From assembly GCA_021818105.1 (NCBI GenBank), contig JAKAFB010000008.1, forward strand, positions 18,706-82,705: 64,000 nt of DNA. The letters are read 5' to 3'. Below, piece by piece: positions 1-64,000 of this stretch. Numbering within the stretch: position 1 is the first letter of the stretch; the number at the start of each line of letters is the position of its first letter. The notes under the pieces were generated by a model, which had not been told where the DNA came from, ran no database searches, and saw nothing but the letters and a program-made list of their open reading frames with translations. The position numbers were made by a program, and so were the translations under genes. This DNA comes from Acidobacteriota bacterium. Its GTDB lineage: Bacteria; Acidobacteriota; Terriglobia; Terriglobales; Acidobacteriaceae.

Positions 1-2243
1 CCGCGCAACAGATGGCCTTCCACGGAAAACGGAGCGTCGAAGCAACGCTCCAGGCGTTGGACGATCTCTTCCATTTCAGCGTGGCCACGCGCCACAGAAA
101 CCAGCGCAGCAAACTCATCGCCGCCCAGGCGCGCCAGCATGTCGCCGTTGCGCAGTTGCCGCCGCATGCGCGCTGAAACCTCCTGCAGGTAGAGGTCGCC
201 TACGTGGTGACCATACACGTCGTTCACCTGCTTGAACTCATCCAGGTCAACATAGATAAGCCCAAATATGGTTGACTTGTCGCGCGCCTTGTTGATTTGT
301 TCCTGCAGATAGCGCTCCAGTGAGAAGCGGTTGTACACATCCGTCAGCAGGTCAAACTCCGAGCGGTAGATGAGGTCAGAGTAGAGTTTGCGTGTTTCAA
401 TCGCCAGCGCCGCCAGTCGCACGCCGGTTGCCATGGCCGTGCTCTCTTCTGCTTCGTTCGCTTCGGGCGTGCGGAAGCTTACATAAAGTGTGCCTAGAAC
501 GCCTCCCGAGCGCGCGGGGATTTCCTTGCCCACGATGCGCATTCCCACTTTCTTTTCCGGCGGGGCTCCCACCCGTGAGCCATCGGGGGTTTCGCACCAG
601 CAGGTGGTGCCCGTCAGCGTGAAGGACACCATCTCTGTGATATGCTCCAGAATCTCCTGCAGTGGCCGCGAGCTGTTAATGTCCTCCAGGATGCGGCTGC
701 GCCACTGCTCCAGTTGCACGGCGCGGCGCTCCTGCGCGGCTTCCATTTCTATGCGTGCGGTGATGGCCGCGGTCTGTTCCTTCACTTTCCTTCGCAGAGC
801 ACGCACCCAGATGCCCACTACGAGCACCGTAGCTAGCAGAACGCCTATCAGACTCAGCAGGTTGCCAATCGTCCACCACGGCGCGCCAGCCACCACCACC
901 AGGTCGTCCGGCGAGCGCATCAGAATGTTGAACGGCAAATGTGTCGCGAATGTATTCACGCCGCTCAGGAAGCAAACGCCCGTCACGCGCACCCTGGATC
1001 CCGGCGCCAGATGCCTCATGGAAGGTAGCGGCCCGGCATCCGGATTGTCGGGAGCAGGATGCCGATAAATCGCCGAGAAGAGGTTGTCATCTGCGCTCAG
1101 CACATACTCATCCTCGGTCGGCCCGCGCATCTCGGCCACCACCTTGCCCTCAATCGAAACCAGATCAAAAAGATGCCTGCTGCTGGAGAGTTCCTCCCAT
1201 GTGGCAGGCTGGGGATCAATCGGCGCCAGCTTGCCGCTATCCAGAATCTCCGCATCCGTCAAGGCAAGAAATCCGTTACGCATATCCGGGAATCCGGTGG
1301 CATCCACCAGGTCGCCTGCATGCAGCGGATCAATCGAAGACGTCAACACCCACAGGCTCTTTGTGCCATCCTGCAGCATCGCCATGGCGCCTGGCTGGAA
1401 GTACGTCAATGTCCCTTGCACGCGAATACGCCGGCTCGAATTGCTTTCGCGGTAGGCCGTCAGGACCTTATCCATTGGCGTGAGGGGAAGATTCCAGGGC
1501 GTCAAAGATGCGTAGTGGAGAACCCTCACGTTCTCCAGCGAGGTAACATGCAGCAGAATTCCGGTCTGCTGCATTTTGCCGTCAAACCGTCCTGAGACGG
1601 TCCCGGTTACCTGCACCTCCGCATCCAGCAGGTCTCTCAAGGCGGCGGAATTATCCACGTCCACGAGCGCGGCGATATCGCCGCCCTCCATGTGCAGTTG
1701 CAGAAAGCCGCTGCGCACGCTTGAACTCACCACCGTATCAGCGTTGCGCACAATCGCTGTCACAGTCACCAGACGGCAGTCGTACTGCGAGCGAGCCAGG
1801 GCGTCAAACGTGGCCGGCACCGGAGCAGGCCGCGGTCCGTGCTTGATGAGCGTCACGCTGCTGGCAACTACAAACGGTCGGTAGCCCGCCTGAGTCTTGC
1901 CATTGATCTGCACTTGGTCGCCGGGTGCCACCAGAATGCCACTGGGCGTTTGCACATAAATGGCGCCATCGGCATTCTGCACATACAGCGCGTTTTCATA
2001 ATTTCTGAAGTAAGTTACCGTTGCCTTGAGCTCAACAGGAATGCCTTTTCCGGCTTCTGCATTGCTCAGTGCGTGAATGATACGCAAGTTCGTCAGGTTT
2101 TCAGGTGTTTGGCTGGAGGGACGCGCCCAGGCGGCATACATGGTCAGGTACAGTAGCATGCCAAGCGCAAGGATTCCGCGCAGGGGAGCACAACCAACAG
2201 TGCCGGCAGACTGCAGTCTGGTTGTCTTTTGCTGCCCCCTCAT
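1..2243 (-). CDS. Exported/membrane diguanylate cyclase (GGDEF domain), partial: runs off the left edge
   Basis: Minus strand is open in one frame from ATG at 2243 to the window edge. The N-terminus is hydrophobic (MRGQQKTTRLQ...GILALGMLLYLTMYAAWA), followed by periplasmic repeats (YENALYVQNADGAIYVQ..., MLQDGTKSLWVL...), a TM segment (APWWTIGNLLSLIGVLLATVLVVGIW), and a GGDEF domain with LARLGGDEFAALV near the left edge. Not in the ORF track because it is truncated. Confidence 0.9.
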   Translation of the reverse strand, partial: MRGQQKTTRLQSAGTVGCAPLRGILALGMLLYLTMYAAWARPSSQTPENLTNLRIIHALSNAEAGKGIPVELKATVTYFRNYENALYVQNADGAIYVQTPSGILVAPGDQVQINGKTQAGYRPFVVASSVTLIKHGPRPAPVPATFDALARSQYDCRLVTVTAIVRNADTVVSSSVRSGFLQLHMEGGDIAALVDVDNSAALRDLLDAEVQVTGTVSGRFDGKMQQTGILLHVTSLENVRVLHYASLTPWNLPLTPMDKVLTAYRESNSSRRIRVQGTLTYFQPGAMAMLQDGTKSLWVLTSSIDPLHAGDLVDATGFPDMRNGFLALTDAEILDSGKLAPIDPQPATWEELSSSRHLFDLVSIEGKVVAEMRGPTEDEYVLSADDNLFSAIYRHPAPDNPDAGPLPSMRHLAPGSRVRVTGVCFLSGVNTFATHLPFNILMRSPDDLVVVAGAPWWTIGNLLSLIGVLLATVLVVGIWVRALRRKVKEQTAAITARIEMEAAQERRAVQLEQWRSRILEDINSSRPLQEILEHITEMVSFTLTGTTCWCETPDGSRVGAPPEKKVGMRIVGKEIPARSGGVLGTLYVSFRTPEANEAEESTAMATGVRLAALAIETRKLYSDLIYRSEFDLLTDVYNRFSLERYLQEQINKARDKSTIFGLIYVDLDEFKQVNDVYGHHVGDLYLQEVSARMRRQLRNGDMLARLGGDEFAALVSVARGHAEMEEIVQRLERCFDAPFSVEGHLLR

Positions 2244-2525
2244 GCTGTCCTTCCAATCATCTATGCCTACGAAGGTTCTTATCTTTAATCAAGTGCCTAA
2301 TCAATTACTTAGTCGTAGCAAGTGTTACAAACCCGTTGCACCCTCATCTTACTATCAACCTAAACTTCGTCGTTACACCTTTTGCGGCATGATTATTGGG
2401 GCATTACCAATGGGCTAGGGCCTGTTTTTCCATTCATTTGCGGGTCAAGGTGTATGTTGGAAAGGTGAGGTTGCGCTCGCCGTAATGTGCGCAAATCAGG
2501 GCGAGCGCACGGAGAAACCACTAGT

Positions 2526-3506
2526 ATGACAAAAGCAACGCAAACCCCATCCACCACAACGGAATCCCGCACCAGCAGTCACCAATTGCAAACCGCACGT
2601 CGCATCCGTGTCTTCGGCGTTCCTCTGGACATGGGCGCGAGCCGCCGTGGCGTTGATATGGGCCCCTCGGCGATGCGCGTGGCCGGCCTACAGGCGCGCC
2701 TTGAAGCTCTGGGCCACCAGGTCACGGATGCCGGCAATATTCAGGTGGATATCGCTGAAACGCAAGTCTATGGTCACACCAAAGCCCGCTATCTCAAACA
2801 GATAGCGGAGACATGCACGCGCACCGCTGAAGCCGTGGTTGAAACACTGGAGCAGGGCATGACCCCTCTTGTCCTTGGCGGCGACCACTCGCTGGGTGCC
2901 GGCACGGTCTCCGGTGTATCGGAGTTTTATCGCCGCAGTGACCAGAAGATTGGCGTCATCTGGATGGATGCCCACGCCGACATCAATACCCCAGAGACGT
3001 CGCCTTCCGGCAATGTGCACGGAATGCCCTTGGCATCCCTGCTGGGTCTCGGCCCGGAGCAGCTCAGCAACATCTTCGGCTACTCGCCCAAGATTGCCCC
3101 GGAAAACACCGTGCTTATCGGCGTACGCGACATTGACGCCACTGAACGCGAAAATATCCGCCGCGCGGGCCTTGCTGAGGTTTACACCATGCGCGACATC
3201 GACGAGCGCGGCATGCGCGCCGTGATGGAGGAGGCCCTGCGCTCCGCCGGCCGCGGCACCGTTGGCTACCATGTCTCGCTGGACATGGACTGGATTGATC
3301 CCGAGGACGCGCCGGGCGTGGGCACGCCCGTCCGTGGCGGCGCCACCTATCGCGAAGCACACCTCGCCATGGAGATCATCGCCGACCACGGCCGCATGCT
3401 CAGCTTTGAGATCGTCGAGGTCAACCCTGTCATCGACGAGCACAATCGCACCGCCGACCTCGCCGTTGAACTGACCTGCTCCGCGTTCGGGAAAAAGATC
3501 CTGTAG
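2526..3506 (+). CDS. rocF: Arginase
   Basis: RIRVFGVPLDMGASRRGVDMGPSAMR, GGDHSLGAGT, WMDAHADINTPETSPSGNVHGMP, SLDMDWIDPEDAPGVGTPVRGG: arginase family motifs. ATG at 2526 is preferred over the upstream GTG at 2487. Confidence 0.93.
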   Translation: MTKATQTPSTTTESRTSSHQLQTARRIRVFGVPLDMGASRRGVDMGPSAMRVAGLQARLEALGHQVTDAGNIQVDIAETQVYGHTKARYLKQIAETCTRTAEAVVETLEQGMTPLVLGGDHSLGAGTVSGVSEFYRRSDQKIGVIWMDAHADINTPETSPSGNVHGMPLASLLGLGPEQLSNIFGYSPKIAPENTVLIGVRDIDATERENIRRAGLAEVYTMRDIDERGMRAVMEEALRSAGRGTVGYHVSLDMDWIDPEDAPGVGTPVRGGATYREAHLAMEIIADHGRMLSFEIVEVNPVIDEHNRTADLAVELTCSAFGKKIL

Positions 3507-3563
3507 CGGGTTTTACACTAAATCCGTGCGGCCATTCTTTAACTCTCTGCCGCGAAAGTGATC

Positions 3564-4721
3564 ATGGCAAAAAAACTCCGCGTTGGCATAGTCTTTGGCG
3601 GGCGCAGCGGAGAGCACGAAGTCTCGCTGCTCTCCGCCGCCTCCATCATCAAAGCGATTGATCGCCGCAAGTTTGACGTGGTGCCCATCGGCATCACCAA
3701 GGAAGGCCGCTGGTTGGCGGCCGATGACGCGCATGGCCTGTTGGCGGGTAGTGAGGCTACAGCAGGAGTCCGTCGCCTGCGTGCCGGCGACCCCGATGCC
3801 ACGCCCGGTGCCAAGCTGCTCCACGAGGGCATTCCCACGCTGCTCGCACCCGAACCGGAACGCGCCAAGGGCCAGTCTGCCCTAGCCGTCGATGTCATTT
3901 TCCCAGTCCTCCACGGCACGTTTGGCGAGGACGGTACTATCCAGGGCCTCTTCGAACTCGCCGGGATCCCCTATGTTGGCTCGGGCGTGCTTGGCTCCGC
4001 CGCCGGCATGGACAAGGACGTGATGAAGCGCCTCTTTGTCCAGGCCGGCCTGCCCATCGTCCGGCATGTCACGCTGCTGCGTTCGGACTGGGAAAAGTCC
4101 CCGCGCAAGTCTATTGCGAAGGTTGAAGCGGCGCTCCGGTATCCGGTCTTCGTCAAGCCTGCCAATCTTGGCTCTTCGGTCGGCATCAGCAAGGCGCACA
4201 ACCGCAGGGAATTGGGCCCGGCGCTCACCCTGGCCGCGCGCTATGATCGCAAGCTCATCGTGGAGCAGGGCGTAGGCTCCGGCACGGCCAGGGCGCGTGA
4301 GCTTGAAGTTGCCGTCCTCGGAAACGACGATCCCAAGGCCAGCGTCGTGGGCGAAATCATCCCCGGCAAGGAGTTCTATGACTATGAGGCCAAGTACCTC
4401 TCTGAAGGCTCCGTGCCCGTCATTCCAGCCAAATTGACCGTGACTGAGGCAAAGAAGGTTCGCGAAATGGCCATTGCCGCCTTCCGCGCCTGTGATCTTT
4501 CCGGCCTTGCACGCGTGGACTTCCTAATGGAGCCGGCGGGCAGACGGCGTATCTTCATCAACGAGGTCAACACGTTGCCCGGATTCACGCAGATCAGCAT
4601 GTATCCCAGGCTCTGGGAGGCCTCCGGAATCCCATACCGCGACCTGATTACGCGGCTCATCGAGCTGGCCCTGGAGCGCCAGAATGAGAAGGATCGCACC
4701 GCCTACAGTCTGCAGGAGTAG
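3564..4721 (+). CDS. ddl: D-alanine--D-alanine ligase
   Basis: [104 protein letters not shown]: diagnostic Ddl motifs. Confidence 0.96.
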
Positions 4722-4867
4722 AGGGCGCGCAACGCAAGCCTTGCCCCCAGGTGCCTCATTGCAGTAGGAAGTAGCGGCTGCGGAAGCAGGGAATGGGCCT
4801 GCCGCCCGGGTGGCCCGCAATGCGTGACGCCTCACGTGGCGTATCCTAACCACGAGGAAGTGATCTG

Positions 4868-5368
4868 ATGACTTTGCTCGATGCTCCTGCCTTTGATGCC
4901 GCGCGCGACCGCCGCCGCCGCATTCTTTTCTCCGGCAGCGCCATTGCCATTTTCGTGTTGCTGATTGCGGGCTGGCTCGTCTCCGGCATGCCGGTGGACT
5001 GGCCCTGGAACTGGTGGACCCACTTTCGCGGCCGCATGGTCGCCAACCAGTTCCTGACCGCCGTCGAGCACAACGACCTGCAAAAGGCCTACGGCATCTG
5101 GACTCACGATCCCAACTGGCAGCAGCACCCGCAGCAGAAGAATCCCTATCCCTTTGACCGATTCCAGCAGGACTGGAGTTCCACCAGCCCATCCAATGAC
5201 TACGGCATCATTCGCAGCCACAAGATTGTTGCTGCCCGCCGCTCCGGCAACGTGCTCCTCATGGGCATCCTGATCAACGGCCTCAAGAGCAATGCGCTCT
5301 TCCTTGACTACGACCCGCAGACCAAGACGCTCGGCTTCTCGCCCGTAGAGTTGTACCTGGGTCCGTAG
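4868..5368 (+). CDS. Conserved hypothetical membrane-anchored protein
   Basis: 166-aa ORF with a single N-terminal TM (RILFSGSAIAIFVLLIAGWLVSG); SD-like gaggaag upstream; terminator hairpin immediately downstream. Confidence 0.75.
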   Translation: MTLLDAPAFDAARDRRRRILFSGSAIAIFVLLIAGWLVSGMPVDWPWNWWTHFRGRMVANQFLTAVEHNDLQKAYGIWTHDPNWQQHPQQKNPYPFDRFQQDWSSTSPSNDYGIIRSHKIVAARRSGNVLLMGILINGLKSNALFLDYDPQTKTLGFSPVELYLGP

Positions 5369-5392
5369 GCTGGGCTGAACCCCCAATGGAAG

Positions 5393-5425
5393 AGGCCGCA
5401 GGATGACCTGCGGCCTGACCTTTTT
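5393..5425 (+). terminator. Rho-independent terminator
   Basis: aggccgcagg-atga-cctgcggcct followed by gaccttttt. Confidence 0.85.
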
Positions 5426-5440
5426 GCCCGGTCTCGTTGG

Positions 5441-6385
5441 CTATCCCTTCAGGTCTGCCAGCGTCTTTTCTAGGCTTGCTGCATCCTCCACATTCAACGC
5501 TTTCTGTGCCGGGTCAATCTGGCGCAGGAGCCCGCACAGCACCTTGCCAGGCCCCACTTCGACAAACGTGGTCGCTCCCTCGGCAATCAGTGTCTGCATG
5601 CACTCCACCCAGCGCACCGCGCCTGTCACCTGGCGGATGAGTGCATCCTGCGCGGCCTCGGCTGTTGTCACGAGCCCGCCTGTCACGTTAGCCGCCACGG
5701 GGATGCTCGGCTCGCTCAGCGTCAGCCCGCTCAGCACCCGTGCCACTTCTTCTTGCGCAGGCTGCATCAGTGCGCAGTGGAACGGAGCGCTCACCGGCAG
5801 CATTACGGCGCGCCGTGCGCCTTTGGTCTTGCAGATGGCGGAAGCCTTCTCCACCGCCGCCAGTGCGCCGGAGATGACCGTTTGCCCCGGCGAGTTCAGG
5901 TTGGCCACCGCTACCGGCAGCCCTGTCTCGGCGGCTGCCTCGCGGCAGGCCTCGGCCACCTGCTCTGCGTCGAGTTGCAATACCGCCGCCATGCCGCCCT
6001 GCCCGGCAGGAACCGCCTGTTGCATCGCCCGGCCGCGCGCCTTCACCGCGCGCACCGCGTCGGCAAAACATAGCGTACCAGCCGCCACGTGCGCAGACCA
6101 TTCACCCAGCGAGTGACCGGCCGCCAAGGCTGGCTCCGCGCCGTGCTCCGCCAGAACGCGCCACGCAGCAACGCTCACCGTCAGGATGGCCGGCTGCGTG
6201 TTTTCTGTAAGCTTCAAGTCCTCTTCGGGGCCCTCAAAGCACAGTTGTGACAGCTTGAAGCCGCAGGCCTCATCGGCTTCGGCAAAAGTCTGGGCGGCAA
6301 CGGGGAAGCGCTCTGCAAGTTCGCGGCCCATGCCCACTGCCTGCGAACCCTGCCCGGGAAAGAGAAAAGCAAGTTTCGTGTTCAT
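5441..6385 (-). CDS. fabD: Malonyl CoA-acyl carrier protein transacylase
   Basis: LAFLFPGQGSQAVGMGREL, GHSLGEWSAHVAAG, VSAPFHCALM, FVEVGPGKVLCGL. Confidence 0.96.
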   Translation of the reverse strand: MNTKLAFLFPGQGSQAVGMGRELAERFPVAAQTFAEADEACGFKLSQLCFEGPEEDLKLTENTQPAILTVSVAAWRVLAEHGAEPALAAGHSLGEWSAHVAAGTLCFADAVRAVKARGRAMQQAVPAGQGGMAAVLQLDAEQVAEACREAAAETGLPVAVANLNSPGQTVISGALAAVEKASAICKTKGARRAVMLPVSAPFHCALMQPAQEEVARVLSGLTLSEPSIPVAANVTGGLVTTAEAAQDALIRQVTGAVRWVECMQTLIAEGATTFVEVGPGKVLCGLLRQIDPAQKALNVEDAASLEKTLADLKG

Positions 6386-6439
6386 TTCACAGAGGATTGT
6401 ACCGGAAGAAGCCCCAGCCCTACTTGAGGGCTGCTAGCG

Positions 6440-7264
6440 TCAGTTCCAGCGCTTCTTGTCTTCCTGGTCCTCATCGATCACGTGGCCGTTGCCGTCAAAG
6501 CGCACCGTGCGCCCATGCGCGCGCATGTAGACCTCAAATTTCTTGGCGGCCCGGCGGCGCTTCCAGCGGTAGTAACGGTTGCGCAGGCCATACCAGCTCT
6601 CGCTGAGCGCAAAATGGAAGCCACGCCTCGGTGCCAGGCGCAGGTAAAGGTAGCCCGCCAGCGCGCCGCCCAGTTGTGCAAAGGCATATAGCCGCTGCTC
6701 GCCAAACAGCATGGCAATCGCGATGAGGCCGTAGAGGATGGCCATGTACCGTGCCTTGATGCCAATCGCGAAGAACAGCAGAAACTGCACATCGCCGTAG
6801 AGAATGCCAATCGCGACCAGCATTCCAAAGATGCCGCCGAAGCACCCGTACAGCGCAACCGGCAGCAGTGCCATGTTCAGCCCCAGCCCCAGCACATGCA
6901 GCAACGTGCCTGCGGCCGCCGTCCCCAGCACAGCCCAGATGTAGAGCCCCGTCACCCAAGAGTCACTGTGATAGCTCTCCAGAAATCCGGCCAGAAACCA
7001 CAGCGAAAGCAGCTCAAACAGCGTCCCCAGCAGCGTGGGATGGATCAGGCTATACGTAAGTGGCTGCCAGAGTGCGCCATGCAGAAAGATGCCCGGCTGA
7101 AAGGTGAGCCAACCCGCCAATTGCCCTGTCGATGCCGGCAGCACCAGCCCCGCCAGCGTCAGCACAAAATAGGCCGCCAGGTTCACGATCACCAGCCGGC
7201 GCGTCGCACCGCGAAAATCAGGAAAGGCAAACGGAGTTGAACCCAGCCTTGGCATGGTATTCAC
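6440..7264 (-). CDS. Rhomboid-fold membrane protein, predicted catalytically inactive
   Basis: Multiple TM helices with rhomboid-like segments (WQPLTYSLIHP...LLSLWFLAG, YGCFGGIFGMLVA, FAQLGGALAGYLYLRL), but Ser (GxSG to GCFG) and His (AHxGG to AQLGG) positions are substituted. Confidence 0.8.
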   Translation of the reverse strand: MNTMPRLGSTPFAFPDFRGATRRLVIVNLAAYFVLTLAGLVLPASTGQLAGWLTFQPGIFLHGALWQPLTYSLIHPTLLGTLFELLSLWFLAGFLESYHSDSWVTGLYIWAVLGTAAAGTLLHVLGLGLNMALLPVALYGCFGGIFGMLVAIGILYGDVQFLLFFAIGIKARYMAILYGLIAIAMLFGEQRLYAFAQLGGALAGYLYLRLAPRRGFHFALSESWYGLRNRYYRWKRRRAAKKFEVYMRAHGRTVRFDGNGHVIDEDQEDKKRWN

Positions 7265-7328
7265 AAGGGTAACGTGGAACGCGCGTGGGTGTCATGCGGT
7301 CCAGCTAAGCTCGCTATGGCAGTGTCCA

Positions 7329-8771
7329 TTAGGGTACAACCACCAGTCCCCGATGTCCCGCAGCATCCACTGTACGCACGCCAAAGATGACGTTGTCCTT
7401 GGAGATGGGCAATGTCACGCTCACAGGCGCGCCCTTGGATGGACGCACCTCTTTCACATACTGCCAGTCCGGCGACGTCGTCATCCGCCACACCACCTCG
7501 TAGCCCGCATCCGGCGCACCCGCAGGGGGATCCCATGTGAGCTTGGTGTTATTGTCCAGGTCCTCGGTCACAATCTTCACATCCGCCGGTTCGCCCGGCG
7601 AGTCTGCCAGCGTGGCCAGCGTCGCAGCATTCAGCCGCGCCACCTGCGCCACGTAGTTGAAGTCCACAAACTCCAGCAGATCGCCCAGCACCGGCTTGCC
7701 CGAGCCCGCAGGAGGACGCACGATGTTCTGGTGCTGGTGGTTGTAGTCCTCACGCCACTCGGTGAAGCGAACCGCCGCAAAGCCCTCACGATTGAAGGAG
7801 CTGTGGTCGCCACCGCGCAAATAGCGGTCCGGCCGCGACACCAAAAATGCGTGAAAGGCCGCCGGGCCTGAGGCAGCAAAGTATGTCCGCGCCGTATCGG
7901 CGATGGCCCGAGCCACCTCGCGGCTGGGGGAGTCGTTTTCACCGCCCAACATGAAGATACGCCGCAACTGCTGTGGCGTGGCCCCTGCCGGAACGCCTTC
8001 GGAGAACACGCGCACGCGGTCCTTCATCTGCAACGAATCACCGGGCGTCGTGTTGCCGCCTACAATGTCGTTGTTGAGCACGGCCTCCAGTTGCCAACCC
8101 TCATCGTGCGCCAGCTTGGCCAGGTGGGCTGAGCCAATCAGTCCCTGCTCTTCGCCCGCTACCGCCGCAAAAACAATCGTCGAGGGGAAATGCAGCTTGC
8201 CCAGCGCCCGCGCACACTCCAGCGATACCGCCACTCCTGAAGCATCATCATTTGCGCCTGGAGCCGCCCCGTGGTCGTCCAAAATGTTTAGGTTACGCGA
8301 GTCATAGTGCCCTGTCACCAGCACCATCCGTTTGGCCTGAGCCGGGTCCGTCCCACGCAGAATTGCATACACATTGGTGATTTTCGTCGGACGCGGAATC
8401 CGATTACCCCAGCGCGCGCTGCTCGCAGGGTCGGCCGTGAACACATCTCGCCGGACTTCCAGGCATCCGCCACAGTCGCGCGAAATAGCCTCAAACTGCC
8501 CGGCAATCCAGTCTGCCGTACCGTTGATACCCTGGCCCGACGGCAGGTCCGTTTCCATACTGGAAAGTGTGCTCCGCGTCCCGAAACCAACCAGCGTTTC
8601 AATCGTCTGATGAATGTGAGCGGGCTGAATGGCTTTGAGTGCCTGCGCAATAGCTGGGTCGGCAGGCGCAGGGGCCACCGGGGCCGCATGGCGGGCAAAG
8701 TCAGGCTGTGCGCCGCAGGTGGTCGCCGCTATGGCCAGGCCAAACAACAGGATGCTTCGTGAGATTTTCAT
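7329..8771 (-). CDS. M28 family (Zn-aminopeptidase-like) exported peptidase
   Basis: Signal peptide MKISRSILLFGLAIAATTCGA; VLVTGHYDSRN...GANDDASGVAVSLECAR, FAAVAGEEQGLIGSAHLAK, RGGDHSSFNREGFAAVRFTE: M28 metal-site motifs; C-terminal fibronectin-like domain. Confidence 0.9.
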   Translation of the reverse strand: MKISRSILLFGLAIAATTCGAQPDFARHAAPVAPAPADPAIAQALKAIQPAHIHQTIETLVGFGTRSTLSSMETDLPSGQGINGTADWIAGQFEAISRDCGGCLEVRRDVFTADPASSARWGNRIPRPTKITNVYAILRGTDPAQAKRMVLVTGHYDSRNLNILDDHGAAPGANDDASGVAVSLECARALGKLHFPSTIVFAAVAGEEQGLIGSAHLAKLAHDEGWQLEAVLNNDIVGGNTTPGDSLQMKDRVRVFSEGVPAGATPQQLRRIFMLGGENDSPSREVARAIADTARTYFAASGPAAFHAFLVSRPDRYLRGGDHSSFNREGFAAVRFTEWREDYNHQHQNIVRPPAGSGKPVLGDLLEFVDFNYVAQVARLNAATLATLADSPGEPADVKIVTEDLDNNTKLTWDPPAGAPDAGYEVVWRMTTSPDWQYVKEVRPSKGAPVSVTLPISKDNVIFGVRTVDAAGHRGLVVVP

Positions 8772-8931
8772 GGCATTTTCTCCGCTGCCGGAAGACACAT
8801 CTTGAAGGTCGAATCCAGCCTCTTGACCTTGGGGCGGGTACTCCCTAAAACTAGCGGAGTCGTACCGCGAGGTAACGTCATCCTACAACATGAAATCACC
8901 ATTGCCGTGAAAGGAAAGAGAGGAGGCTGCG

Positions 8932-9126
8932 ATGCCCAGCTGCCCCGAATGTGAAAACGATCTCGACATCGAACTGGACGAAGTAGAAGAAGGCGACATC
9001 ATCGCCTGTGACGAGTGTGGAACTGAATTCGAAATCGTCGGCGTGGATCCGCTGGAATTGACGCGGGTCGATGACGAATTCGATGATGATGAGGAAGAGT
9101 ACTTCGATGAGGAGGAAGAAGAGTGA
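8932..9126 (+). CDS. LysW-like zinc-ribbon carrier-type protein with acidic C-terminus
   Basis: MPSCPECENDLDIELDEVEEGDIIACDECGTEFEIVGVDPLELTRVDDE...EEYFDEEEEE: CxxC...CxxC plus the (V/I)DPLEL signature of LysW proteins; strong SD (gagaggagg). Confidence 0.85.
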   Translation: MPSCPECENDLDIELDEVEEGDIIACDECGTEFEIVGVDPLELTRVDDEFDDDEEEYFDEEEEE

Positions 9127-9497
9127 AGCTCAACCGCATACGCCTTGCTGCGGGGGTGGTCTTTGCCGCCCTGGCTGCTGGAGTGGTCCCGCTGGCGCCG
9201 GTCTTCGGCCCTCTTGAGGCTGTGGCCCAGAATCTGGGCCAGCGCACCGTCTCCGGCGCCGTCGTGGACGGCAACTCCAACCCTGTGCCTGCCGCCACCG
9301 TCTTCCTCAAGAACCAGAAGACCAAGGCGATCCGCAGCTACACCTCCAGCAAGGATGGCCGCTTCTACTTCGCCCAGGTCAACATGGCTGAAGACTACGA
9401 CTTGTGGGCAGAGAAAGACGGCAGGAAGAGCGCTACCAAGACCGTCAGTTCCTGGGACTCCCGCAAGACTTTTGAAACTGAACTCAAGATGAAGTAG
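9123..9497 (+). CDS. Exported carboxypeptidase-regulatory-like (Ig/transthyretin-like fold) protein
   Basis: GTG start overlaps the TGA of the LysW-like gene. Signal peptide, then GQRTVSGAVVDGNSNPVPAATVFLKNQKTKAIRSYTSSKDGRFYFAQVNMAEDYDLWAEKDGRKS, typical CarboxypepD_reg-like. Confidence 0.85.
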   Translation: MKLNRIRLAAGVVFAALAAGVVPLAPVFGPLEAVAQNLGQRTVSGAVVDGNSNPVPAATVFLKNQKTKAIRSYTSSKDGRFYFAQVNMAEDYDLWAEKDGRKSATKTVSSWDSRKTFETELKMK

Positions 9498-9549
9498 AGC
9501 CGGCAGGCCACCATGCCACGTCATCGCTCAGATGCCGTGGCAAGCCTGC

Positions 9550-11025
9550 TTATCCTTCCAGCTTCTTCGTTACCAGCTCATTCAGCAGCGCCGGGTTTGC
9601 CTGCCCCTTTGATGCCTTCATGACCTGGCCTACAAAGAAGCCCGCCACGGTCTTCTTGCCCGCGCGATACTGCTCCACCTGCTTGGGATTGGCAGCAATC
9701 ACCTCGTCAACCATCTTTTCAATCGCCGAGGCATCAGTAATCTGCTGCGGCTTCTCCCGCTCATACACGGCAGGGAAGTCCTCGCTCTTTTCAAAGCACA
9801 CATCCAGCAGTTGCTTCAGTTGTTTTGAGCTAATCTTGTCTTCTTCCAGCAAATCGGCGGCCATCACCACGCCCGCCATCGACACTGGCGACTGCTCCTG
9901 CTCCAGCCCCAACGCTTTCAGTCGTCCGCCCAACTCGCTCAGCAGCAGGTTGGCCACGCGCCGCGGACTCTTTGCAGCCTTCGCCGCCGCCTCAAACCGG
10001 TCGGCAAACTCGCGCGATGCGGTAAGCGTCTGTGCATCCTTTGCACTCAGCGCATACTCGGCAATCATGCGCGTGCGCCGTGCCTCAGGCATTTCCGGCA
10101 GCTTGTTGCGCGTCTCCTCAAGGAATGCCTGCGAGACGATTAGGGGAGGCAAATCCGGCTCAGGAAAGTAGCGATAATCATGCGCCTGTTCCTTTGACCG
10201 CATCGAGTACGTTCGCCCCTCGGCAGCGTTCCACAGCCGCGTCTCTTGCACCACGCTCGCGCCGCTCTCGATAACCTCAATCTGCCGCTCAATCTCGTAC
10301 TCCAGCGCCGCGCGAATAAACCGGAAGCTGTTCACATTTTTTACTTCCGCCTTGGTGCCAAACTTCTTCTGCCCTCTAGGACGCACGCTCACATTTGCGT
10401 CGCAGCGCAGCGAACCTTCTTCCATGTTGCAGTCGGAGACGCCCGTATACAGCAGAATCTCCTTCAGCCGCGTCAGGTACTCGAATGCCTCATCCGGGGT
10501 TTGAATATCCGGCTCGCTCACAATCTCCACCAGCGGCGTGCCGCAGCGGTTCAGGTCCAGATACGTCCGCGTGGCCGAGTCCGCAAAGCCGTCGTGGATA
10601 CTCTTGCCCGCGTCCTCTTCCATGTGCAGCCGCGTGATACCGATGCGCTTCATCGTGCCATCGGCTGCCGGCACGTCAATCCAGCCATGCTCGGCAATCG
10701 GCTTGTCATACTGCGAAATCTGGTAGCCCTTCGGCAGGTCAGGGTAGAAGTAGTTCTTGCGCGCAAAAATCGAGCGTTCGCGAATCTGACAGTTCAGCGC
10801 CAGCGCGGCCAGTGTTGCATACTCCACGGCCTTCGCATTCAGCACAGGCAGCGCCCCCGGCAGCCCCAGGCACACCGGGCAGATATTCGTATTCGGGGCC
10901 GAACCGAATTGATTGGCGCAACTGCAAAATGCCTTCGTTGAGGTCAGCAGTTGCACATGCACTTCAAGCCCGATAACGGGCTCATACTTGGCCATGATTT
11001 CAGGCGAAAGCGCTGTGGCAGGCAT
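9550..11025 (-). CDS. gatB: Aspartyl/glutamyl-tRNA(Asn/Gln) amidotransferase subunit B
   Basis: YEPVIGLEVHVQLLTSTKAFCSC, CPVCLGLPGALPVLN, KNYFYPDLPKGYQISQYDKPI, MEEGSLRCDANVSVRP. Confidence 0.97.
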   Translation of the reverse strand: MPATALSPEIMAKYEPVIGLEVHVQLLTSTKAFCSCANQFGSAPNTNICPVCLGLPGALPVLNAKAVEYATLAALALNCQIRERSIFARKNYFYPDLPKGYQISQYDKPIAEHGWIDVPAADGTMKRIGITRLHMEEDAGKSIHDGFADSATRTYLDLNRCGTPLVEIVSEPDIQTPDEAFEYLTRLKEILLYTGVSDCNMEEGSLRCDANVSVRPRGQKKFGTKAEVKNVNSFRFIRAALEYEIERQIEVIESGASVVQETRLWNAAEGRTYSMRSKEQAHDYRYFPEPDLPPLIVSQAFLEETRNKLPEMPEARRTRMIAEYALSAKDAQTLTASREFADRFEAAAKAAKSPRRVANLLLSELGGRLKALGLEQEQSPVSMAGVVMAADLLEEDKISSKQLKQLLDVCFEKSEDFPAVYEREKPQQITDASAIEKMVDEVIAANPKQVEQYRAGKKTVAGFFVGQVMKASKGQANPALLNELVTKKLEG

Positions 11026-11098
11026 AGTTGCATTCTAGCGCGAGGGGGCCGGCAACTCGCCCGCCCTGCACTCGCACACACAACGCGTCCTGTATGCC

Positions 11099-12031
11099 TT
11101 ACTCCGACGGGTCCTCCGCCGTGAACGGAGAGCAGCACGGATTCTCTGTCGCATGGAAGTTCATCAGTTCCAGTCGTATGTCATCCGGATCATACAGGTT
11201 GAACTGGCCCTTGCCGTCGCGCCCAATCTGCGTGTGTGCGTCGTGCCTGCCGGTCAGCCGATTGCCTGCCTCCAGCACCTTGTACGCGACATCCACTGAC
11301 TTCACGCCAATTGAAAGATGATCCAGCACGCCCAGTTGACGCTGCGTCATCGTCGCCGGGATCCCCGAGCCTGACGGCCCGCTCGTCAGCATGTACTCCA
11401 GCCAGTCGTGCCCATCCGGCACCTGCTGGCTCACCCAGTCCAGCTTGCCCTCCTGCATGCCGCCGAACCAGTACGGCCTGAAGCCCAGAATGTTGCGATA
11501 AAACGTATCTTCCTGCTCCCGGCTGTGCACCATGATGCCCACGTGGATGATGTGCGTGCCAATCGCGTTCGGCGCGTCCGGCGCCTTGGGATGCGCCGGC
11601 GGCTGCACAAACTCAACCTTGTTGCCTTCCGGGTCCAGCACCGTGAACCACTTGCTGCCGTCAGAACCGCGCATCGCCAGTGACGGCGTCTTCCAGCCCC
11701 GGGCCGCCAGATATTTGAGCATGCGCTCGACGTTGCTCACGTTGTAGGCAGTGTGATCCAGCCGGTTGATGCCCGCTCCTGCCGGCAACGGCAGCACCTC
11801 GACGAACTGCGTGGCGCTCAACGCGTACCGCACGCCTGCCGGATTCTCCGGGTCAGGCTGCTTTGATGCTCCGATGATGTCCTTGTAGTAGTGTTCCGTC
11901 GCCGCCGGGTCTGACGTGTACACCGCCAGATGTGAAATCCCCGTAATCTTCGGGCGCGACATCTCAGTCTGCGCAGTTGCGGTAAGAGTGACAATGGCCA
12001 GAAAAGCCGCGGCCAGGGTTCTTGCAAACAT
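11099..12031 (-). CDS. Exported VOC (glyoxalase/bleomycin-resistance) family protein
   Basis: From MFARTLAAAFLAIVTLTATAQ (signal peptide): ITGISHLAVYTSDPAATEHYYKDIIG..., and a second module IIHVGIMVHSREQEDTFYRNILGFRPYW. The ORF-track N-terminal extension to 12415 is rejected. Confidence 0.85.
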   Translation of the reverse strand: MFARTLAAAFLAIVTLTATAQTEMSRPKITGISHLAVYTSDPAATEHYYKDIIGASKQPDPENPAGVRYALSATQFVEVLPLPAGAGINRLDHTAYNVSNVERMLKYLAARGWKTPSLAMRGSDGSKWFTVLDPEGNKVEFVQPPAHPKAPDAPNAIGTHIIHVGIMVHSREQEDTFYRNILGFRPYWFGGMQEGKLDWVSQQVPDGHDWLEYMLTSGPSGSGIPATMTQRQLGVLDHLSIGVKSVDVAYKVLEAGNRLTGRHDAHTQIGRDGKGQFNLYDPDDIRLELMNFHATENPCCSPFTAEDPSE

Positions 12032-12146
12032 GGTGCACCTCACAGTGTCCGGCGAGTACACATTAAATCGATTTGATAAGGGGTGTAAACCGAGCACTGG
12101 CAGGGCCCCATGCCAATCCACTCCCCTTACGCCGTACAATGCGCTC

Positions 12147-13604
12147 ATGCGTCGCCAAAATTTCTTAACCATCTTTGTCTTGCTCGTCTTCACCGCTTGC
12201 CTTGGCTTGTCCGCACCAGCCCAGTCCTCGCTCCCCACAGCCTCTGCTGCTGATCGTGCCGAGGCCCGCGAAATCTTCAAGCAGCTCATCGAGATCAACA
12301 CCACTGACACCCCGCAGGGCAATGTGACCACAGCCACCGAGGCCATGCGCAAGCGCTTCCTCGACGCCGGTTTCGCCCCCGAGGACGTGCATCTGCTTGG
12401 TCCCGACCCGCGCAAGATGAACCTCGTCGTCCGCTATCGCTCCGCTGGTCAGCCGGACGAAAAGCCGGTTCTCTTCCTCTGCCATGTGGATGTGGTGCAG
12501 GCCCTTCGCTCCGACTGGCACACCGACCCCTTCCAGTTCATCGAGAAGAACGGCTACTACTACGGCCGTGGTACGCAGGACATGAAGGACTCCGATGCCG
12601 CGCTCGTCGCCACCTTCCTGCGCCTCCATCGCGAGGGATACAAGCCCAAACGCGATCTCATCCTTGCCCTCACCGCGGATGAGGAAGGTGGCAAGTTCAA
12701 TGGCCCGAAGTGGCTCCTGGAGAACCATCGCGACCTCGTCGATGCGGCCTTCGTCATCAATCCCGACGCGGGCGGCATTGAACTCGACCATGGCCGCGCC
12801 GTGGTTGCCGACGTCGAAGCCACTGAGAAGGTCTACGCCGACTATCAGGTCACGGCGACCAATCCCGGCGGGCACAGCTCCCGCCCGCGCCCGGACAACG
12901 CCATCTACGAGTTGATGGCCGCGCTCAACAAGCTTGCTGCCTACTCCTTCCCATTCGAGATGAATCCGGTTACACGCACCTATTTTGAGAATCTCGCCAA
13001 GGTTGAAACCGGCCAGACCGCTGCGGACATTCGCGCCATCCTCGCCACGCCGCCGGACATGGCCGCCGCCGCGCGCCTCAGCACCGAACCCAGCTTCTAC
13101 TCCAACTTCCGCACCACCTGCGTAGCCACGCGCCTGAGCGGCGGCCACGCCAACAACGCCCTGCCGCAAACCGCCCAGGCCAACGTCAACTGCCGCATCT
13201 TTCCCGGCCACTCGCCGGAGGAAATCCGCCAGCAGCTCTTCAAGCTCTTCGACGATCCCAAGCTCACCGTGAAGTATGTCTCTGATGCAGGCGTCGTCTC
13301 CGACGTTGCGCCCGACCGCAAGGCAATCGTGCCGCCGCCGCCCATCAAGGCAGTCTTCGATCCGCTCACGCGCATTACGCAGCAGATCTGGCCCGGTGTG
13401 CCCGTCACGCCCGTCATGGAAAACGGCGCGACAGACTCCATCTATTTCGCGCAGGCCGGCATCCCCTCCTACGGCTACTCTGCCATTGCGCTGGAGCGCG
13501 ACGACGACCGCGCCCACGGTCAGGACGAGCGTCTGCCCGTTGACTCCTACTGGAAGTCGCTGGACTTTTTCTATGCCTTCACCAAGGCGCTCGGCGGCGA
13601 GTAA
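12147..13604 (+). CDS. M20 family metallopeptidase, exported
   Basis: Signal peptide MRRQNFLTIFVLLVFTACLGLSAPAQ; VLFLCHVDVV, YYGRGTQDMKDSDAALVA, LTADEEGGKFNGPKWLLE, NPGGHSSRPRPDNAIYEL: M20 motifs. Start at 12147 rather than 11916. Confidence 0.92.
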   Translation: MRRQNFLTIFVLLVFTACLGLSAPAQSSLPTASAADRAEAREIFKQLIEINTTDTPQGNVTTATEAMRKRFLDAGFAPEDVHLLGPDPRKMNLVVRYRSAGQPDEKPVLFLCHVDVVQALRSDWHTDPFQFIEKNGYYYGRGTQDMKDSDAALVATFLRLHREGYKPKRDLILALTADEEGGKFNGPKWLLENHRDLVDAAFVINPDAGGIELDHGRAVVADVEATEKVYADYQVTATNPGGHSSRPRPDNAIYELMAALNKLAAYSFPFEMNPVTRTYFENLAKVETGQTAADIRAILATPPDMAAAARLSTEPSFYSNFRTTCVATRLSGGHANNALPQTAQANVNCRIFPGHSPEEIRQQLFKLFDDPKLTVKYVSDAGVVSDVAPDRKAIVPPPPIKAVFDPLTRITQQIWPGVPVTPVMENGATDSIYFAQAGIPSYGYSAIALERDDDRAHGQDERLPVDSYWKSLDFFYAFTKALGGE

Positions 13605-13633
13605 GCTTCAGCATTTTTCGCGCACAAAAACAA

Positions 13634-13680
13634 ATCCCGAACTTCTGAGCGTTTCTTAAGCACATTCAGAAGTTCGGGAT
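13634..13680 (-). terminator. Perfect 15-bp inverted repeat, likely terminator of the minus-strand OLD gene
   Basis: atcccgaacttctga (13634-13648) / tcagaagttcgggat (13666-13680). On the minus strand it is followed by ttTGTTTTTGTG. Confidence 0.65.
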
Positions 13681-13719
13681 AACCCGTCCGCCAAAATTGC
13701 ATGAGGTCACACGATTCTT

Positions 13720-15654
13720 CTAGATCAAAGTATTCAGGTCGTGGATGAGCTTCTCCATCCGGTCCATCGCGCCGCTGAAGCCGGGCAGTTGCTTCGCTTC
13801 AGCCTCATTTTGAAAGAGCCATTCCGCAGGCAGTGATGGCTTGAACTTCACGTAGTGCCCGTTCAGTGTCGCCGTGTGTTGCTTCACCTCCTGCATCACG
13901 CGCGCTGGCATTTCGGCCGGAGACAGCTCAGGAAAATCATGCGGCTGGCGCAGTTCCAGTGTCCGGCGCACCAGCGCCAGATAGAAACTGCGTCCCAGCA
14001 CGTCTTCCATGTCGGCATCGCTCTGTCCTGCGTATGCATCCATCGTCACCAGGTGCCCGCCGGCCAGCGCTTGCTTGGCCGTCTCAATCCTGCCTTTGTC
14101 GCCCTTCCGCACATCTGCGATGGCCGCCATCCGCAGCCCGTCGCTGCGCAACAGCGAGGCCACCCCGGGAATCCGGGACAGCCCGCCGCCGATGCACAGG
14201 TTCCAGCGATAATCCAGCCCCGGCTTGTTGGCCGCCTGCAGTTGCTTTGAGAACCACTTCAGATACGCGAGGTCTGATTCATCTTCCACCAGCAACGTGT
14301 GCTTGCCGACGAACAGGCTCTGGGTCAGTTGAATCTCCAGTGCCTTGCGCAGCGGAGCAAGGGTGTCCGCGTCGCTGGCCAGCACATTCTCTCGCACCTT
14401 GGTTCCCAGCAGCTTCTCTTCGCCGGTCGCGTGGTCGTGTTCCACCACGTCCTCCACAGTGCGAGCCGCCAGCAGGTTATCCGGGTCCACCATAAACGGC
14501 GAATGCGTTGTGTAAATCACCTGGTAATGCGGCTTCAGTTGCTCGTTGATGTAGCGCAGCAAGTCTGCCTGCGCCCGCGCATGCAGACTGTGCCCCGGCT
14601 CATCCAGCAGAATCACCAGGTTATCGCCGTGCACCTGCTTAAGCTGATAGAACCACACCAGAAAAGAGAAGAACCACACAAAGCCGCGGCTGCGGTCGTC
14701 AAAGCTCGTTTCCGCGCGGTGTCGCCTGTTCACAATCCGCGTGCGGAAGATCCATCCAGTGTTGAACGGCGGCGGGTCGCTTGGCCGTGCGTAGTCCAGC
14801 TTGATCTCCACGTCCAGGTGCCGGTTCTGCGACCAGTAGCGGGCAATCATGTCCGTCAGTTGGTTTGACACGGCGCGCAGCGACGCGTTGAACTCCTCGT
14901 ACGTTCCCGTGCTGTTCACGCTCTCAATTGAGGCGCCTGCCAGCTCCAGCAAGGCAATGAAGATGCGATCCCGTTCCGCCAGCTTGCCCTGCTTCTGCCG
15001 CAGCACAATCTCGTCCACAGCAATTGTGCCCGGCAGCGTCAGATATTCGTCGAAGTAAAGAAACGTCGGCATGTGCTTTGCCAGAAAGGCATCCACCGCC
15101 GCCTCTCCGCCCTGCGGAAATTTCGCCGTTAGCTCCTTCAGCAGTTGCTCCTGTGCCGCCGTGCGCGTTGTTATCGCCTTCAGAGTTTCCAGTGCAGCAT
15201 CCACGCTGGCGCACTTGGCCAGCAAAGCCTTCTCCTCGGTGGCCGCGCTCGCCAGCGCATTGTGTAGTAGTTTCTCCTCATTCACGTTTGCGGCAATCTG
15301 CGCCAGGTTGTCATAACCCTGTGCGGCGCGGAAGCGCGTGCTTGCCAACACGTCCTTGCCGAAGGCCTCCTCGAGAGCTTGCTGATCCGCGTCAGAAAGT
15401 TCCCACGTCGCCTCCACCACCGGCGTGTCCTTTTGGACGCACGCTTCTGACACCCACTTCCGCCGCGGATAGTCCCGCAGAGCATTGAAGGGCTCCTTGC
15501 CTGCGTCGTCCGGCTTCAGTCGTCGCAGCGCCTTCAAAATGGCCGTCTTGCCCGATTCGTTCTTGCCCACCAGGCAGGTGATGCCATCCAGTGAAAACTC
15601 GCCGGAGTCCTCAATGCACCGAAAATCCTTTATCTGTACGTTTGCCAGTCGCAC
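13720..15654 (-). CDS. OLD-family ATP-dependent endonuclease (ABC/SMC-like ATPase plus TOPRIM-like domain)
   Basis: MRLANVQIKDFRCIEDSGEFSLDGITCLVGKNESGKTAILKALRRL (Walker A), VILLDEPGHSLHARAQADLLRYINEQLKPHYQVIYTTHSPFMV (Walker B and switch), HTLLVEDESDLAYLKWFSKQ...AAIADVRKGDKG (TOPRIM-like). Confidence 0.85.
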   Translation of the reverse strand: MRLANVQIKDFRCIEDSGEFSLDGITCLVGKNESGKTAILKALRRLKPDDAGKEPFNALRDYPRRKWVSEACVQKDTPVVEATWELSDADQQALEEAFGKDVLASTRFRAAQGYDNLAQIAANVNEEKLLHNALASAATEEKALLAKCASVDAALETLKAITTRTAAQEQLLKELTAKFPQGGEAAVDAFLAKHMPTFLYFDEYLTLPGTIAVDEIVLRQKQGKLAERDRIFIALLELAGASIESVNSTGTYEEFNASLRAVSNQLTDMIARYWSQNRHLDVEIKLDYARPSDPPPFNTGWIFRTRIVNRRHRAETSFDDRSRGFVWFFSFLVWFYQLKQVHGDNLVILLDEPGHSLHARAQADLLRYINEQLKPHYQVIYTTHSPFMVDPDNLLAARTVEDVVEHDHATGEEKLLGTKVRENVLASDADTLAPLRKALEIQLTQSLFVGKHTLLVEDESDLAYLKWFSKQLQAANKPGLDYRWNLCIGGGLSRIPGVASLLRSDGLRMAAIADVRKGDKGRIETAKQALAGGHLVTMDAYAGQSDADMEDVLGRSFYLALVRRTLELRQPHDFPELSPAEMPARVMQEVKQHTATLNGHYVKFKPSLPAEWLFQNEAEAKQLPGFSGAMDRMEKLIHDLNTLI

Positions 15655-15873
15655 GGCAACCTCGCTCGCCTGAATCCTGTGAGAATTAGAAACCCTGCTG
15701 TCGATTCCGCACGATTATAGGCAGGCCTCCGCCCCCCTCCTAGATGCCTTTAGGCTTAGGACCTTTGGAATCAGCGTCCTCTTATGTATCCGTAAGTCTC
15801 GCTAAGTCTCGCTCATGCAGGTGATTGTCCTGAGTCCGCAGCCGGTGCGCCGCCGCTGGTAAACTAGAGTTGC

Positions 15874-18800
15874 ATGATCCTCCCGTTCGTCCGCGAAATC
15901 TTCGCGGAGCTGGAGCATTCCTCCGCATTTGAGCGCGTACGCAGGCACCTCAGCCTGGGTACGGGGCGTCGTCGTGTGTCTGGTCTCACCGCCACGGCCC
16001 GTTCCCTCTACCTGCCGTTCATGGCCCGCGCGGCCAACCACCCCGTCATCGTTGTCGTGGCAGACAACAAAGCCGCCGAGGCCCTTGAGCCCACCCTCCG
16101 TGCCGGCTGCGAACTTACCGGGGCCATTGACCCCGCCCGCGTCGTTCGCCTGCCCGCCCACGATGTTCTCCCGTTTGAAAACCTCTCGCCCCACCCCGAT
16201 GTGCAGGAGCAGCGCGCCGCCGCCCTCTGGAAGCTCGCCACCGGCGCCGTCTCCATCCTCATCGCCCCGGCTGAGGCCCTGGCTCTGCGCCTCTTTGACC
16301 GCGACTACTACGCCAACCTCGCCGTTACCGTAAAGCGAGGTGAGGAGATGGACGTGGAGGTACTCACCGCCCACCTCGCCAGCGTCGGCTACACGCACAT
16401 GGACCTCGTGGAGATGCCCGGCCAGTTCACCCGCCGCGGTGGCATCCTGGACGTCTACTCGCCTGAGGCAGACCGCCCTGTCCGCATTGAGTTCTTCGGC
16501 GACGAAATTGATACCATCCGCAAGTTCGACCCCGAGACGCAGCGCTCCCAGTCCGGCCTCGATGAGGCCCTCCTGCTGCCGCTTACGGAAACTCCCGTCA
16601 CTGAGAGTCTGCTCGCCGCCGTCAACGCACGTCTCAGCCGCCAGCGTATTCAGAGCGAAGACGAATCAGCCGTAGCTCAAGCCGTTGCCGCCGGAGGCGT
16701 CAGTGTCTTTCCCGGCTGGGAGTTTTTCTCTGCCGTCGCTGGGGCTGAGATCCACCTGCTCAAGCTCCTCGCCAAGTGCGTCCTCTTCGTGGAAGAGCCC
16801 GCCATGGTTCGCAATCAGATTGATCGCTGGTGGAACAAGGTTGAGCAGCGCCATGAACGCTCCGGCATCGGCTCCCTCATCCGCCCCGAGGACATCTACC
16901 TGCGCCCGGAAATCCTGCAGGGCTTGCTTGAAACCCACCCCGGCCTTGACCTTGACCAGCTTGGCGCCGTCGACGTGCTGGACGTCGACCACACCCTCGG
17001 CGAGATCGCTTTCAGCTCGCGCCCCACGCTGCGCTTCCACGGCTCCATTCCCGCGCTTACTGAGCAGTTGCGCAGCCTCATGGCCGCAGACCAGCACATC
17101 GTCCTCGCCGTGCCCACACAGGGCGACGTGGAGCGCATGGCCACCGTGTTCCGCGAGTATCAGATACCCTACCGCCTCGGCAGCCGCTTCAACCACCCCG
17201 GCGGCGAGACCATGCTGGAGGAAGCCAGCTACCTCGCCACGGACCCAAGCGTTCCCGTCATCGTACGTACGCAGCTTGCCGCTGGTGTCACTTTCCCCGA
17301 AGCAAATCTCATCGTCTTCGGCGCCAACGACCTCTCTGACGAAGCGGACATCGCCGCGCGTCCCGTCCCCCGGAAGTCCAAAACCGCGGCCTTCATCTCC
17401 GACTTCCGCGACCTCACCGTCGGCGACTACGTCGTCCACGTCGAGCACGGCATCGCGCAATATCAGGGGCTCAAGGAGATTGCGCAGGACGGACTCTCCG
17501 TCGAGTTCATGATCCTCGAGTTCGCTGAGCAGGCCAAACTCTACGTTCCGCTCACGCGCCTTGACCTGATCCAGAAGTACCGCTCCACTGATGCCGGCCC
17601 CGCGCCTGTCCTCAACAAGCTCGGCTCACAGCAATGGACAAAGACCAAGGCCCGCGTGCGCAAGGCCATGCAGGACATGGCCGCCGAACTGCTCAAGCTC
17701 TACGCCGCACGCCACACCGCGCACGGCACCGCCTTCTCGCCGGACAACGAGTTCCAGCGCGAGTTTGAAGACGCATTCGATTATCGCGAGACCGACGACC
17801 AGATCGCAGCCATCACCGCCATCAAGGCCGACATGGAATCAACCACGCCCATGGATCGCCTGCTCTGCGGAGACGTAGGCTACGGCAAAACGGAAGTCGC
17901 CATGCGCGCTGCCTTCAAGGCCGTGCAGGATGGCAAGCAAGTGGCAATGCTCGCGCCCACCACAGTGCTCGCCTTCCAGCACTTTGAGACCTTCAAGCGC
18001 CGCTTTGCGCAGTTCCCCATTCACATTGAAATGATCTCTCGCTTCCGCACCGCCAAGGAACAAAGTCAGATCGTGGAGCGCGTTGAAACCGGCAAGGTGG
18101 ACATCGTGATCGGCACGCACCGTCTGCTCTCCAAGGACATCAAGTTTCAGGACCTCGGCCTGCTGATTATCGACGAGGAACAGCGCTTCGGTGTGCGCCA
18201 CAAGGAGCGCCTCAAGCAGTTGCGCAAGGAAATCGACGTGCTCTCTATGTCGGCCACGCCCATTCCGCGCACGCTCCACATGTCCCTCGTTGGCCTGCGC
18301 GACTTGAGCGTAATTGAAACGCCGCCCAAGGACCGTATGGCCATTCAGACCGTCGTCGCCCGTTTCGATGAGAAGCTTGTGCGCTCCGCCATTGAGCTGG
18401 AACTGGAACGCGGCGGCCAGGTCTACTTCGTTCACAACCGCGTCGAATCCATCTATGAAATCGCGGCCCGCATCCAGGAACTCGTCCCCGCGGCGCGTGT
18501 GATTGTCGGTCACGGTCAGATGAGCGAGGGCGAGCTCGAAAAGGTCATGCTTGCGTTTATGCACCATGAGTACGATGTACTTGTGGCCACCACCATCATT
18601 GAGAATGGCCTCGACATTCCGCTCGCCAACACCATCATCATCAATCGAGCAGACCGCCACGGACTCAGCGAGCTCTATCAGCTTCGTGGCCGCGTGGGCC
18701 GTTCCAATCGCCGCGCTTATGCGTATCTGCTCATCCCCGGCGAGCAGGAACTGAGCGAGATCGCCCGCCGCCGCCTCGCCGCGCTCAAGGAGTTCAGCGA

Positions 18801-19425
18801 CCTCGGCGCAGGCTTCAAAATCGCCGCACTCGACCTCGAGCTGCGTGGTGCTGGTAACATGCTCGGCGGCGAGCAAAGCGGACACATTGAGGCCGTCGGC
18901 TTTGAGCTCTATACATCTATGCTCGAACAGGCCGTCAAGGAGATGAAGGGCGAAGCCGCCGAAGAACGCCCCTCCGTGCAACTCAATCTCGGCATCGCCC
19001 TGCGCATCGACGAGAGTTATGTGTCCGAAGAAAACCAGCGCCTGCACCTCTACAAGCGCATTGCCGGAGCTGCAGACGAAAAGGCTCTTGCCGATTTGCG
19101 CGCGGAGATGGAAGACCGCTACGGCCCGCTTCCAGACGCCACCGTCTACCTGCTTGAGGCCGCTGCGCTTCGCCATGAGTGCGAGCGCATCGGCATCTCC
19201 CAAATTGACCGCAAACGTGCAGAATTGCTGATTCGCTTCACTGAGAACGCAAAAATCGATCCGCAGAACCTGATGCGTCTCGTTGCACGTAACGCCAAGC
19301 GCGGCGCGCAGTTCACGCCGCAGGGTGTGCTCAAGTATCCTTTGGCTGCCACGCGGCCCGACGAGGTCCTGCTTGAGATTCGTGATCTGCTGGCCATCCT
19401 GTCACCCGCACCTGTCCCTGCTTAG
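15874..19425 (+). CDS. mfd: Transcription-repair coupling factor
   Basis: 1183 aa; [39 protein letters not shown] (RID), [109 protein letters not shown]. Confidence 0.98.
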
Positions 19426-19456
19426 TTGATACGTTCGTTTTTTTGAGAGAGGCTTT

Positions 19457-21211
19457 GTGAAAAGATTTGCCGCTTTGTTTGCCCTGGGAGCCTGTATGAC
19501 CACAACCCTCGCCGCCCGATCGCAGTCGAGCAACTGGGAACAGCAGTTCAAGACCGTCTCTGACGCGTATCTGGACGGCGTGTACTTCCGCTATCAGCCT
19601 ACGCAGGGCACCTCCGCGGGCTATCACCAGTACGACACGCAGCTTGAGGACTTCTCGCAGCAGAGCATCGACGCAGAGATCGCATCACTCCAGAGCTTCG
19701 AGCAGCGCGTCTCCGCTATACCTGCCGCAGAGCTTGATCTGACAACGCGTGGTGATCGCGACATTGTGCTCGGCAGTATTCGTTCGCGCCTGCTCACGCT
19801 TCAGACCATCCGCCTGTGGCAAAAGGATCCGGACATCTACCCGAGCACCGCAGCCAATGCCGCCTTCACCATCATGGAGCGCAAGTTCGCCTCGCACGAT
19901 GATCGTCTCCGCTCGCTCATCGCGCGTGAGAAACTGATGCCCGCGCTCTTTGCCGCCGCACGCGCCAACCTCGCTAATCCTCCGCGCATCTTTACGGAGA
20001 TTGCCATCGAGCAGTTGCCCGGAACCATCAGTTTCTTCCAGCGTGATGTGCCCCGGGCCTTCTCAGACGCCAAGGATCCCGCGCTCAAGTCCGAATTCGC
20101 ACAGACCAACGCGCGTGTAGTGGCTGAACTCAACGAATATCTGAGCTGGCTCAACAGCGACCTCCTTCCTCGCTCCAACGGCGACTTCCGCATCGGAGCC
20201 GCTGTCTTTGCAAAGAAGCTCCAGTACGACGAGATGGTCGATCTTCCGCTCGACAAGCTGCTCGAAATCGGCAGAGCCGATCTGCGCCGTAACCAGCAGC
20301 ACTTTAACCAGCTTGCAAAGGAACTCGAGCCCAGCAAAGATCCGCGCGCCGTCCTCGAAGAACTCGGTGCAGATCACCCAGCGCCCGGCCAGTTGCTTGA
20401 TGCCTTCCGCGCCACCTTCAACAGCCTTGATGCCTTCATCCGCTCGCATCACATCGTCACGATTCCTTCTGATGTCCGCCCCATCGTGCAAGAGACGCCG
20501 CCTTTCATGCGTGCCACCACCTTTGCCTCCATGGACACTCCCGGCCCCTACGAGAAGAACGCCACTGAGGCCTACTTCAACGTCACGCTGCCTGACCCCT
20601 CCATGACACCTGCGCAGGTCGAGAGCTACATGCACGCGTTTAACGCAGGCACGGTCATCTCCACCGCAGTGCATGAGGCTTATCCAGGCCACTACGTCCA
20701 GTTCCTCTGGGTGCCGCAGGCGCCCAGCCGCGTGCGCAAGCTGCTCGGCGCAAATACCAATGCGGAGGGCTGGGCCCACTATTGCGAACAAATGATGCTC
20801 GACGAGGGCTACGGCCAGCCCGGCGTCGGCGCAAAAAGCGAACGCGAATCCAAATTCCTTCGCCTCGGCCAATTGCAGGACGCTCTCCTGCGCGATGCGC
20901 GCTTCATCGTCGGCATTCAGATGCACACAGGCAGCATGTCCTTCGATCAGGCCGTCGATTTCTTCCAGCGGGAGGGCTACCAATCCAGAGAGAGCGCTCT
21001 CGTTGAAACCAAGCGTGGCGCAGGCGACCCCACATACCTCTACTACACGCTCGGCAAGCTTGAAATTCTCAAGCTCCGCGCAGACCTTGAAAAGAAGCAG
21101 GGTGCAGCCTTCTCACTCGAGGAATTTCACAACAACTTTCTGCGTCAGGGCTTTCCACCCATTAAGATTGTCCGGGAAGCGTTGTTAGGCGATGATTCGC
21201 CCGCGCTCTAA
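19457..21211 (+). CDS. DUF885 family exported (putative metallopeptidase) protein
   Basis: GTG start; signal peptide MKRFAALFALGACMTTTLAARSQ; HEAYPGHYVQFLW (HExxGH) and NAEGWAHYCEQMMLDEGY, typical of DUF885. Confidence 0.88.
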   Translation: MKRFAALFALGACMTTTLAARSQSSNWEQQFKTVSDAYLDGVYFRYQPTQGTSAGYHQYDTQLEDFSQQSIDAEIASLQSFEQRVSAIPAAELDLTTRGDRDIVLGSIRSRLLTLQTIRLWQKDPDIYPSTAANAAFTIMERKFASHDDRLRSLIAREKLMPALFAAARANLANPPRIFTEIAIEQLPGTISFFQRDVPRAFSDAKDPALKSEFAQTNARVVAELNEYLSWLNSDLLPRSNGDFRIGAAVFAKKLQYDEMVDLPLDKLLEIGRADLRRNQQHFNQLAKELEPSKDPRAVLEELGADHPAPGQLLDAFRATFNSLDAFIRSHHIVTIPSDVRPIVQETPPFMRATTFASMDTPGPYEKNATEAYFNVTLPDPSMTPAQVESYMHAFNAGTVISTAVHEAYPGHYVQFLWVPQAPSRVRKLLGANTNAEGWAHYCEQMMLDEGYGQPGVGAKSERESKFLRLGQLQDALLRDARFIVGIQMHTGSMSFDQAVDFFQREGYQSRESALVETKRGAGDPTYLYYTLGKLEILKLRADLEKKQGAAFSLEEFHNNFLRQGFPPIKIVREALLGDDSPAL

Positions 21212-21334
21212 ACAGCCCGGGTCATCCTCGCCGTTCTGCCGGTCCTGCGTCACTTGCGTTAGCATGTCTGCTTTGGTGTGAAGGAAGACAAGCTGCATTC
21301 CTTTTGCAGCAATCCCTGCAGTCACGGAGATGAA

Positions 21335-22210
21335 ATGAACGCACAGGTACGAAAGGCAGTCTTCCCCGCCGGCGGTCTGGGCACGCGGTTTCTCCCGGCT
21401 ACCAAAGTCATCCCCAAGGAAATGCTAGCGCTGGTCGACAAGCCCATCATCCAATACGGCGTGGAAGAGGCCATCGCCTCCGGCATCGAGCAAATCATCA
21501 TCATCACCGGCCGCGGCAAAGGCGCCATGGAGGACCACTTCGACCACAGCTTCGAGCTGGATGCCACGCTCGAGCGCCGCGGCAAGAGCGAGTTGCTCGC
21601 CGTCTCCCGCAGCGTGGCCACCATGGCCAGCATCAGCTACGTGCGCCAGAAGGAGCCGCTCGGCCTGGGCCATGCCGTGCTCTGCGCCAAAGAACTCGTC
21701 GGCGACGAGCCCTTCGCAGTCATCCTGCCCGACGATGTCATCGACGCCGAGGTTCCGTGCCTCAAGCAGATGATCGATGTCTTCGACGAGCGCGGCGGCT
21801 CCGTGCTCGCCACGCAGACCGTCGAAGGGCCCGCCATCTCTGCCTATGGCGTGCTCGCCGGCAGCCCCGATCCCACCAATGAACGAATCTACAACTGCAC
21901 TGGCATGGTGGAAAAGCCAAGGTTTGAAGACGCGCCATCGAAACAAGCCATCATCGGCCGCTATGTTCTTACTCCGCGCATCTTCGAATTGCTGGAGCAG
22001 ACCACGCCCGGCGCCGGTGGAGAAATCCAGCTCACTGACGGCATCCGCGCCCTGCTCAAGGAAGAGAAGGTCTTCGGCTACACCTTTGAAGGCAAGCGCT
22101 TCGATGCCGGTGACAAGTTCGGCATGCTGCAGGCCACCGTTGAGTTCGCGCTCAAGCGTCCTGACCTCGGCCCGCAGTTTCGCGAATACCTGAAAGGCCT
22201 ACAACTTTAG
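21335..22210 (+). CDS. galU: UTP--glucose-1-phosphate uridylyltransferase
   Basis: VRKAVFPAGGLGTRFLPATKVIPKEMLALVDKPIIQYGVEEAIASGIEQIIIITGRGKGAMEDHFD; ATG at 21335 preferred. Confidence 0.96.
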   Translation: MNAQVRKAVFPAGGLGTRFLPATKVIPKEMLALVDKPIIQYGVEEAIASGIEQIIIITGRGKGAMEDHFDHSFELDATLERRGKSELLAVSRSVATMASISYVRQKEPLGLGHAVLCAKELVGDEPFAVILPDDVIDAEVPCLKQMIDVFDERGGSVLATQTVEGPAISAYGVLAGSPDPTNERIYNCTGMVEKPRFEDAPSKQAIIGRYVLTPRIFELLEQTTPGAGGEIQLTDGIRALLKEEKVFGYTFEGKRFDAGDKFGMLQATVEFALKRPDLGPQFREYLKGLQL

Positions 22211-22770
22211 CGCTTCGGCTTCCACTTGATGTTGCAGCCAATCGAGGGCAGTTGCTCGTCGAGTGGTGGTTTGCCCGCCAATACCGCATCGATCGCGGCG
22301 CGCAAGTCTTCACCGGTAACGGGAATTCCGTTCCCGGGCCTGCTGCGATCAAACTGCCCGCGATACACGAGCTTCAAGTCCGCATCGAACAGGTAGATAT
22401 CCGGTGTGCAGGCAGCCTTGTAGGCGCGCGCCACATCCTGCGCCTCGTCGTAGAGGTACGGAAAGCGAAAGCCCAGCGTCTCCGCCTGCCTCTTCAATCC
22501 CTCCGGGCTATCGTCCGGATAGGTCTCCGCGTCATTGCTGCTGATGGCCACCATGCCCACCGGCTTGTCTGCGTAGTCCGCGCCCAGCTTGGCCAGCGCC
22601 TTCTCAATGTGTTTCACATACGGGCAATGCGTACAGATGAACAGCACCAGCAGCGCCTTCTTTCCGCGAAAATCTTCGCGCTTCACGGTCTTGCCCGTCA
22701 CCACATCCGGCAGCGCAAAATCAGGCGCCGTCGTGCCCAGTTCCAGCATGGTGGATTCAGTAAGTGCCAT
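22207..22770 (-). CDS. Thioredoxin-fold (AhpC/TSA, redoxin) family protein
   Basis: LGTTAPDFALPDVVTGKTVKREDFRGKKALLVLFICTHCPYVKHIEKALAKL; CxxC-like THCPYV. Confidence 0.9.
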   Translation of the reverse strand: MALTESTMLELGTTAPDFALPDVVTGKTVKREDFRGKKALLVLFICTHCPYVKHIEKALAKLGADYADKPVGMVAISSNDAETYPDDSPEGLKRQAETLGFRFPYLYDEAQDVARAYKAACTPDIYLFDADLKLVYRGQFDRSRPGNGIPVTGEDLRAAIDAVLAGKPPLDEQLPSIGCNIKWKPKR

Positions 22771-22807
22771 TGCTCCAGCTCCTAACTCCGGTAGCCGCGT
22801 CGCCTTT

Positions 22808-23845
22808 TCAGAACAGCCCAGCCTGCCGTCCCGGCATCGCCAGCCCAAAGTGCTCATACGCCAGCCGTGTCGCCATGCGCCCGCGCGGCGTGCGGTCCAA
22901 AAAACCGATCTGTATCAGGAAGGGCTCATACACCTCTTCCAGCGCGTCCTCTTCCTCGGCCAGCGTCGCTGCCAGCGTGCCCAGTCCCACTGGCCCGCCG
23001 TCGTATTTCTGAATAATCGTCAGCAGCAGCCGCCGGTCAATCTCATCAAACCCGTGCGCATCCACTTCCAGCATGGTCAGCGCCGCATTGGCCGTGGGCC
23101 GGTCAATTGTCCCTGTACCGCGCACCTGCGCATAGTCGCGCACTCGCCGAAGCAGCCGGTTTGCAATGCGTGGTGTCCCGCGCGAGCGCAGCGCAATCTC
23201 TGCTGCGCCGTCCGGATCAATCGGCACCTGCAGCACCTCTGCCGAGCGCTCCACAATCACTCGCAGCTCGTCCTCGGTATAAAACTCCAGCCGCAGCAGG
23301 ATGCCAAACCGCGAGCGCAGTGGTGAACTCAGCAGCCCTGGCCGTGTCGTCGCGCCCACAAACGTGAACGGCCTGATGTCCATCACGTGCGTCCGCGCCG
23401 AAGGCCCCTGCCCGATGATGATGTCCAGCTTGTAGTCTTCAAGCGCCGTGTAGAGCTTCTCCTCCAGCACAGGCTGCATGCGATGGATCTCGTCCAGAAA
23501 GAGCACCTGCCGCTCACGCAGGTTGGTCAGGATAGCCGTCAGGTCGCCCTGGATCTGCAGCGCCGGACCCGACGTCTGCTGAAAGCCTACATCCAGCTCG
23601 TTGGCGATAATTGTGGCCAGGGTCGTCTTGCCCAGACCGGGCGGCCCAAACAGCAGCACATGGTCCAGCGCCTCGCCGCGCGACTTTGCGGCCTCCAGCG
23701 CAATCGCCAGTTGCTCCTTCGCCTTCGACTGGCCAATGAACTCGCCCAGCCTCCGCGGGCGCAGTTTCAGTTCAAAGCTCTGCTCTTCGTCCGCGCGCGA
23801 GGCGCTGACCAGCCGTTCCGGTGAGTTGTCTCGCGCAATCGCCAT
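22808..23845 (-). CDS. ruvB: Holliday junction branch migration DNA helicase RuvB
   Basis: [71 protein letters not shown]. Confidence 0.98.
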
Positions 23846-23951
23846 GCTGTGGGAAGTGTAGCGGTTGCCGCCGCCCTGGGCAAAGGGGTTGGTTGTGCTC
23901 TGCCACCGCCGAATCCTGCCATTTAGACTGGTTGAGGCCCCATTCTTCGTG

Positions 23952-25160
23952 ATGACCCACAGGTTAGCCTTTCTCTGCCGCTTTCACTTCCACAAGCCCC
24001 AGCGCATTGCCGCTGTGTTGCTGCTGCTTTTCCTGGCGCAGGGCCTGTGGCTCACAAGCCGCCAAACGCTCTCTGACCGCGATTACCAGTACGCACGCTG
24101 CGGCCGCGAAATGTGGGAGAAGCCCTCGCCGCTCGCCGGCTACTTCACCTCCTGCGGCAACATTCATGATGGCGTACTCGCCTACCGCTTCGCCGGTCTG
24201 CCCCTCACGCTCAATATCCTCGCCGAGCGCGGCCTTGACCACTTCCGCAAGCCCGAGGACCGCGTCGTCCAGACCGCAGGCGTCGTCAGCACCTGGGAGA
24301 TGCGCCACCAACTCGCCCACATCCTGCTGTTGCTGCGCCTCCCATTTCTTCTTGCCGGATGCATTCTCGGTGGTGGCATCTGGTGGGTCACGCGCCGCCT
24401 CTACGGCAACCTCGGCGGATACACCGCTCTCGCCCTCTACTGCTTCTCGCCCGCCATCCTCAAGGCCTGCATCTCGCCCAATCCAGAGGTGCTCGCCGCA
24501 CTCGGCGTCTACGGCGCTGTCTACACGTGCATCGGTGTTGCCCATGCTATGCAGGGTCCGCGCCGTCGCTGGCGCCCCCGCATCGTACTTCTCACCGTTG
24601 CTCTCGGCGTTGCCGCTGCGTCGCACATTGCCGCTCTGCCCGTCGCTGCTGTCCTCGGTCTCATCCTCATGCTCTGGGTCGCCGAGGGTCGCCGCAGCCA
24701 GGTGTTGCCTATCGTCCTGCTCGCGTCCGGCGGAGCGCTCATCATCGTCTTTGCCTGTTACGCGTTCTCACCGGATGCTTTCAGCTACGTCTTTCGCTCC
24801 TCCGCGGGCTTTCTTTGGTTCTCACTGGACCCCGTCCGCCGTTTCTTTTCCACGCTCAGCAACGCCGGCATCACCATCGCCGCAGCCTCGGCCCTGCTGC
24901 TCTACTTCGGTCTGCCCCGCTCGCGCTACTTCGGCAACACTGCGCCGCTCTTCTGCACCGTCATGCTCCTGCCGCTCTTCATGGCAGGCACTCCCGGCTC
25001 CCCGTGGCTTTGGGCTTTGCCCTTTCTGCTCACCTTCATTGGAGGCGTCTTCGCGGACGCTTTTGAGAGCCCCCGCGGCCGTCTGGCTTTCATGGCCGCT
25101 GGTGCCCTCCTTGCCTTGCAGGTCATCGTTTGCCTGGTGAGTTTGCCGCGGATCCTCTAA
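23952..25160 (+). CDS. Polytopic membrane protein (glycosyltransferase-like / hypothetical)
   Basis: ~10 hydrophobic segments; ATG 23952 ([33 protein letters not shown]). Resembles the polytopic part of GT-C-type proteins but no catalytic motif confirmed. Confidence 0.75.
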
Positions 25161-25314
25161 ATTCCACAAAGCAAGCCACATAGCAACTCCCTTCCGCGGC
25201 AGCCGGCGCCCGTTGCCCAGCCGCCGCGTTCCCCACCATCCGTCCCAGATTTGCCGCCCGGCTCGCCGCCCCATAAATTCCTGCAAAATAAGAACTTATT
25301 TACATATTTCCACC

Positions 25315-25344
25315 TTGCTCCGGCCCGCCCGCAGCGCGTAAAAT
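25315..25344 (+). promoter_or_regulatory. Candidate sigma70-type promoter for gyrA
   Basis: TTGCTC (25315-25320), 18-nt spacer, TAAAAT (25339-25344). Confidence 0.5.
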
Positions 25345-25420
25345 AAAGGGGTAGCCCGCGGAGTCCGGTCCTGCTTCTTACCGGCCCAATGCTGCTCCGC
25401 CTCCGCGGCCCAAAACCTCT

Positions 25421-28237
<2,817 letters not shown>

Positions 28238-28261
28238 GCCGCAGCTTCTCGCTTCAAAAAT

Positions 28262-28290
28262 TGAGGGCCTCCCCGCGCGGGACGCCCTCA
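28262..28290 (-). terminator. Hairpin terminator (best oriented for the minus-strand gene 28308-30290)
   Basis: tgagggc / gccctca stem; on the minus strand followed by aTTTTTg. Confidence 0.65.
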
Positions 28291-28307
28291 TCGCTTGTCG
28301 GGCACCT

Positions 28308-30290
28308 TTACTGCTTGCTGAGCTTCTTCTCCAGCTCCTGAACCTGTTGCTGCCGCTCATCGGGCTCAAGTTTTTGTGCCAGATCCAGCGCCGTCATCCA
28401 TGCCGTGCGTGCCTCGTCCTTCTGGCCCATCGCCGCCGCCACGTTGCCCAGCGCCGCCTGGCTGCTCAGGTCCTGTGGATCAATCGCGACTGCCTCGCGC
28501 ACCAGCGCCAGCGCTTCGGGAGCCTTGCCGTTGCCCAGCAGCTGATAGGCATTCTGTATCCGGCTCTGCGTTGCCGCCTGCTTCACCTCAAAGGTGCCGC
28601 GATACACCATCACCCCGTAGTCAATCATCGCGTCCGGTTTTAGTTGCAGGAAGCTCCTATACGGATTATGTCGTTCGCTCGACCACTCGCAGCCGCTCAG
28701 GTCCCCGGCGCTGATGAATACGTCGCCGCTGATCTTTGCGGGAATCACATCCGCGCCGCCCAGCCAGAAGGTATCTATGTTGGGCAGATGCTTGCACTGA
28801 ATGCCATACACTGTCGGGTCAATCTCCGGATACGCAAAGTATGCAAACCAGCACTCGCTACCCGGATGCGCATCCCGCCACGCCTTTACCTGGTAGAGTT
28901 GCTGGCCCCAGTCCACATTCGCATCGCTCAGCAGGTTGTGCGCATTGGCTGGCCCGCCCCACACTTCGTTCGCATACGCCATGTAATTGGGAAACACCAT
29001 CAGTGCTGAAACAATATGCGCCAACACAAGCCCGGCGCTCGCCCACGCCCAGTTCCTGCTTTCTTTGGCCAGAACCGCAAGTCCTCCTGCCGCAAAAATA
29101 AACAGAAACACATACACCGGCAATATGTGCCGCGCGCCGATGTTCATCCCCGCCGCAATGGCCACAGCCAGATAAAACAGCGCGGGCACCAGCGTATACG
29201 CCAGCTCGCGCGCTTTGCCTGTGCGCCGCGTGATGAAGGCATACACTGCCACCGCCACCAGCGCCAGCAGCCCCAGCGTTGTTTTGATCAGCATGACCGC
29301 CGGAAAATACCACCACACCCCGTGCACATGGATCTTGCCGAAGATGAACGTGGGGTAGAACTGTGCCATGCGCTTCACGTCAACCAGTCCAATTAGGTAC
29401 GACTCCGGCAGCAGGCGCAGATGCGCAATCAGCATCACTGCGCTGGCATTGAAGCTGCTCAGCGGCTTCACGTAGTCGGCAACCGTGGTGCTCAGCGCCA
29501 GTCCCGCCGGCCGCGCCGCGTAGCGGAAGCCGTAGAAAGCCCACAGCACCACCACGCCCACCACCACAATCGCCGCGAACGCGCCGCCCAGCCGCACCGC
29601 AATCTTGCCGCGTGTGCCTTTTTCCGCGCACGCTATCTCCCAGCCAATCAGCAGCACCAGCATCGGCGCCAGCAGGATGCCCGAGTGCTTGGTGGCCAGC
29701 AGCAGTCCCGCCACCACGCCCGCAATCAGCAGCCGCTGCAGCGACGGCTGCTTCACGTAGCGATAGAAGGCATAAATGCTGGCCAGAAAAAACATTGACA
29801 CGCCCACATCCGTCGTCACCAGCGCCGAGTGCGCCAGCACATTTGGATCGAAGGTCACCAGCACCATCGCCACAAGTCCAGCCATTGTGCCAAACCACTC
29901 CCGTGCTGCAAAGAACACCACCAGTGACAGCGCCACAGCCAACAGTCCGGCCATCAGCCGCATCTCAAACACCAGGTGTTGGCTCGCGCCATCATTGCGC
30001 GCCAGCCAGTCGCGCCCATTCAGGTAGGCTTCGATCTTGAAGTCGCGGTCCTGCGCCGGCGGAATCCACAGGTCGCGGCCCAGCAGCGGCACGGTCGCCA
30101 GCAGCTTCACCAGCGGCGGATGCTCCGGGTTCAGCCCGTAGTCGCCGCTGTGCCACATCATGTATCCGGCAAACATGTGGTTACCCTCATCGAAGGTCAG
30201 CGACTCCCGATGGACCACCAGAACCACTTGCACAATCTGCACGGCAAGCAGCACAAGAATCGCCGCCCATACCCATCGTCTGTCTTTCAT
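28308..30290 (-). CDS. GT-C type glycosyltransferase (GT39/ArnT-like) with C-terminal TPR-like region
   Basis: MKDRRWVWAAILVLLAVQIVQVVLVVHRESLTFDEGNHMFAGYMMWHSGDYGLNPEHPPLVKLLATVPLL: classic TM1 followed by acidic first loop (DE...EHPPL) of GT39 enzymes. Confidence 0.87.
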   Translation of the reverse strand: MKDRRWVWAAILVLLAVQIVQVVLVVHRESLTFDEGNHMFAGYMMWHSGDYGLNPEHPPLVKLLATVPLLGRDLWIPPAQDRDFKIEAYLNGRDWLARNDGASQHLVFEMRLMAGLLAVALSLVVFFAAREWFGTMAGLVAMVLVTFDPNVLAHSALVTTDVGVSMFFLASIYAFYRYVKQPSLQRLLIAGVVAGLLLATKHSGILLAPMLVLLIGWEIACAEKGTRGKIAVRLGGAFAAIVVVGVVVLWAFYGFRYAARPAGLALSTTVADYVKPLSSFNASAVMLIAHLRLLPESYLIGLVDVKRMAQFYPTFIFGKIHVHGVWWYFPAVMLIKTTLGLLALVAVAVYAFITRRTGKARELAYTLVPALFYLAVAIAAGMNIGARHILPVYVFLFIFAAGGLAVLAKESRNWAWASAGLVLAHIVSALMVFPNYMAYANEVWGGPANAHNLLSDANVDWGQQLYQVKAWRDAHPGSECWFAYFAYPEIDPTVYGIQCKHLPNIDTFWLGGADVIPAKISGDVFISAGDLSGCEWSSERHNPYRSFLQLKPDAMIDYGVMVYRGTFEVKQAATQSRIQNAYQLLGNGKAPEALALVREAVAIDPQDLSSQAALGNVAAAMGQKDEARTAWMTALDLAQKLEPDERQQQVQELEKKLSKQ

Positions 30291-30443
30291 ACGCACTCCA
30301 TCCCGGCCCACGATTGGATTCGACGCAAATTGTATAAGCTAAAACGATTCACTTGGCAACGCGGAAGTGCCCAGGCGTATTATCAGACACATGCGTACCC
30401 GCACAGGCACTCGCCCGGCGGCGCCTTCTGGACTACACTGACC

Positions 30444-31517
30444 ATGCTCTTGATTCTCCGCACGCTCCCAATGCTGCGGACCGCATTTCTATCCGTTCTG
30501 ATGCTCGCGCTGCTGGCGGTTTCCGCCGGTGCGGCAGCCACGCACAAGTCGCGCACGCACAAGACCGCTGCGACTGCGCATGCCGTGCACTCTAAGGCGC
30601 GCAGCACCGCTGTGCGTGCGGCAAAGCGCCACACCCGCAAAACGCGCCGCTCTGCCGCGCGCCGCAGGGTACAGTCCCACCACGCGCACGCCATCCACGC
30701 AACCTACACGCGCATGCGGCGTCATCCTGCGCCCATGACCGAAGCAGAGAACGATTCGCCTGCTCCAGACGCCGCTGCATCTGCTCAGCCAGCGACCGAC
30801 ACATCGCCTGAGGACAGCCCTGCCCAGGCCCCCGCTCCCGCATCCCTGCGCGTCACCCGCATCGTTCCCGTCGCCCCCCTGCGCGGCTCGGCGGAGTCCC
30901 TCGCGCGCCAAAACCTGCGCACCGACCAGGACCATCTTGAGCGCATCTTGAACTCGCAGGACCTCGACGACCGCATTGCCCGTGGCATGCTCGTGCCCGT
31001 GCCCACCTCATCCGCGCTCAGTGTCAATCAGAATCTTCCCCAGGACCGCCGCTACTGCCGTCCCTGGACCGCTAGCTTCCTCCACGACCTCGCCCGCGCT
31101 CACCAGCAGCTCTTCCACACCCCACTGGAGGTCAGCTCTGCGGTTCGCACGGTGGACTACCAGAAGCGCCTCATCGGCATGAACGGCAACGCCGCCGCGG
31201 CTGAAGGCGATGTCGTCAGCCCCCATGTCACCGGCGCCACCATCGACATTGCCAAGCACGGCATGAGCGCCCGCGAAATCTACTGGATGCGCGGCCGCCT
31301 GCTCGCCCTGCAAAACGAAGGCAAGCTCGACGTTGAGGAAGAGTTCCAGCAGGCCTGCTTCCACATCACCGTCTACAAGAGCTATGCGCCCGAACCACCT
31401 GCGCACTCGCCGCATACGCCGCCGCGCCGCCGTGCGGCCACTCCGCCTCCGGCCCGCGACAACGATGGTGCGGACAGCGAGCCCGCTCCCTCGGGAGTCG
31501 CCTCACGAGGACGCTGA
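30444..31517 (+). CDS. DUF5715-type exported protein with M15-like (VanY/DD-peptidase) signature
   Basis: Signal peptide MLLILRTLPMLRTAFLSVLMLALLAVSAGAAA; cationic KxxRTHK...RKTRRSAARRR region; SAVRTVDYQKRL...GDVVSPHVTGATIDIAKHG...QQACFHITVYKSY. Confidence 0.8.
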   Translation: MLLILRTLPMLRTAFLSVLMLALLAVSAGAAATHKSRTHKTAATAHAVHSKARSTAVRAAKRHTRKTRRSAARRRVQSHHAHAIHATYTRMRRHPAPMTEAENDSPAPDAAASAQPATDTSPEDSPAQAPAPASLRVTRIVPVAPLRGSAESLARQNLRTDQDHLERILNSQDLDDRIARGMLVPVPTSSALSVNQNLPQDRRYCRPWTASFLHDLARAHQQLFHTPLEVSSAVRTVDYQKRLIGMNGNAAAAEGDVVSPHVTGATIDIAKHGMSAREIYWMRGRLLALQNEGKLDVEEEFQQACFHITVYKSYAPEPPAHSPHTPPRRRAATPPPARDNDGADSEPAPSGVASRGR

Positions 31518-31682
31518 AAAATGAGCCGTCATCCCGCGGCCCTCTCATCGATTCATTGCGCTTAGCCTGCCCATTCGCGATACAATCGCCGCCGAAAGCA
31601 TTTCCTCCACGCGCAGCGTCTGTCCGCCTCAGCGTGAGAGATCTACTCCAGCATGCAAACCGGCTTTCAGGAAGGCGAAGCG

Positions 31683-32444
31683 ATGAGCGATCTTGAAGTG
31701 CAACAAGCGGCCGAGGCAGCGCCTGGCCTTTCCCAGTGGCAGCGCGTGACAAGCACCTTCTTCGCGCCGTCGAAAACCTTTGCCGACATCAAGCGCGGCA
31801 ACAGGAGTTGGTGGCTGCCCTTCATCCTCATCGCCATTGCCGGCTACATCCTCTTTGCCGCCGTCTCGCTCAAAATCGGCATGCAGCAGGTCGTCGATAA
31901 CCAGATCCACATGAGCCCCAAGGCCGAGGAACGTCTCGCTCAGGCCACGCCAGAGCAGCGCGAACTGTCCTCAAAGATCTCCCTCGCCATCACCGAGGGA
32001 GTCTTCGTTGCCAATCCACTCATGACCCTCGCCTTTGTCGCACTCCTCTCCGTCGGACTCTGGGGAACAATGAACTTTCTCTTCGGCGGCACAGCCACTT
32101 ACAAGAGCATCTTCGCCATGTGGATGTACGCATGGTTGCCGTCCGTCATCAAGACACTGATGGGTGTCATAGTCATCTTCTCCGGCATCGCGCCTGAGTC
32201 TTTCAACATCAAAAACTTTGCTCCCACCAACATTGCCGCCTTCCTCAGCCCCGCAGATATCAACCCAGTCCTTTATTCGCTCCTCAGCTCGCTCGATCTC
32301 ATCACCATCTGGACCCTCATTCTGCTCAGCATCGGCGCGGCCACCGTCGCAGGTGTCAAGCGCAGCTCCGGCTATCTTGCCGTCTTCGGCTGGTGGATCA
32401 TCTTCATCCTCGTCGGCATGGGCTGGGCCGCAGCCTTCGGTTGA
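31683..32444 (+). CDS. YIP1 family membrane protein
   Basis: LSQWQRVTSTFFAPSKTFADIKRGNRSWWLPFILIAIAGYILF... with 5 TM helices; SD aggaagg before ATG 31683. Confidence 0.85.
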   Translation: MSDLEVQQAAEAAPGLSQWQRVTSTFFAPSKTFADIKRGNRSWWLPFILIAIAGYILFAAVSLKIGMQQVVDNQIHMSPKAEERLAQATPEQRELSSKISLAITEGVFVANPLMTLAFVALLSVGLWGTMNFLFGGTATYKSIFAMWMYAWLPSVIKTLMGVIVIFSGIAPESFNIKNFAPTNIAAFLSPADINPVLYSLLSSLDLITIWTLILLSIGAATVAGVKRSSGYLAVFGWWIIFILVGMGWAAAFG

Positions 32445-32465
32445 TCCACAAACGCCCTCGCACAA

Positions 32466-32512
32466 AAGCAAAGCGCGCACCCGCTCAGGATGCGCGCTCT
32501 TGTTTTGCTTTC
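32466..32512. terminator. Bidirectional terminator between convergent genes
   Basis: agcgcgca / tgcgcgct stem flanked by acaaaagcaa and cttgttttgctttc. Confidence 0.75.
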
Positions 32513-32531
32513 TTGCAGTGTCGGCTCTGCG

Positions 32532-33779
32532 TTACTCCGCCCAGCGCCGCATGATCAGCGTTGCGTTGATGCCGCCAAACCCGAAGGAGTTTGACAGGCC
32601 TACGTCAAAGCTGTGGGGAATCGCCTTGTTCGGCACGTAGTCCAGCCGGCACTCCGGGTCTGGCTCATCCAGGTTGATCGTCGGCGGCAGCATCTGGTGC
32701 TGCAACGCCAGCACCGTGATGCCCGCCTCCAATCCGCCTGCACCGCCCAGCAGGTGGCCGGTCATGGACTTCGTGCCACTGATCTTCAGCCTGTGGCTCA
32801 GCGCGTGCTCGCCAAACACCAGCTCAATCGCCCGCGACTCATTGCCGTCGCCCGCCGGTGTCGATGTGGCATGCGCATTCACATAGCCCACTTCCTCCGG
32901 CTGAATGCCCGCATCTTTCAGTGCCGCGCGCATACTGCGCTGCGCTCCCTGGCCTTCGGGAGCAATGCCTGTCATGTGGTAGGCATCTGCGCTCATGCCA
33001 TAGCCAATAATTTCGGCCAGAATCTTCGCGCCGCGTCGCTTGGCAAATTCCAGCTCCTCAAGAATCAGGATGCCCGCGCCTTCGCCAATTACGAACCCAT
33101 CGCGGTCCTTATCAAACGGCCGACTCGCGCGCGTCGGCTCATCGTTGCGCGTGGAGAGCGCACGCATCGAGGCGAATCCGCCCACTGACAGCGGCGTCAC
33201 CGCTGCCTCCGAGCCGCCCGCAATCATCACATCCGCATCGCCGTGCAAAATCATGCGTGCCGAGTCGCCAATCGAGTTGGCGCTCGTGGCGCACGCCGTC
33301 GCCGTGGCCGATATCGGCCCCTTCGCGCCGTAGCGGATGCTCAGTTGCCCCGCCGCCATGTTCACAATCGCTGCCGGAATGAAGAAAGGCGATATCTTGC
33401 GCGGCCCTCCCTGCAACAGGTTGGCGTGCTCGCGCTCGATAATCTCAAACCCGCCGATGCCCGAGCCGATAAACACGCCTACGCGGTCCGCGTTCTCCGG
33501 CGTAATCTGTAGCCCGGACTGATCCATCGCCTCCTGCGCAGCAGCAAAGGCAAAGTGGATGAAGCGCCCCATCTTGCGCGCTTCCTTCTTGTCCACGAAA
33601 TTCAGCGGGTCAAAGTTCTTGACCTCGGCGGCAAATGTGACGGGGAAGCCGGTTGTGTCAAAGCCCTGGATCGGAGCCATTCCGCTGGCTCCGGCCAGTA
33701 ATTGCCGCCACACCTCCGGTGCTGTATTGCCCACACCACATACCAGCCCAAGGCCGGTAATGACGACTCGACGGTTCAA
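32532..33779 (-). CDS. fabF: Beta-ketoacyl-ACP synthase II
   Basis: RRVVITGLGLVCGVGNTAPEVW, ATACATSANSIGDSARMI, VNAHATSTPAGDGNE, GTKSMTGHLLGGAGGLEA. Confidence 0.97.
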   Translation of the reverse strand: MNRRVVITGLGLVCGVGNTAPEVWRQLLAGASGMAPIQGFDTTGFPVTFAAEVKNFDPLNFVDKKEARKMGRFIHFAFAAAQEAMDQSGLQITPENADRVGVFIGSGIGGFEIIEREHANLLQGGPRKISPFFIPAAIVNMAAGQLSIRYGAKGPISATATACATSANSIGDSARMILHGDADVMIAGGSEAAVTPLSVGGFASMRALSTRNDEPTRASRPFDKDRDGFVIGEGAGILILEELEFAKRRGAKILAEIIGYGMSADAYHMTGIAPEGQGAQRSMRAALKDAGIQPEEVGYVNAHATSTPAGDGNESRAIELVFGEHALSHRLKISGTKSMTGHLLGGAGGLEAGITVLALQHQMLPPTINLDEPDPECRLDYVPNKAIPHSFDVGLSNSFGFGGINATLIMRRWAE

Positions 33780-33782
33780 TGG

Positions 33783-34031
33783 CTACTTGCCTTTCGCGGT
33801 CTTTGCGTTCTTCTCGATGTAGTCAATCGCGTCCTTCACGGTCTTGATCTTCTCGGCGTCTTCGTCGGGAATCTCAAGGTCAAAGGCTTCTTCAAACTGC
33901 ATCACCAGCTCCACCACGTCCAGCGAGTCAGCGCCCAGATCTTCCTGGAAGCTCGCGCCAGGGGTCACTTCAGCCTCGTCCACCTGAAGCTGTTCGACGA
34001 TAATCTGTTTTACTTTTTCTTCCACAGCCAT
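33783..34031 (-). CDS. acpP: Acyl carrier protein
   Basis: [60 protein letters not shown]. Confidence 0.98.
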
Positions 34032-34325
34032 GCGTACTTCACCTCGTTTTTTCTTCGGAACTTCGGATTCTCCGGGGCTCCTGTTCCTGCTCTCTCCGAC
34101 AACTCACAATACCGGCACGCAGTGGGGGAACACAACCACCGCGCACAAATTTTGCGCATGGCCCCGAAACTCCAAGTCTACCGGGCAGCCCAAAGCGTGT
34201 AAAGACTCGTATACGGGCAAGTTGCCCCAACAGTCGCGTTCCCTGAACCTCAACGTACAGCCCCTGCGTTTTTGCCCTGAAATCAACAGCCAAAAGGCGT
34301 ACATTAGGCGAAGAGGAAATTGTTC

Positions 34326-35753
34326 ATGGGCCTCGAAATGATTCTGCTTGTACTTCTCCTTATTGTAGTCGCCCTCGTCGCTCCTTGGCTTGGCTTTCGA
34401 AGGGGTCAAAGCGCCGCCAAGTCACAGGCGGAAGAGGCTGTGGCGAACGAGCGCAAGCTGGCGGAAGTGCGTGAAACTTCCTTGCGCGAGCAACTTGATA
34501 AAGCAAGGGAGGAGATCGCAGCCCTTCGGCCCAAAGAAAGCGAACTGTCTGCCGTCAAGCAGCAACTTGAAGATGAGCAGAAGAAGTATGCCCAGATGAA
34601 GGCCGATCTCGATGCCGCTTTCAAGGGTGCTGCCGCCGACGCCCTGCGCGCCAACACGCAGTCTTTTCTCGCTCTCGCCAAACAAGAGCTGGGCGGTCAA
34701 AATGCAACAGCAGAACAGACCCTCGCGAAGAAAGAGGAAGCGATTAGAGTCCTGCTCGACCCGCTCAAGGAGACGCTTGGCAAGCTCGATATCCAGACGC
34801 GGGAAATGGAAAAGGCAAGGGAAGGTGCTTACGGCAAAGTCGAGTCGATGATTTCCGATATCAAAGAGGCGATTCCGAAGTCCGTAGATGCTTTAAAGAA
34901 CGAGACAGCGCAGTTAATAGCGGCATTGCGCGCACCGAAAACCCGCGGCAACTGGGGCGAATTGCAACTTCGCCGTTGCGTGGAATTTGCCGGGATGGTG
35001 CAGTACTGTTCTTTCTCTGAGCAGGTCACGGCCCGGGACCAGGAAGACAAAATGCTGCGTCCAGACATGACCATCCAGCTTCCCAATGGCCGTGCAATCG
35101 TCGTCGACGCCAAGACGCCGCTCGATGCCTTTCTTACCGAAGCCGAGGGAGCCGATCTTTCCATGCAGGCGATGCGCTTCGCCGCGCACGCCGAACGCGT
35201 CAAGGCTCATCTGCGCGACCTCTCCAGCAAAACCTACTGGAAGCAATTCGACCATACGCCGGAATTCGTGGTCTGCTTCTTGCCGAGCGAGGCTCTTTTC
35301 AGCGCAGCTCTCGAAGCCGATCCGTCGCTCATAGAATTCGGTTCTCAGGCAAACGTGGTCATGGCCACACCAACAACCTTGATTGCACTTCTCAAGGCCG
35401 TCGCCTACGGGTGGCAGCAGTCGCAAATCACGCAGAACGCCAAGGCGATTCAGGAGGCTGGCAGGGATCTATACAGCAAGCTCGTCAATGCACACGACTA
35501 CTTTGACAAGCTCGGAACGGCCCTCGGCAACGCTGTTGGCCACTACAACAAGTTTGTCGGTGCGGTTGAAGGTCGCGGAGGAGCCTTCTTCCATGCACGC
35601 AAACTCGGCAGCCTTGTGCACGAGAGTGAAGAACTGGAGGCGATTGAATCGTTACCCGCTGAACCGCGCCAACTTATGTCAGATGATTGGTCGGCGTCCT
35701 CCACGCTTACCCTCGCCGCCGAAGCCGAAGAAGCGCAAGATGCACCGAACTAA
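34326..35753 (+). CDS. rmuC: DNA recombination protein RmuC
   Basis: N-terminal TM plus coiled coil, then APKTRGNWGELQLRRCVEFAGM...DMTIQLPNGRAIVVDAKTPLDAFL...FVVCFLPSEALFSAALEADPSLIEFGSQANVVMATPTTLIALLKAVAYGWQQ. Confidence 0.95.
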   Translation: MGLEMILLVLLLIVVALVAPWLGFRRGQSAAKSQAEEAVANERKLAEVRETSLREQLDKAREEIAALRPKESELSAVKQQLEDEQKKYAQMKADLDAAFKGAAADALRANTQSFLALAKQELGGQNATAEQTLAKKEEAIRVLLDPLKETLGKLDIQTREMEKAREGAYGKVESMISDIKEAIPKSVDALKNETAQLIAALRAPKTRGNWGELQLRRCVEFAGMVQYCSFSEQVTARDQEDKMLRPDMTIQLPNGRAIVVDAKTPLDAFLTEAEGADLSMQAMRFAAHAERVKAHLRDLSSKTYWKQFDHTPEFVVCFLPSEALFSAALEADPSLIEFGSQANVVMATPTTLIALLKAVAYGWQQSQITQNAKAIQEAGRDLYSKLVNAHDYFDKLGTALGNAVGHYNKFVGAVEGRGGAFFHARKLGSLVHESEELEAIESLPAEPRQLMSDDWSASSTLTLAAEAEEAQDAPN

Positions 35754-35811
35754 CTCCGCGAACCCCGTCAACCAGCGCGCAGCGCAGCTAACTCGCTAAC
35801 TTGCTGACCTG

Positions 35812-36381
35812 CTAGCCCAGTCCCGCAAACGTCTCCCGCAGCCGCCGCCAGGTCGTCGGCAAATCTTCCGGCAGCACGCGGGTTTCGCCGATCGTCGTCA
35901 TAAAGTTCGTGTCGCCGTTCCAGCGCGGCAGCGCATGCAGGTGCAGGTGTCCCGCCACGCCCGCGCCGGCGGCACGCCCAAGGTTCATGCCAAGGTTAAT
36001 GCCGTGCGGCTTGTAGAGCTTCTCCAGCGCGCGTTCCGTCGTCTGTGCCAGGTCCATCAACTCGTGCGCCGTCTCCCGCGGCAGCGCTGCCAGCCGGTCC
36101 AGATGCGCATAGGGCAACACCATCACATGCCCTGACGTGTAAGGAAATGCATTCAGGCAGATGAAGCATTGTTGCCCGCGCTTCACCAGTCCGGCTGCCT
36201 GTTCGGCGGTTTCCGCGCTCATGCCATGTGCAATGGCGTAGTCCACACACGCAACCAGGTTGCAGAAAACGCATCCCGTGTCGCCCGGCCACTCCGCCAG
36301 TTGCGCAGGAATGCCCGGCCGCGTAGCCTCATCGGTCGTCGTCACATATGTGTAGCGCCAGGGTGTCCAAAGATGATCCAT
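35812..36381 (-). CDS. HIT family protein (histidine triad hydrolase)
   Basis: CVFCNLVA...FICLNAFPYTSGHVMVLPYAHLDRLAALP...NLGRAAGAGVAGHLHLHALPRW (HxHxH). Confidence 0.93.
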   Translation of the reverse strand: MDHLWTPWRYTYVTTTDEATRPGIPAQLAEWPGDTGCVFCNLVACVDYAIAHGMSAETAEQAAGLVKRGQQCFICLNAFPYTSGHVMVLPYAHLDRLAALPRETAHELMDLAQTTERALEKLYKPHGINLGMNLGRAAGAGVAGHLHLHALPRWNGDTNFMTTIGETRVLPEDLPTTWRRLRETFAGLG

Positions 36382-36505
36382 GCAAGCCGTGCCGTTTGCA
36401 CCCAGTATAGTGCTTCGTTTCGGCGGCTTTTCGCCGTCCCCATGACCGCGCTATGAACGCGTCATGACTGCATTGTCCGTATTGCAGTACAGGCAAGCCG
36501 TTGCG

Positions 36506-36535
36506 TTGACGCTGGAAAGTGTACGTTGCTACACT
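36506..36535 (+). promoter_or_regulatory. Candidate sigma70-type promoter for rpsA
   Basis: TTGACG (36506-36511), 18-nt spacer, TACACT (36530-36535); implies a ~250-nt 5' UTR. Confidence 0.6.
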
Positions 36536-36795
36536 GTCCACTGTAGCTCTCTGCGCGGATTCCAGCAGCGGGCTGCGGCCGCCCTCCCACCAGCCGATGC
36601 GCGCTTGGTGATTCCAATGGAGACGAGTCGCTTCCAGCGCCAGCCTCGCTGGCGGGTACGATTGTCTCTCAAGGAATCGCAAAGTTACTCGGTTCCGGTG
36701 CGGCGATCCGGCCTCGGGCATCGGCGCACGCTTCGCAGATGCCCCCGGCGATCCTGCTGTCCGTCGCCGGCGCAAGGAATCTCGGAGCTGTTGCC

Positions 36796-38739
36796 ATGGC
36801 AAACGTCCTCAATCCTGAACCCGAGAGCATAACCCTGAACACCGAACTCGAAACGCCCACCCTCGAACCTGCGACGGAGCAAAACCAGCCGTCGTCCGAA
36901 TCCACGTCCAACCCCGAAACCGCTGCTGTCGCTTCGCCCGCGCTGGACGCCGATGCCCCCACCCAACCCGCAGTTGAGCCGCCAGTGGCCGCCGCGCCCG
37001 CCGAGTCCGCCCAGGAAGCCGAGGCACTGCACGAGCAGGGTTTTGACTCAGCTGAGGATTTTTCCGCCGCTCTTGAGGCCTTCGAGCGCGAGCAGGCTGC
37101 CGAGGCGGCCGCCGTCGAAGCCTACGGCGACAAGATTGTCTCCGGCACGGTGATTAAGCAGACTGAGAAGTACCTCGTCGTCGATGTGGGCCTCAAATCC
37201 GAGGGCCTTGTGCCGCTCGAGCAGGTCGTAGACCACACCGGTGCCGTCAAGTTCCAGCCCGGCGAGCCCATTGACGTGGTCATTGAGCGCGAGGAGCCCG
37301 AAGGCGGCTACCTCGTCAGCTATGAGAAAGCGCAGCGTCTGCGCGTGTGGGATGTGATAGAGAAGGCTGCGGCCGAAAAGACTACAGTCACCGGCACCGT
37401 GGTCAGCCGCGTCAAGGGCGGCCTCACCGTGGATATCGGCATGAAGGCGTTCCTGCCCGGCTCTCAGCTTGAGATTCGCCCCGTGCGCAACCTCGATGGC
37501 TATCTCGGTCAGCAAATTGAGGTTCGCGTAATCAAGCTCAACAAGAAACGTGGCAACGTCGTCGTCAGTCGCAAGGAGATCCTCGAGGAAGAGCTGAACT
37601 CCAAGCGTTCGCAGACCCTCGAGCACCTCGGCGAGGGCGCGGTGCTGACCGGCGTGGTCAAGAACCTCACCGACTACGGCGCCTTCGTTGACCTCGGCGG
37701 CATTGATGGCCTGCTCCACATCACAGACATGAGCTGGGGCCGCCTCACCCACCCGCGCGACCTGGTCAACGTCGGCGACGAGATCCAGGTCAAGGTGCTC
37801 AAGTTTGACAAGGACAAGCAGCGCGTTTCGCTGGGCTTCAAGCAGCTCACGCCTGACCCGTGGCTCGACGCCTCTGAGCGCTATCCCGTCGGCGCGCATG
37901 TCCATGGCCGCGTGCTTTCTGTTACGGATTACGGCGCGTTCGTCGAGCTGGAGCAGGGTATTGAGGGCCTTGTGCACCTCTCGGAGATGACCTGGTCCAA
38001 GCGCCTCAAGCACCCCTCCAAGTTGGTCAAGCCCGGCGACGAAGTGGATACGGTCGTACTCAGCGTCAATCCCTCTGACCGCCGCATCTCCCTCGGCATG
38101 AAGCAGCTGATGGAGAACCCGTGGGAGAACCTCACAGAGCGCTACCCGGCAGGCACGGTCGTTGAGGGCCGCGTGCGCAACCTCACGGACTTCGGTGCAT
38201 TCATTGAGATTGAAGACGGCATTGACGGTCTGGTGCACGTCTCCAACCTCAGCTGGACCAAGCGCGTCAAGCATCCTTCTGAAGTGGTGAAGAAGGGCGA
38301 GAAGGTCAAGGCTGTTGTCCTTGGCGTCGAGCCCCAGAACCGCCGCCTCTCCCTTGGCATCAAGCAGCTCCAGCCTGACGTCTGGGAGAGCTTCTTCGCC
38401 GCGCATCGCGTCGGTGATGTGGTTCACGGCAAGGTGCTTCGCACCGCGCAGTTCGGCGCTTTCGTTGAAATCGCCGAAGGCGTCGAGGGTCTCTGCCACG
38501 TTTCTGAGGCTGTGGGTGATGATGGCGCGCCCATCAAGCTCGAGCAGGGCCAGGAGCACGAATTCAAGATCATCAAGATTAACGTGGAAGAGAAGAAGGT
38601 GGGCCTCAGCCTGCGCTCGATTGGCCATGAGGCCAGCCGCGCTCAGGTCGAGCACTACAAGGAAAGCGCGCACAAGCAGCCTGTCTCCAGCTCCACCACC
38701 ACCCTTGGCGATCTCATCAACTGGAAGAGCGAGCGCTAA
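36796..38739 (+). CDS. rpsA: 30S ribosomal protein S1
   Basis: Tandem S1 domains (VLTGVVKNLTDYGAFVDLGGIDGLLHITDMSWGRLTHP..., VHGRVLSVTDYGAFVELEQGIEGLVHLSEMTWSKRLKHP..., VEGRVRNLTDFGAFIEIEDGIDGLVHVSNLSWTKRVKHP...); Pro/Glu-rich N-terminal extension; start at 36796. Confidence 0.96.
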   Translation: MANVLNPEPESITLNTELETPTLEPATEQNQPSSESTSNPETAAVASPALDADAPTQPAVEPPVAAAPAESAQEAEALHEQGFDSAEDFSAALEAFEREQAAEAAAVEAYGDKIVSGTVIKQTEKYLVVDVGLKSEGLVPLEQVVDHTGAVKFQPGEPIDVVIEREEPEGGYLVSYEKAQRLRVWDVIEKAAAEKTTVTGTVVSRVKGGLTVDIGMKAFLPGSQLEIRPVRNLDGYLGQQIEVRVIKLNKKRGNVVVSRKEILEEELNSKRSQTLEHLGEGAVLTGVVKNLTDYGAFVDLGGIDGLLHITDMSWGRLTHPRDLVNVGDEIQVKVLKFDKDKQRVSLGFKQLTPDPWLDASERYPVGAHVHGRVLSVTDYGAFVELEQGIEGLVHLSEMTWSKRLKHPSKLVKPGDEVDTVVLSVNPSDRRISLGMKQLMENPWENLTERYPAGTVVEGRVRNLTDFGAFIEIEDGIDGLVHVSNLSWTKRVKHPSEVVKKGEKVKAVVLGVEPQNRRLSLGIKQLQPDVWESFFAAHRVGDVVHGKVLRTAQFGAFVEIAEGVEGLCHVSEAVGDDGAPIKLEQGQEHEFKIIKINVEEKKVGLSLRSIGHEASRAQVEHYKESAHKQPVSSSTTTLGDLINWKSER

Positions 38740-38764
38740 ACCGCTCCGCTCCACGCAACACATC

Positions 38765-38798
38765 AACGGCCACCCGCAAGGGTGGCCGTTCTGCTTTC
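38765..38798 (+). terminator. Rho-independent terminator of rpsA
   Basis: aacggccaccc-gcaa-gggtggccgtt followed by ctgctttcc. Confidence 0.85.
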
Positions 38799-38844
38799 CC
38801 CGCTATGCAAATTCCGGCTGACCGGCTGCCAAATATCCCTCCGC

Positions 38845-40062
38845 TCAGATCACCTCAGGCTCATGCCTCGCCGCCAGCACAACCACAATCCCCAGCGAAG
38901 CCAGCACGCACAGCAGCGCGAACAGAAACGCGCTCGCGTAGCCAAACTCCCCAATCACCGCGCCTGCCGTCGGGCCCACCAGGAAGAACGACACATCCGA
39001 GAAGCCCGTGTAGACGCCCAGCGCCGTGCCCCGATTGAATTCCGGCACGCGCTTCACCGCCTCCACGCCCAGGGCAGGGAAGACCAGCGAAAAGCCAAAC
39101 CCAGTCAGCCCCGCGCCTGCGAACGCAGTCCGCGGCGAGTGCGCCAGCCACATCATCGCTACGCCCATGCTCTCCACTGCCAGGCACGTCATGCTCACTG
39201 GAAACCCTCCAAAGCGGTTGATGGCCTGGATGAACAGCAGGCGCGCGGTGATGAATGCCACGCCAAACGACGTCAGGCACAGCGCCGCGCCATCCCAGTG
39301 GCGGCTCGCGTAGAAGAGCGTCACAAACGTGGCCAGCACGCTGTAGCCCACGCCTCCCAGCGCCAACCCCATGCCGTGCGGCGTCACGCGTCCCAGCACG
39401 TCGCGAAAAGGCAAGTGCTCGCCCGGCATCACCGCAATTGGTTTCTTGGCCGTGGCCACCATCAGGCTGATCCCGCACAGCACCAGCGTCAGTACGCCAA
39501 TTGAGGCCAATCCCCAATGCTGCTCCATCACCACGCCCAGTGGCGCGCCCAGCGCCAGCCCTCCATAGGTGCCTATGCCGTTATAGGAGATTACTTTTGC
39601 CGTGTGCTCCGGTCCTGCCGCCGTAATGCCCCACAGCGTCGCGCCTGTCGAGCCCAGGCTCTCGCCCACGCCTAGCGCCAGGCGGCTTGCCATCAGCGCC
39701 GCCAGGCTCAGCCATATTGGACTGCGATGCAGCAGAGCCGCAAACAAGAGCAGCGCGCCGCTTGCCAGGCACGCGCTCATCCCCCACTGCACTGACACTT
39801 TTGCTCCCGCATTGTCGCTGATGCGCCCTGCCCACGGCCTGCTCAAAAAAGTCGCAATGTACTGGATGCTGATGACCGATCCTGCCAACGCTGCGCTGTA
39901 TCCCATGCGCAGGTGCACATACGCCGGCAGAATCGCCAGCGGCAGACCGATAGAGAGATAGCAGATCAGCGTGAAGTACGTGTAGCTGAGAATCTGTCCC
40001 GCCCTGCCCCGTGAGGTATCGGTTGCGCGACCGGCAAAGCGCTCAGGTGGAGAGGTATCCAT
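38845..40062 (-). CDS. MFS transporter
   Basis: MDTSPPERFAGRATDTSRGRAGQILSYTYFTLICYLSIGLPLAILPAYVHLRMGYSAALAG...SRPWAGRISDNAGAK...; 12 hydrophobic segments. Confidence 0.9.
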   Translation of the reverse strand: MDTSPPERFAGRATDTSRGRAGQILSYTYFTLICYLSIGLPLAILPAYVHLRMGYSAALAGSVISIQYIATFLSRPWAGRISDNAGAKVSVQWGMSACLASGALLLFAALLHRSPIWLSLAALMASRLALGVGESLGSTGATLWGITAAGPEHTAKVISYNGIGTYGGLALGAPLGVVMEQHWGLASIGVLTLVLCGISLMVATAKKPIAVMPGEHLPFRDVLGRVTPHGMGLALGGVGYSVLATFVTLFYASRHWDGAALCLTSFGVAFITARLLFIQAINRFGGFPVSMTCLAVESMGVAMMWLAHSPRTAFAGAGLTGFGFSLVFPALGVEAVKRVPEFNRGTALGVYTGFSDVSFFLVGPTAGAVIGEFGYASAFLFALLCVLASLGIVVVLAARHEPEVI

Positions 40063-40143
40063 GCGTGTACAGGTAAGCGGCCCTACTGGTATGACCACTC
40101 CCAGTATACCGAAGCCCAAGCTGCCTCATGCCTGGCCTTGGGA

Positions 40144-41211
40144 TTAGCTGATTGCCGGCAATGCCTCGCCCCGCATCCTCTTCCGCCAGATAAGAATCAG
40201 GGACTCCCCTGCGCTGAAGATCACCGGCCCTAGGATTAGCCCGCTCACTCCAAAAAAGAACACGCCCCCCAGCATGGCCAGAAATATCGGCGCTGTATGC
40301 AGTCGCAGTTGCGTCCCCACCAAAATTGGATACAGCACATTGTCCAGTGTGCTGATCACCAGCGATCCCGCCGCCAGCAGAATGATGGCCTGTATCCAGT
40401 GGTGAATCAGCAGCAGATAAATCACTACAGGCATCCAGATGACGAACGCGCCCACCGCAGGTATCAGCGCAAACAGCATTGTGGCCACGCCTAGCAGTGT
40501 TGCCGGGCCCACGCCCAGCGCCCAATAGGCAATCCCGGCGAGCAGGCCCTGGATGGCCGAAACTGCAAATCGTCCCAGCACCAGCGCGTGAATGGCCGCA
40601 CGAATCCTCCGCAGCAGATAGTCGGTCTCGTCACCCTCCAGCGGTAGAAAGGCGCGCACAAACCCCACCGCCTGCGCCGTGTCCCTGTAGAGGAAGAACA
40701 AGATGAACAGCGTCACAATCGCCTGTGTGAATACCTTGATCGATTTTCCCAGAAAACCTGCCACCTGCATCGCCGCCGCGCTTGCCCCCTTTTCAAAGGC
40801 CTGGCTCACATTCATGTTGTCCATCAGGTTCTGCAGCAGGCCGGCAACGCGCGGATGCGATGCAATAAAACTCCTCAGACCATCCTCCGTCGCCGTGGTT
40901 TGGAACTCACGCACCACCTGCAGAACATGTCCGCCCGCGCTCAGCAAGATCAGGATGGACGGCACCACAATCGCCAGAGCCACCAGCACTGTTGTCACCG
41001 CGGCTGCGAAGGAAGGGTTCTTCAGCCGCCCCAGAATCCACCGGTAGGGCCGCTGCGTCACAATCGCCAGCACTGTCGCCCACGTAATCCCCGGCAAAAA
41101 TGGCCGCACCAGCAGCAGGCACAGCACCACCACGCACACTGAAATCAGGAACAGTGTCACGCCGCTCCAGTCAAATCTGGCTTGCGCAGATGGCAGGCTC
41201 TCCGATCCCAT
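40144..41211 (-). CDS. AI-2E family transporter (TqsA/PerM-like)
   Basis: VCLLLVRPFLPGITWATVLAIVTQRPYRWILGRL..., YWALGVGPATLLGVATMLFALIPAVGAFVIWMPVVIYLLL, LGGVFFFGVSGLILGPVIFSAGESLILIW. Confidence 0.9.
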   Translation of the reverse strand: MGSESLPSAQARFDWSGVTLFLISVCVVVLCLLLVRPFLPGITWATVLAIVTQRPYRWILGRLKNPSFAAAVTTVLVALAIVVPSILILLSAGGHVLQVVREFQTTATEDGLRSFIASHPRVAGLLQNLMDNMNVSQAFEKGASAAAMQVAGFLGKSIKVFTQAIVTLFILFFLYRDTAQAVGFVRAFLPLEGDETDYLLRRIRAAIHALVLGRFAVSAIQGLLAGIAYWALGVGPATLLGVATMLFALIPAVGAFVIWMPVVIYLLLIHHWIQAIILLAAGSLVISTLDNVLYPILVGTQLRLHTAPIFLAMLGGVFFFGVSGLILGPVIFSAGESLILIWRKRMRGEALPAIS

Positions 41212-41361
41212 CCTTGCTCCTTCCCGCACGTTCTCGCAGCATCTATCGTGGTTCGTAGCGCATACACAGTCTAGCCCGGTCTGTGTTCCTGCGCATGCCG
41301 TCCCGCTCATTCTTGTTTCTCCCTTCGCCCCGCTTTACCCTTGAAACAGCCTCAACGGAGC

Positions 41362-42801
41362 ATGCCCTTGTTCTTCCACGTCGAACATTTCGGTTGCCGC
41401 GCCGCCCGCGCCGATGGCGAAGCCGTCAACGACGCGCTCCGTGCCGCCGGCCTTGCCGAAGAAGGCCCCGCCGCTGCTGATGTGGTCATCGTCAACACCT
41501 GCAGCGTCACCGCCGAGGCCGACCGCGCCGCCCGAGCCTTTATTCGCCGCGCCCACCGCCTCAACCCCTCCGCCCGCCTCCTCGTCACCGGCTGCTACGC
41601 CCAGCGCGCTCCCGAGGAACTAGCCGCGCTCCCCGGCGTTTCCGCCGTCGTCGGTAACAGCCACAAGGCCCTCGCGCCCGCCGTCGCGCTACAGCTGGCC
41701 TCCGGTACTGCGCAACCGGCACACACGCTCGACGTTACCCTTCAGTCGTTGCTGGCCACCGCCAGCACCGCTCATCAGCCCCTCATCCTGGCTGACGACC
41801 GCTTCGCCCACTCTTTCCTTGAGGAAGCCCAACTTACCCCCGGCGCGCAAACCCGCCCAAATCTCAAAATTCAGGAGGGCTGTGGTAATCGCTGCTCCTT
41901 CTGCGTTATCCCGCAAACGCGCGGCTCCTCGCGCAGCCTCCCTCCCGAATCAGTCCTGCGCCGGGTGCGCGGCTTCGTGGCCGCAGGCGGCAACGAACTT
42001 GTCCTCTCCGGCATCAACCTCGGCCGCTGGGGCCGCGACCTCACGCCAGCAAGCGGCGAGCCGCAACCCACGCTCCCATGGCTCGTGCGCCAGATCCTCG
42101 AGCAGACCAACCTTCCCCGCCTGCGCCTCAGTTCCATCGAGCCCATGGACTGGGACCCCGAGCTCATCGCCCTCATGGCAGACTTTGGTGGCGACCGCCT
42201 TGCCCGCCACGCCCATCTCCCGCTCCAATCCGGGTCAGACGCCGTCCTCCGCCGCATGCACCGTCGCTACCGCCCCTGGCATTACGAGGCCAGGATTCAC
42301 TCGCTCCTCCGCGCCGCCGGCCCCGATCTCACCCTCGGTGCCGACGTCATGGCCGGCTTCCCCGGTGAAACCGACCGCGAGTTTGAGGAGACGCTGGAAA
42401 TCATCCGTGCGCTGCCCTTCGGCTATCTCCATCTCTTCCCGTTCTCGCCCCGCCCAGGCACCCGCGCCTGGGTTCTCCACGCCGAGCAGCCCGTCCCGCC
42501 TGCCATTGTGGATGAGCGCATGACCGCTCTCCGCACACTCGCCACAGAAAAGTCCCGCGCCCATCGCGAGCAGTTCATTGGCCGTGCGCTCAGCGCCATC
42601 ACCCTCCACACCCCACACGCCCTCGACGCCCAGGGCCGCACAGCAGCCCTCTCTGACAACTTCCTCCCCATCGAGCTCACAGGCCGCCTCGACGCCAATC
42701 GGCTCGTCACCGTCCATGTCACAGGCCTTGCGCCGGAGGGGACCCTCCTCGCCACCTCAGACGCGGCCATTCCCGTCTCACCCACTCCCGCCGCCCTCTG
42801 A
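41362..42801 (+). CDS. mtaB: tRNA (N6-threonylcarbamoyladenosine(37)-C2)-methylthiotransferase
   Basis: FGCRAARADGEAV, VIVNTCSVTAEADRAARAFIRRAHRLNP, LKIQEGCGNRCSFCVIPQTRGSSRS (radical SAM CxxxCxxC), LGADVMAGFPGETDREFEETL. Confidence 0.93.
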   Translation: MPLFFHVEHFGCRAARADGEAVNDALRAAGLAEEGPAAADVVIVNTCSVTAEADRAARAFIRRAHRLNPSARLLVTGCYAQRAPEELAALPGVSAVVGNSHKALAPAVALQLASGTAQPAHTLDVTLQSLLATASTAHQPLILADDRFAHSFLEEAQLTPGAQTRPNLKIQEGCGNRCSFCVIPQTRGSSRSLPPESVLRRVRGFVAAGGNELVLSGINLGRWGRDLTPASGEPQPTLPWLVRQILEQTNLPRLRLSSIEPMDWDPELIALMADFGGDRLARHAHLPLQSGSDAVLRRMHRRYRPWHYEARIHSLLRAAGPDLTLGADVMAGFPGETDREFEETLEIIRALPFGYLHLFPFSPRPGTRAWVLHAEQPVPPAIVDERMTALRTLATEKSRAHREQFIGRALSAITLHTPHALDAQGRTAALSDNFLPIELTGRLDANRLVTVHVTGLAPEGTLLATSDAAIPVSPTPAAL

Positions 42802-42925
42802 ACCTTCTCTGCGCGGCCTCTCTCGTAAAACGCGTAAAATGCTATACTCAGGGTGCGACCGTGCGCCCGCATCCGTTCTGGCAACAAGCGACAAGGCGGG
42901 TAGCTCCGGCACTTGGAGGAGTCCC

Positions 42926-43519
42926 ATCGCATTCGATAAACGCTCGGCAAAGTCCTTTATTCGCATCAACGACCGCATTCGCGCCCGCGAAGTTCGCGTC
43001 ATCGACGAGAATGGCGAACAGCTCGGCATTCTGCCTCCCTTTGAAGCTCTGAAGATCGCCCGTGAGCGCGGTCTTGACCTTGTCGAAGTATCTCCCAACG
43101 CCATCCCCCCCGTCTGCCGCATCCAGGATTACGGCCGCTTTCTCTATGAGAAGGACAAAAGTGAGCGTGCCGCCCGCAAGAAGCAAAAGGTCATCACCGT
43201 CAAGGAAGTCAAGTTCTCCGTCACCGTTGACGAGCATGACTACCAGACCAAAAAGAATCAGGCCGTCCGCTTTCTGAATGATGGCGACAAGGTCAAGGCC
43301 AGTCTCCGCTTCCGTGGTCGCCAGATGGCACACCGCGAGCTCGGCTACAACATCATCAACCGCCTCATCCAGGACATCGGCGATGCCGGCACCGTCGAGT
43401 TCATGCCGCGAATGGAGGGCACCATCCTCCACGCTATCATCGCCCCATCCAAGAAGGACGCGCCCAAGCCCAAGCCTGCCGCGCCTCCTCAGGCAGCTCC
43501 TGTGCCTCAGGCCCAGTAA
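42926..43519 (+). CDS. infC: Translation initiation factor IF-3, apparent AUC start codon
   Basis: (M)AFDKRSAKSFIRINDRIRAREVRVIDENGEQLGILPPFEALKIARERGLDLVEVSPNAIPPVCRIQDYGRFLYEKDKS...: IF-3. The conserved start coincides with ATC 42926 preceded by ggagga (42915-42920). The track ORF from 42578 overlaps mtaB and is not credible. Confidence 0.93.
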   Translation: MAFDKRSAKSFIRINDRIRAREVRVIDENGEQLGILPPFEALKIARERGLDLVEVSPNAIPPVCRIQDYGRFLYEKDKSERAARKKQKVITVKEVKFSVTVDEHDYQTKKNQAVRFLNDGDKVKASLRFRGRQMAHRELGYNIINRLIQDIGDAGTVEFMPRMEGTILHAIIAPSKKDAPKPKPAAPPQAAPVPQAQ

Positions 43520-43543
43520 GCGCAGCAGTCCCGCATCAAGTGC

Positions 43544-43570
43544 AGGCCGCCCCTCAATGGGCGGCCTTTC
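43544..43570 (+). terminator. Rho-independent terminator after infC
   Basis: aggccgccc / gggcggcct followed by ttctc. Confidence 0.75.
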
Positions 43571-43605
43571 TCATGTGCTCCCATTCCGCCGTGTATGCTG
43601 GCCCC

Positions 43606-45750
43606 ATGCAGATTTCGTCTCGACTCCTGCCGCGCATCGCCTGCGCCGCCTTGGCCCTCCTGCCCCTGTTCGTCGCCGCCGCGCAAACCGCCCCCGCGCC
43701 GCAGCCGCATTTCCCCACCACTGACGACCTTCGCCACATTAAGGTCATCTCCGCGCCGCTCCTTTCGCCCAGTGGGCAACAGGCCCTCTTCACGGTTACT
43801 GACCCCACCGCCGACGGTGGCAAGTCTCACCTCTGGCTCGTGCCCGTCTCCGGTTCTGAATCGGCCCGCCAGCTCACCTTTTCCCCGCCAGATGACAAGC
43901 GCGGTGAACACAGCGCCCAGTGGTCGCCCGATGGCTCCGCAATCTTCTTTCTCGCTAAGCGCAGCCAGCACACCCAGCTCTTCCGCCTCGATCTCCGCGG
44001 CGGCGAGGCCGCTCCCTACGACCTCAAAATCCTCCCGCCCATTGACGAATCCAGAGACAAGAACGCCATCCCACCGCCCTCCGCCGACAGCAAAACCGAA
44101 AAGCCCCAGCCCGTCGAGTCTCTGCCCATCGACGTCTCCGGCTTCACCGTCTCCTCTAGCGGCAAATGGCTCGCCCTCTGGGCCCGTGACCCCCAAACTC
44201 TTGGCGAAAAGAAGCAGAAAGACGCCAAGGCCGACGCCACTTGGGTCGATCACGAGCAGCACCTCACGCGCCTGTACCTCGCCGCCCTCAAGCCCGACGG
44301 ATCTCTCAGCGGCTCGCTCCAGCCCGTCACCGTCACGCCCAACGTCCAACACGCCGTCTGGTCGCCTGCCTCCGACCATCTCCTCGTCTTCACTGAGGCG
44401 CCCAACAACGCCTCTGACCTCGGCCCCGCCGGCGCCGCCTGGCTCGTGGACGCCGCCGCCCCTGGCGATCCCGCCAAACTCGATGCCATCCCCGCCACCG
44501 TCCGCGGCGGTGTCTTCACCCCCGACGGCAGCCGCATCATCTTTGCCGCGCAAACGCCCGACGACGCACCACCCGGCTACGACGAGCTCTTTGCCCTCTC
44601 TGCCAGCGGCTCCGGCTCACCCGTGCGCCTCGCTCCCCACTTCAACGGCCAGCTCAGCGCCGCAGTGACTTTCACCCCTGACGGCACCCTCATCGCCCCT
44701 GCTGCCATCGGCACGCGCGTCACCGCCGTCCGCATCGTGTTTGAGGGCCACGCCGCGCCCGCGCCCATCCACTTCAATGCCACAGCCGTCACCGCCCTCA
44801 CCACCAACCGCAACCGCTCCGGCTGGCTCTGGCTCGACGAGAGCGGCGGCCGGCCCGTGAAGCTCTGCTATGCTCAGCATCTCGGCCAGCCCTGCACCGC
44901 CTTGCCCACGCCCGCGCTCACCCCCGCCAACATCCGCCACCTCGCCCCGCAGCTCGTCCGCTGGCAAAGCGACCACCTCACCATCGAAGGTCTGCTCTAC
45001 CTGCCTCCCCAGGCCGCCTCCGCCAAAGTCCCCCTCGTTGTCGATGTCCACGGCGGTCCATTCGGCGCTTTTGAAGACCGCAATGACCCCTTCGTCGCCT
45101 TCCTCGTCGGCCACGGCTGGGCCGTCCTCCGTCCCAACCCCCGCGGCTCCTCCAACTACGGCGTCTCCTTCGCCGCGGCCAACAAGAACGACCTCGGCGG
45201 TGGCGACTACCGTGACATCATGGCCGGCGTAGACTACGCCCTCGCCCACTTCCCCCTCGACCCCGACCGCATGGCCCTCATGGGCTATAGCTACGGCGGA
45301 GAGATGGCCGCCTTCGTCGAAGGCAAAACCGACCGCTTCAAGGCCATCATCAGCGCAGCCCCTGTTATCGACCAGTTCAGCGAGTACGGCACTGAGAGCG
45401 GCTCATGGTACGACCGCTGGTACTTCGGCCAGCCCTGGCTGCGCATGCAGGATGCCTGGCGTCAAAGCCCGCTCTCCGGCGCCGCCCATGCCAAAACGCC
45501 CTTCCTGCTCCTCCAGGGCGAAAGCGACACCACCGACCCCCTCGGCCAGTCGCAGGAGATGTACCGTGCCCTCCGTCAGCAGGGCGTCCCTGTCCAGCTC
45601 GTCACCTACCCGCGCGAGGACCACGGCCCGCTAGCCATGGGCATCTTCGGCCGTCCCTCGCCCGAGCCCTGGCACGGCTACGACGCCCGCCTGCGCATCG
45701 TCCAATTCCTCCAGAAAGCTCTCAACTCCGCGCCGCAGCACGCCCCATAG
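43606..45750 (+). CDS. Exported S9 family (prolyl oligopeptidase / DPP-like) peptidase
   Basis: Signal peptide MQISSRLLPRIACAALALLPLFVAAAQ; WD40-like TolB beta-propeller segments; VDVHGGPFGAFEDR, MALMGYSYGGEMAAFV (GxSxGG), LLLQGESDTTDPLGQSQEMYRALRQQGVPVQLVTYPREDHG. Confidence 0.93.
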   Translation: MQISSRLLPRIACAALALLPLFVAAAQTAPAPQPHFPTTDDLRHIKVISAPLLSPSGQQALFTVTDPTADGGKSHLWLVPVSGSESARQLTFSPPDDKRGEHSAQWSPDGSAIFFLAKRSQHTQLFRLDLRGGEAAPYDLKILPPIDESRDKNAIPPPSADSKTEKPQPVESLPIDVSGFTVSSSGKWLALWARDPQTLGEKKQKDAKADATWVDHEQHLTRLYLAALKPDGSLSGSLQPVTVTPNVQHAVWSPASDHLLVFTEAPNNASDLGPAGAAWLVDAAAPGDPAKLDAIPATVRGGVFTPDGSRIIFAAQTPDDAPPGYDELFALSASGSGSPVRLAPHFNGQLSAAVTFTPDGTLIAPAAIGTRVTAVRIVFEGHAAPAPIHFNATAVTALTTNRNRSGWLWLDESGGRPVKLCYAQHLGQPCTALPTPALTPANIRHLAPQLVRWQSDHLTIEGLLYLPPQAASAKVPLVVDVHGGPFGAFEDRNDPFVAFLVGHGWAVLRPNPRGSSNYGVSFAAANKNDLGGGDYRDIMAGVDYALAHFPLDPDRMALMGYSYGGEMAAFVEGKTDRFKAIISAAPVIDQFSEYGTESGSWYDRWYFGQPWLRMQDAWRQSPLSGAAHAKTPFLLLQGESDTTDPLGQSQEMYRALRQQGVPVQLVTYPREDHGPLAMGIFGRPSPEPWHGYDARLRIVQFLQKALNSAPQHAP

Positions 45751-45785
45751 CCGCCGCGCCCATCTTGCGATATACTGACCAAAGC

Positions 45786-45820
45786 GCCTTGAACGCAGGG
45801 AAGTCCCTGTCTAACAAGGC
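45786..45820 (+). promoter_or_regulatory. Structured 5' leader element upstream of rpmI-rplT
   Basis: Nested stem: GCCTTG(45786-45791)/CAAGGC(45815-45820) enclosing CAGGG(45796-45800)-AAGT-CCCTG(45805-45809); TATACT -10-like hexamer upstream. Confidence 0.5.
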
Positions 45821-45862
45821 AATCCGGATGAGGCAACACCCTCCTCCAAAACGAGAAAAACA

Positions 45863-46060
45863 ATGCCCAAGTTGAAGACCCATTCGGGCGCGGCCAAGCG
45901 CTTCAAGAAAACTGGCACCGGCAAAATCAAGCGGGGCCAGACGAAGACGCGGCACATCCTTTCGTCCAAATCTCCCAAGGTCAAGCGCAAGCTCGGCAAA
46001 ATCGTGCTTGTCTCTGACGGAGATTACGCAAAGGTAGCGCGCATGATTCCCTACGCCTGA
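45863..46060 (+). CDS. rpmI: 50S ribosomal protein L35
   Basis: [46 protein letters not shown]. Confidence 0.98.
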
Positions 46061-46272
46061 TGGCTGTGCCGCCGCCCGTTAGGGCGAGCGGCGCTTCCGG
46101 GCCCCAGCGAACGCGTTGCGCGGGCCCCCGGCACACCGGACACCCGTTTCCGTCCGCCCGCCGAGACATCCAGGCTTGTATGAGCGAGTGAAGAGGCCCA
46201 CAGCGCCGCCCCACCGGGCCGCGCCTCCTGCCTCCAGCCGCCTGACCAACAAACGCAAAATGGAGAAACCCC

Positions 46273-46641
46273 ATGCCTCGCGTAAAACGCAGTACCAAGC
46301 GGAATGACCGCCGCAAAAAGATTCTCGACAGAGCCAGCGGCTACTTCCTCACAAAATCCAAGCTCTACCAGGCAGCGCAGGAAGCCGTCGAACGCGGCCT
46401 CAAGTTCGCCTATACCGGCCGCCGCCAGAAGAAGCGCCAGTTCCGCTCCCTCTGGATTGTCCGCATCTCCGCTGCCGCCAAGCTCAACGGCACCAGCTAC
46501 TCCCAGTTCATCAACGGACTCAAAAAGGCCGGCATCGAGCTCGACCGCAAAATCCTCGCCGACATCGCCGTCAAGGACGCCGCCGGCTTCACCGACCTCG
46601 CCAACAAGGCCAAAGCCGCCCTCGCCGCCAAGGCCGCGTAA
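46273..46641 (+). CDS. rplT: 50S ribosomal protein L20
   Basis: [100 protein letters not shown]. Confidence 0.98.
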
Positions 46642-46667
46642 CAGCAACAATCCAGTAGCAGGCAGCA

Positions 46668-46700
46668 AAAAGCCCCGGAGCAATCCGGGGCTTTTGCATT
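46668..46700 (+). terminator. Rho-independent terminator of rplT
   Basis: aaaagccccgga-gcaa-tccggggctttt followed by gcattt. Confidence 0.9.
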
Positions 46701-46790
46701 TGCCTGACACCACGCATACCCCGCGCGATGGTACGATCCGATCGCGTTGCCGTGCGCAACGGCAAGCGCGGAAAGGGAGCAAGCCTGACA

Positions 46791-46982
46791 ATGAGCCAGT
46801 ACACGGATGAAGAATTCAGGAAGATGGCCGATGAAATTGGTGACTGGATAGCAAAAGACGTGATTATCCACATTCCCCAAAATGCCTCTGTGCATCGTGA
46901 GGCAGTGGGTGTCTGGGTCGAGTGTCAGGTCCTGGTGCCTTGGCCTCAAGAATCAAATGCAAATCAATCCGAAAGCCTATAG
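46791..46982 (+). CDS. Small hypothetical protein, convergent with and overlapping the DpnI-like gene
   Basis: 63-aa ORF MSQYTDEEFRKMADEIGDWIAKDVIIHIPQNASVHREAVGVWVECQVLVPWPQESNANQSESL; preceded by ggaaaggga. Confidence 0.45.
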   Translation: MSQYTDEEFRKMADEIGDWIAKDVIIHIPQNASVHREAVGVWVECQVLVPWPQESNANQSESL

Positions 46983-47731
46983 TGGCCCCGGCCTGAAAAA
47001 TGAAGCACACCAAGGTCCAGAAGGATCTGCAACTGCTGGCGAATCTTGTCCCTCACATGTCGATTCCCCGGATACGCTATTGCAAATTCGCTCTCCAGCG
47101 CATAAATATCGCCCAAGCTAAATGTCGCCTTGCCCAACTCGCGCACCATCTGAAGCGTCAGTAGCGTCCATCCGCGCTGCTTAACATCTTTCTTCGCCAA
47201 AGGCAGAAATCGTTGAAAACGCCTGCGCACATCCGCGACAGGCTGCACTACGCCTTTTTCAACTACAGCAACTTCGCCGTCGCTTGCTATGCGGTCAAGT
47301 CGAATATTGCACCCAACCCAACCCGCACGACGAGCGTTTGGCCCAAGCGGCGGTCGCTTCTCAACGACTTCAGGCACAAGGAAGCTGGAGTGTATTGCTG
47401 CAAACGACCGAATCTCCCAGTCCTTTGTTCGCTCAAGCAGGCAAAGCGTCGGAGCCTTCCGCGAGAGCACGCGCTGCATCATCGCATCAAATGCGCCATC
47501 CACCAGCGAGCCACGCGGACGCCGCTCGAACGTCTTCAGTTCATACCGGTGGCTGCACTTCGGACAAACAAAGTCCGTTGCTCTCGTATTCGCCGCTGTC
47601 GCGCGTACTTCATCCGCGTCGCAAGCAAGGCAATAAGCGTTGCGCGCAAACCAGCCCTCAGAAAGCACCCGTGCGCGCTGTGAGGCACTCTTGTAGTGCT
47701 CCGCTAGCGAAAGGTCGCAAATCAAATCCAT
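46964..47731 (-). CDS. DpnI-like Type IIM methyl-directed restriction endonuclease
   Basis: Strong full-length match, from memory, to the DpnI protein: LAEHYKSASQRARVLSEGWFARNAYC-C, TDFVCPKCSHRYELKTF (PD-(D/E)XK D...E-x-K with Zn Cys), DGAFDAMMQRV, KRPPLGPNARRAGWVGCNI, KQRGWTL, KIRQQLQILLDLGVLHFSGRGHYRL (wHTH). Confidence 0.93.
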   Translation of the reverse strand: MDLICDLSLAEHYKSASQRARVLSEGWFARNAYCLACDADEVRATAANTRATDFVCPKCSHRYELKTFERRPRGSLVDGAFDAMMQRVLSRKAPTLCLLERTKDWEIRSFAAIHSSFLVPEVVEKRPPLGPNARRAGWVGCNIRLDRIASDGEVAVVEKGVVQPVADVRRRFQRFLPLAKKDVKQRGWTLLTLQMVRELGKATFSLGDIYALESEFAIAYPGNRHVRDKIRQQLQILLDLGVLHFSGRGHYRLSD

Positions 47732-47792
47732 GCAGCCGCCCCAAGTTACCTTGCGCCAAGCATAACCGAAGCAGCAGACACGACGAGCTCAC

Positions 47793-48524
47793 TCACTCCG
47801 GCCGCAGCACCAGCTTGTCATACAGCCCGCCCACAATGGCTCCCACCGTCACAGCCGCCAGAGCGATGTAACCCGCTTCTATCCCGAACAACGTATGCGG
47901 CAGCCGTGCGATGCCAAACCAGCTTGCTGCAATCAGGGCCCCGCCCAGCAGCGCAGCCATCAGCACTCCCTGCAGCACGCCTTTGCGGTGTCTCACCGCA
48001 AGCAGCCACGCCACCCCGTAGGCGAACAGCAGACACACCGCCGCGGTCAGCAGGTGCGGCGAGAGCCACCACACAATCTGCTTCACCTGCGCTTGCGTCA
48101 GCCCCACGGCCTGCATCCACTCCGCGCGGAACATGTAGTGCGAATGCCAGATGGCTCCCACGTACCAGGCCACAAACGCCGCCAGAAGCACGGGCAGATG
48201 GTAAATCTGCTTCCTTCCCGCCTTCACTTCGACTTCCTTGTACGGCACGGCTTGCACCGCCTCGGCCAGGCAGTCCTGGTTACACTCCGCACGTTCCGGC
48301 CAGCGCGTACAGTCACACAAGCGCAAACTGGTACTCGCCTCCAAGACCGTCGCCTCTGCATGCCGCAGATCAATGCCGACAACGGCTGGTTTCTGGTTCT
48401 CCGGGCATGTCACCGGTCGGCCGCCCGAATACCGCTCGCGAATCGCACGCCGCCACAATGCCGGCAGAAGCAGCAGGAAGGAAACTACAACAGCAAACAC
48501 CACGAGCCAGATGAGGAAGACCAT
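47793..48524 (-). CDS. Hypothetical membrane protein with Cys-rich cytoplasmic motif and C-terminal DUF1761-like TM region
   Basis: MVFLIWLVVFAVVVSFLLLLPALW...LRLCDCTRWPERAECNQDCLAEAV...LLAAFVAWYVGAIWHSHYMFRAEWMQAVGLTQAQVK.... Confidence 0.75.
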   Translation of the reverse strand: MVFLIWLVVFAVVVSFLLLLPALWRRAIRERYSGGRPVTCPENQKPAVVGIDLRHAEATVLEASTSLRLCDCTRWPERAECNQDCLAEAVQAVPYKEVEVKAGRKQIYHLPVLLAAFVAWYVGAIWHSHYMFRAEWMQAVGLTQAQVKQIVWWLSPHLLTAAVCLLFAYGVAWLLAVRHRKGVLQGVLMAALLGGALIAASWFGIARLPHTLFGIEAGYIALAAVTVGAIVGGLYDKLVLRPE

Positions 48525-48838
48525 GGCCCACCACCTTATGGCCGGAAGTCTGCACCCCCGTCGCAATTCATTCAGTGATCCCCATCACATTTGCCGGAGC
48601 CTGCATCACAACTGGCCGGATACCCGGTTGCCCCGCCCACACACGCATTCCAAACTAGGCGCTAGAAGCTGAGAACTGGCAGTTAAAGTACCCCGGGCCC
48701 CTACCCGCTTTAATATTTGCAGTTTTCCACAGAAGGCTTGCCGATAATTTCACCTCCCGCCTGCGCCCCAGCACGCACGCCGCCAGCCATTCATGCGCCT
48801 TCGCCGCTCCATGCAATGGTTTATCCTGCTGATAACGC

Positions 48839-49945
48839 ATGACGAACGAAGCCATTCCCAATCTGACGGCATTTGACGAGGCCGCCCTCGACCAGGCCTT
48901 TGCCGCATTGGAGCGCCAGGCCCGCGACGGCGCTTCCGCGCTCTCATCTCCTGAAGCAGTTGAGGCTTTTCGTTTGCAGTGGCTCGGCCGCAAGCAGGGT
49001 CTGCTCAAGGATGTCTCTGACCGCTGGCTCAAAGCCGCCCCGCCCGCCGCAAAAAAGCCCGTCGGCGAGCGCTTCAAGGTTCTCAAGGAGCTGGTCGAAA
49101 CCCTCCTCGACGCCGCTCTGGGCGCGGGTCCCAGCGACGCCGCCCTCGCCGCCGAAGCCATCGACATCACTCTGCCCGGCACCCGCCGCCTCACCGGCGC
49201 CGAGCACCCCATCACCCGCACGCTCAATGAAATCGTCTCCGTCTTCGCCGCGCTCGGCTACTCCGTCGGCGTCGGCCCCGAGGTCGAAACCGACTTCTAC
49301 AACTTCGAGTGCATGAACTTCCCGCCCGGCCACCCCGCCCGCGACACCCAGGACACCCTCGTCGTCGCCGGCCAGGAGCGCCGCGCCCAGCGTGACCGCC
49401 TCCTCCTGCGCACCCACACCTCGCCCGTTCAGATGCGCACCATGGAGCAGCAGCCACCCCCGGTCCGCATCGTCATTCCCGGCAAAGTCCACCGCAACGA
49501 CGCCCAGGACGCCACCCACTCGCCCATCTTCCATCAAGTCGAAGGCCTCTGCGTCGACACCAACATCACCTTCAGCGACCTGAAGGGCACGCTCGACCAC
49601 GCCATGAAGGCCCTCTTCGGCTCGTCCGTCAAAACACGCTTCTTCCCGTCGTTCTTCCCCTTCACCGAGCCCTCGGCCGACGTGCAGATCAGCTGCATTT
49701 TTTGTGGAGGGAAGGGCTGCCGCAAGTGCAAGCAATCCGGCTGGATTGAGCTGCTCGGCTGCGGCATGGTCGACCCCGCCGTCTTCGCCTTCGCCGCGGA
49801 AAAGCAACCCGCCTACGATCCGAAAAAGATCTCCGGCTTCGCCTTCGGCATGGGCGTCGAGCGCATCGCCATGATGAAGTACGGCATCAGCGAAATCGGC
49901 CAGTTCTACGCCGGAGATATGCGCTTCCTGGGGCAATTCGCATGA
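48839..49945 (+). CDS. pheS: Phenylalanyl-tRNA synthetase alpha subunit
   Basis: TRTLNEIVSVFAALGYSVGVGPEVETDFYNFECMNFPPGHPARDTQDT..., PVRIVIPGKVHRNDAQDATHSPIFHQVEGLCVD, ISGFAFGMGVERIAMMKYGI. Confidence 0.97.
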   Translation: MTNEAIPNLTAFDEAALDQAFAALERQARDGASALSSPEAVEAFRLQWLGRKQGLLKDVSDRWLKAAPPAAKKPVGERFKVLKELVETLLDAALGAGPSDAALAAEAIDITLPGTRRLTGAEHPITRTLNEIVSVFAALGYSVGVGPEVETDFYNFECMNFPPGHPARDTQDTLVVAGQERRAQRDRLLLRTHTSPVQMRTMEQQPPPVRIVIPGKVHRNDAQDATHSPIFHQVEGLCVDTNITFSDLKGTLDHAMKALFGSSVKTRFFPSFFPFTEPSADVQISCIFCGGKGCRKCKQSGWIELLGCGMVDPAVFAFAAEKQPAYDPKKISGFAFGMGVERIAMMKYGISEIGQFYAGDMRFLGQFA

Positions 49946-52053
49946 AGATCCTTACGAAATGGCTTAGGGCCTATCTGCCTCCTCTTCCCGTCGACGACGC
50001 GCAGCTCGCCGAAGACCTCACGCTGCGCGGCATCGCCGTCGAAGGCATTTATTCGCTCGGCGAAGGCAACGGCTCGCTCTACGAGATGGACATCACCACC
50101 AACCGCGTCGACGCCATGAACCACTACGGCATCGCGCGCGAGGCGGCCGCCATCTACGGCCTCGAACTCAAGCCGCTCGCCGTCGATCTGCCCGCCGCGC
50201 AGCCAGCCGCCAGCCCGTATTCGGTGCGTATCGAGGCGGAAGACGCCTGCGGCCGCTTCACCGCGCGCGTGCTCCGCGACGTCACCATCGGCGACTCGCG
50301 CGACTGGTTCCCCGGCGCTGAAGTGGATACCTACTTCAAGCTCCTCGAGCAGAAGAAAATCTCCAACGCCGTTGACGCCACCAACTTCGCGTGGCTCGCC
50401 ATGGGCCAGCCCACGCACGCCTTTGACCTCGACAAAATCGAGGGCGGCATCATCGTCCGCCGCGCCCGCAAAGGCGAAAAGCTCAAGACCCTCGACGGCA
50501 TTGAGCGCACACTCGACCCCGAAGACCTCGTCGTCGCCGACCACGCCAGGCCTCTCGCACTCGCAGGCGTCATGGGCGGCTGGGACACGATGATCACGCC
50601 CGCCACGAAGAACGTCCTCGTCGAAGCCGCGTGGTTTGAGCCCATGGCCGTGCGCCGCACCGCGCGCCGCCACGGCCTCCACACCGACGCCAGCCATCGC
50701 TTCGAGCGCGGCGCAGACTTTGCCGCCGCTCCCGTCGCCTCCGCCATCGTCAGCCGCATCCTGCTGGCCAACGGCGGCACAATCGAAGGCGATCTCGTCG
50801 ACGTGCGCGTGCCCGCTCTCGAAGCCCGCACCGTGCAGCGCGCGCCTGTGGCTCTCGCGCTCAGCGAGGTCCACCGCATCCTCGGCACCACCGTGGACAA
50901 GGAAGGCATCACCGCCGCCACCGTCGAAAACGTACTCACGGCGCTCGGCTGCACGCTCGCATCTTCGCGCTCCGAGCACGCCGCCTGGCAGGTAACTCTC
51001 CCCAGTTGGCGTCTCGACATCGAACGCGAAATCGATCTCATTGAAGAAGTCGCGCGCGTCTACGGCTACAACCGTTTCGCCAACACGCTGCCGTCCTTCG
51101 GTGAAGGCGTGCGGGCTCTGCCCTGGGCAGAGAGCGAAGCAGCCGTGCGCCGCACGCTGCTCGCCGCCGGATTTCACGAAGCCATCGCCAGCACCTTCTG
51201 CTCTGCGGCTGACGCCGCGCTCACCGCGCCTCAGCCCGCCCAGTCTGTTCCGCTCGGCAACCCGCTCAGTGAAGAAGCAGGCATGCTGCGCCCGTCGCTC
51301 GTGCCCGGCATGCTCGCCATGGTAGCGGGCAACCTGCATCGCGATGTCAGCGACGTGCGCCTCTTCGAGCTGGGCACTGTCTTCAGCGGCACTACTGAGA
51401 AAGTCGACGAGCGCCCCGCACTGGCCTTCGGCGCCGTCGGCGCGCTGCCGGAGCAAAGCCCGCTTCATCCCGTGCGTCCGATTGAGTTCCACGACGTCAA
51501 GGGCGTCGTCGAGCAGTTGCTCGCGCGCTTCCAGTCGCGCGCCGTTTACTTTGACCGCTTCCCGCCCGAAGCCGGCCTCACGCCCGCGTGGCTGCATCCC
51601 TATCGCTCGGCGCGCGTTGTTATAGAAGGCTCCACTGTCGGCTGGTTCGGCCAGTTGCATCCCACTGAGGCCGCGGCCCGCAAGCTCAAGGAGCCCGTCC
51701 TCGTCGGCGAACTCTATCTCGACCGTCTCTACAAGCTGCCGCTGCGCAAGCCCGCCGCGCGCGACATCTCGCGCTTCCAGCCCGTGCGCCGCGACTTCTC
51801 TCTTGTGCTCCCTGACACCATCGCCTGGGAAACCATCGACCACGCAATCGCTGCTCTTCAGATTCCCGAATTGGTTGAGTGGCGCGTACGCGAAGTCTTT
51901 CGCGACAAGCGTTTGGGAGCGCATGAGTATTCGCTGCTGCTCGGTGTCACATTCCAGGCCGCTGACCGCACGCTGCGCGAAGAAGAGCTGCAGAGCTTCC
52001 ACGCGAAGGTCGTCGAGGCTGTTGGCAAGGCTGGCGCACGCCTGCGCAGTTAG
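49942..52053 (+). CDS. pheT: Phenylalanyl-tRNA synthetase beta subunit (short form lacking EMAPII-like domain)
   Basis: ATGA overlap with pheS; MKILTKWLRAYLPPLPVDDAQLAEDLTLRGIAVEGI, EMDITTNRVDAMNHYGIAREAAAIYG, VDATNFAWLAMGQPTHAFDLDKIEG, IEEVARVYGYNR, VRRDFSLVLPD. Confidence 0.96.
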   Translation: MKILTKWLRAYLPPLPVDDAQLAEDLTLRGIAVEGIYSLGEGNGSLYEMDITTNRVDAMNHYGIAREAAAIYGLELKPLAVDLPAAQPAASPYSVRIEAEDACGRFTARVLRDVTIGDSRDWFPGAEVDTYFKLLEQKKISNAVDATNFAWLAMGQPTHAFDLDKIEGGIIVRRARKGEKLKTLDGIERTLDPEDLVVADHARPLALAGVMGGWDTMITPATKNVLVEAAWFEPMAVRRTARRHGLHTDASHRFERGADFAAAPVASAIVSRILLANGGTIEGDLVDVRVPALEARTVQRAPVALALSEVHRILGTTVDKEGITAATVENVLTALGCTLASSRSEHAAWQVTLPSWRLDIEREIDLIEEVARVYGYNRFANTLPSFGEGVRALPWAESEAAVRRTLLAAGFHEAIASTFCSAADAALTAPQPAQSVPLGNPLSEEAGMLRPSLVPGMLAMVAGNLHRDVSDVRLFELGTVFSGTTEKVDERPALAFGAVGALPEQSPLHPVRPIEFHDVKGVVEQLLARFQSRAVYFDRFPPEAGLTPAWLHPYRSARVVIEGSTVGWFGQLHPTEAAARKLKEPVLVGELYLDRLYKLPLRKPAARDISRFQPVRRDFSLVLPDTIAWETIDHAIAALQIPELVEWRVREVFRDKRLGAHEYSLLLGVTFQAADRTLREEELQSFHAKVVEAVGKAGARLRS

Positions 52054-52119
52054 GCTCTGCGTGGATGCATTCCGGCGCTATACTTGCACGGGAAGGCCTG
52101 CGCACGGAGGTGGTTTTTC

Positions 52120-52446
52120 ATGTCGCAAACGTTCTGGGAGTCCGAAGTGGAAGAGACGCCGTTGCAGGTTGAAAAGCCCGCGGAGCCTGAGGCGCTTGCC
52201 CTCAGCGCCGACGATTTCTCCGCGCTCGAGGAGCGCATTCGCCGCGCCGTGGAGCTGGTCAAGCGTGAGCGCCAGGCCCGCGTGGAGGCAGAAGCGCGCG
52301 CCGTGAAGGCCGAGGCTCAGCTTAACGGCCAAGGTCCGCTTGTTGACAAGCTCAAAGAGGAAGTCCGTGCGCTGCGTGCAGAGCGCGATCATGTACGCCA
52401 GCGTGTTGAGCGGCTGCTCGCCCAGCTCGATGCGCTCGAACTGTGA
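52120..52446 (+). CDS. Small coiled-coil protein upstream of zapA (ZapB-like candidate)
   Basis: MSQTFWESEVEETP...ALEERIRRAVELVKRERQARVEAEARAVKAEAQL...KLKEEVRALRAERDHVRQRVERLLAQLDALEL: heptad coiled coil ending with the RVERLLxQLDxLEL pattern. Confidence 0.75.
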   Translation: MSQTFWESEVEETPLQVEKPAEPEALALSADDFSALEERIRRAVELVKRERQARVEAEARAVKAEAQLNGQGPLVDKLKEEVRALRAERDHVRQRVERLLAQLDALEL

Positions 52447-52454
52447 GGTCGTTC

Positions 52455-52772
52455 ATGGCTGAGAAGAAACGCCGCAAGGCTCCTGCTTACACCACCGTCA
52501 CAATCTACGACCAGACCTATCACCTCACCGGCCAGGATCCTGAACATATCCACCGCCTCGCCGAGCAGGTGGATGCCAAGATGCGCGCTGTGGCTGCGCA
52601 GGGCCGTACCGTCGATTCGCTCCGCGTCGCAGTGCTTGCCGCGCTCAACTTCGCCGATGAGCTTGCGCAATCTGCCGGCGCCAATGCCATGCAGGGTCAT
52701 GCCCGCGCTGTGAGCCTGCGCGGCCTGCTCGATGAAGTCCTCGACGAAGAGCGCAAGACCGGCTCAAAGTAA
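52455..52772 (+). CDS. zapA: Cell division protein ZapA
   Basis: YTTVTIYDQTYHLTGQDPEHIHRLAEQVDAKMRAVAAQGRTVDSLRVAVLAALNFADEL. Confidence 0.92.
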   Translation: MAEKKRRKAPAYTTVTIYDQTYHLTGQDPEHIHRLAEQVDAKMRAVAAQGRTVDSLRVAVLAALNFADELAQSAGANAMQGHARAVSLRGLLDEVLDEERKTGSK

Positions 52773-52937
52773 CGTTGGAGCCTCGCTCATTCCACGCATT
52801 CAACGCCAGATCGTCGAATGTCTGTGTATACACAAAATCAACCTGCCGCTCCCTGTACCACAATGCGCCCTCACCGCACAAGACTTGCAATTCCCAGCCA
52901 GTACCCATACCATCCGCATTAGAAACCGGCCTGCAAA

Positions 52938-53122
52938 GCAGGTGGGCGATCAACGCTGGTTGAACCAACATTCATGAACAGGGGCTCAACTCGACAATCG
53001 GTTCTGTGTGCCGTGTCCGCCAGTCCGGAATGCCTAAGGAACCGCGGAGAGCTCCACCGTCTTAGGACGGGTTCACCGGCGCATTTCCCACGGCCCCGCG
53101 GGTCGGGTTCTATCTCGCCTGC
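52938..53122 (+). ncRNA. ssrS: Rod-like structured RNA; candidate 6S RNA (ssrS)
   Basis: Directly downstream of zapA, as in many bacteria. Nested long-range helices: GCAGGTGGG(52938-52946)/CTCGCCTGC(53114-53122), GCCGTG(53010-53015)/CACGGC(53089-53094), CCTAAG(53033-53038)/CTTAGG(53061-53066). No ORF of interest. Confidence 0.55.
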
Positions 53123-53147
53123 TGCCTGAGCAGATATCCTTTCTTCA

Positions 53148-53975
53148 GTGCATCCCATCCTCTTCCACATCGGTCCGGTCATCATTCCCTCCTACGGCGC
53201 CATGGCCGCGCTGGGCGTCTTGCTGGCGCTCGCGCTCGTGCAGCGCACCGCGCAGTCTGCCGGAGTGAATTCCACCCAGGTGTGGAACCTCTGCATCATC
53301 GCGCTCTTCACAGCCATCGTCGGATCGCGTCTGCTACTCATTGTCGTCAACTGGACGGTGCTGCGCAGTCATCCCGCATGGTTGCTCGGCCTCGCCATGA
53401 TTCATCATCCGCTGCTGGCCGGTGTGGCGGCAGCCTTTGCCGTCACGGCTGCCGCAGTCTACATGCGTGCGCAGCACATGCCGCTCGGCAGCACCGCCGA
53501 TGCGCTCGCCGCGCCGCTTGCGCTCTTTATGGCCCTTGAGCAGTTTGGCGCTCTGCTGGCTGGCTCCGGCTATGGCACGTGGTCCACCATGCCCTGGGCC
53601 GTTACCTTCACGAGTTCCTTCGCCGCGCGCTGGAGCGGCACTCCACTGGGCATTCCCCTCCATCCCGTGCAGGCCTACTCCGCGCTCGCGTTTCTCACCA
53701 TCTCCATTTTTCTGCTCGTGTGCCTGCCCGCGCGTCGGCAAGCGGGCGACATCGCGGGCCTCTGGCTCGTAGCCAGCGGCGTGGCCATTTACTTCACTGA
53801 GTTCTGGCGTGACACGCGCGGTCGTGGCGTCGTCCTGCATGGTTTTCTTGACGGTCCGCAGATCGCGGCCATCGTCTTGGTCCTCGCCGGCGCCTTCGTT
53901 CTGCGCCAGCGCAAAGGCGAGGTTCCCCCGGCAATCGCAGCATCCGTCAATGCTTCTGAGGATCTGCATGACTAA
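53148..53975 (+). CDS. lgt: Prolipoprotein diacylglyceryl transferase-like membrane protein (divergent signature)
   Basis: MHPILFHIGPVIIPSYGAMAALGVLLALALV..., ADALAAPLALFMALEQFGALLAGSGYGTWSTMPWAVTF, GIPLHPVQAYSALAFL; GTG start. Confidence 0.75.
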   Translation: MHPILFHIGPVIIPSYGAMAALGVLLALALVQRTAQSAGVNSTQVWNLCIIALFTAIVGSRLLLIVVNWTVLRSHPAWLLGLAMIHHPLLAGVAAAFAVTAAAVYMRAQHMPLGSTADALAAPLALFMALEQFGALLAGSGYGTWSTMPWAVTFTSSFAARWSGTPLGIPLHPVQAYSALAFLTISIFLLVCLPARRQAGDIAGLWLVASGVAIYFTEFWRDTRGRGVVLHGFLDGPQIAAIVLVLAGAFVLRQRKGEVPPAIAASVNASEDLHD

Positions 53976-55005
53976 GCCGCGCACCATCATCGTACCGGTT
54001 GAAGCTGCAGGTCAGCGCCTCGACCATTTCCTTGCCACGCAACTGGAGGGTGTCAGCCGCTCCCGTGTGCAGCTTCTTCTCGATCAGGGCGATGTCCTCG
54101 TTAATGGCGTACACGCCAAGCCCTCGCACAAGCTACGCGGCGGTGAACACCTCGTCATCACCGGCGAGCCGCATCCTGCGCCGCTCCACGCCATGCCGGA
54201 GGACATCCCACTCGATGTCGTTTATGAGGACGCCGACATTGCCGTCATCAACAAGCCAGCGGGCATGATGGTCCACGCCGGCGCCGGCCAGTCCGATGAC
54301 GAGCGCAGCCGCGGCACGCTGGTCAATGCACTGCTTCACCGCTTTCAGGCGCTGTCCTCCACCGGCGGTGCGCTGCGCCCCGGCATTGTGCACAGGCTGG
54401 ACAAGGACACCAGCGGCCTCATCATCGTGGCCAAGAATGACGCCGCCCATGCCGCTCTCGCTGAACTCTTCTCCACCCGCCGGATGAGTAAAACCTACAT
54501 CGCGCTCGTACACGGGCACGTTGAACGGCAGCGCGGCACCATCAATGCCAGCGTGGGGCGCGACCCCATTCGCCGCACGCGCATGACCACGCGGGCTACC
54601 GAAAATGCCCGTTCCGCCATCTCTCACTATGAAGTGGTGCGCCGCCTCGCAACGCGCTTCGGCAAGTTCACCTTGGTCCGTGTGCGCATTGAGACGGGCC
54701 GCACCCACCAGATTCGTGTTCACATGGCATCCATCGGTCATCCCGTCGTGGGAGATACGCTCTACGGCGCTCCCGGCCAGCTCACTGACCAGACCGCCGC
54801 GTCATCCAAAGCCGCGCGGCGCACAGCTGAGCCGGAGCGGCTAAAGCTGGGCCGCAACTTCCTCCATGCGGCGCGGCTGGAGTTTGAACACCCCACAACA
54901 GGCAAGTCATTGCAGTTTGAGGCGCCCCTGCCGCCGGAACTGGAATCGTTCCTCGGCAGCCTCGAAAGTCCTACCACTTCCGTGGAGCGCCTGACCCGCA
55001 CGTAA
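53968..55005 (+). CDS. RluA-family pseudouridine synthase (RluD-like)
   Basis: S4 domain GQRLDHFLATQLEGVSRSRVQLLLDQGDVLVNG; VVYEDADIAVINKPAGMMVHAGAG, RPGIVHRLDKDTSGLIIVAKN, ETGRTHQIRVHMASIGHPVVGDTLYG; start at 53968, 8 nt inside the lgt-like gene. Confidence 0.94.
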   Translation: MTKPRTIIVPVEAAGQRLDHFLATQLEGVSRSRVQLLLDQGDVLVNGVHAKPSHKLRGGEHLVITGEPHPAPLHAMPEDIPLDVVYEDADIAVINKPAGMMVHAGAGQSDDERSRGTLVNALLHRFQALSSTGGALRPGIVHRLDKDTSGLIIVAKNDAAHAALAELFSTRRMSKTYIALVHGHVERQRGTINASVGRDPIRRTRMTTRATENARSAISHYEVVRRLATRFGKFTLVRVRIETGRTHQIRVHMASIGHPVVGDTLYGAPGQLTDQTAASSKAARRTAEPERLKLGRNFLHAARLEFEHPTTGKSLQFEAPLPPELESFLGSLESPTTSVERLTRT

Positions 55006-55046
55006 CTGGTAAGTGGGCAGCGCGAGATTGATAAAATGAGGGAACC

Positions 55047-56087
55047 ATGAACCAAGTGTTGTTTTGCCTGGCCCTGGCCTGCGCGCTTCCCACCGCTGCA
55101 CTGCAGGCACAGCAGGCCGCATCTTCTCCTTCAACGGCAGCCCCCAGCCCGCAAGTGTCCGCGGATCAAAAGCCTGCAGCACAGTCGGCCCCTCCGCCGG
55201 CCGGGCAGCTACCTGCGCAGGGGCAGGATGACCAGTCGGCAGACAATGCGCCTGTCATCCGTGTCGGCGTCAATGAGGTAAACCTCATCTTCACCGTGAC
55301 CGACAAGCACGGCCACTATATCCCCAACCTCAAGCAGAGCGATTTTGCCTTGCTCGACGACCAGCGGGCCCCGGCGCGCGTCACTTCCTTCCGCCAGCAG
55401 ATTAATCTTCCGCTGCGTGTCGGCATCGTCATTGACGCCAGCACCTCCATCCGCTCGCGCTTCCAGTTCGAACAGCAGGCGGCCACTGAGTTTCTGCTGG
55501 ACAGCCTCAAGTCCCGCAGCGACCGCGCCTTCATCATGGGTTTTGACGTTACGCCGAATGTTACCCAGAACTGGACCGACAATCTCGACGCCCTTCAGGC
55601 CGGCATCAATCGTCTGCGCCCCGGCGGTGGTACGGCGCTCTTCGATGCCGTCTATAGCGCCTGCCGTGACAAGCTGCTCACCGAGTCGCGCGGTCAGGAA
55701 CCTGTGCGCAAGGCCATGATCCTGCTTTCCGATGGCGACGACAACCAGAGCCATGTCTATCCCGACGAGGCCATCAAGATGTGCCAGCGCGCAGAGACCA
55801 TCATCTACGCCATCAGCACCAACTGGACCCCCAGCCGCGGCAAGGGCGACCAGGTGCTCACGCGCATGGCGGAAGAGACCGGTGGTCAGGTCTTCTTCCC
55901 GCCCTCGGTTGAAGAAGTCTCCAACAGCTTCAAAAGCATTGAAGAGGAACTGCGCAGCCAGTACTCGCTCACCTACGAGCCCGCCGACTTCAAATACGAT
56001 GGTGCCTTCCGCAGCATTTATCTCTACTGCAATGACCGCCGCTACAAGGCCCGCGCACGTAAGGGTTACTTCGCGCCACGGCAGTAG
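55047..56087 (+). CDS. Exported VWA-domain protein (acidobacterial VWFA-related type)
   Basis: Signal peptide; VNEVNLIFTVTDKHGHYIPNLKQSDFALLDDQRAPARVTSFRQQINLPLRVGIVIDASTSIRSRF (MIDAS DxSxS). Confidence 0.9.
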   Translation: MNQVLFCLALACALPTAALQAQQAASSPSTAAPSPQVSADQKPAAQSAPPPAGQLPAQGQDDQSADNAPVIRVGVNEVNLIFTVTDKHGHYIPNLKQSDFALLDDQRAPARVTSFRQQINLPLRVGIVIDASTSIRSRFQFEQQAATEFLLDSLKSRSDRAFIMGFDVTPNVTQNWTDNLDALQAGINRLRPGGGTALFDAVYSACRDKLLTESRGQEPVRKAMILLSDGDDNQSHVYPDEAIKMCQRAETIIYAISTNWTPSRGKGDQVLTRMAEETGGQVFFPPSVEEVSNSFKSIEEELRSQYSLTYEPADFKYDGAFRSIYLYCNDRRYKARARKGYFAPRQ

Positions 56088-56104
56088 CGCATAGTTTCCT
56101 GGGG

Positions 56105-56968
56105 CTACTCCGGCGCACCTGATCGCATCAAGATGCGCCGGAAGTCACTTTCGCCGAGAATGCGAATGGGCTGGCCTCGGCGAATTAGTTCTTCAGCTTT
56201 AAGGTGCTTGGAACTCTTTAAGTGGCCGCTAAGTCTGCTTAGGTCCTGATCACCCACCACGAGCATTGTCGTATGCTTCGTCACGCCGTCTGCAACTCGG
56301 CATCCTGCCGCTGCGGCCGCATCAGCGGCCTCGTGACGAGGGATTGACAGTGATCCTGTAAAGACCAGAATTTCTCCAAACAGCTCTCCATCTGGATTGC
56401 CGTCCCTCCTGTGTCCGTGGCCAACAGGATCAATTGGCTGTTTCACCCGCGTAAGCCACTGCTCCGGGCTGAGACCCGTCTCGGCAACAGCGCGGAGCAG
56501 CAGCAGTCCAGCGCAGCGGGCATCTTCGAGTGCATCATGCGCCTGATAATCGATGCCAAAGTAAGCCGCTACATTTGAGAGCCCGTAACCAGACCTGGAA
56601 AATTCCGGCCATGCCCTTCTGACAACCCTCGCCGAATCGAGCCAATTGCACTCACACGGCGCCAAATTTGAACGGTCACACGCCCGCGCTAGAGCCAGAC
56701 GATCAAAAGGCGTATGGGACACGACGATTCTTTCCTGCAATCGAGAGACGACATATGGGAAAACCTCTACCCACGTTGGAGCCTCTTTCACCTGATCTTC
56801 ATCGATGCCATGTATGGATACGTTGACGGAATCGAAGTAGTCCTCCGGGTTGACCAGTGAGACCCATCCATCTGCCATTCCACCGTCGCGGAACGAAGCG
56901 ATGCCGACTTGGCAGATGCTCGACAAGTCTGCGTTCGCGGTTTCGACATCGATGACCACGAAATCCAT
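56105..56968 (-). CDS. DEDDh 3'-5' exonuclease fused to a C-terminal BRCT domain
   Basis: MDFVVIDVETANADLSSICQVGI, VSHTPFDRLAL, QAHDALEDARCAG (DEDDh); C-terminal GEILVFTGSLSIPRHEAADAAAAAGCRVADGVTKHTTMLVVGDQ...KHLKAEELIRRG (BRCT). Confidence 0.88.
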   Translation of the reverse strand: MDFVVIDVETANADLSSICQVGIASFRDGGMADGWVSLVNPEDYFDSVNVSIHGIDEDQVKEAPTWVEVFPYVVSRLQERIVVSHTPFDRLALARACDRSNLAPCECNWLDSARVVRRAWPEFSRSGYGLSNVAAYFGIDYQAHDALEDARCAGLLLLRAVAETGLSPEQWLTRVKQPIDPVGHGHRRDGNPDGELFGEILVFTGSLSIPRHEAADAAAAAGCRVADGVTKHTTMLVVGDQDLSRLSGHLKSSKHLKAEELIRRGQPIRILGESDFRRILMRSGAPE

Positions 56969-57028
56969 CTTGGCATATCTCCTTGGAGCTAGGCGCAAAC
57001 AGCTCAGGGAATCAAGTATATAACTCGC

Positions 57029-60267
<3,239 letters not shown>

Positions 60268-60484
60268 GCAACCACTCCCCCGCATCGGCGAAGACCGGCT
60301 ACAACCCGGCTGGATGAGTGCATTGGCGCTGAAGTCAACAGTTGAGCCTGAGATGCCCACATAGTCGGTGAGTACTCCCTGACAGCGAGCAATTTGTGCC
60401 CATTCCTATGCGGGAGCCCAAACCGCGCTCTTAAACTCCACTTTGCCGGTGGTTGAATCTGCCGCGCTAGGTGCCACAAAACAA

Positions 60485-60502
60485 GCGGCCAACGTCGGCC
60501 GC
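60485..60502 (-). terminator. Candidate minus-strand terminator hairpin
   Basis: gcggcc-aacgtc-ggccgc; on the minus strand followed by TTGTTTTGTGG. Confidence 0.5.
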
Positions 60503-60705
60503 CTGACCTGTCTTAGAACCTTCGTGTTCGGAACGACCGTGCCCGGCAACCGGTCGTAGGACTGAATGAGCCTCCCGCATCCAGAACAGCCGGTGGAAAC
60601 AACGCGCCTTGAAAAGGCTGCGCGTGTGGCTTCTGCGTGATACCCATTGATGAGGCCTGGGAGACGACCGAAAGACCGCCCCTTTTACGGCTCCCGACTT
60701 GACTC

Positions 60706-63126
60706 TTACTGCACCGCCAACGTCACACTGACGGCATGACTCACCGACCCTGAATTTGCCGTGACGGTAACCGTATATGTTCCGGGCTGAGTGTTTATCA
60801 CTGGCGTGCATTGAGGGCTTTTGGTGCCTCCATTGCCGCATGCGCACATGGTAGCTAGTAGCGCAAGTGTCAGCAGCAACTGCAGCGCGCGCCGTTGACG
60901 TTTGATCCCTTTGCCGATCAACGCGAGCGCGAACACCGGCAGCAACGGAGCTTCGAACGGCGTGCGGCTATGCGCGGTGGTCGCGCACACGGTGTTCGCC
61001 ACGGTCGATATCGTCAGGGTAACGGTGCCGTTCGTCGTTCCGGCAGCAATCGACGACGGGCTGAAACTGCAAGCGGTTCCGCTCGGCATCGTCCCGCAAG
61101 CAAACGTAACCGTACTCGTGAGACTATTTCCCGCCGAAGACTGAAGATCAAATGTATAGGTCGCGAGATTGCCGGCTTTCACTGTCTGGCTGGAAGTAGT
61201 CGCCGCGAAAGTAAAGTCCGAAGCAACTGTCGCCGTCGAGTTGGTGGCATTATTGCTCGCTACCGGATCCAGTTCAGTCGCCGATACCGACGAGTTCAGC
61301 ACCATCGCGCCGGTGTTATGCGTGCCCATAGTGATCACGACATTTGCGCTTGCGCCGTTCGCCATTTCACCGAGCGCACAGCCTTGCCAATATGTGCCCA
61401 AGCAATAACCTTGCGAGGGCGCGGTCGTCTTGTAGTCGGCGAGCATCGGCGGCAGATTCACCAGCGTGACGCCGTGTGCGGTATCGGGTCCGTGGTTTGT
61501 TACCCGTACCGTGAACGTAATGTCTTTGTAAACGACGGGCGGATTCGGAACCTGTGTCACAGCCACTTCCAGGTCGGCCTTCGGCGGGGCGCCCAACTGA
61601 TCAGAGACACGCTGCACATACACGTCGCACTCGCCGGCTCCTGCTCCCGGATCGCACGGAATGCTGCGTCCATCCGGCCAGACCAGGAATGCTCCATGAT
61701 TGCCGTCGGCCAGCATCATGTGACTTGGAGTGTACTGCGTTCCGGTGTGTATGCCCTGATTTCCGCCCTCGGCACTCACAGGAATGCCGTTCACCTGCCA
61801 CATCGGAGCACCTGTCGTCGCATCGAGCCGTTGCGCGTACATATCGGCAAACCACCCACAGACGTAGTTGTTTGCCATGGCGTAATTGCGGCAATCGAGC
61901 CATGAAACAATTGCTCCCCCGCTGCCGTCAGACACAACTTTGGGAAGGTCCGGCAGCGGAGCCACCGTGACCGGCACGCCACTTGACGCCCACAGCACGC
62001 GTCCGTCCCCGTCCATCCGTTGAGCGTAGATCTGCATGACATTCGTCAGCGCCGCTACCGAAGCGCGGTAATCCGACCATGCCACCACCACACCGCCGGC
62101 TCCGTCTGCCGCCGCATCCGGCTGCATCTGGAAATACGGAAGGTCAACGATCGCAACAGGTGCAGGCCACATCGGCGCGCCTGTGGCATCGATCCGCTGT
62201 GCGGAAATATCACTGGCGTGATCCGCACCCTGAGTGGCGCCGATCAAGTACGCACCACCCGCGCCGTCGCTGACGAAGGCAAACTCCCCGCGTACTACAT
62301 CGAACACCGGCGTGCCCGCGATCGGGAGAAGCAGATTCCCGGTTGGATCGACATGTTGGACAGACAGATGCGGGATCTGTGTAACCGGGTCAACCTGTTG
62401 GTCAAAATACGCAATGAGCGCACCGCCGCTTCCGTCGGCCAGCAGTTTGTCCGCGTGCACGATCGCCCCGATGATATACGTTGGATCGGCGCTAATCTGG
62501 ACTCCATCAGTCCCCCACAATACGCTACCGTTGTTATCCACGCGCTGCGCCCAGAAAACGCAACACTGCGAGCCAGCAGCCTCAAACGAGATGATCGCGC
62601 CGCCCTTTTCGTCGGAAGCGATCGCAATGCCACCGCCTCCGCTATTTTTCAGCCCGCTGATCTGCACCCCTGTAGGCCCACAGAGCGACTCGCCATTGCC
62701 GTCGATACGCTGTGCATAAATCAGGCATTCCGCACGGAAGCCGAGATCGCACCATCCGTTTCGCCCATCCACCCACGCGATAATCGCGCCGCCCGCACCA
62801 TCACTCGCCACATGTGGGCCCATCTGGAACGCCTGAATCGGCGCGATCGTTACCCCGCCAGCTACCCACAGCGGTTTGCCGGTTGCATCCACGCGTTGCG
62901 CCTGCACATTGCCGTAGTACGAGTTCTCCCAAACCACGATTGCGCCGCCCGCGCCGTCATCCACCATGTCCACTCCGGGTGCGTATATCGAGCTGACGCC
63001 CTGGTTTCCGGTGTCGGTGTTGAGCGGGACATCACCTCTCCAGAGGGGCTTACCGTCATCGCAAAATGCACAACTCGCAGTTATCACGAAGAAGACGGCG
63101 ATTACAGAGACTGTTCGGCAGGTCAT
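60706..63126 (-). CDS. Exported repeat (beta-propeller-like) protein with DUF11 and Ig-like domains
   Basis: Signal peptide MTCRTVSVIAVFFVITASCAFC; ~8 repeats of (S)DGxGGAhhxWxD...hYAQRhDxxGxxLW; then DLEVAVTQVPNPPVVYKDITFTVRVTNHGPDTAHGVTLVNLPP (DUF11); Ig-like; late TM/Cys segment. Confidence 0.85.
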   Translation of the reverse strand: MTCRTVSVIAVFFVITASCAFCDDGKPLWRGDVPLNTDTGNQGVSSIYAPGVDMVDDGAGGAIVVWENSYYGNVQAQRVDATGKPLWVAGGVTIAPIQAFQMGPHVASDGAGGAIIAWVDGRNGWCDLGFRAECLIYAQRIDGNGESLCGPTGVQISGLKNSGGGGIAIASDEKGGAIISFEAAGSQCCVFWAQRVDNNGSVLWGTDGVQISADPTYIIGAIVHADKLLADGSGGALIAYFDQQVDPVTQIPHLSVQHVDPTGNLLLPIAGTPVFDVVRGEFAFVSDGAGGAYLIGATQGADHASDISAQRIDATGAPMWPAPVAIVDLPYFQMQPDAAADGAGGVVVAWSDYRASVAALTNVMQIYAQRMDGDGRVLWASSGVPVTVAPLPDLPKVVSDGSGGAIVSWLDCRNYAMANNYVCGWFADMYAQRLDATTGAPMWQVNGIPVSAEGGNQGIHTGTQYTPSHMMLADGNHGAFLVWPDGRSIPCDPGAGAGECDVYVQRVSDQLGAPPKADLEVAVTQVPNPPVVYKDITFTVRVTNHGPDTAHGVTLVNLPPMLADYKTTAPSQGYCLGTYWQGCALGEMANGASANVVITMGTHNTGAMVLNSSVSATELDPVASNNATNSTATVASDFTFAATTSSQTVKAGNLATYTFDLQSSAGNSLTSTVTFACGTMPSGTACSFSPSSIAAGTTNGTVTLTISTVANTVCATTAHSRTPFEAPLLPVFALALIGKGIKRQRRALQLLLTLALLATMCACGNGGTKSPQCTPVINTQPGTYTVTVTANSGSVSHAVSVTLAVQ

Positions 63127-63843
63127 ACGCATTCCCCCAATCGCGATTTGGTTGATTGCGCGCAGTCACTTGTGTGGTGACTAATCGGGGAAGTATTGTA
63201 CGAATGAAGGTCCAATCTTGTAAGTGACGGCTAACACAAGTGGCCCCGTTTTCGATCCCGGATATCCGATAATCCGAGAGCGGAGGATACAGTTAGCGGT
63301 AAGTGAGGTGGCATCGCAGTCTGGGCGGATTACCGCCAACCCAGAAATTTTTAATTAACAATTCAGCCGCGCCCTATGTGCGCAATCAGCATCTGTCCCG
63401 AAAGTCGGCTTGGGTCTAGTAATTGTCGGTTGATCCGGCAGTTCGAATCTCAAATGTTGCCTTCAGGGCAACGCGCGTCTCCAGAACGCCCGCGCCTGGA
63501 AACACGCATTGGCGATTTGCACTCGTCGCGCGGGCATCAGGGTTCGGAGGTCAGGGAACAGAAAAACGGGGTTCGGTCGTTCGATCTCCCGTAGACCTCA
63601 ATGAGCGCAAAATCACCAATACATCCGGCAAACACGCCAAGCCTCCACAAATCTCCAGCCCTCGTATCTCCGTGCCCAACCCCCGCCCAACCCAACCCAC
63701 CTTCCCGCTCAATGAAAATTTTTGTTCACCCCGCCAATGGCCGCAGCGGTTCAGGTTGACCGTCTGCCCTGCGCCCCTCAGAATGGGTATATCGCTTCCC
63801 AACCCCGGGCCCACTCCCTGGGAATCCTGAATCTGAGGTGTCC

Positions 63844-64000
63844 ATGCCTGCTTATCTGCTGCTGGCCGTTGCACTTTTGAGCCGTCTCATGCCCCATCCT
63901 GACTGGCTCAATTTCACCGCCGTAGGCGGAGCCCTGCTCTACTTTGGCGCGCGGCGCTCCTGGCGCGAGATGCTGGCCCCGCTGGCCGCCTTCATGGCCG
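63844..64000 (+). CDS. DUF6580-like small membrane protein, partial (right edge)
   Basis: MPAYLLLAVALLSRLMPHPDWLNFTAVGGALLYFGARRSWREMLAPLAAFMA..., open to the window edge. Confidence 0.7.
   Translation, partial: MPAYLLLAVALLSRLMPHPDWLNFTAVGGALLYFGARRSWREMLAPLAAFMA

Follow-up and report, generated by a model that had tools for sequence, protein, structure and literature searches.

A solitary DpnI-type endonuclease gene in the variable rplT-pheS interval of an Acidobacteriaceae genome

Between rplT and pheS, on the strand opposite to both, a genome of the family Acidobacteriaceae (GCA_021818105.1) carries a gene for a 255-aa protein, which raises the question of what this protein does, whether its host could tolerate it and how it came to lie there. 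The gene was examined within the window, i.e. the whole 64,000-nucleotide stretch of contig JAKAFB010000008.1 analysed here; the positions of all features are listed in Table 1. A preliminary description had read the gene as a solitary relative of DpnI in a host without Dam methylation, and as a horizontally acquired insert.

Table 1. Features of the rplT-pheS interval and of the DpnI-like protein encoded in it (window coordinates; residue numbers as in DpnI)
Feature	Position	Strand	Remarks
rplT	46273-46641	+	flank of the dpnI interval
rplT terminator-like hairpin	46663..46700	+	GCCCCGGAGCAATCCGGGGC plus T-rich stretch; left edge of the variable segment
Variable segment	46701..47790		small ORF plus dpnI; absent from G038 (blastn)
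Small ORF	46791..46982	+	63 aa; converges on and overlaps the 3' end of dpnI
dpnI-like gene	46964..47731	-	255-aa ORF; predicted methyl-directed type IIM restriction endonuclease
DpnI_C region	46967..47185	-	Pfam DpnI_C (1.8e-22); DpnI alignment; conservation over 95 homologues
PD-(D/E)XK catalytic domain	47186..47731	-	residues 1-182; ungapped DpnI alignment
W138	47318-47320	-	methyl cleft with L129/R135
K66	47534-47536	-	active-site residue, catalytic domain
E64	47540-47542	-	active-site residue, catalytic domain
D53	47573-47575	-	active-site residue, catalytic domain
DUF1761-like gene	47793..48566	-	just under the Pfam cut-off; 61 bp upstream of dpnI, same strand
pheS	48839-49945	+	other flank of the dpnI interval

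The window protein aligned with Streptococcus pneumoniae DpnI without gaps and from end to end, 96 of 252 residues being identical (38%), and DpnI (4esj/4kyw) was its sole match in the PDB (E=9.2e-57), in agreement with the near end-to-end likeness first proposed. The profile comparison suggested at that stage also returned both expected families above their curated cut-offs, namely Pfam DpnI (PF06044; 3.5e-51, 173.9 bits, cut-off 26.7) and DpnI_C (PF17726; 1.8e-22, 79.7 bits, cut-off 23), and PADLOC assigned the protein to mREase_II (4.9e-68). The plus-strand frame across the same positions is interrupted by stops.

According to the crystal study of R.DpnI (PMC4117772), D53, E64 and K66 form the active site, the bases are read by S17, Q18, N48, D78, R126 and R135, the methyl cleft consists of L129, R135 and W138 (with G140), and K229 and R231 of the winged helix are required for activity. 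All of these residues were shown to be identical in the window protein, and the motifs picked out in the preliminary description were found to hold them: D...ELK corresponds to D53...E64-L-K66 with no loss of D, E or K on alignment, the RRAGWVGCN part of the claimed RRAGWVGCNI block includes R135, W138 and G140, and KIRQQLQIL in the C-terminal winged helix-turn-helix includes K229 and R231. L65 was likewise among the tested contacts that are kept. The only altered contact is N77, which is replaced by V; this position is highly variable in the family, and in DpnI it contacts a flanking base only and does not contribute to specificity. Across 95 homologues, most of the base-reading and methyl-cleft residues were nearly invariant. 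The CLAC...DFVCPKC pattern was confirmed as C34, C37, C56 and C59, four cysteines that are invariant across the same homologues and that we take to be zinc ligands. As a separate observation, the orthologue at the rplT-pheS locus of L017 carries Tyr in place of Trp138, a substitution reported to leave DpnI partly active (PMC4117772).

Protein structure prediction using AlphaFold yielded a model of the window protein with a pLDDT of 93.6, for which Foldseek reported E-values of 1e-26 to 1e-28 against DpnI (4esj_B: E=1.3e-26, TM 0.89/0.94), the predicted fold being that of DpnI. Judged from its sequence, the product is an intact, ordinary and well-preserved DpnI-family endonuclease, which should cut Gm6ATC. 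We infer that the gene is expressed, that its product cleaves DNA with this sequence specificity and that the host lacks G6mATC.

The draft genome of the host (3.6 Mb, 97.9% complete) was searched for dam, as had been suggested, and contained no match to Dam-class (D12, PF02086) methyltransferases, to phage-type Dam (PF05869) or to TIGR00571. On the contig carrying dpnI, neither a D12 nor an N6_N4 methyltransferase was found. The 'DpnC partner' that had been sought alongside was a misnomer, since DpnC is DpnI itself and only dpnD would be a separate partner; no dpnD-like gene was recognised with the window dpnI. Two N6_N4 (beta-class) methyltransferases are encoded on host contig C27, both of which match phage methyltransferase families and one of which is fused to ParB_N. 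GATC sites were not depleted in the window (202, compared with 220 expected from base composition), and DpnI predicts no such depletion. Taken at the level of gene content, the window dpnI thus appears to be solitary, with no cognate methyltransferase and in a host that lacks a Dam-class gene.

The interval in which the gene resides is variable. In 47 genomes with neighbouring rplT and pheS, its length ranged from 136 to 5258 bp (median 601), the commonest cargo being an abhydrolase gene. In G031 (L120) and G041 (L142), the interval holds an AAA_21 (AbiEii-like) gene and an RloB-like gene, likely representing a defence pair, and in L015 a HicB-like antitoxin gene, of which L017 has a homologue. 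A drg cassette of Neisseria that lies between highly conserved genes has been likened to a minimal mobile element (PMC4269198), and the rplT-pheS interval fits this description. Within the window, the ATG of the 63-aa ORF is preceded by AAAGGGAG; its product had no match in Pfam, NCBIfam or PHROGs, and among the loci compared a homologue was found in L019 only (48% identical, in the same convergent position). The DUF1761-like gene and the abhydrolase gene were considered as parts of a system and rejected because both occur without dpnI, the former being retained in the dpnI-free genome G038.

With regard to the origin of the gene, dpnI was found in the rplT-pheS interval of six genomes (the window, G044, G017 in truncated form, L015, L017 and L019), with no variation in its orientation with respect to pheS. 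The identity of the five relatives to the window DpnI was 77% (G044), 75% (G017, remaining part), 71% (L015), 62% (L017) and 58% (L019), and the corresponding PheS identities of 90, 88-89, 85, 84 and 83% followed the same rank order. In the DpnI tree, the six locus copies and six copies located elsewhere or unplaced in Acidobacteriaceae formed one set of 12, within which two changes of locus were observed. Between the window and G044 genes, dN was 0.18 with saturated dS, which reads as purifying selection at the sequence level.

A recent horizontal insertion into the interval, which would be a rival account of the origin of the gene and not of its function, has two observations in its favour. 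The nearest relative, G038 (98% PheS identity), has no dpnI: blastn aligned the flanks of the two intervals (91% and 87% identical) and left a 1.09-kb segment unaligned, in place of which (window 46701-47790) G038 (L103) carries 0.95 kb of unrelated DNA with a GIY-YIG gene. Moreover, the GC content of dpnI is atypical, as had been remarked from the outset (55.9%, compared with 62-66% in neighbouring genes; GC3 58%, compared with 83-84% in rplT and pheS). However, the GC content of dpnI is below that of pheS both in the window and in each of the four relatives with a measured pheS value, so that low GC is no mark of recent arrival; five other genomes carry the gene in the same place and orientation, with divergence in PheS rank order; and the G038 interval is repeat-rich, the GIY-YIG gene being surrounded by GTCATCTTGAGCG-type repeats and the rplT terminator-like hairpin occurring four times, which fits replacement or loss in that genome. 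A recent insertion is therefore considered unlikely, and the plain insert originally envisaged is not supported, although the comparison with a locus lacking the gene did reveal a counterpart without dpnI between the same flanks. What stands of that proposal is a first gain that was likely horizontal, given how patchy the gene is (12 of 149 relatives). Instead, dpnI seems to have resided in the interval for a long time, with patchy retention and frequent loss or exchange, and exchange between relatives may proceed by recombination in the flanks.

Two further readings concern function. The patchy spread, the low GC3 and the broken dpnI copies in relatives G017 and G122 could point to the remnant of a foreign gene, silent or in decay, but the open frame with all active-site residues, the low dN at saturated dS and the orthologues at the same locus make this very improbable. 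A similarly slim chance is given to a DpnI relative that recognises a different target (6mA in another context, hemimethylated DNA or a longer site) and coexists with adenine methylation by the host N6_N4 enzymes. Since identity to DpnI is only 38%, relaxed or altered specificity is conceivable, and the two beta-class methyltransferases and the V at the N77 flank contact could be cited in its support; against it, the GATC- and methyl-reading residues all match those of DpnI and are for the most part nearly invariant across the 95 homologues, and the methyltransferases are of phage-family type, on C27, one in a ParB_N fusion. The explanation that we hold with high confidence is that of a solitary DpnI-type (type IIM) enzyme in a host unmethylated at GATC, resident in the variable rplT-pheS interval; nothing contradictory to it was found.

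In one relative, a Dam-type cassette directly follows the resident gene. In G017 (Acidobacteriaceae bacterium fen_408, PLOI01000010.1), where dpnI and a cassette occupy L026 6914-10950 at the rplT-pheS locus, dpnI ends at approximately codon 135-140, before W138 (on one MAG contig), and its 3' half was not found on that contig. The truncated gene is followed by a 150-aa ORF, a Dam-family methyltransferase gene (TIGR00571, 258 bits, cut-off 114.85; the DpnII-system enzyme DpnM being its nearest solved structure, 5.9e-62), another D12 methyltransferase gene and a gene for a 344-aa putative nuclease. The latter carries a D...FEMKS motif and gave a poor predicted model (pLDDT 59.5); it is regarded as a putative PD-(D/E)XK enzyme because this motif is conserved and a homologue has a sub-threshold PDDEXK_9 match. 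The same three cassette genes were observed in the same order and without dpnI in G139 (59, 66 and 51% identity), and of the 149 relatives only four had a match to the cassette nuclease, that in G086 being weak and partial. In G085, a piece of the nuclease lies beside dpnI (63% identity over residues 170-341), and from such adjacency the same cassette family would appear to meet dpnI again in G085 and G416.

By gene order, G017 appears to be an instance of DpnI/Dam replacement of the pneumococcus and Neisseria type, the joint lying near base 7320 of one MAG contig. In the five genomes with an intact dpnI at rplT-pheS, no Dam-family match was found, which, for these few cases, is consistent with the Dam/DpnI incompatibility known from Neisseria and pneumococcus. 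An intact dpnI and no Dam-family gene were noted in the cultured Terracidiphilus gabretensis S55. We propose only tentatively, at somewhat less than even chances, that in Acidobacteriaceae the rplT-pheS locus serves as a natural site of exchange between a DpnI-type enzyme and a Dam-type restriction-modification cassette. If true, neighbouring lineages would carry opposite GATC methylation rules, and soil bacteria would add a third such switch, independent of those in pneumococcus and Neisseria.

Signs of contact between the two gene families were also seen in a wider set of genomes. In G416 (L161/L168), which belongs to another class, a drg-like dpnI is flanked by a dam remnant of ~70 N-terminal residues and by a 212-aa homologue of the cassette nuclease, and in G156 (L162/L169; also another class) an N-terminal dam remnant directly precedes a drg-like dpnI; both genomes encode full-length Dam-family proteins at other loci. 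At several Bacteroidota and Ignavibacteriota loci, including that of FcyTI, dpnI is immediately preceded by a Dam-family gene. In L043, L052, L062, L069, L071 and L088, ORFs of ~320 aa lie upstream of dpnI and abut or overlap it. The matches stop at position 255-257 of the 267-position model (L043, L062, L069, L071 and L088), i.e. ~11 positions short, as if, judging from these alignments, the 3' end of dam had given way to dpnI; frameshifted methyltransferases have been described next to such dpnI-type genes (PMC11037411). Across the phylum, DpnI was detected in 12 of 396 genomes and Dam-family genes above the cut-off in 90 of 396, the cases being few and taxonomically clustered; both occurred together in G156, G416 and G289 (a weak DpnI match), while the other nine of the 12 had no Dam-family match above the cut-off. 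Among 50 named DpnI genomes, 12 had Dam-family matches above the cut-off, so membership of the Dam family alone is no proof of GATC methylation or of conflict. An additional dpnI copy, in a Bacteroidaceae MAG (L075 8001-8759), contains three in-frame TAA stops, and its genome (G577) encodes a full-length Dam-family protein (274 bits).

Among the closest known systems is R.DpnI of S. pneumoniae (type IIM; 4esj, 4kyw), with which the window gene shares the two-domain layout, length, ungapped alignment, all functional residues tested, predicted fold and stand-alone state without a methyltransferase, while differing in identity (38%), locus and residue 77 (N in DpnI, V in the window). Neisseria drg (NmeBII), the product of which cuts GmeATC in gonococci (PMC4269198), is likewise a low-GC DpnI-family gene that neighbours a tRNA-synthetase gene, at a variable position enclosed by conserved genes; however, the insertion site of drg lies within or alongside dam, adjacent to leuS (PMC4269198), whereas the window gene lies between rplT and pheS with no dam remnant. 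No dam-like sequence or remnant was found in the host genome, the drg arrangement being seen in G416 and G156. FcyTI and Psp4BI (PD-(D/E)XK-wH; PMC11037411) belong to the same family and share its architecture. FcyTI is the dpnI product of L069 and shares 38% identity with the window protein; it has been shown to cleave within Gm6ATC, and its toxicity is confined to Dam+ E. coli (PMC11037411). Its gene, unlike that in the window, lies immediately downstream of a Dam-family gene, the match of which does not reach the C-terminus of the model. The complementary DpnI/DpnII cassettes of pneumococcus (PMC3573125) find their likeness in G017, where a Dam-type restriction-modification system takes the place that dpnI has in the window and dpnI is cut short; G017 differs from them in that a 5' half of dpnI is left and that its cassette combines two D12 methyltransferases with a putative endonuclease that is unrelated.

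In the mechanism that we propose, the PD-(D/E)XK domain would read GATC together with its two adenine methyl groups through the L129/R135/W138 cleft and would cut within Gm6ATC, while the C-terminal winged helix would read a second Gm6ATC site. Host DNA would be spared because it is unmethylated at GATC, and DNA arriving from Dam+ bacteria, be it of phage, plasmid or chromosomal origin, would be cut. On this view, purifying selection has kept dpnI in the rplT-pheS interval in part of the lineage, with loss or exchange in other lineages, once for a Dam-type restriction-modification cassette.

The enzyme family is known and its function is predictable; what is modestly new is the history of the locus and the exchange of DpnI for Dam in one relative. 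This acidobacterial lineage is predicted to have no adenine methylation at GATC and to degrade DNA that comes from Dam+ bacteria, and Dam- donors would be advisable when transforming Acidobacteria with E. coli plasmids. The rplT-pheS locus may further serve as a comparative setting for the switch between methylating GATC and cutting methylated GATC.
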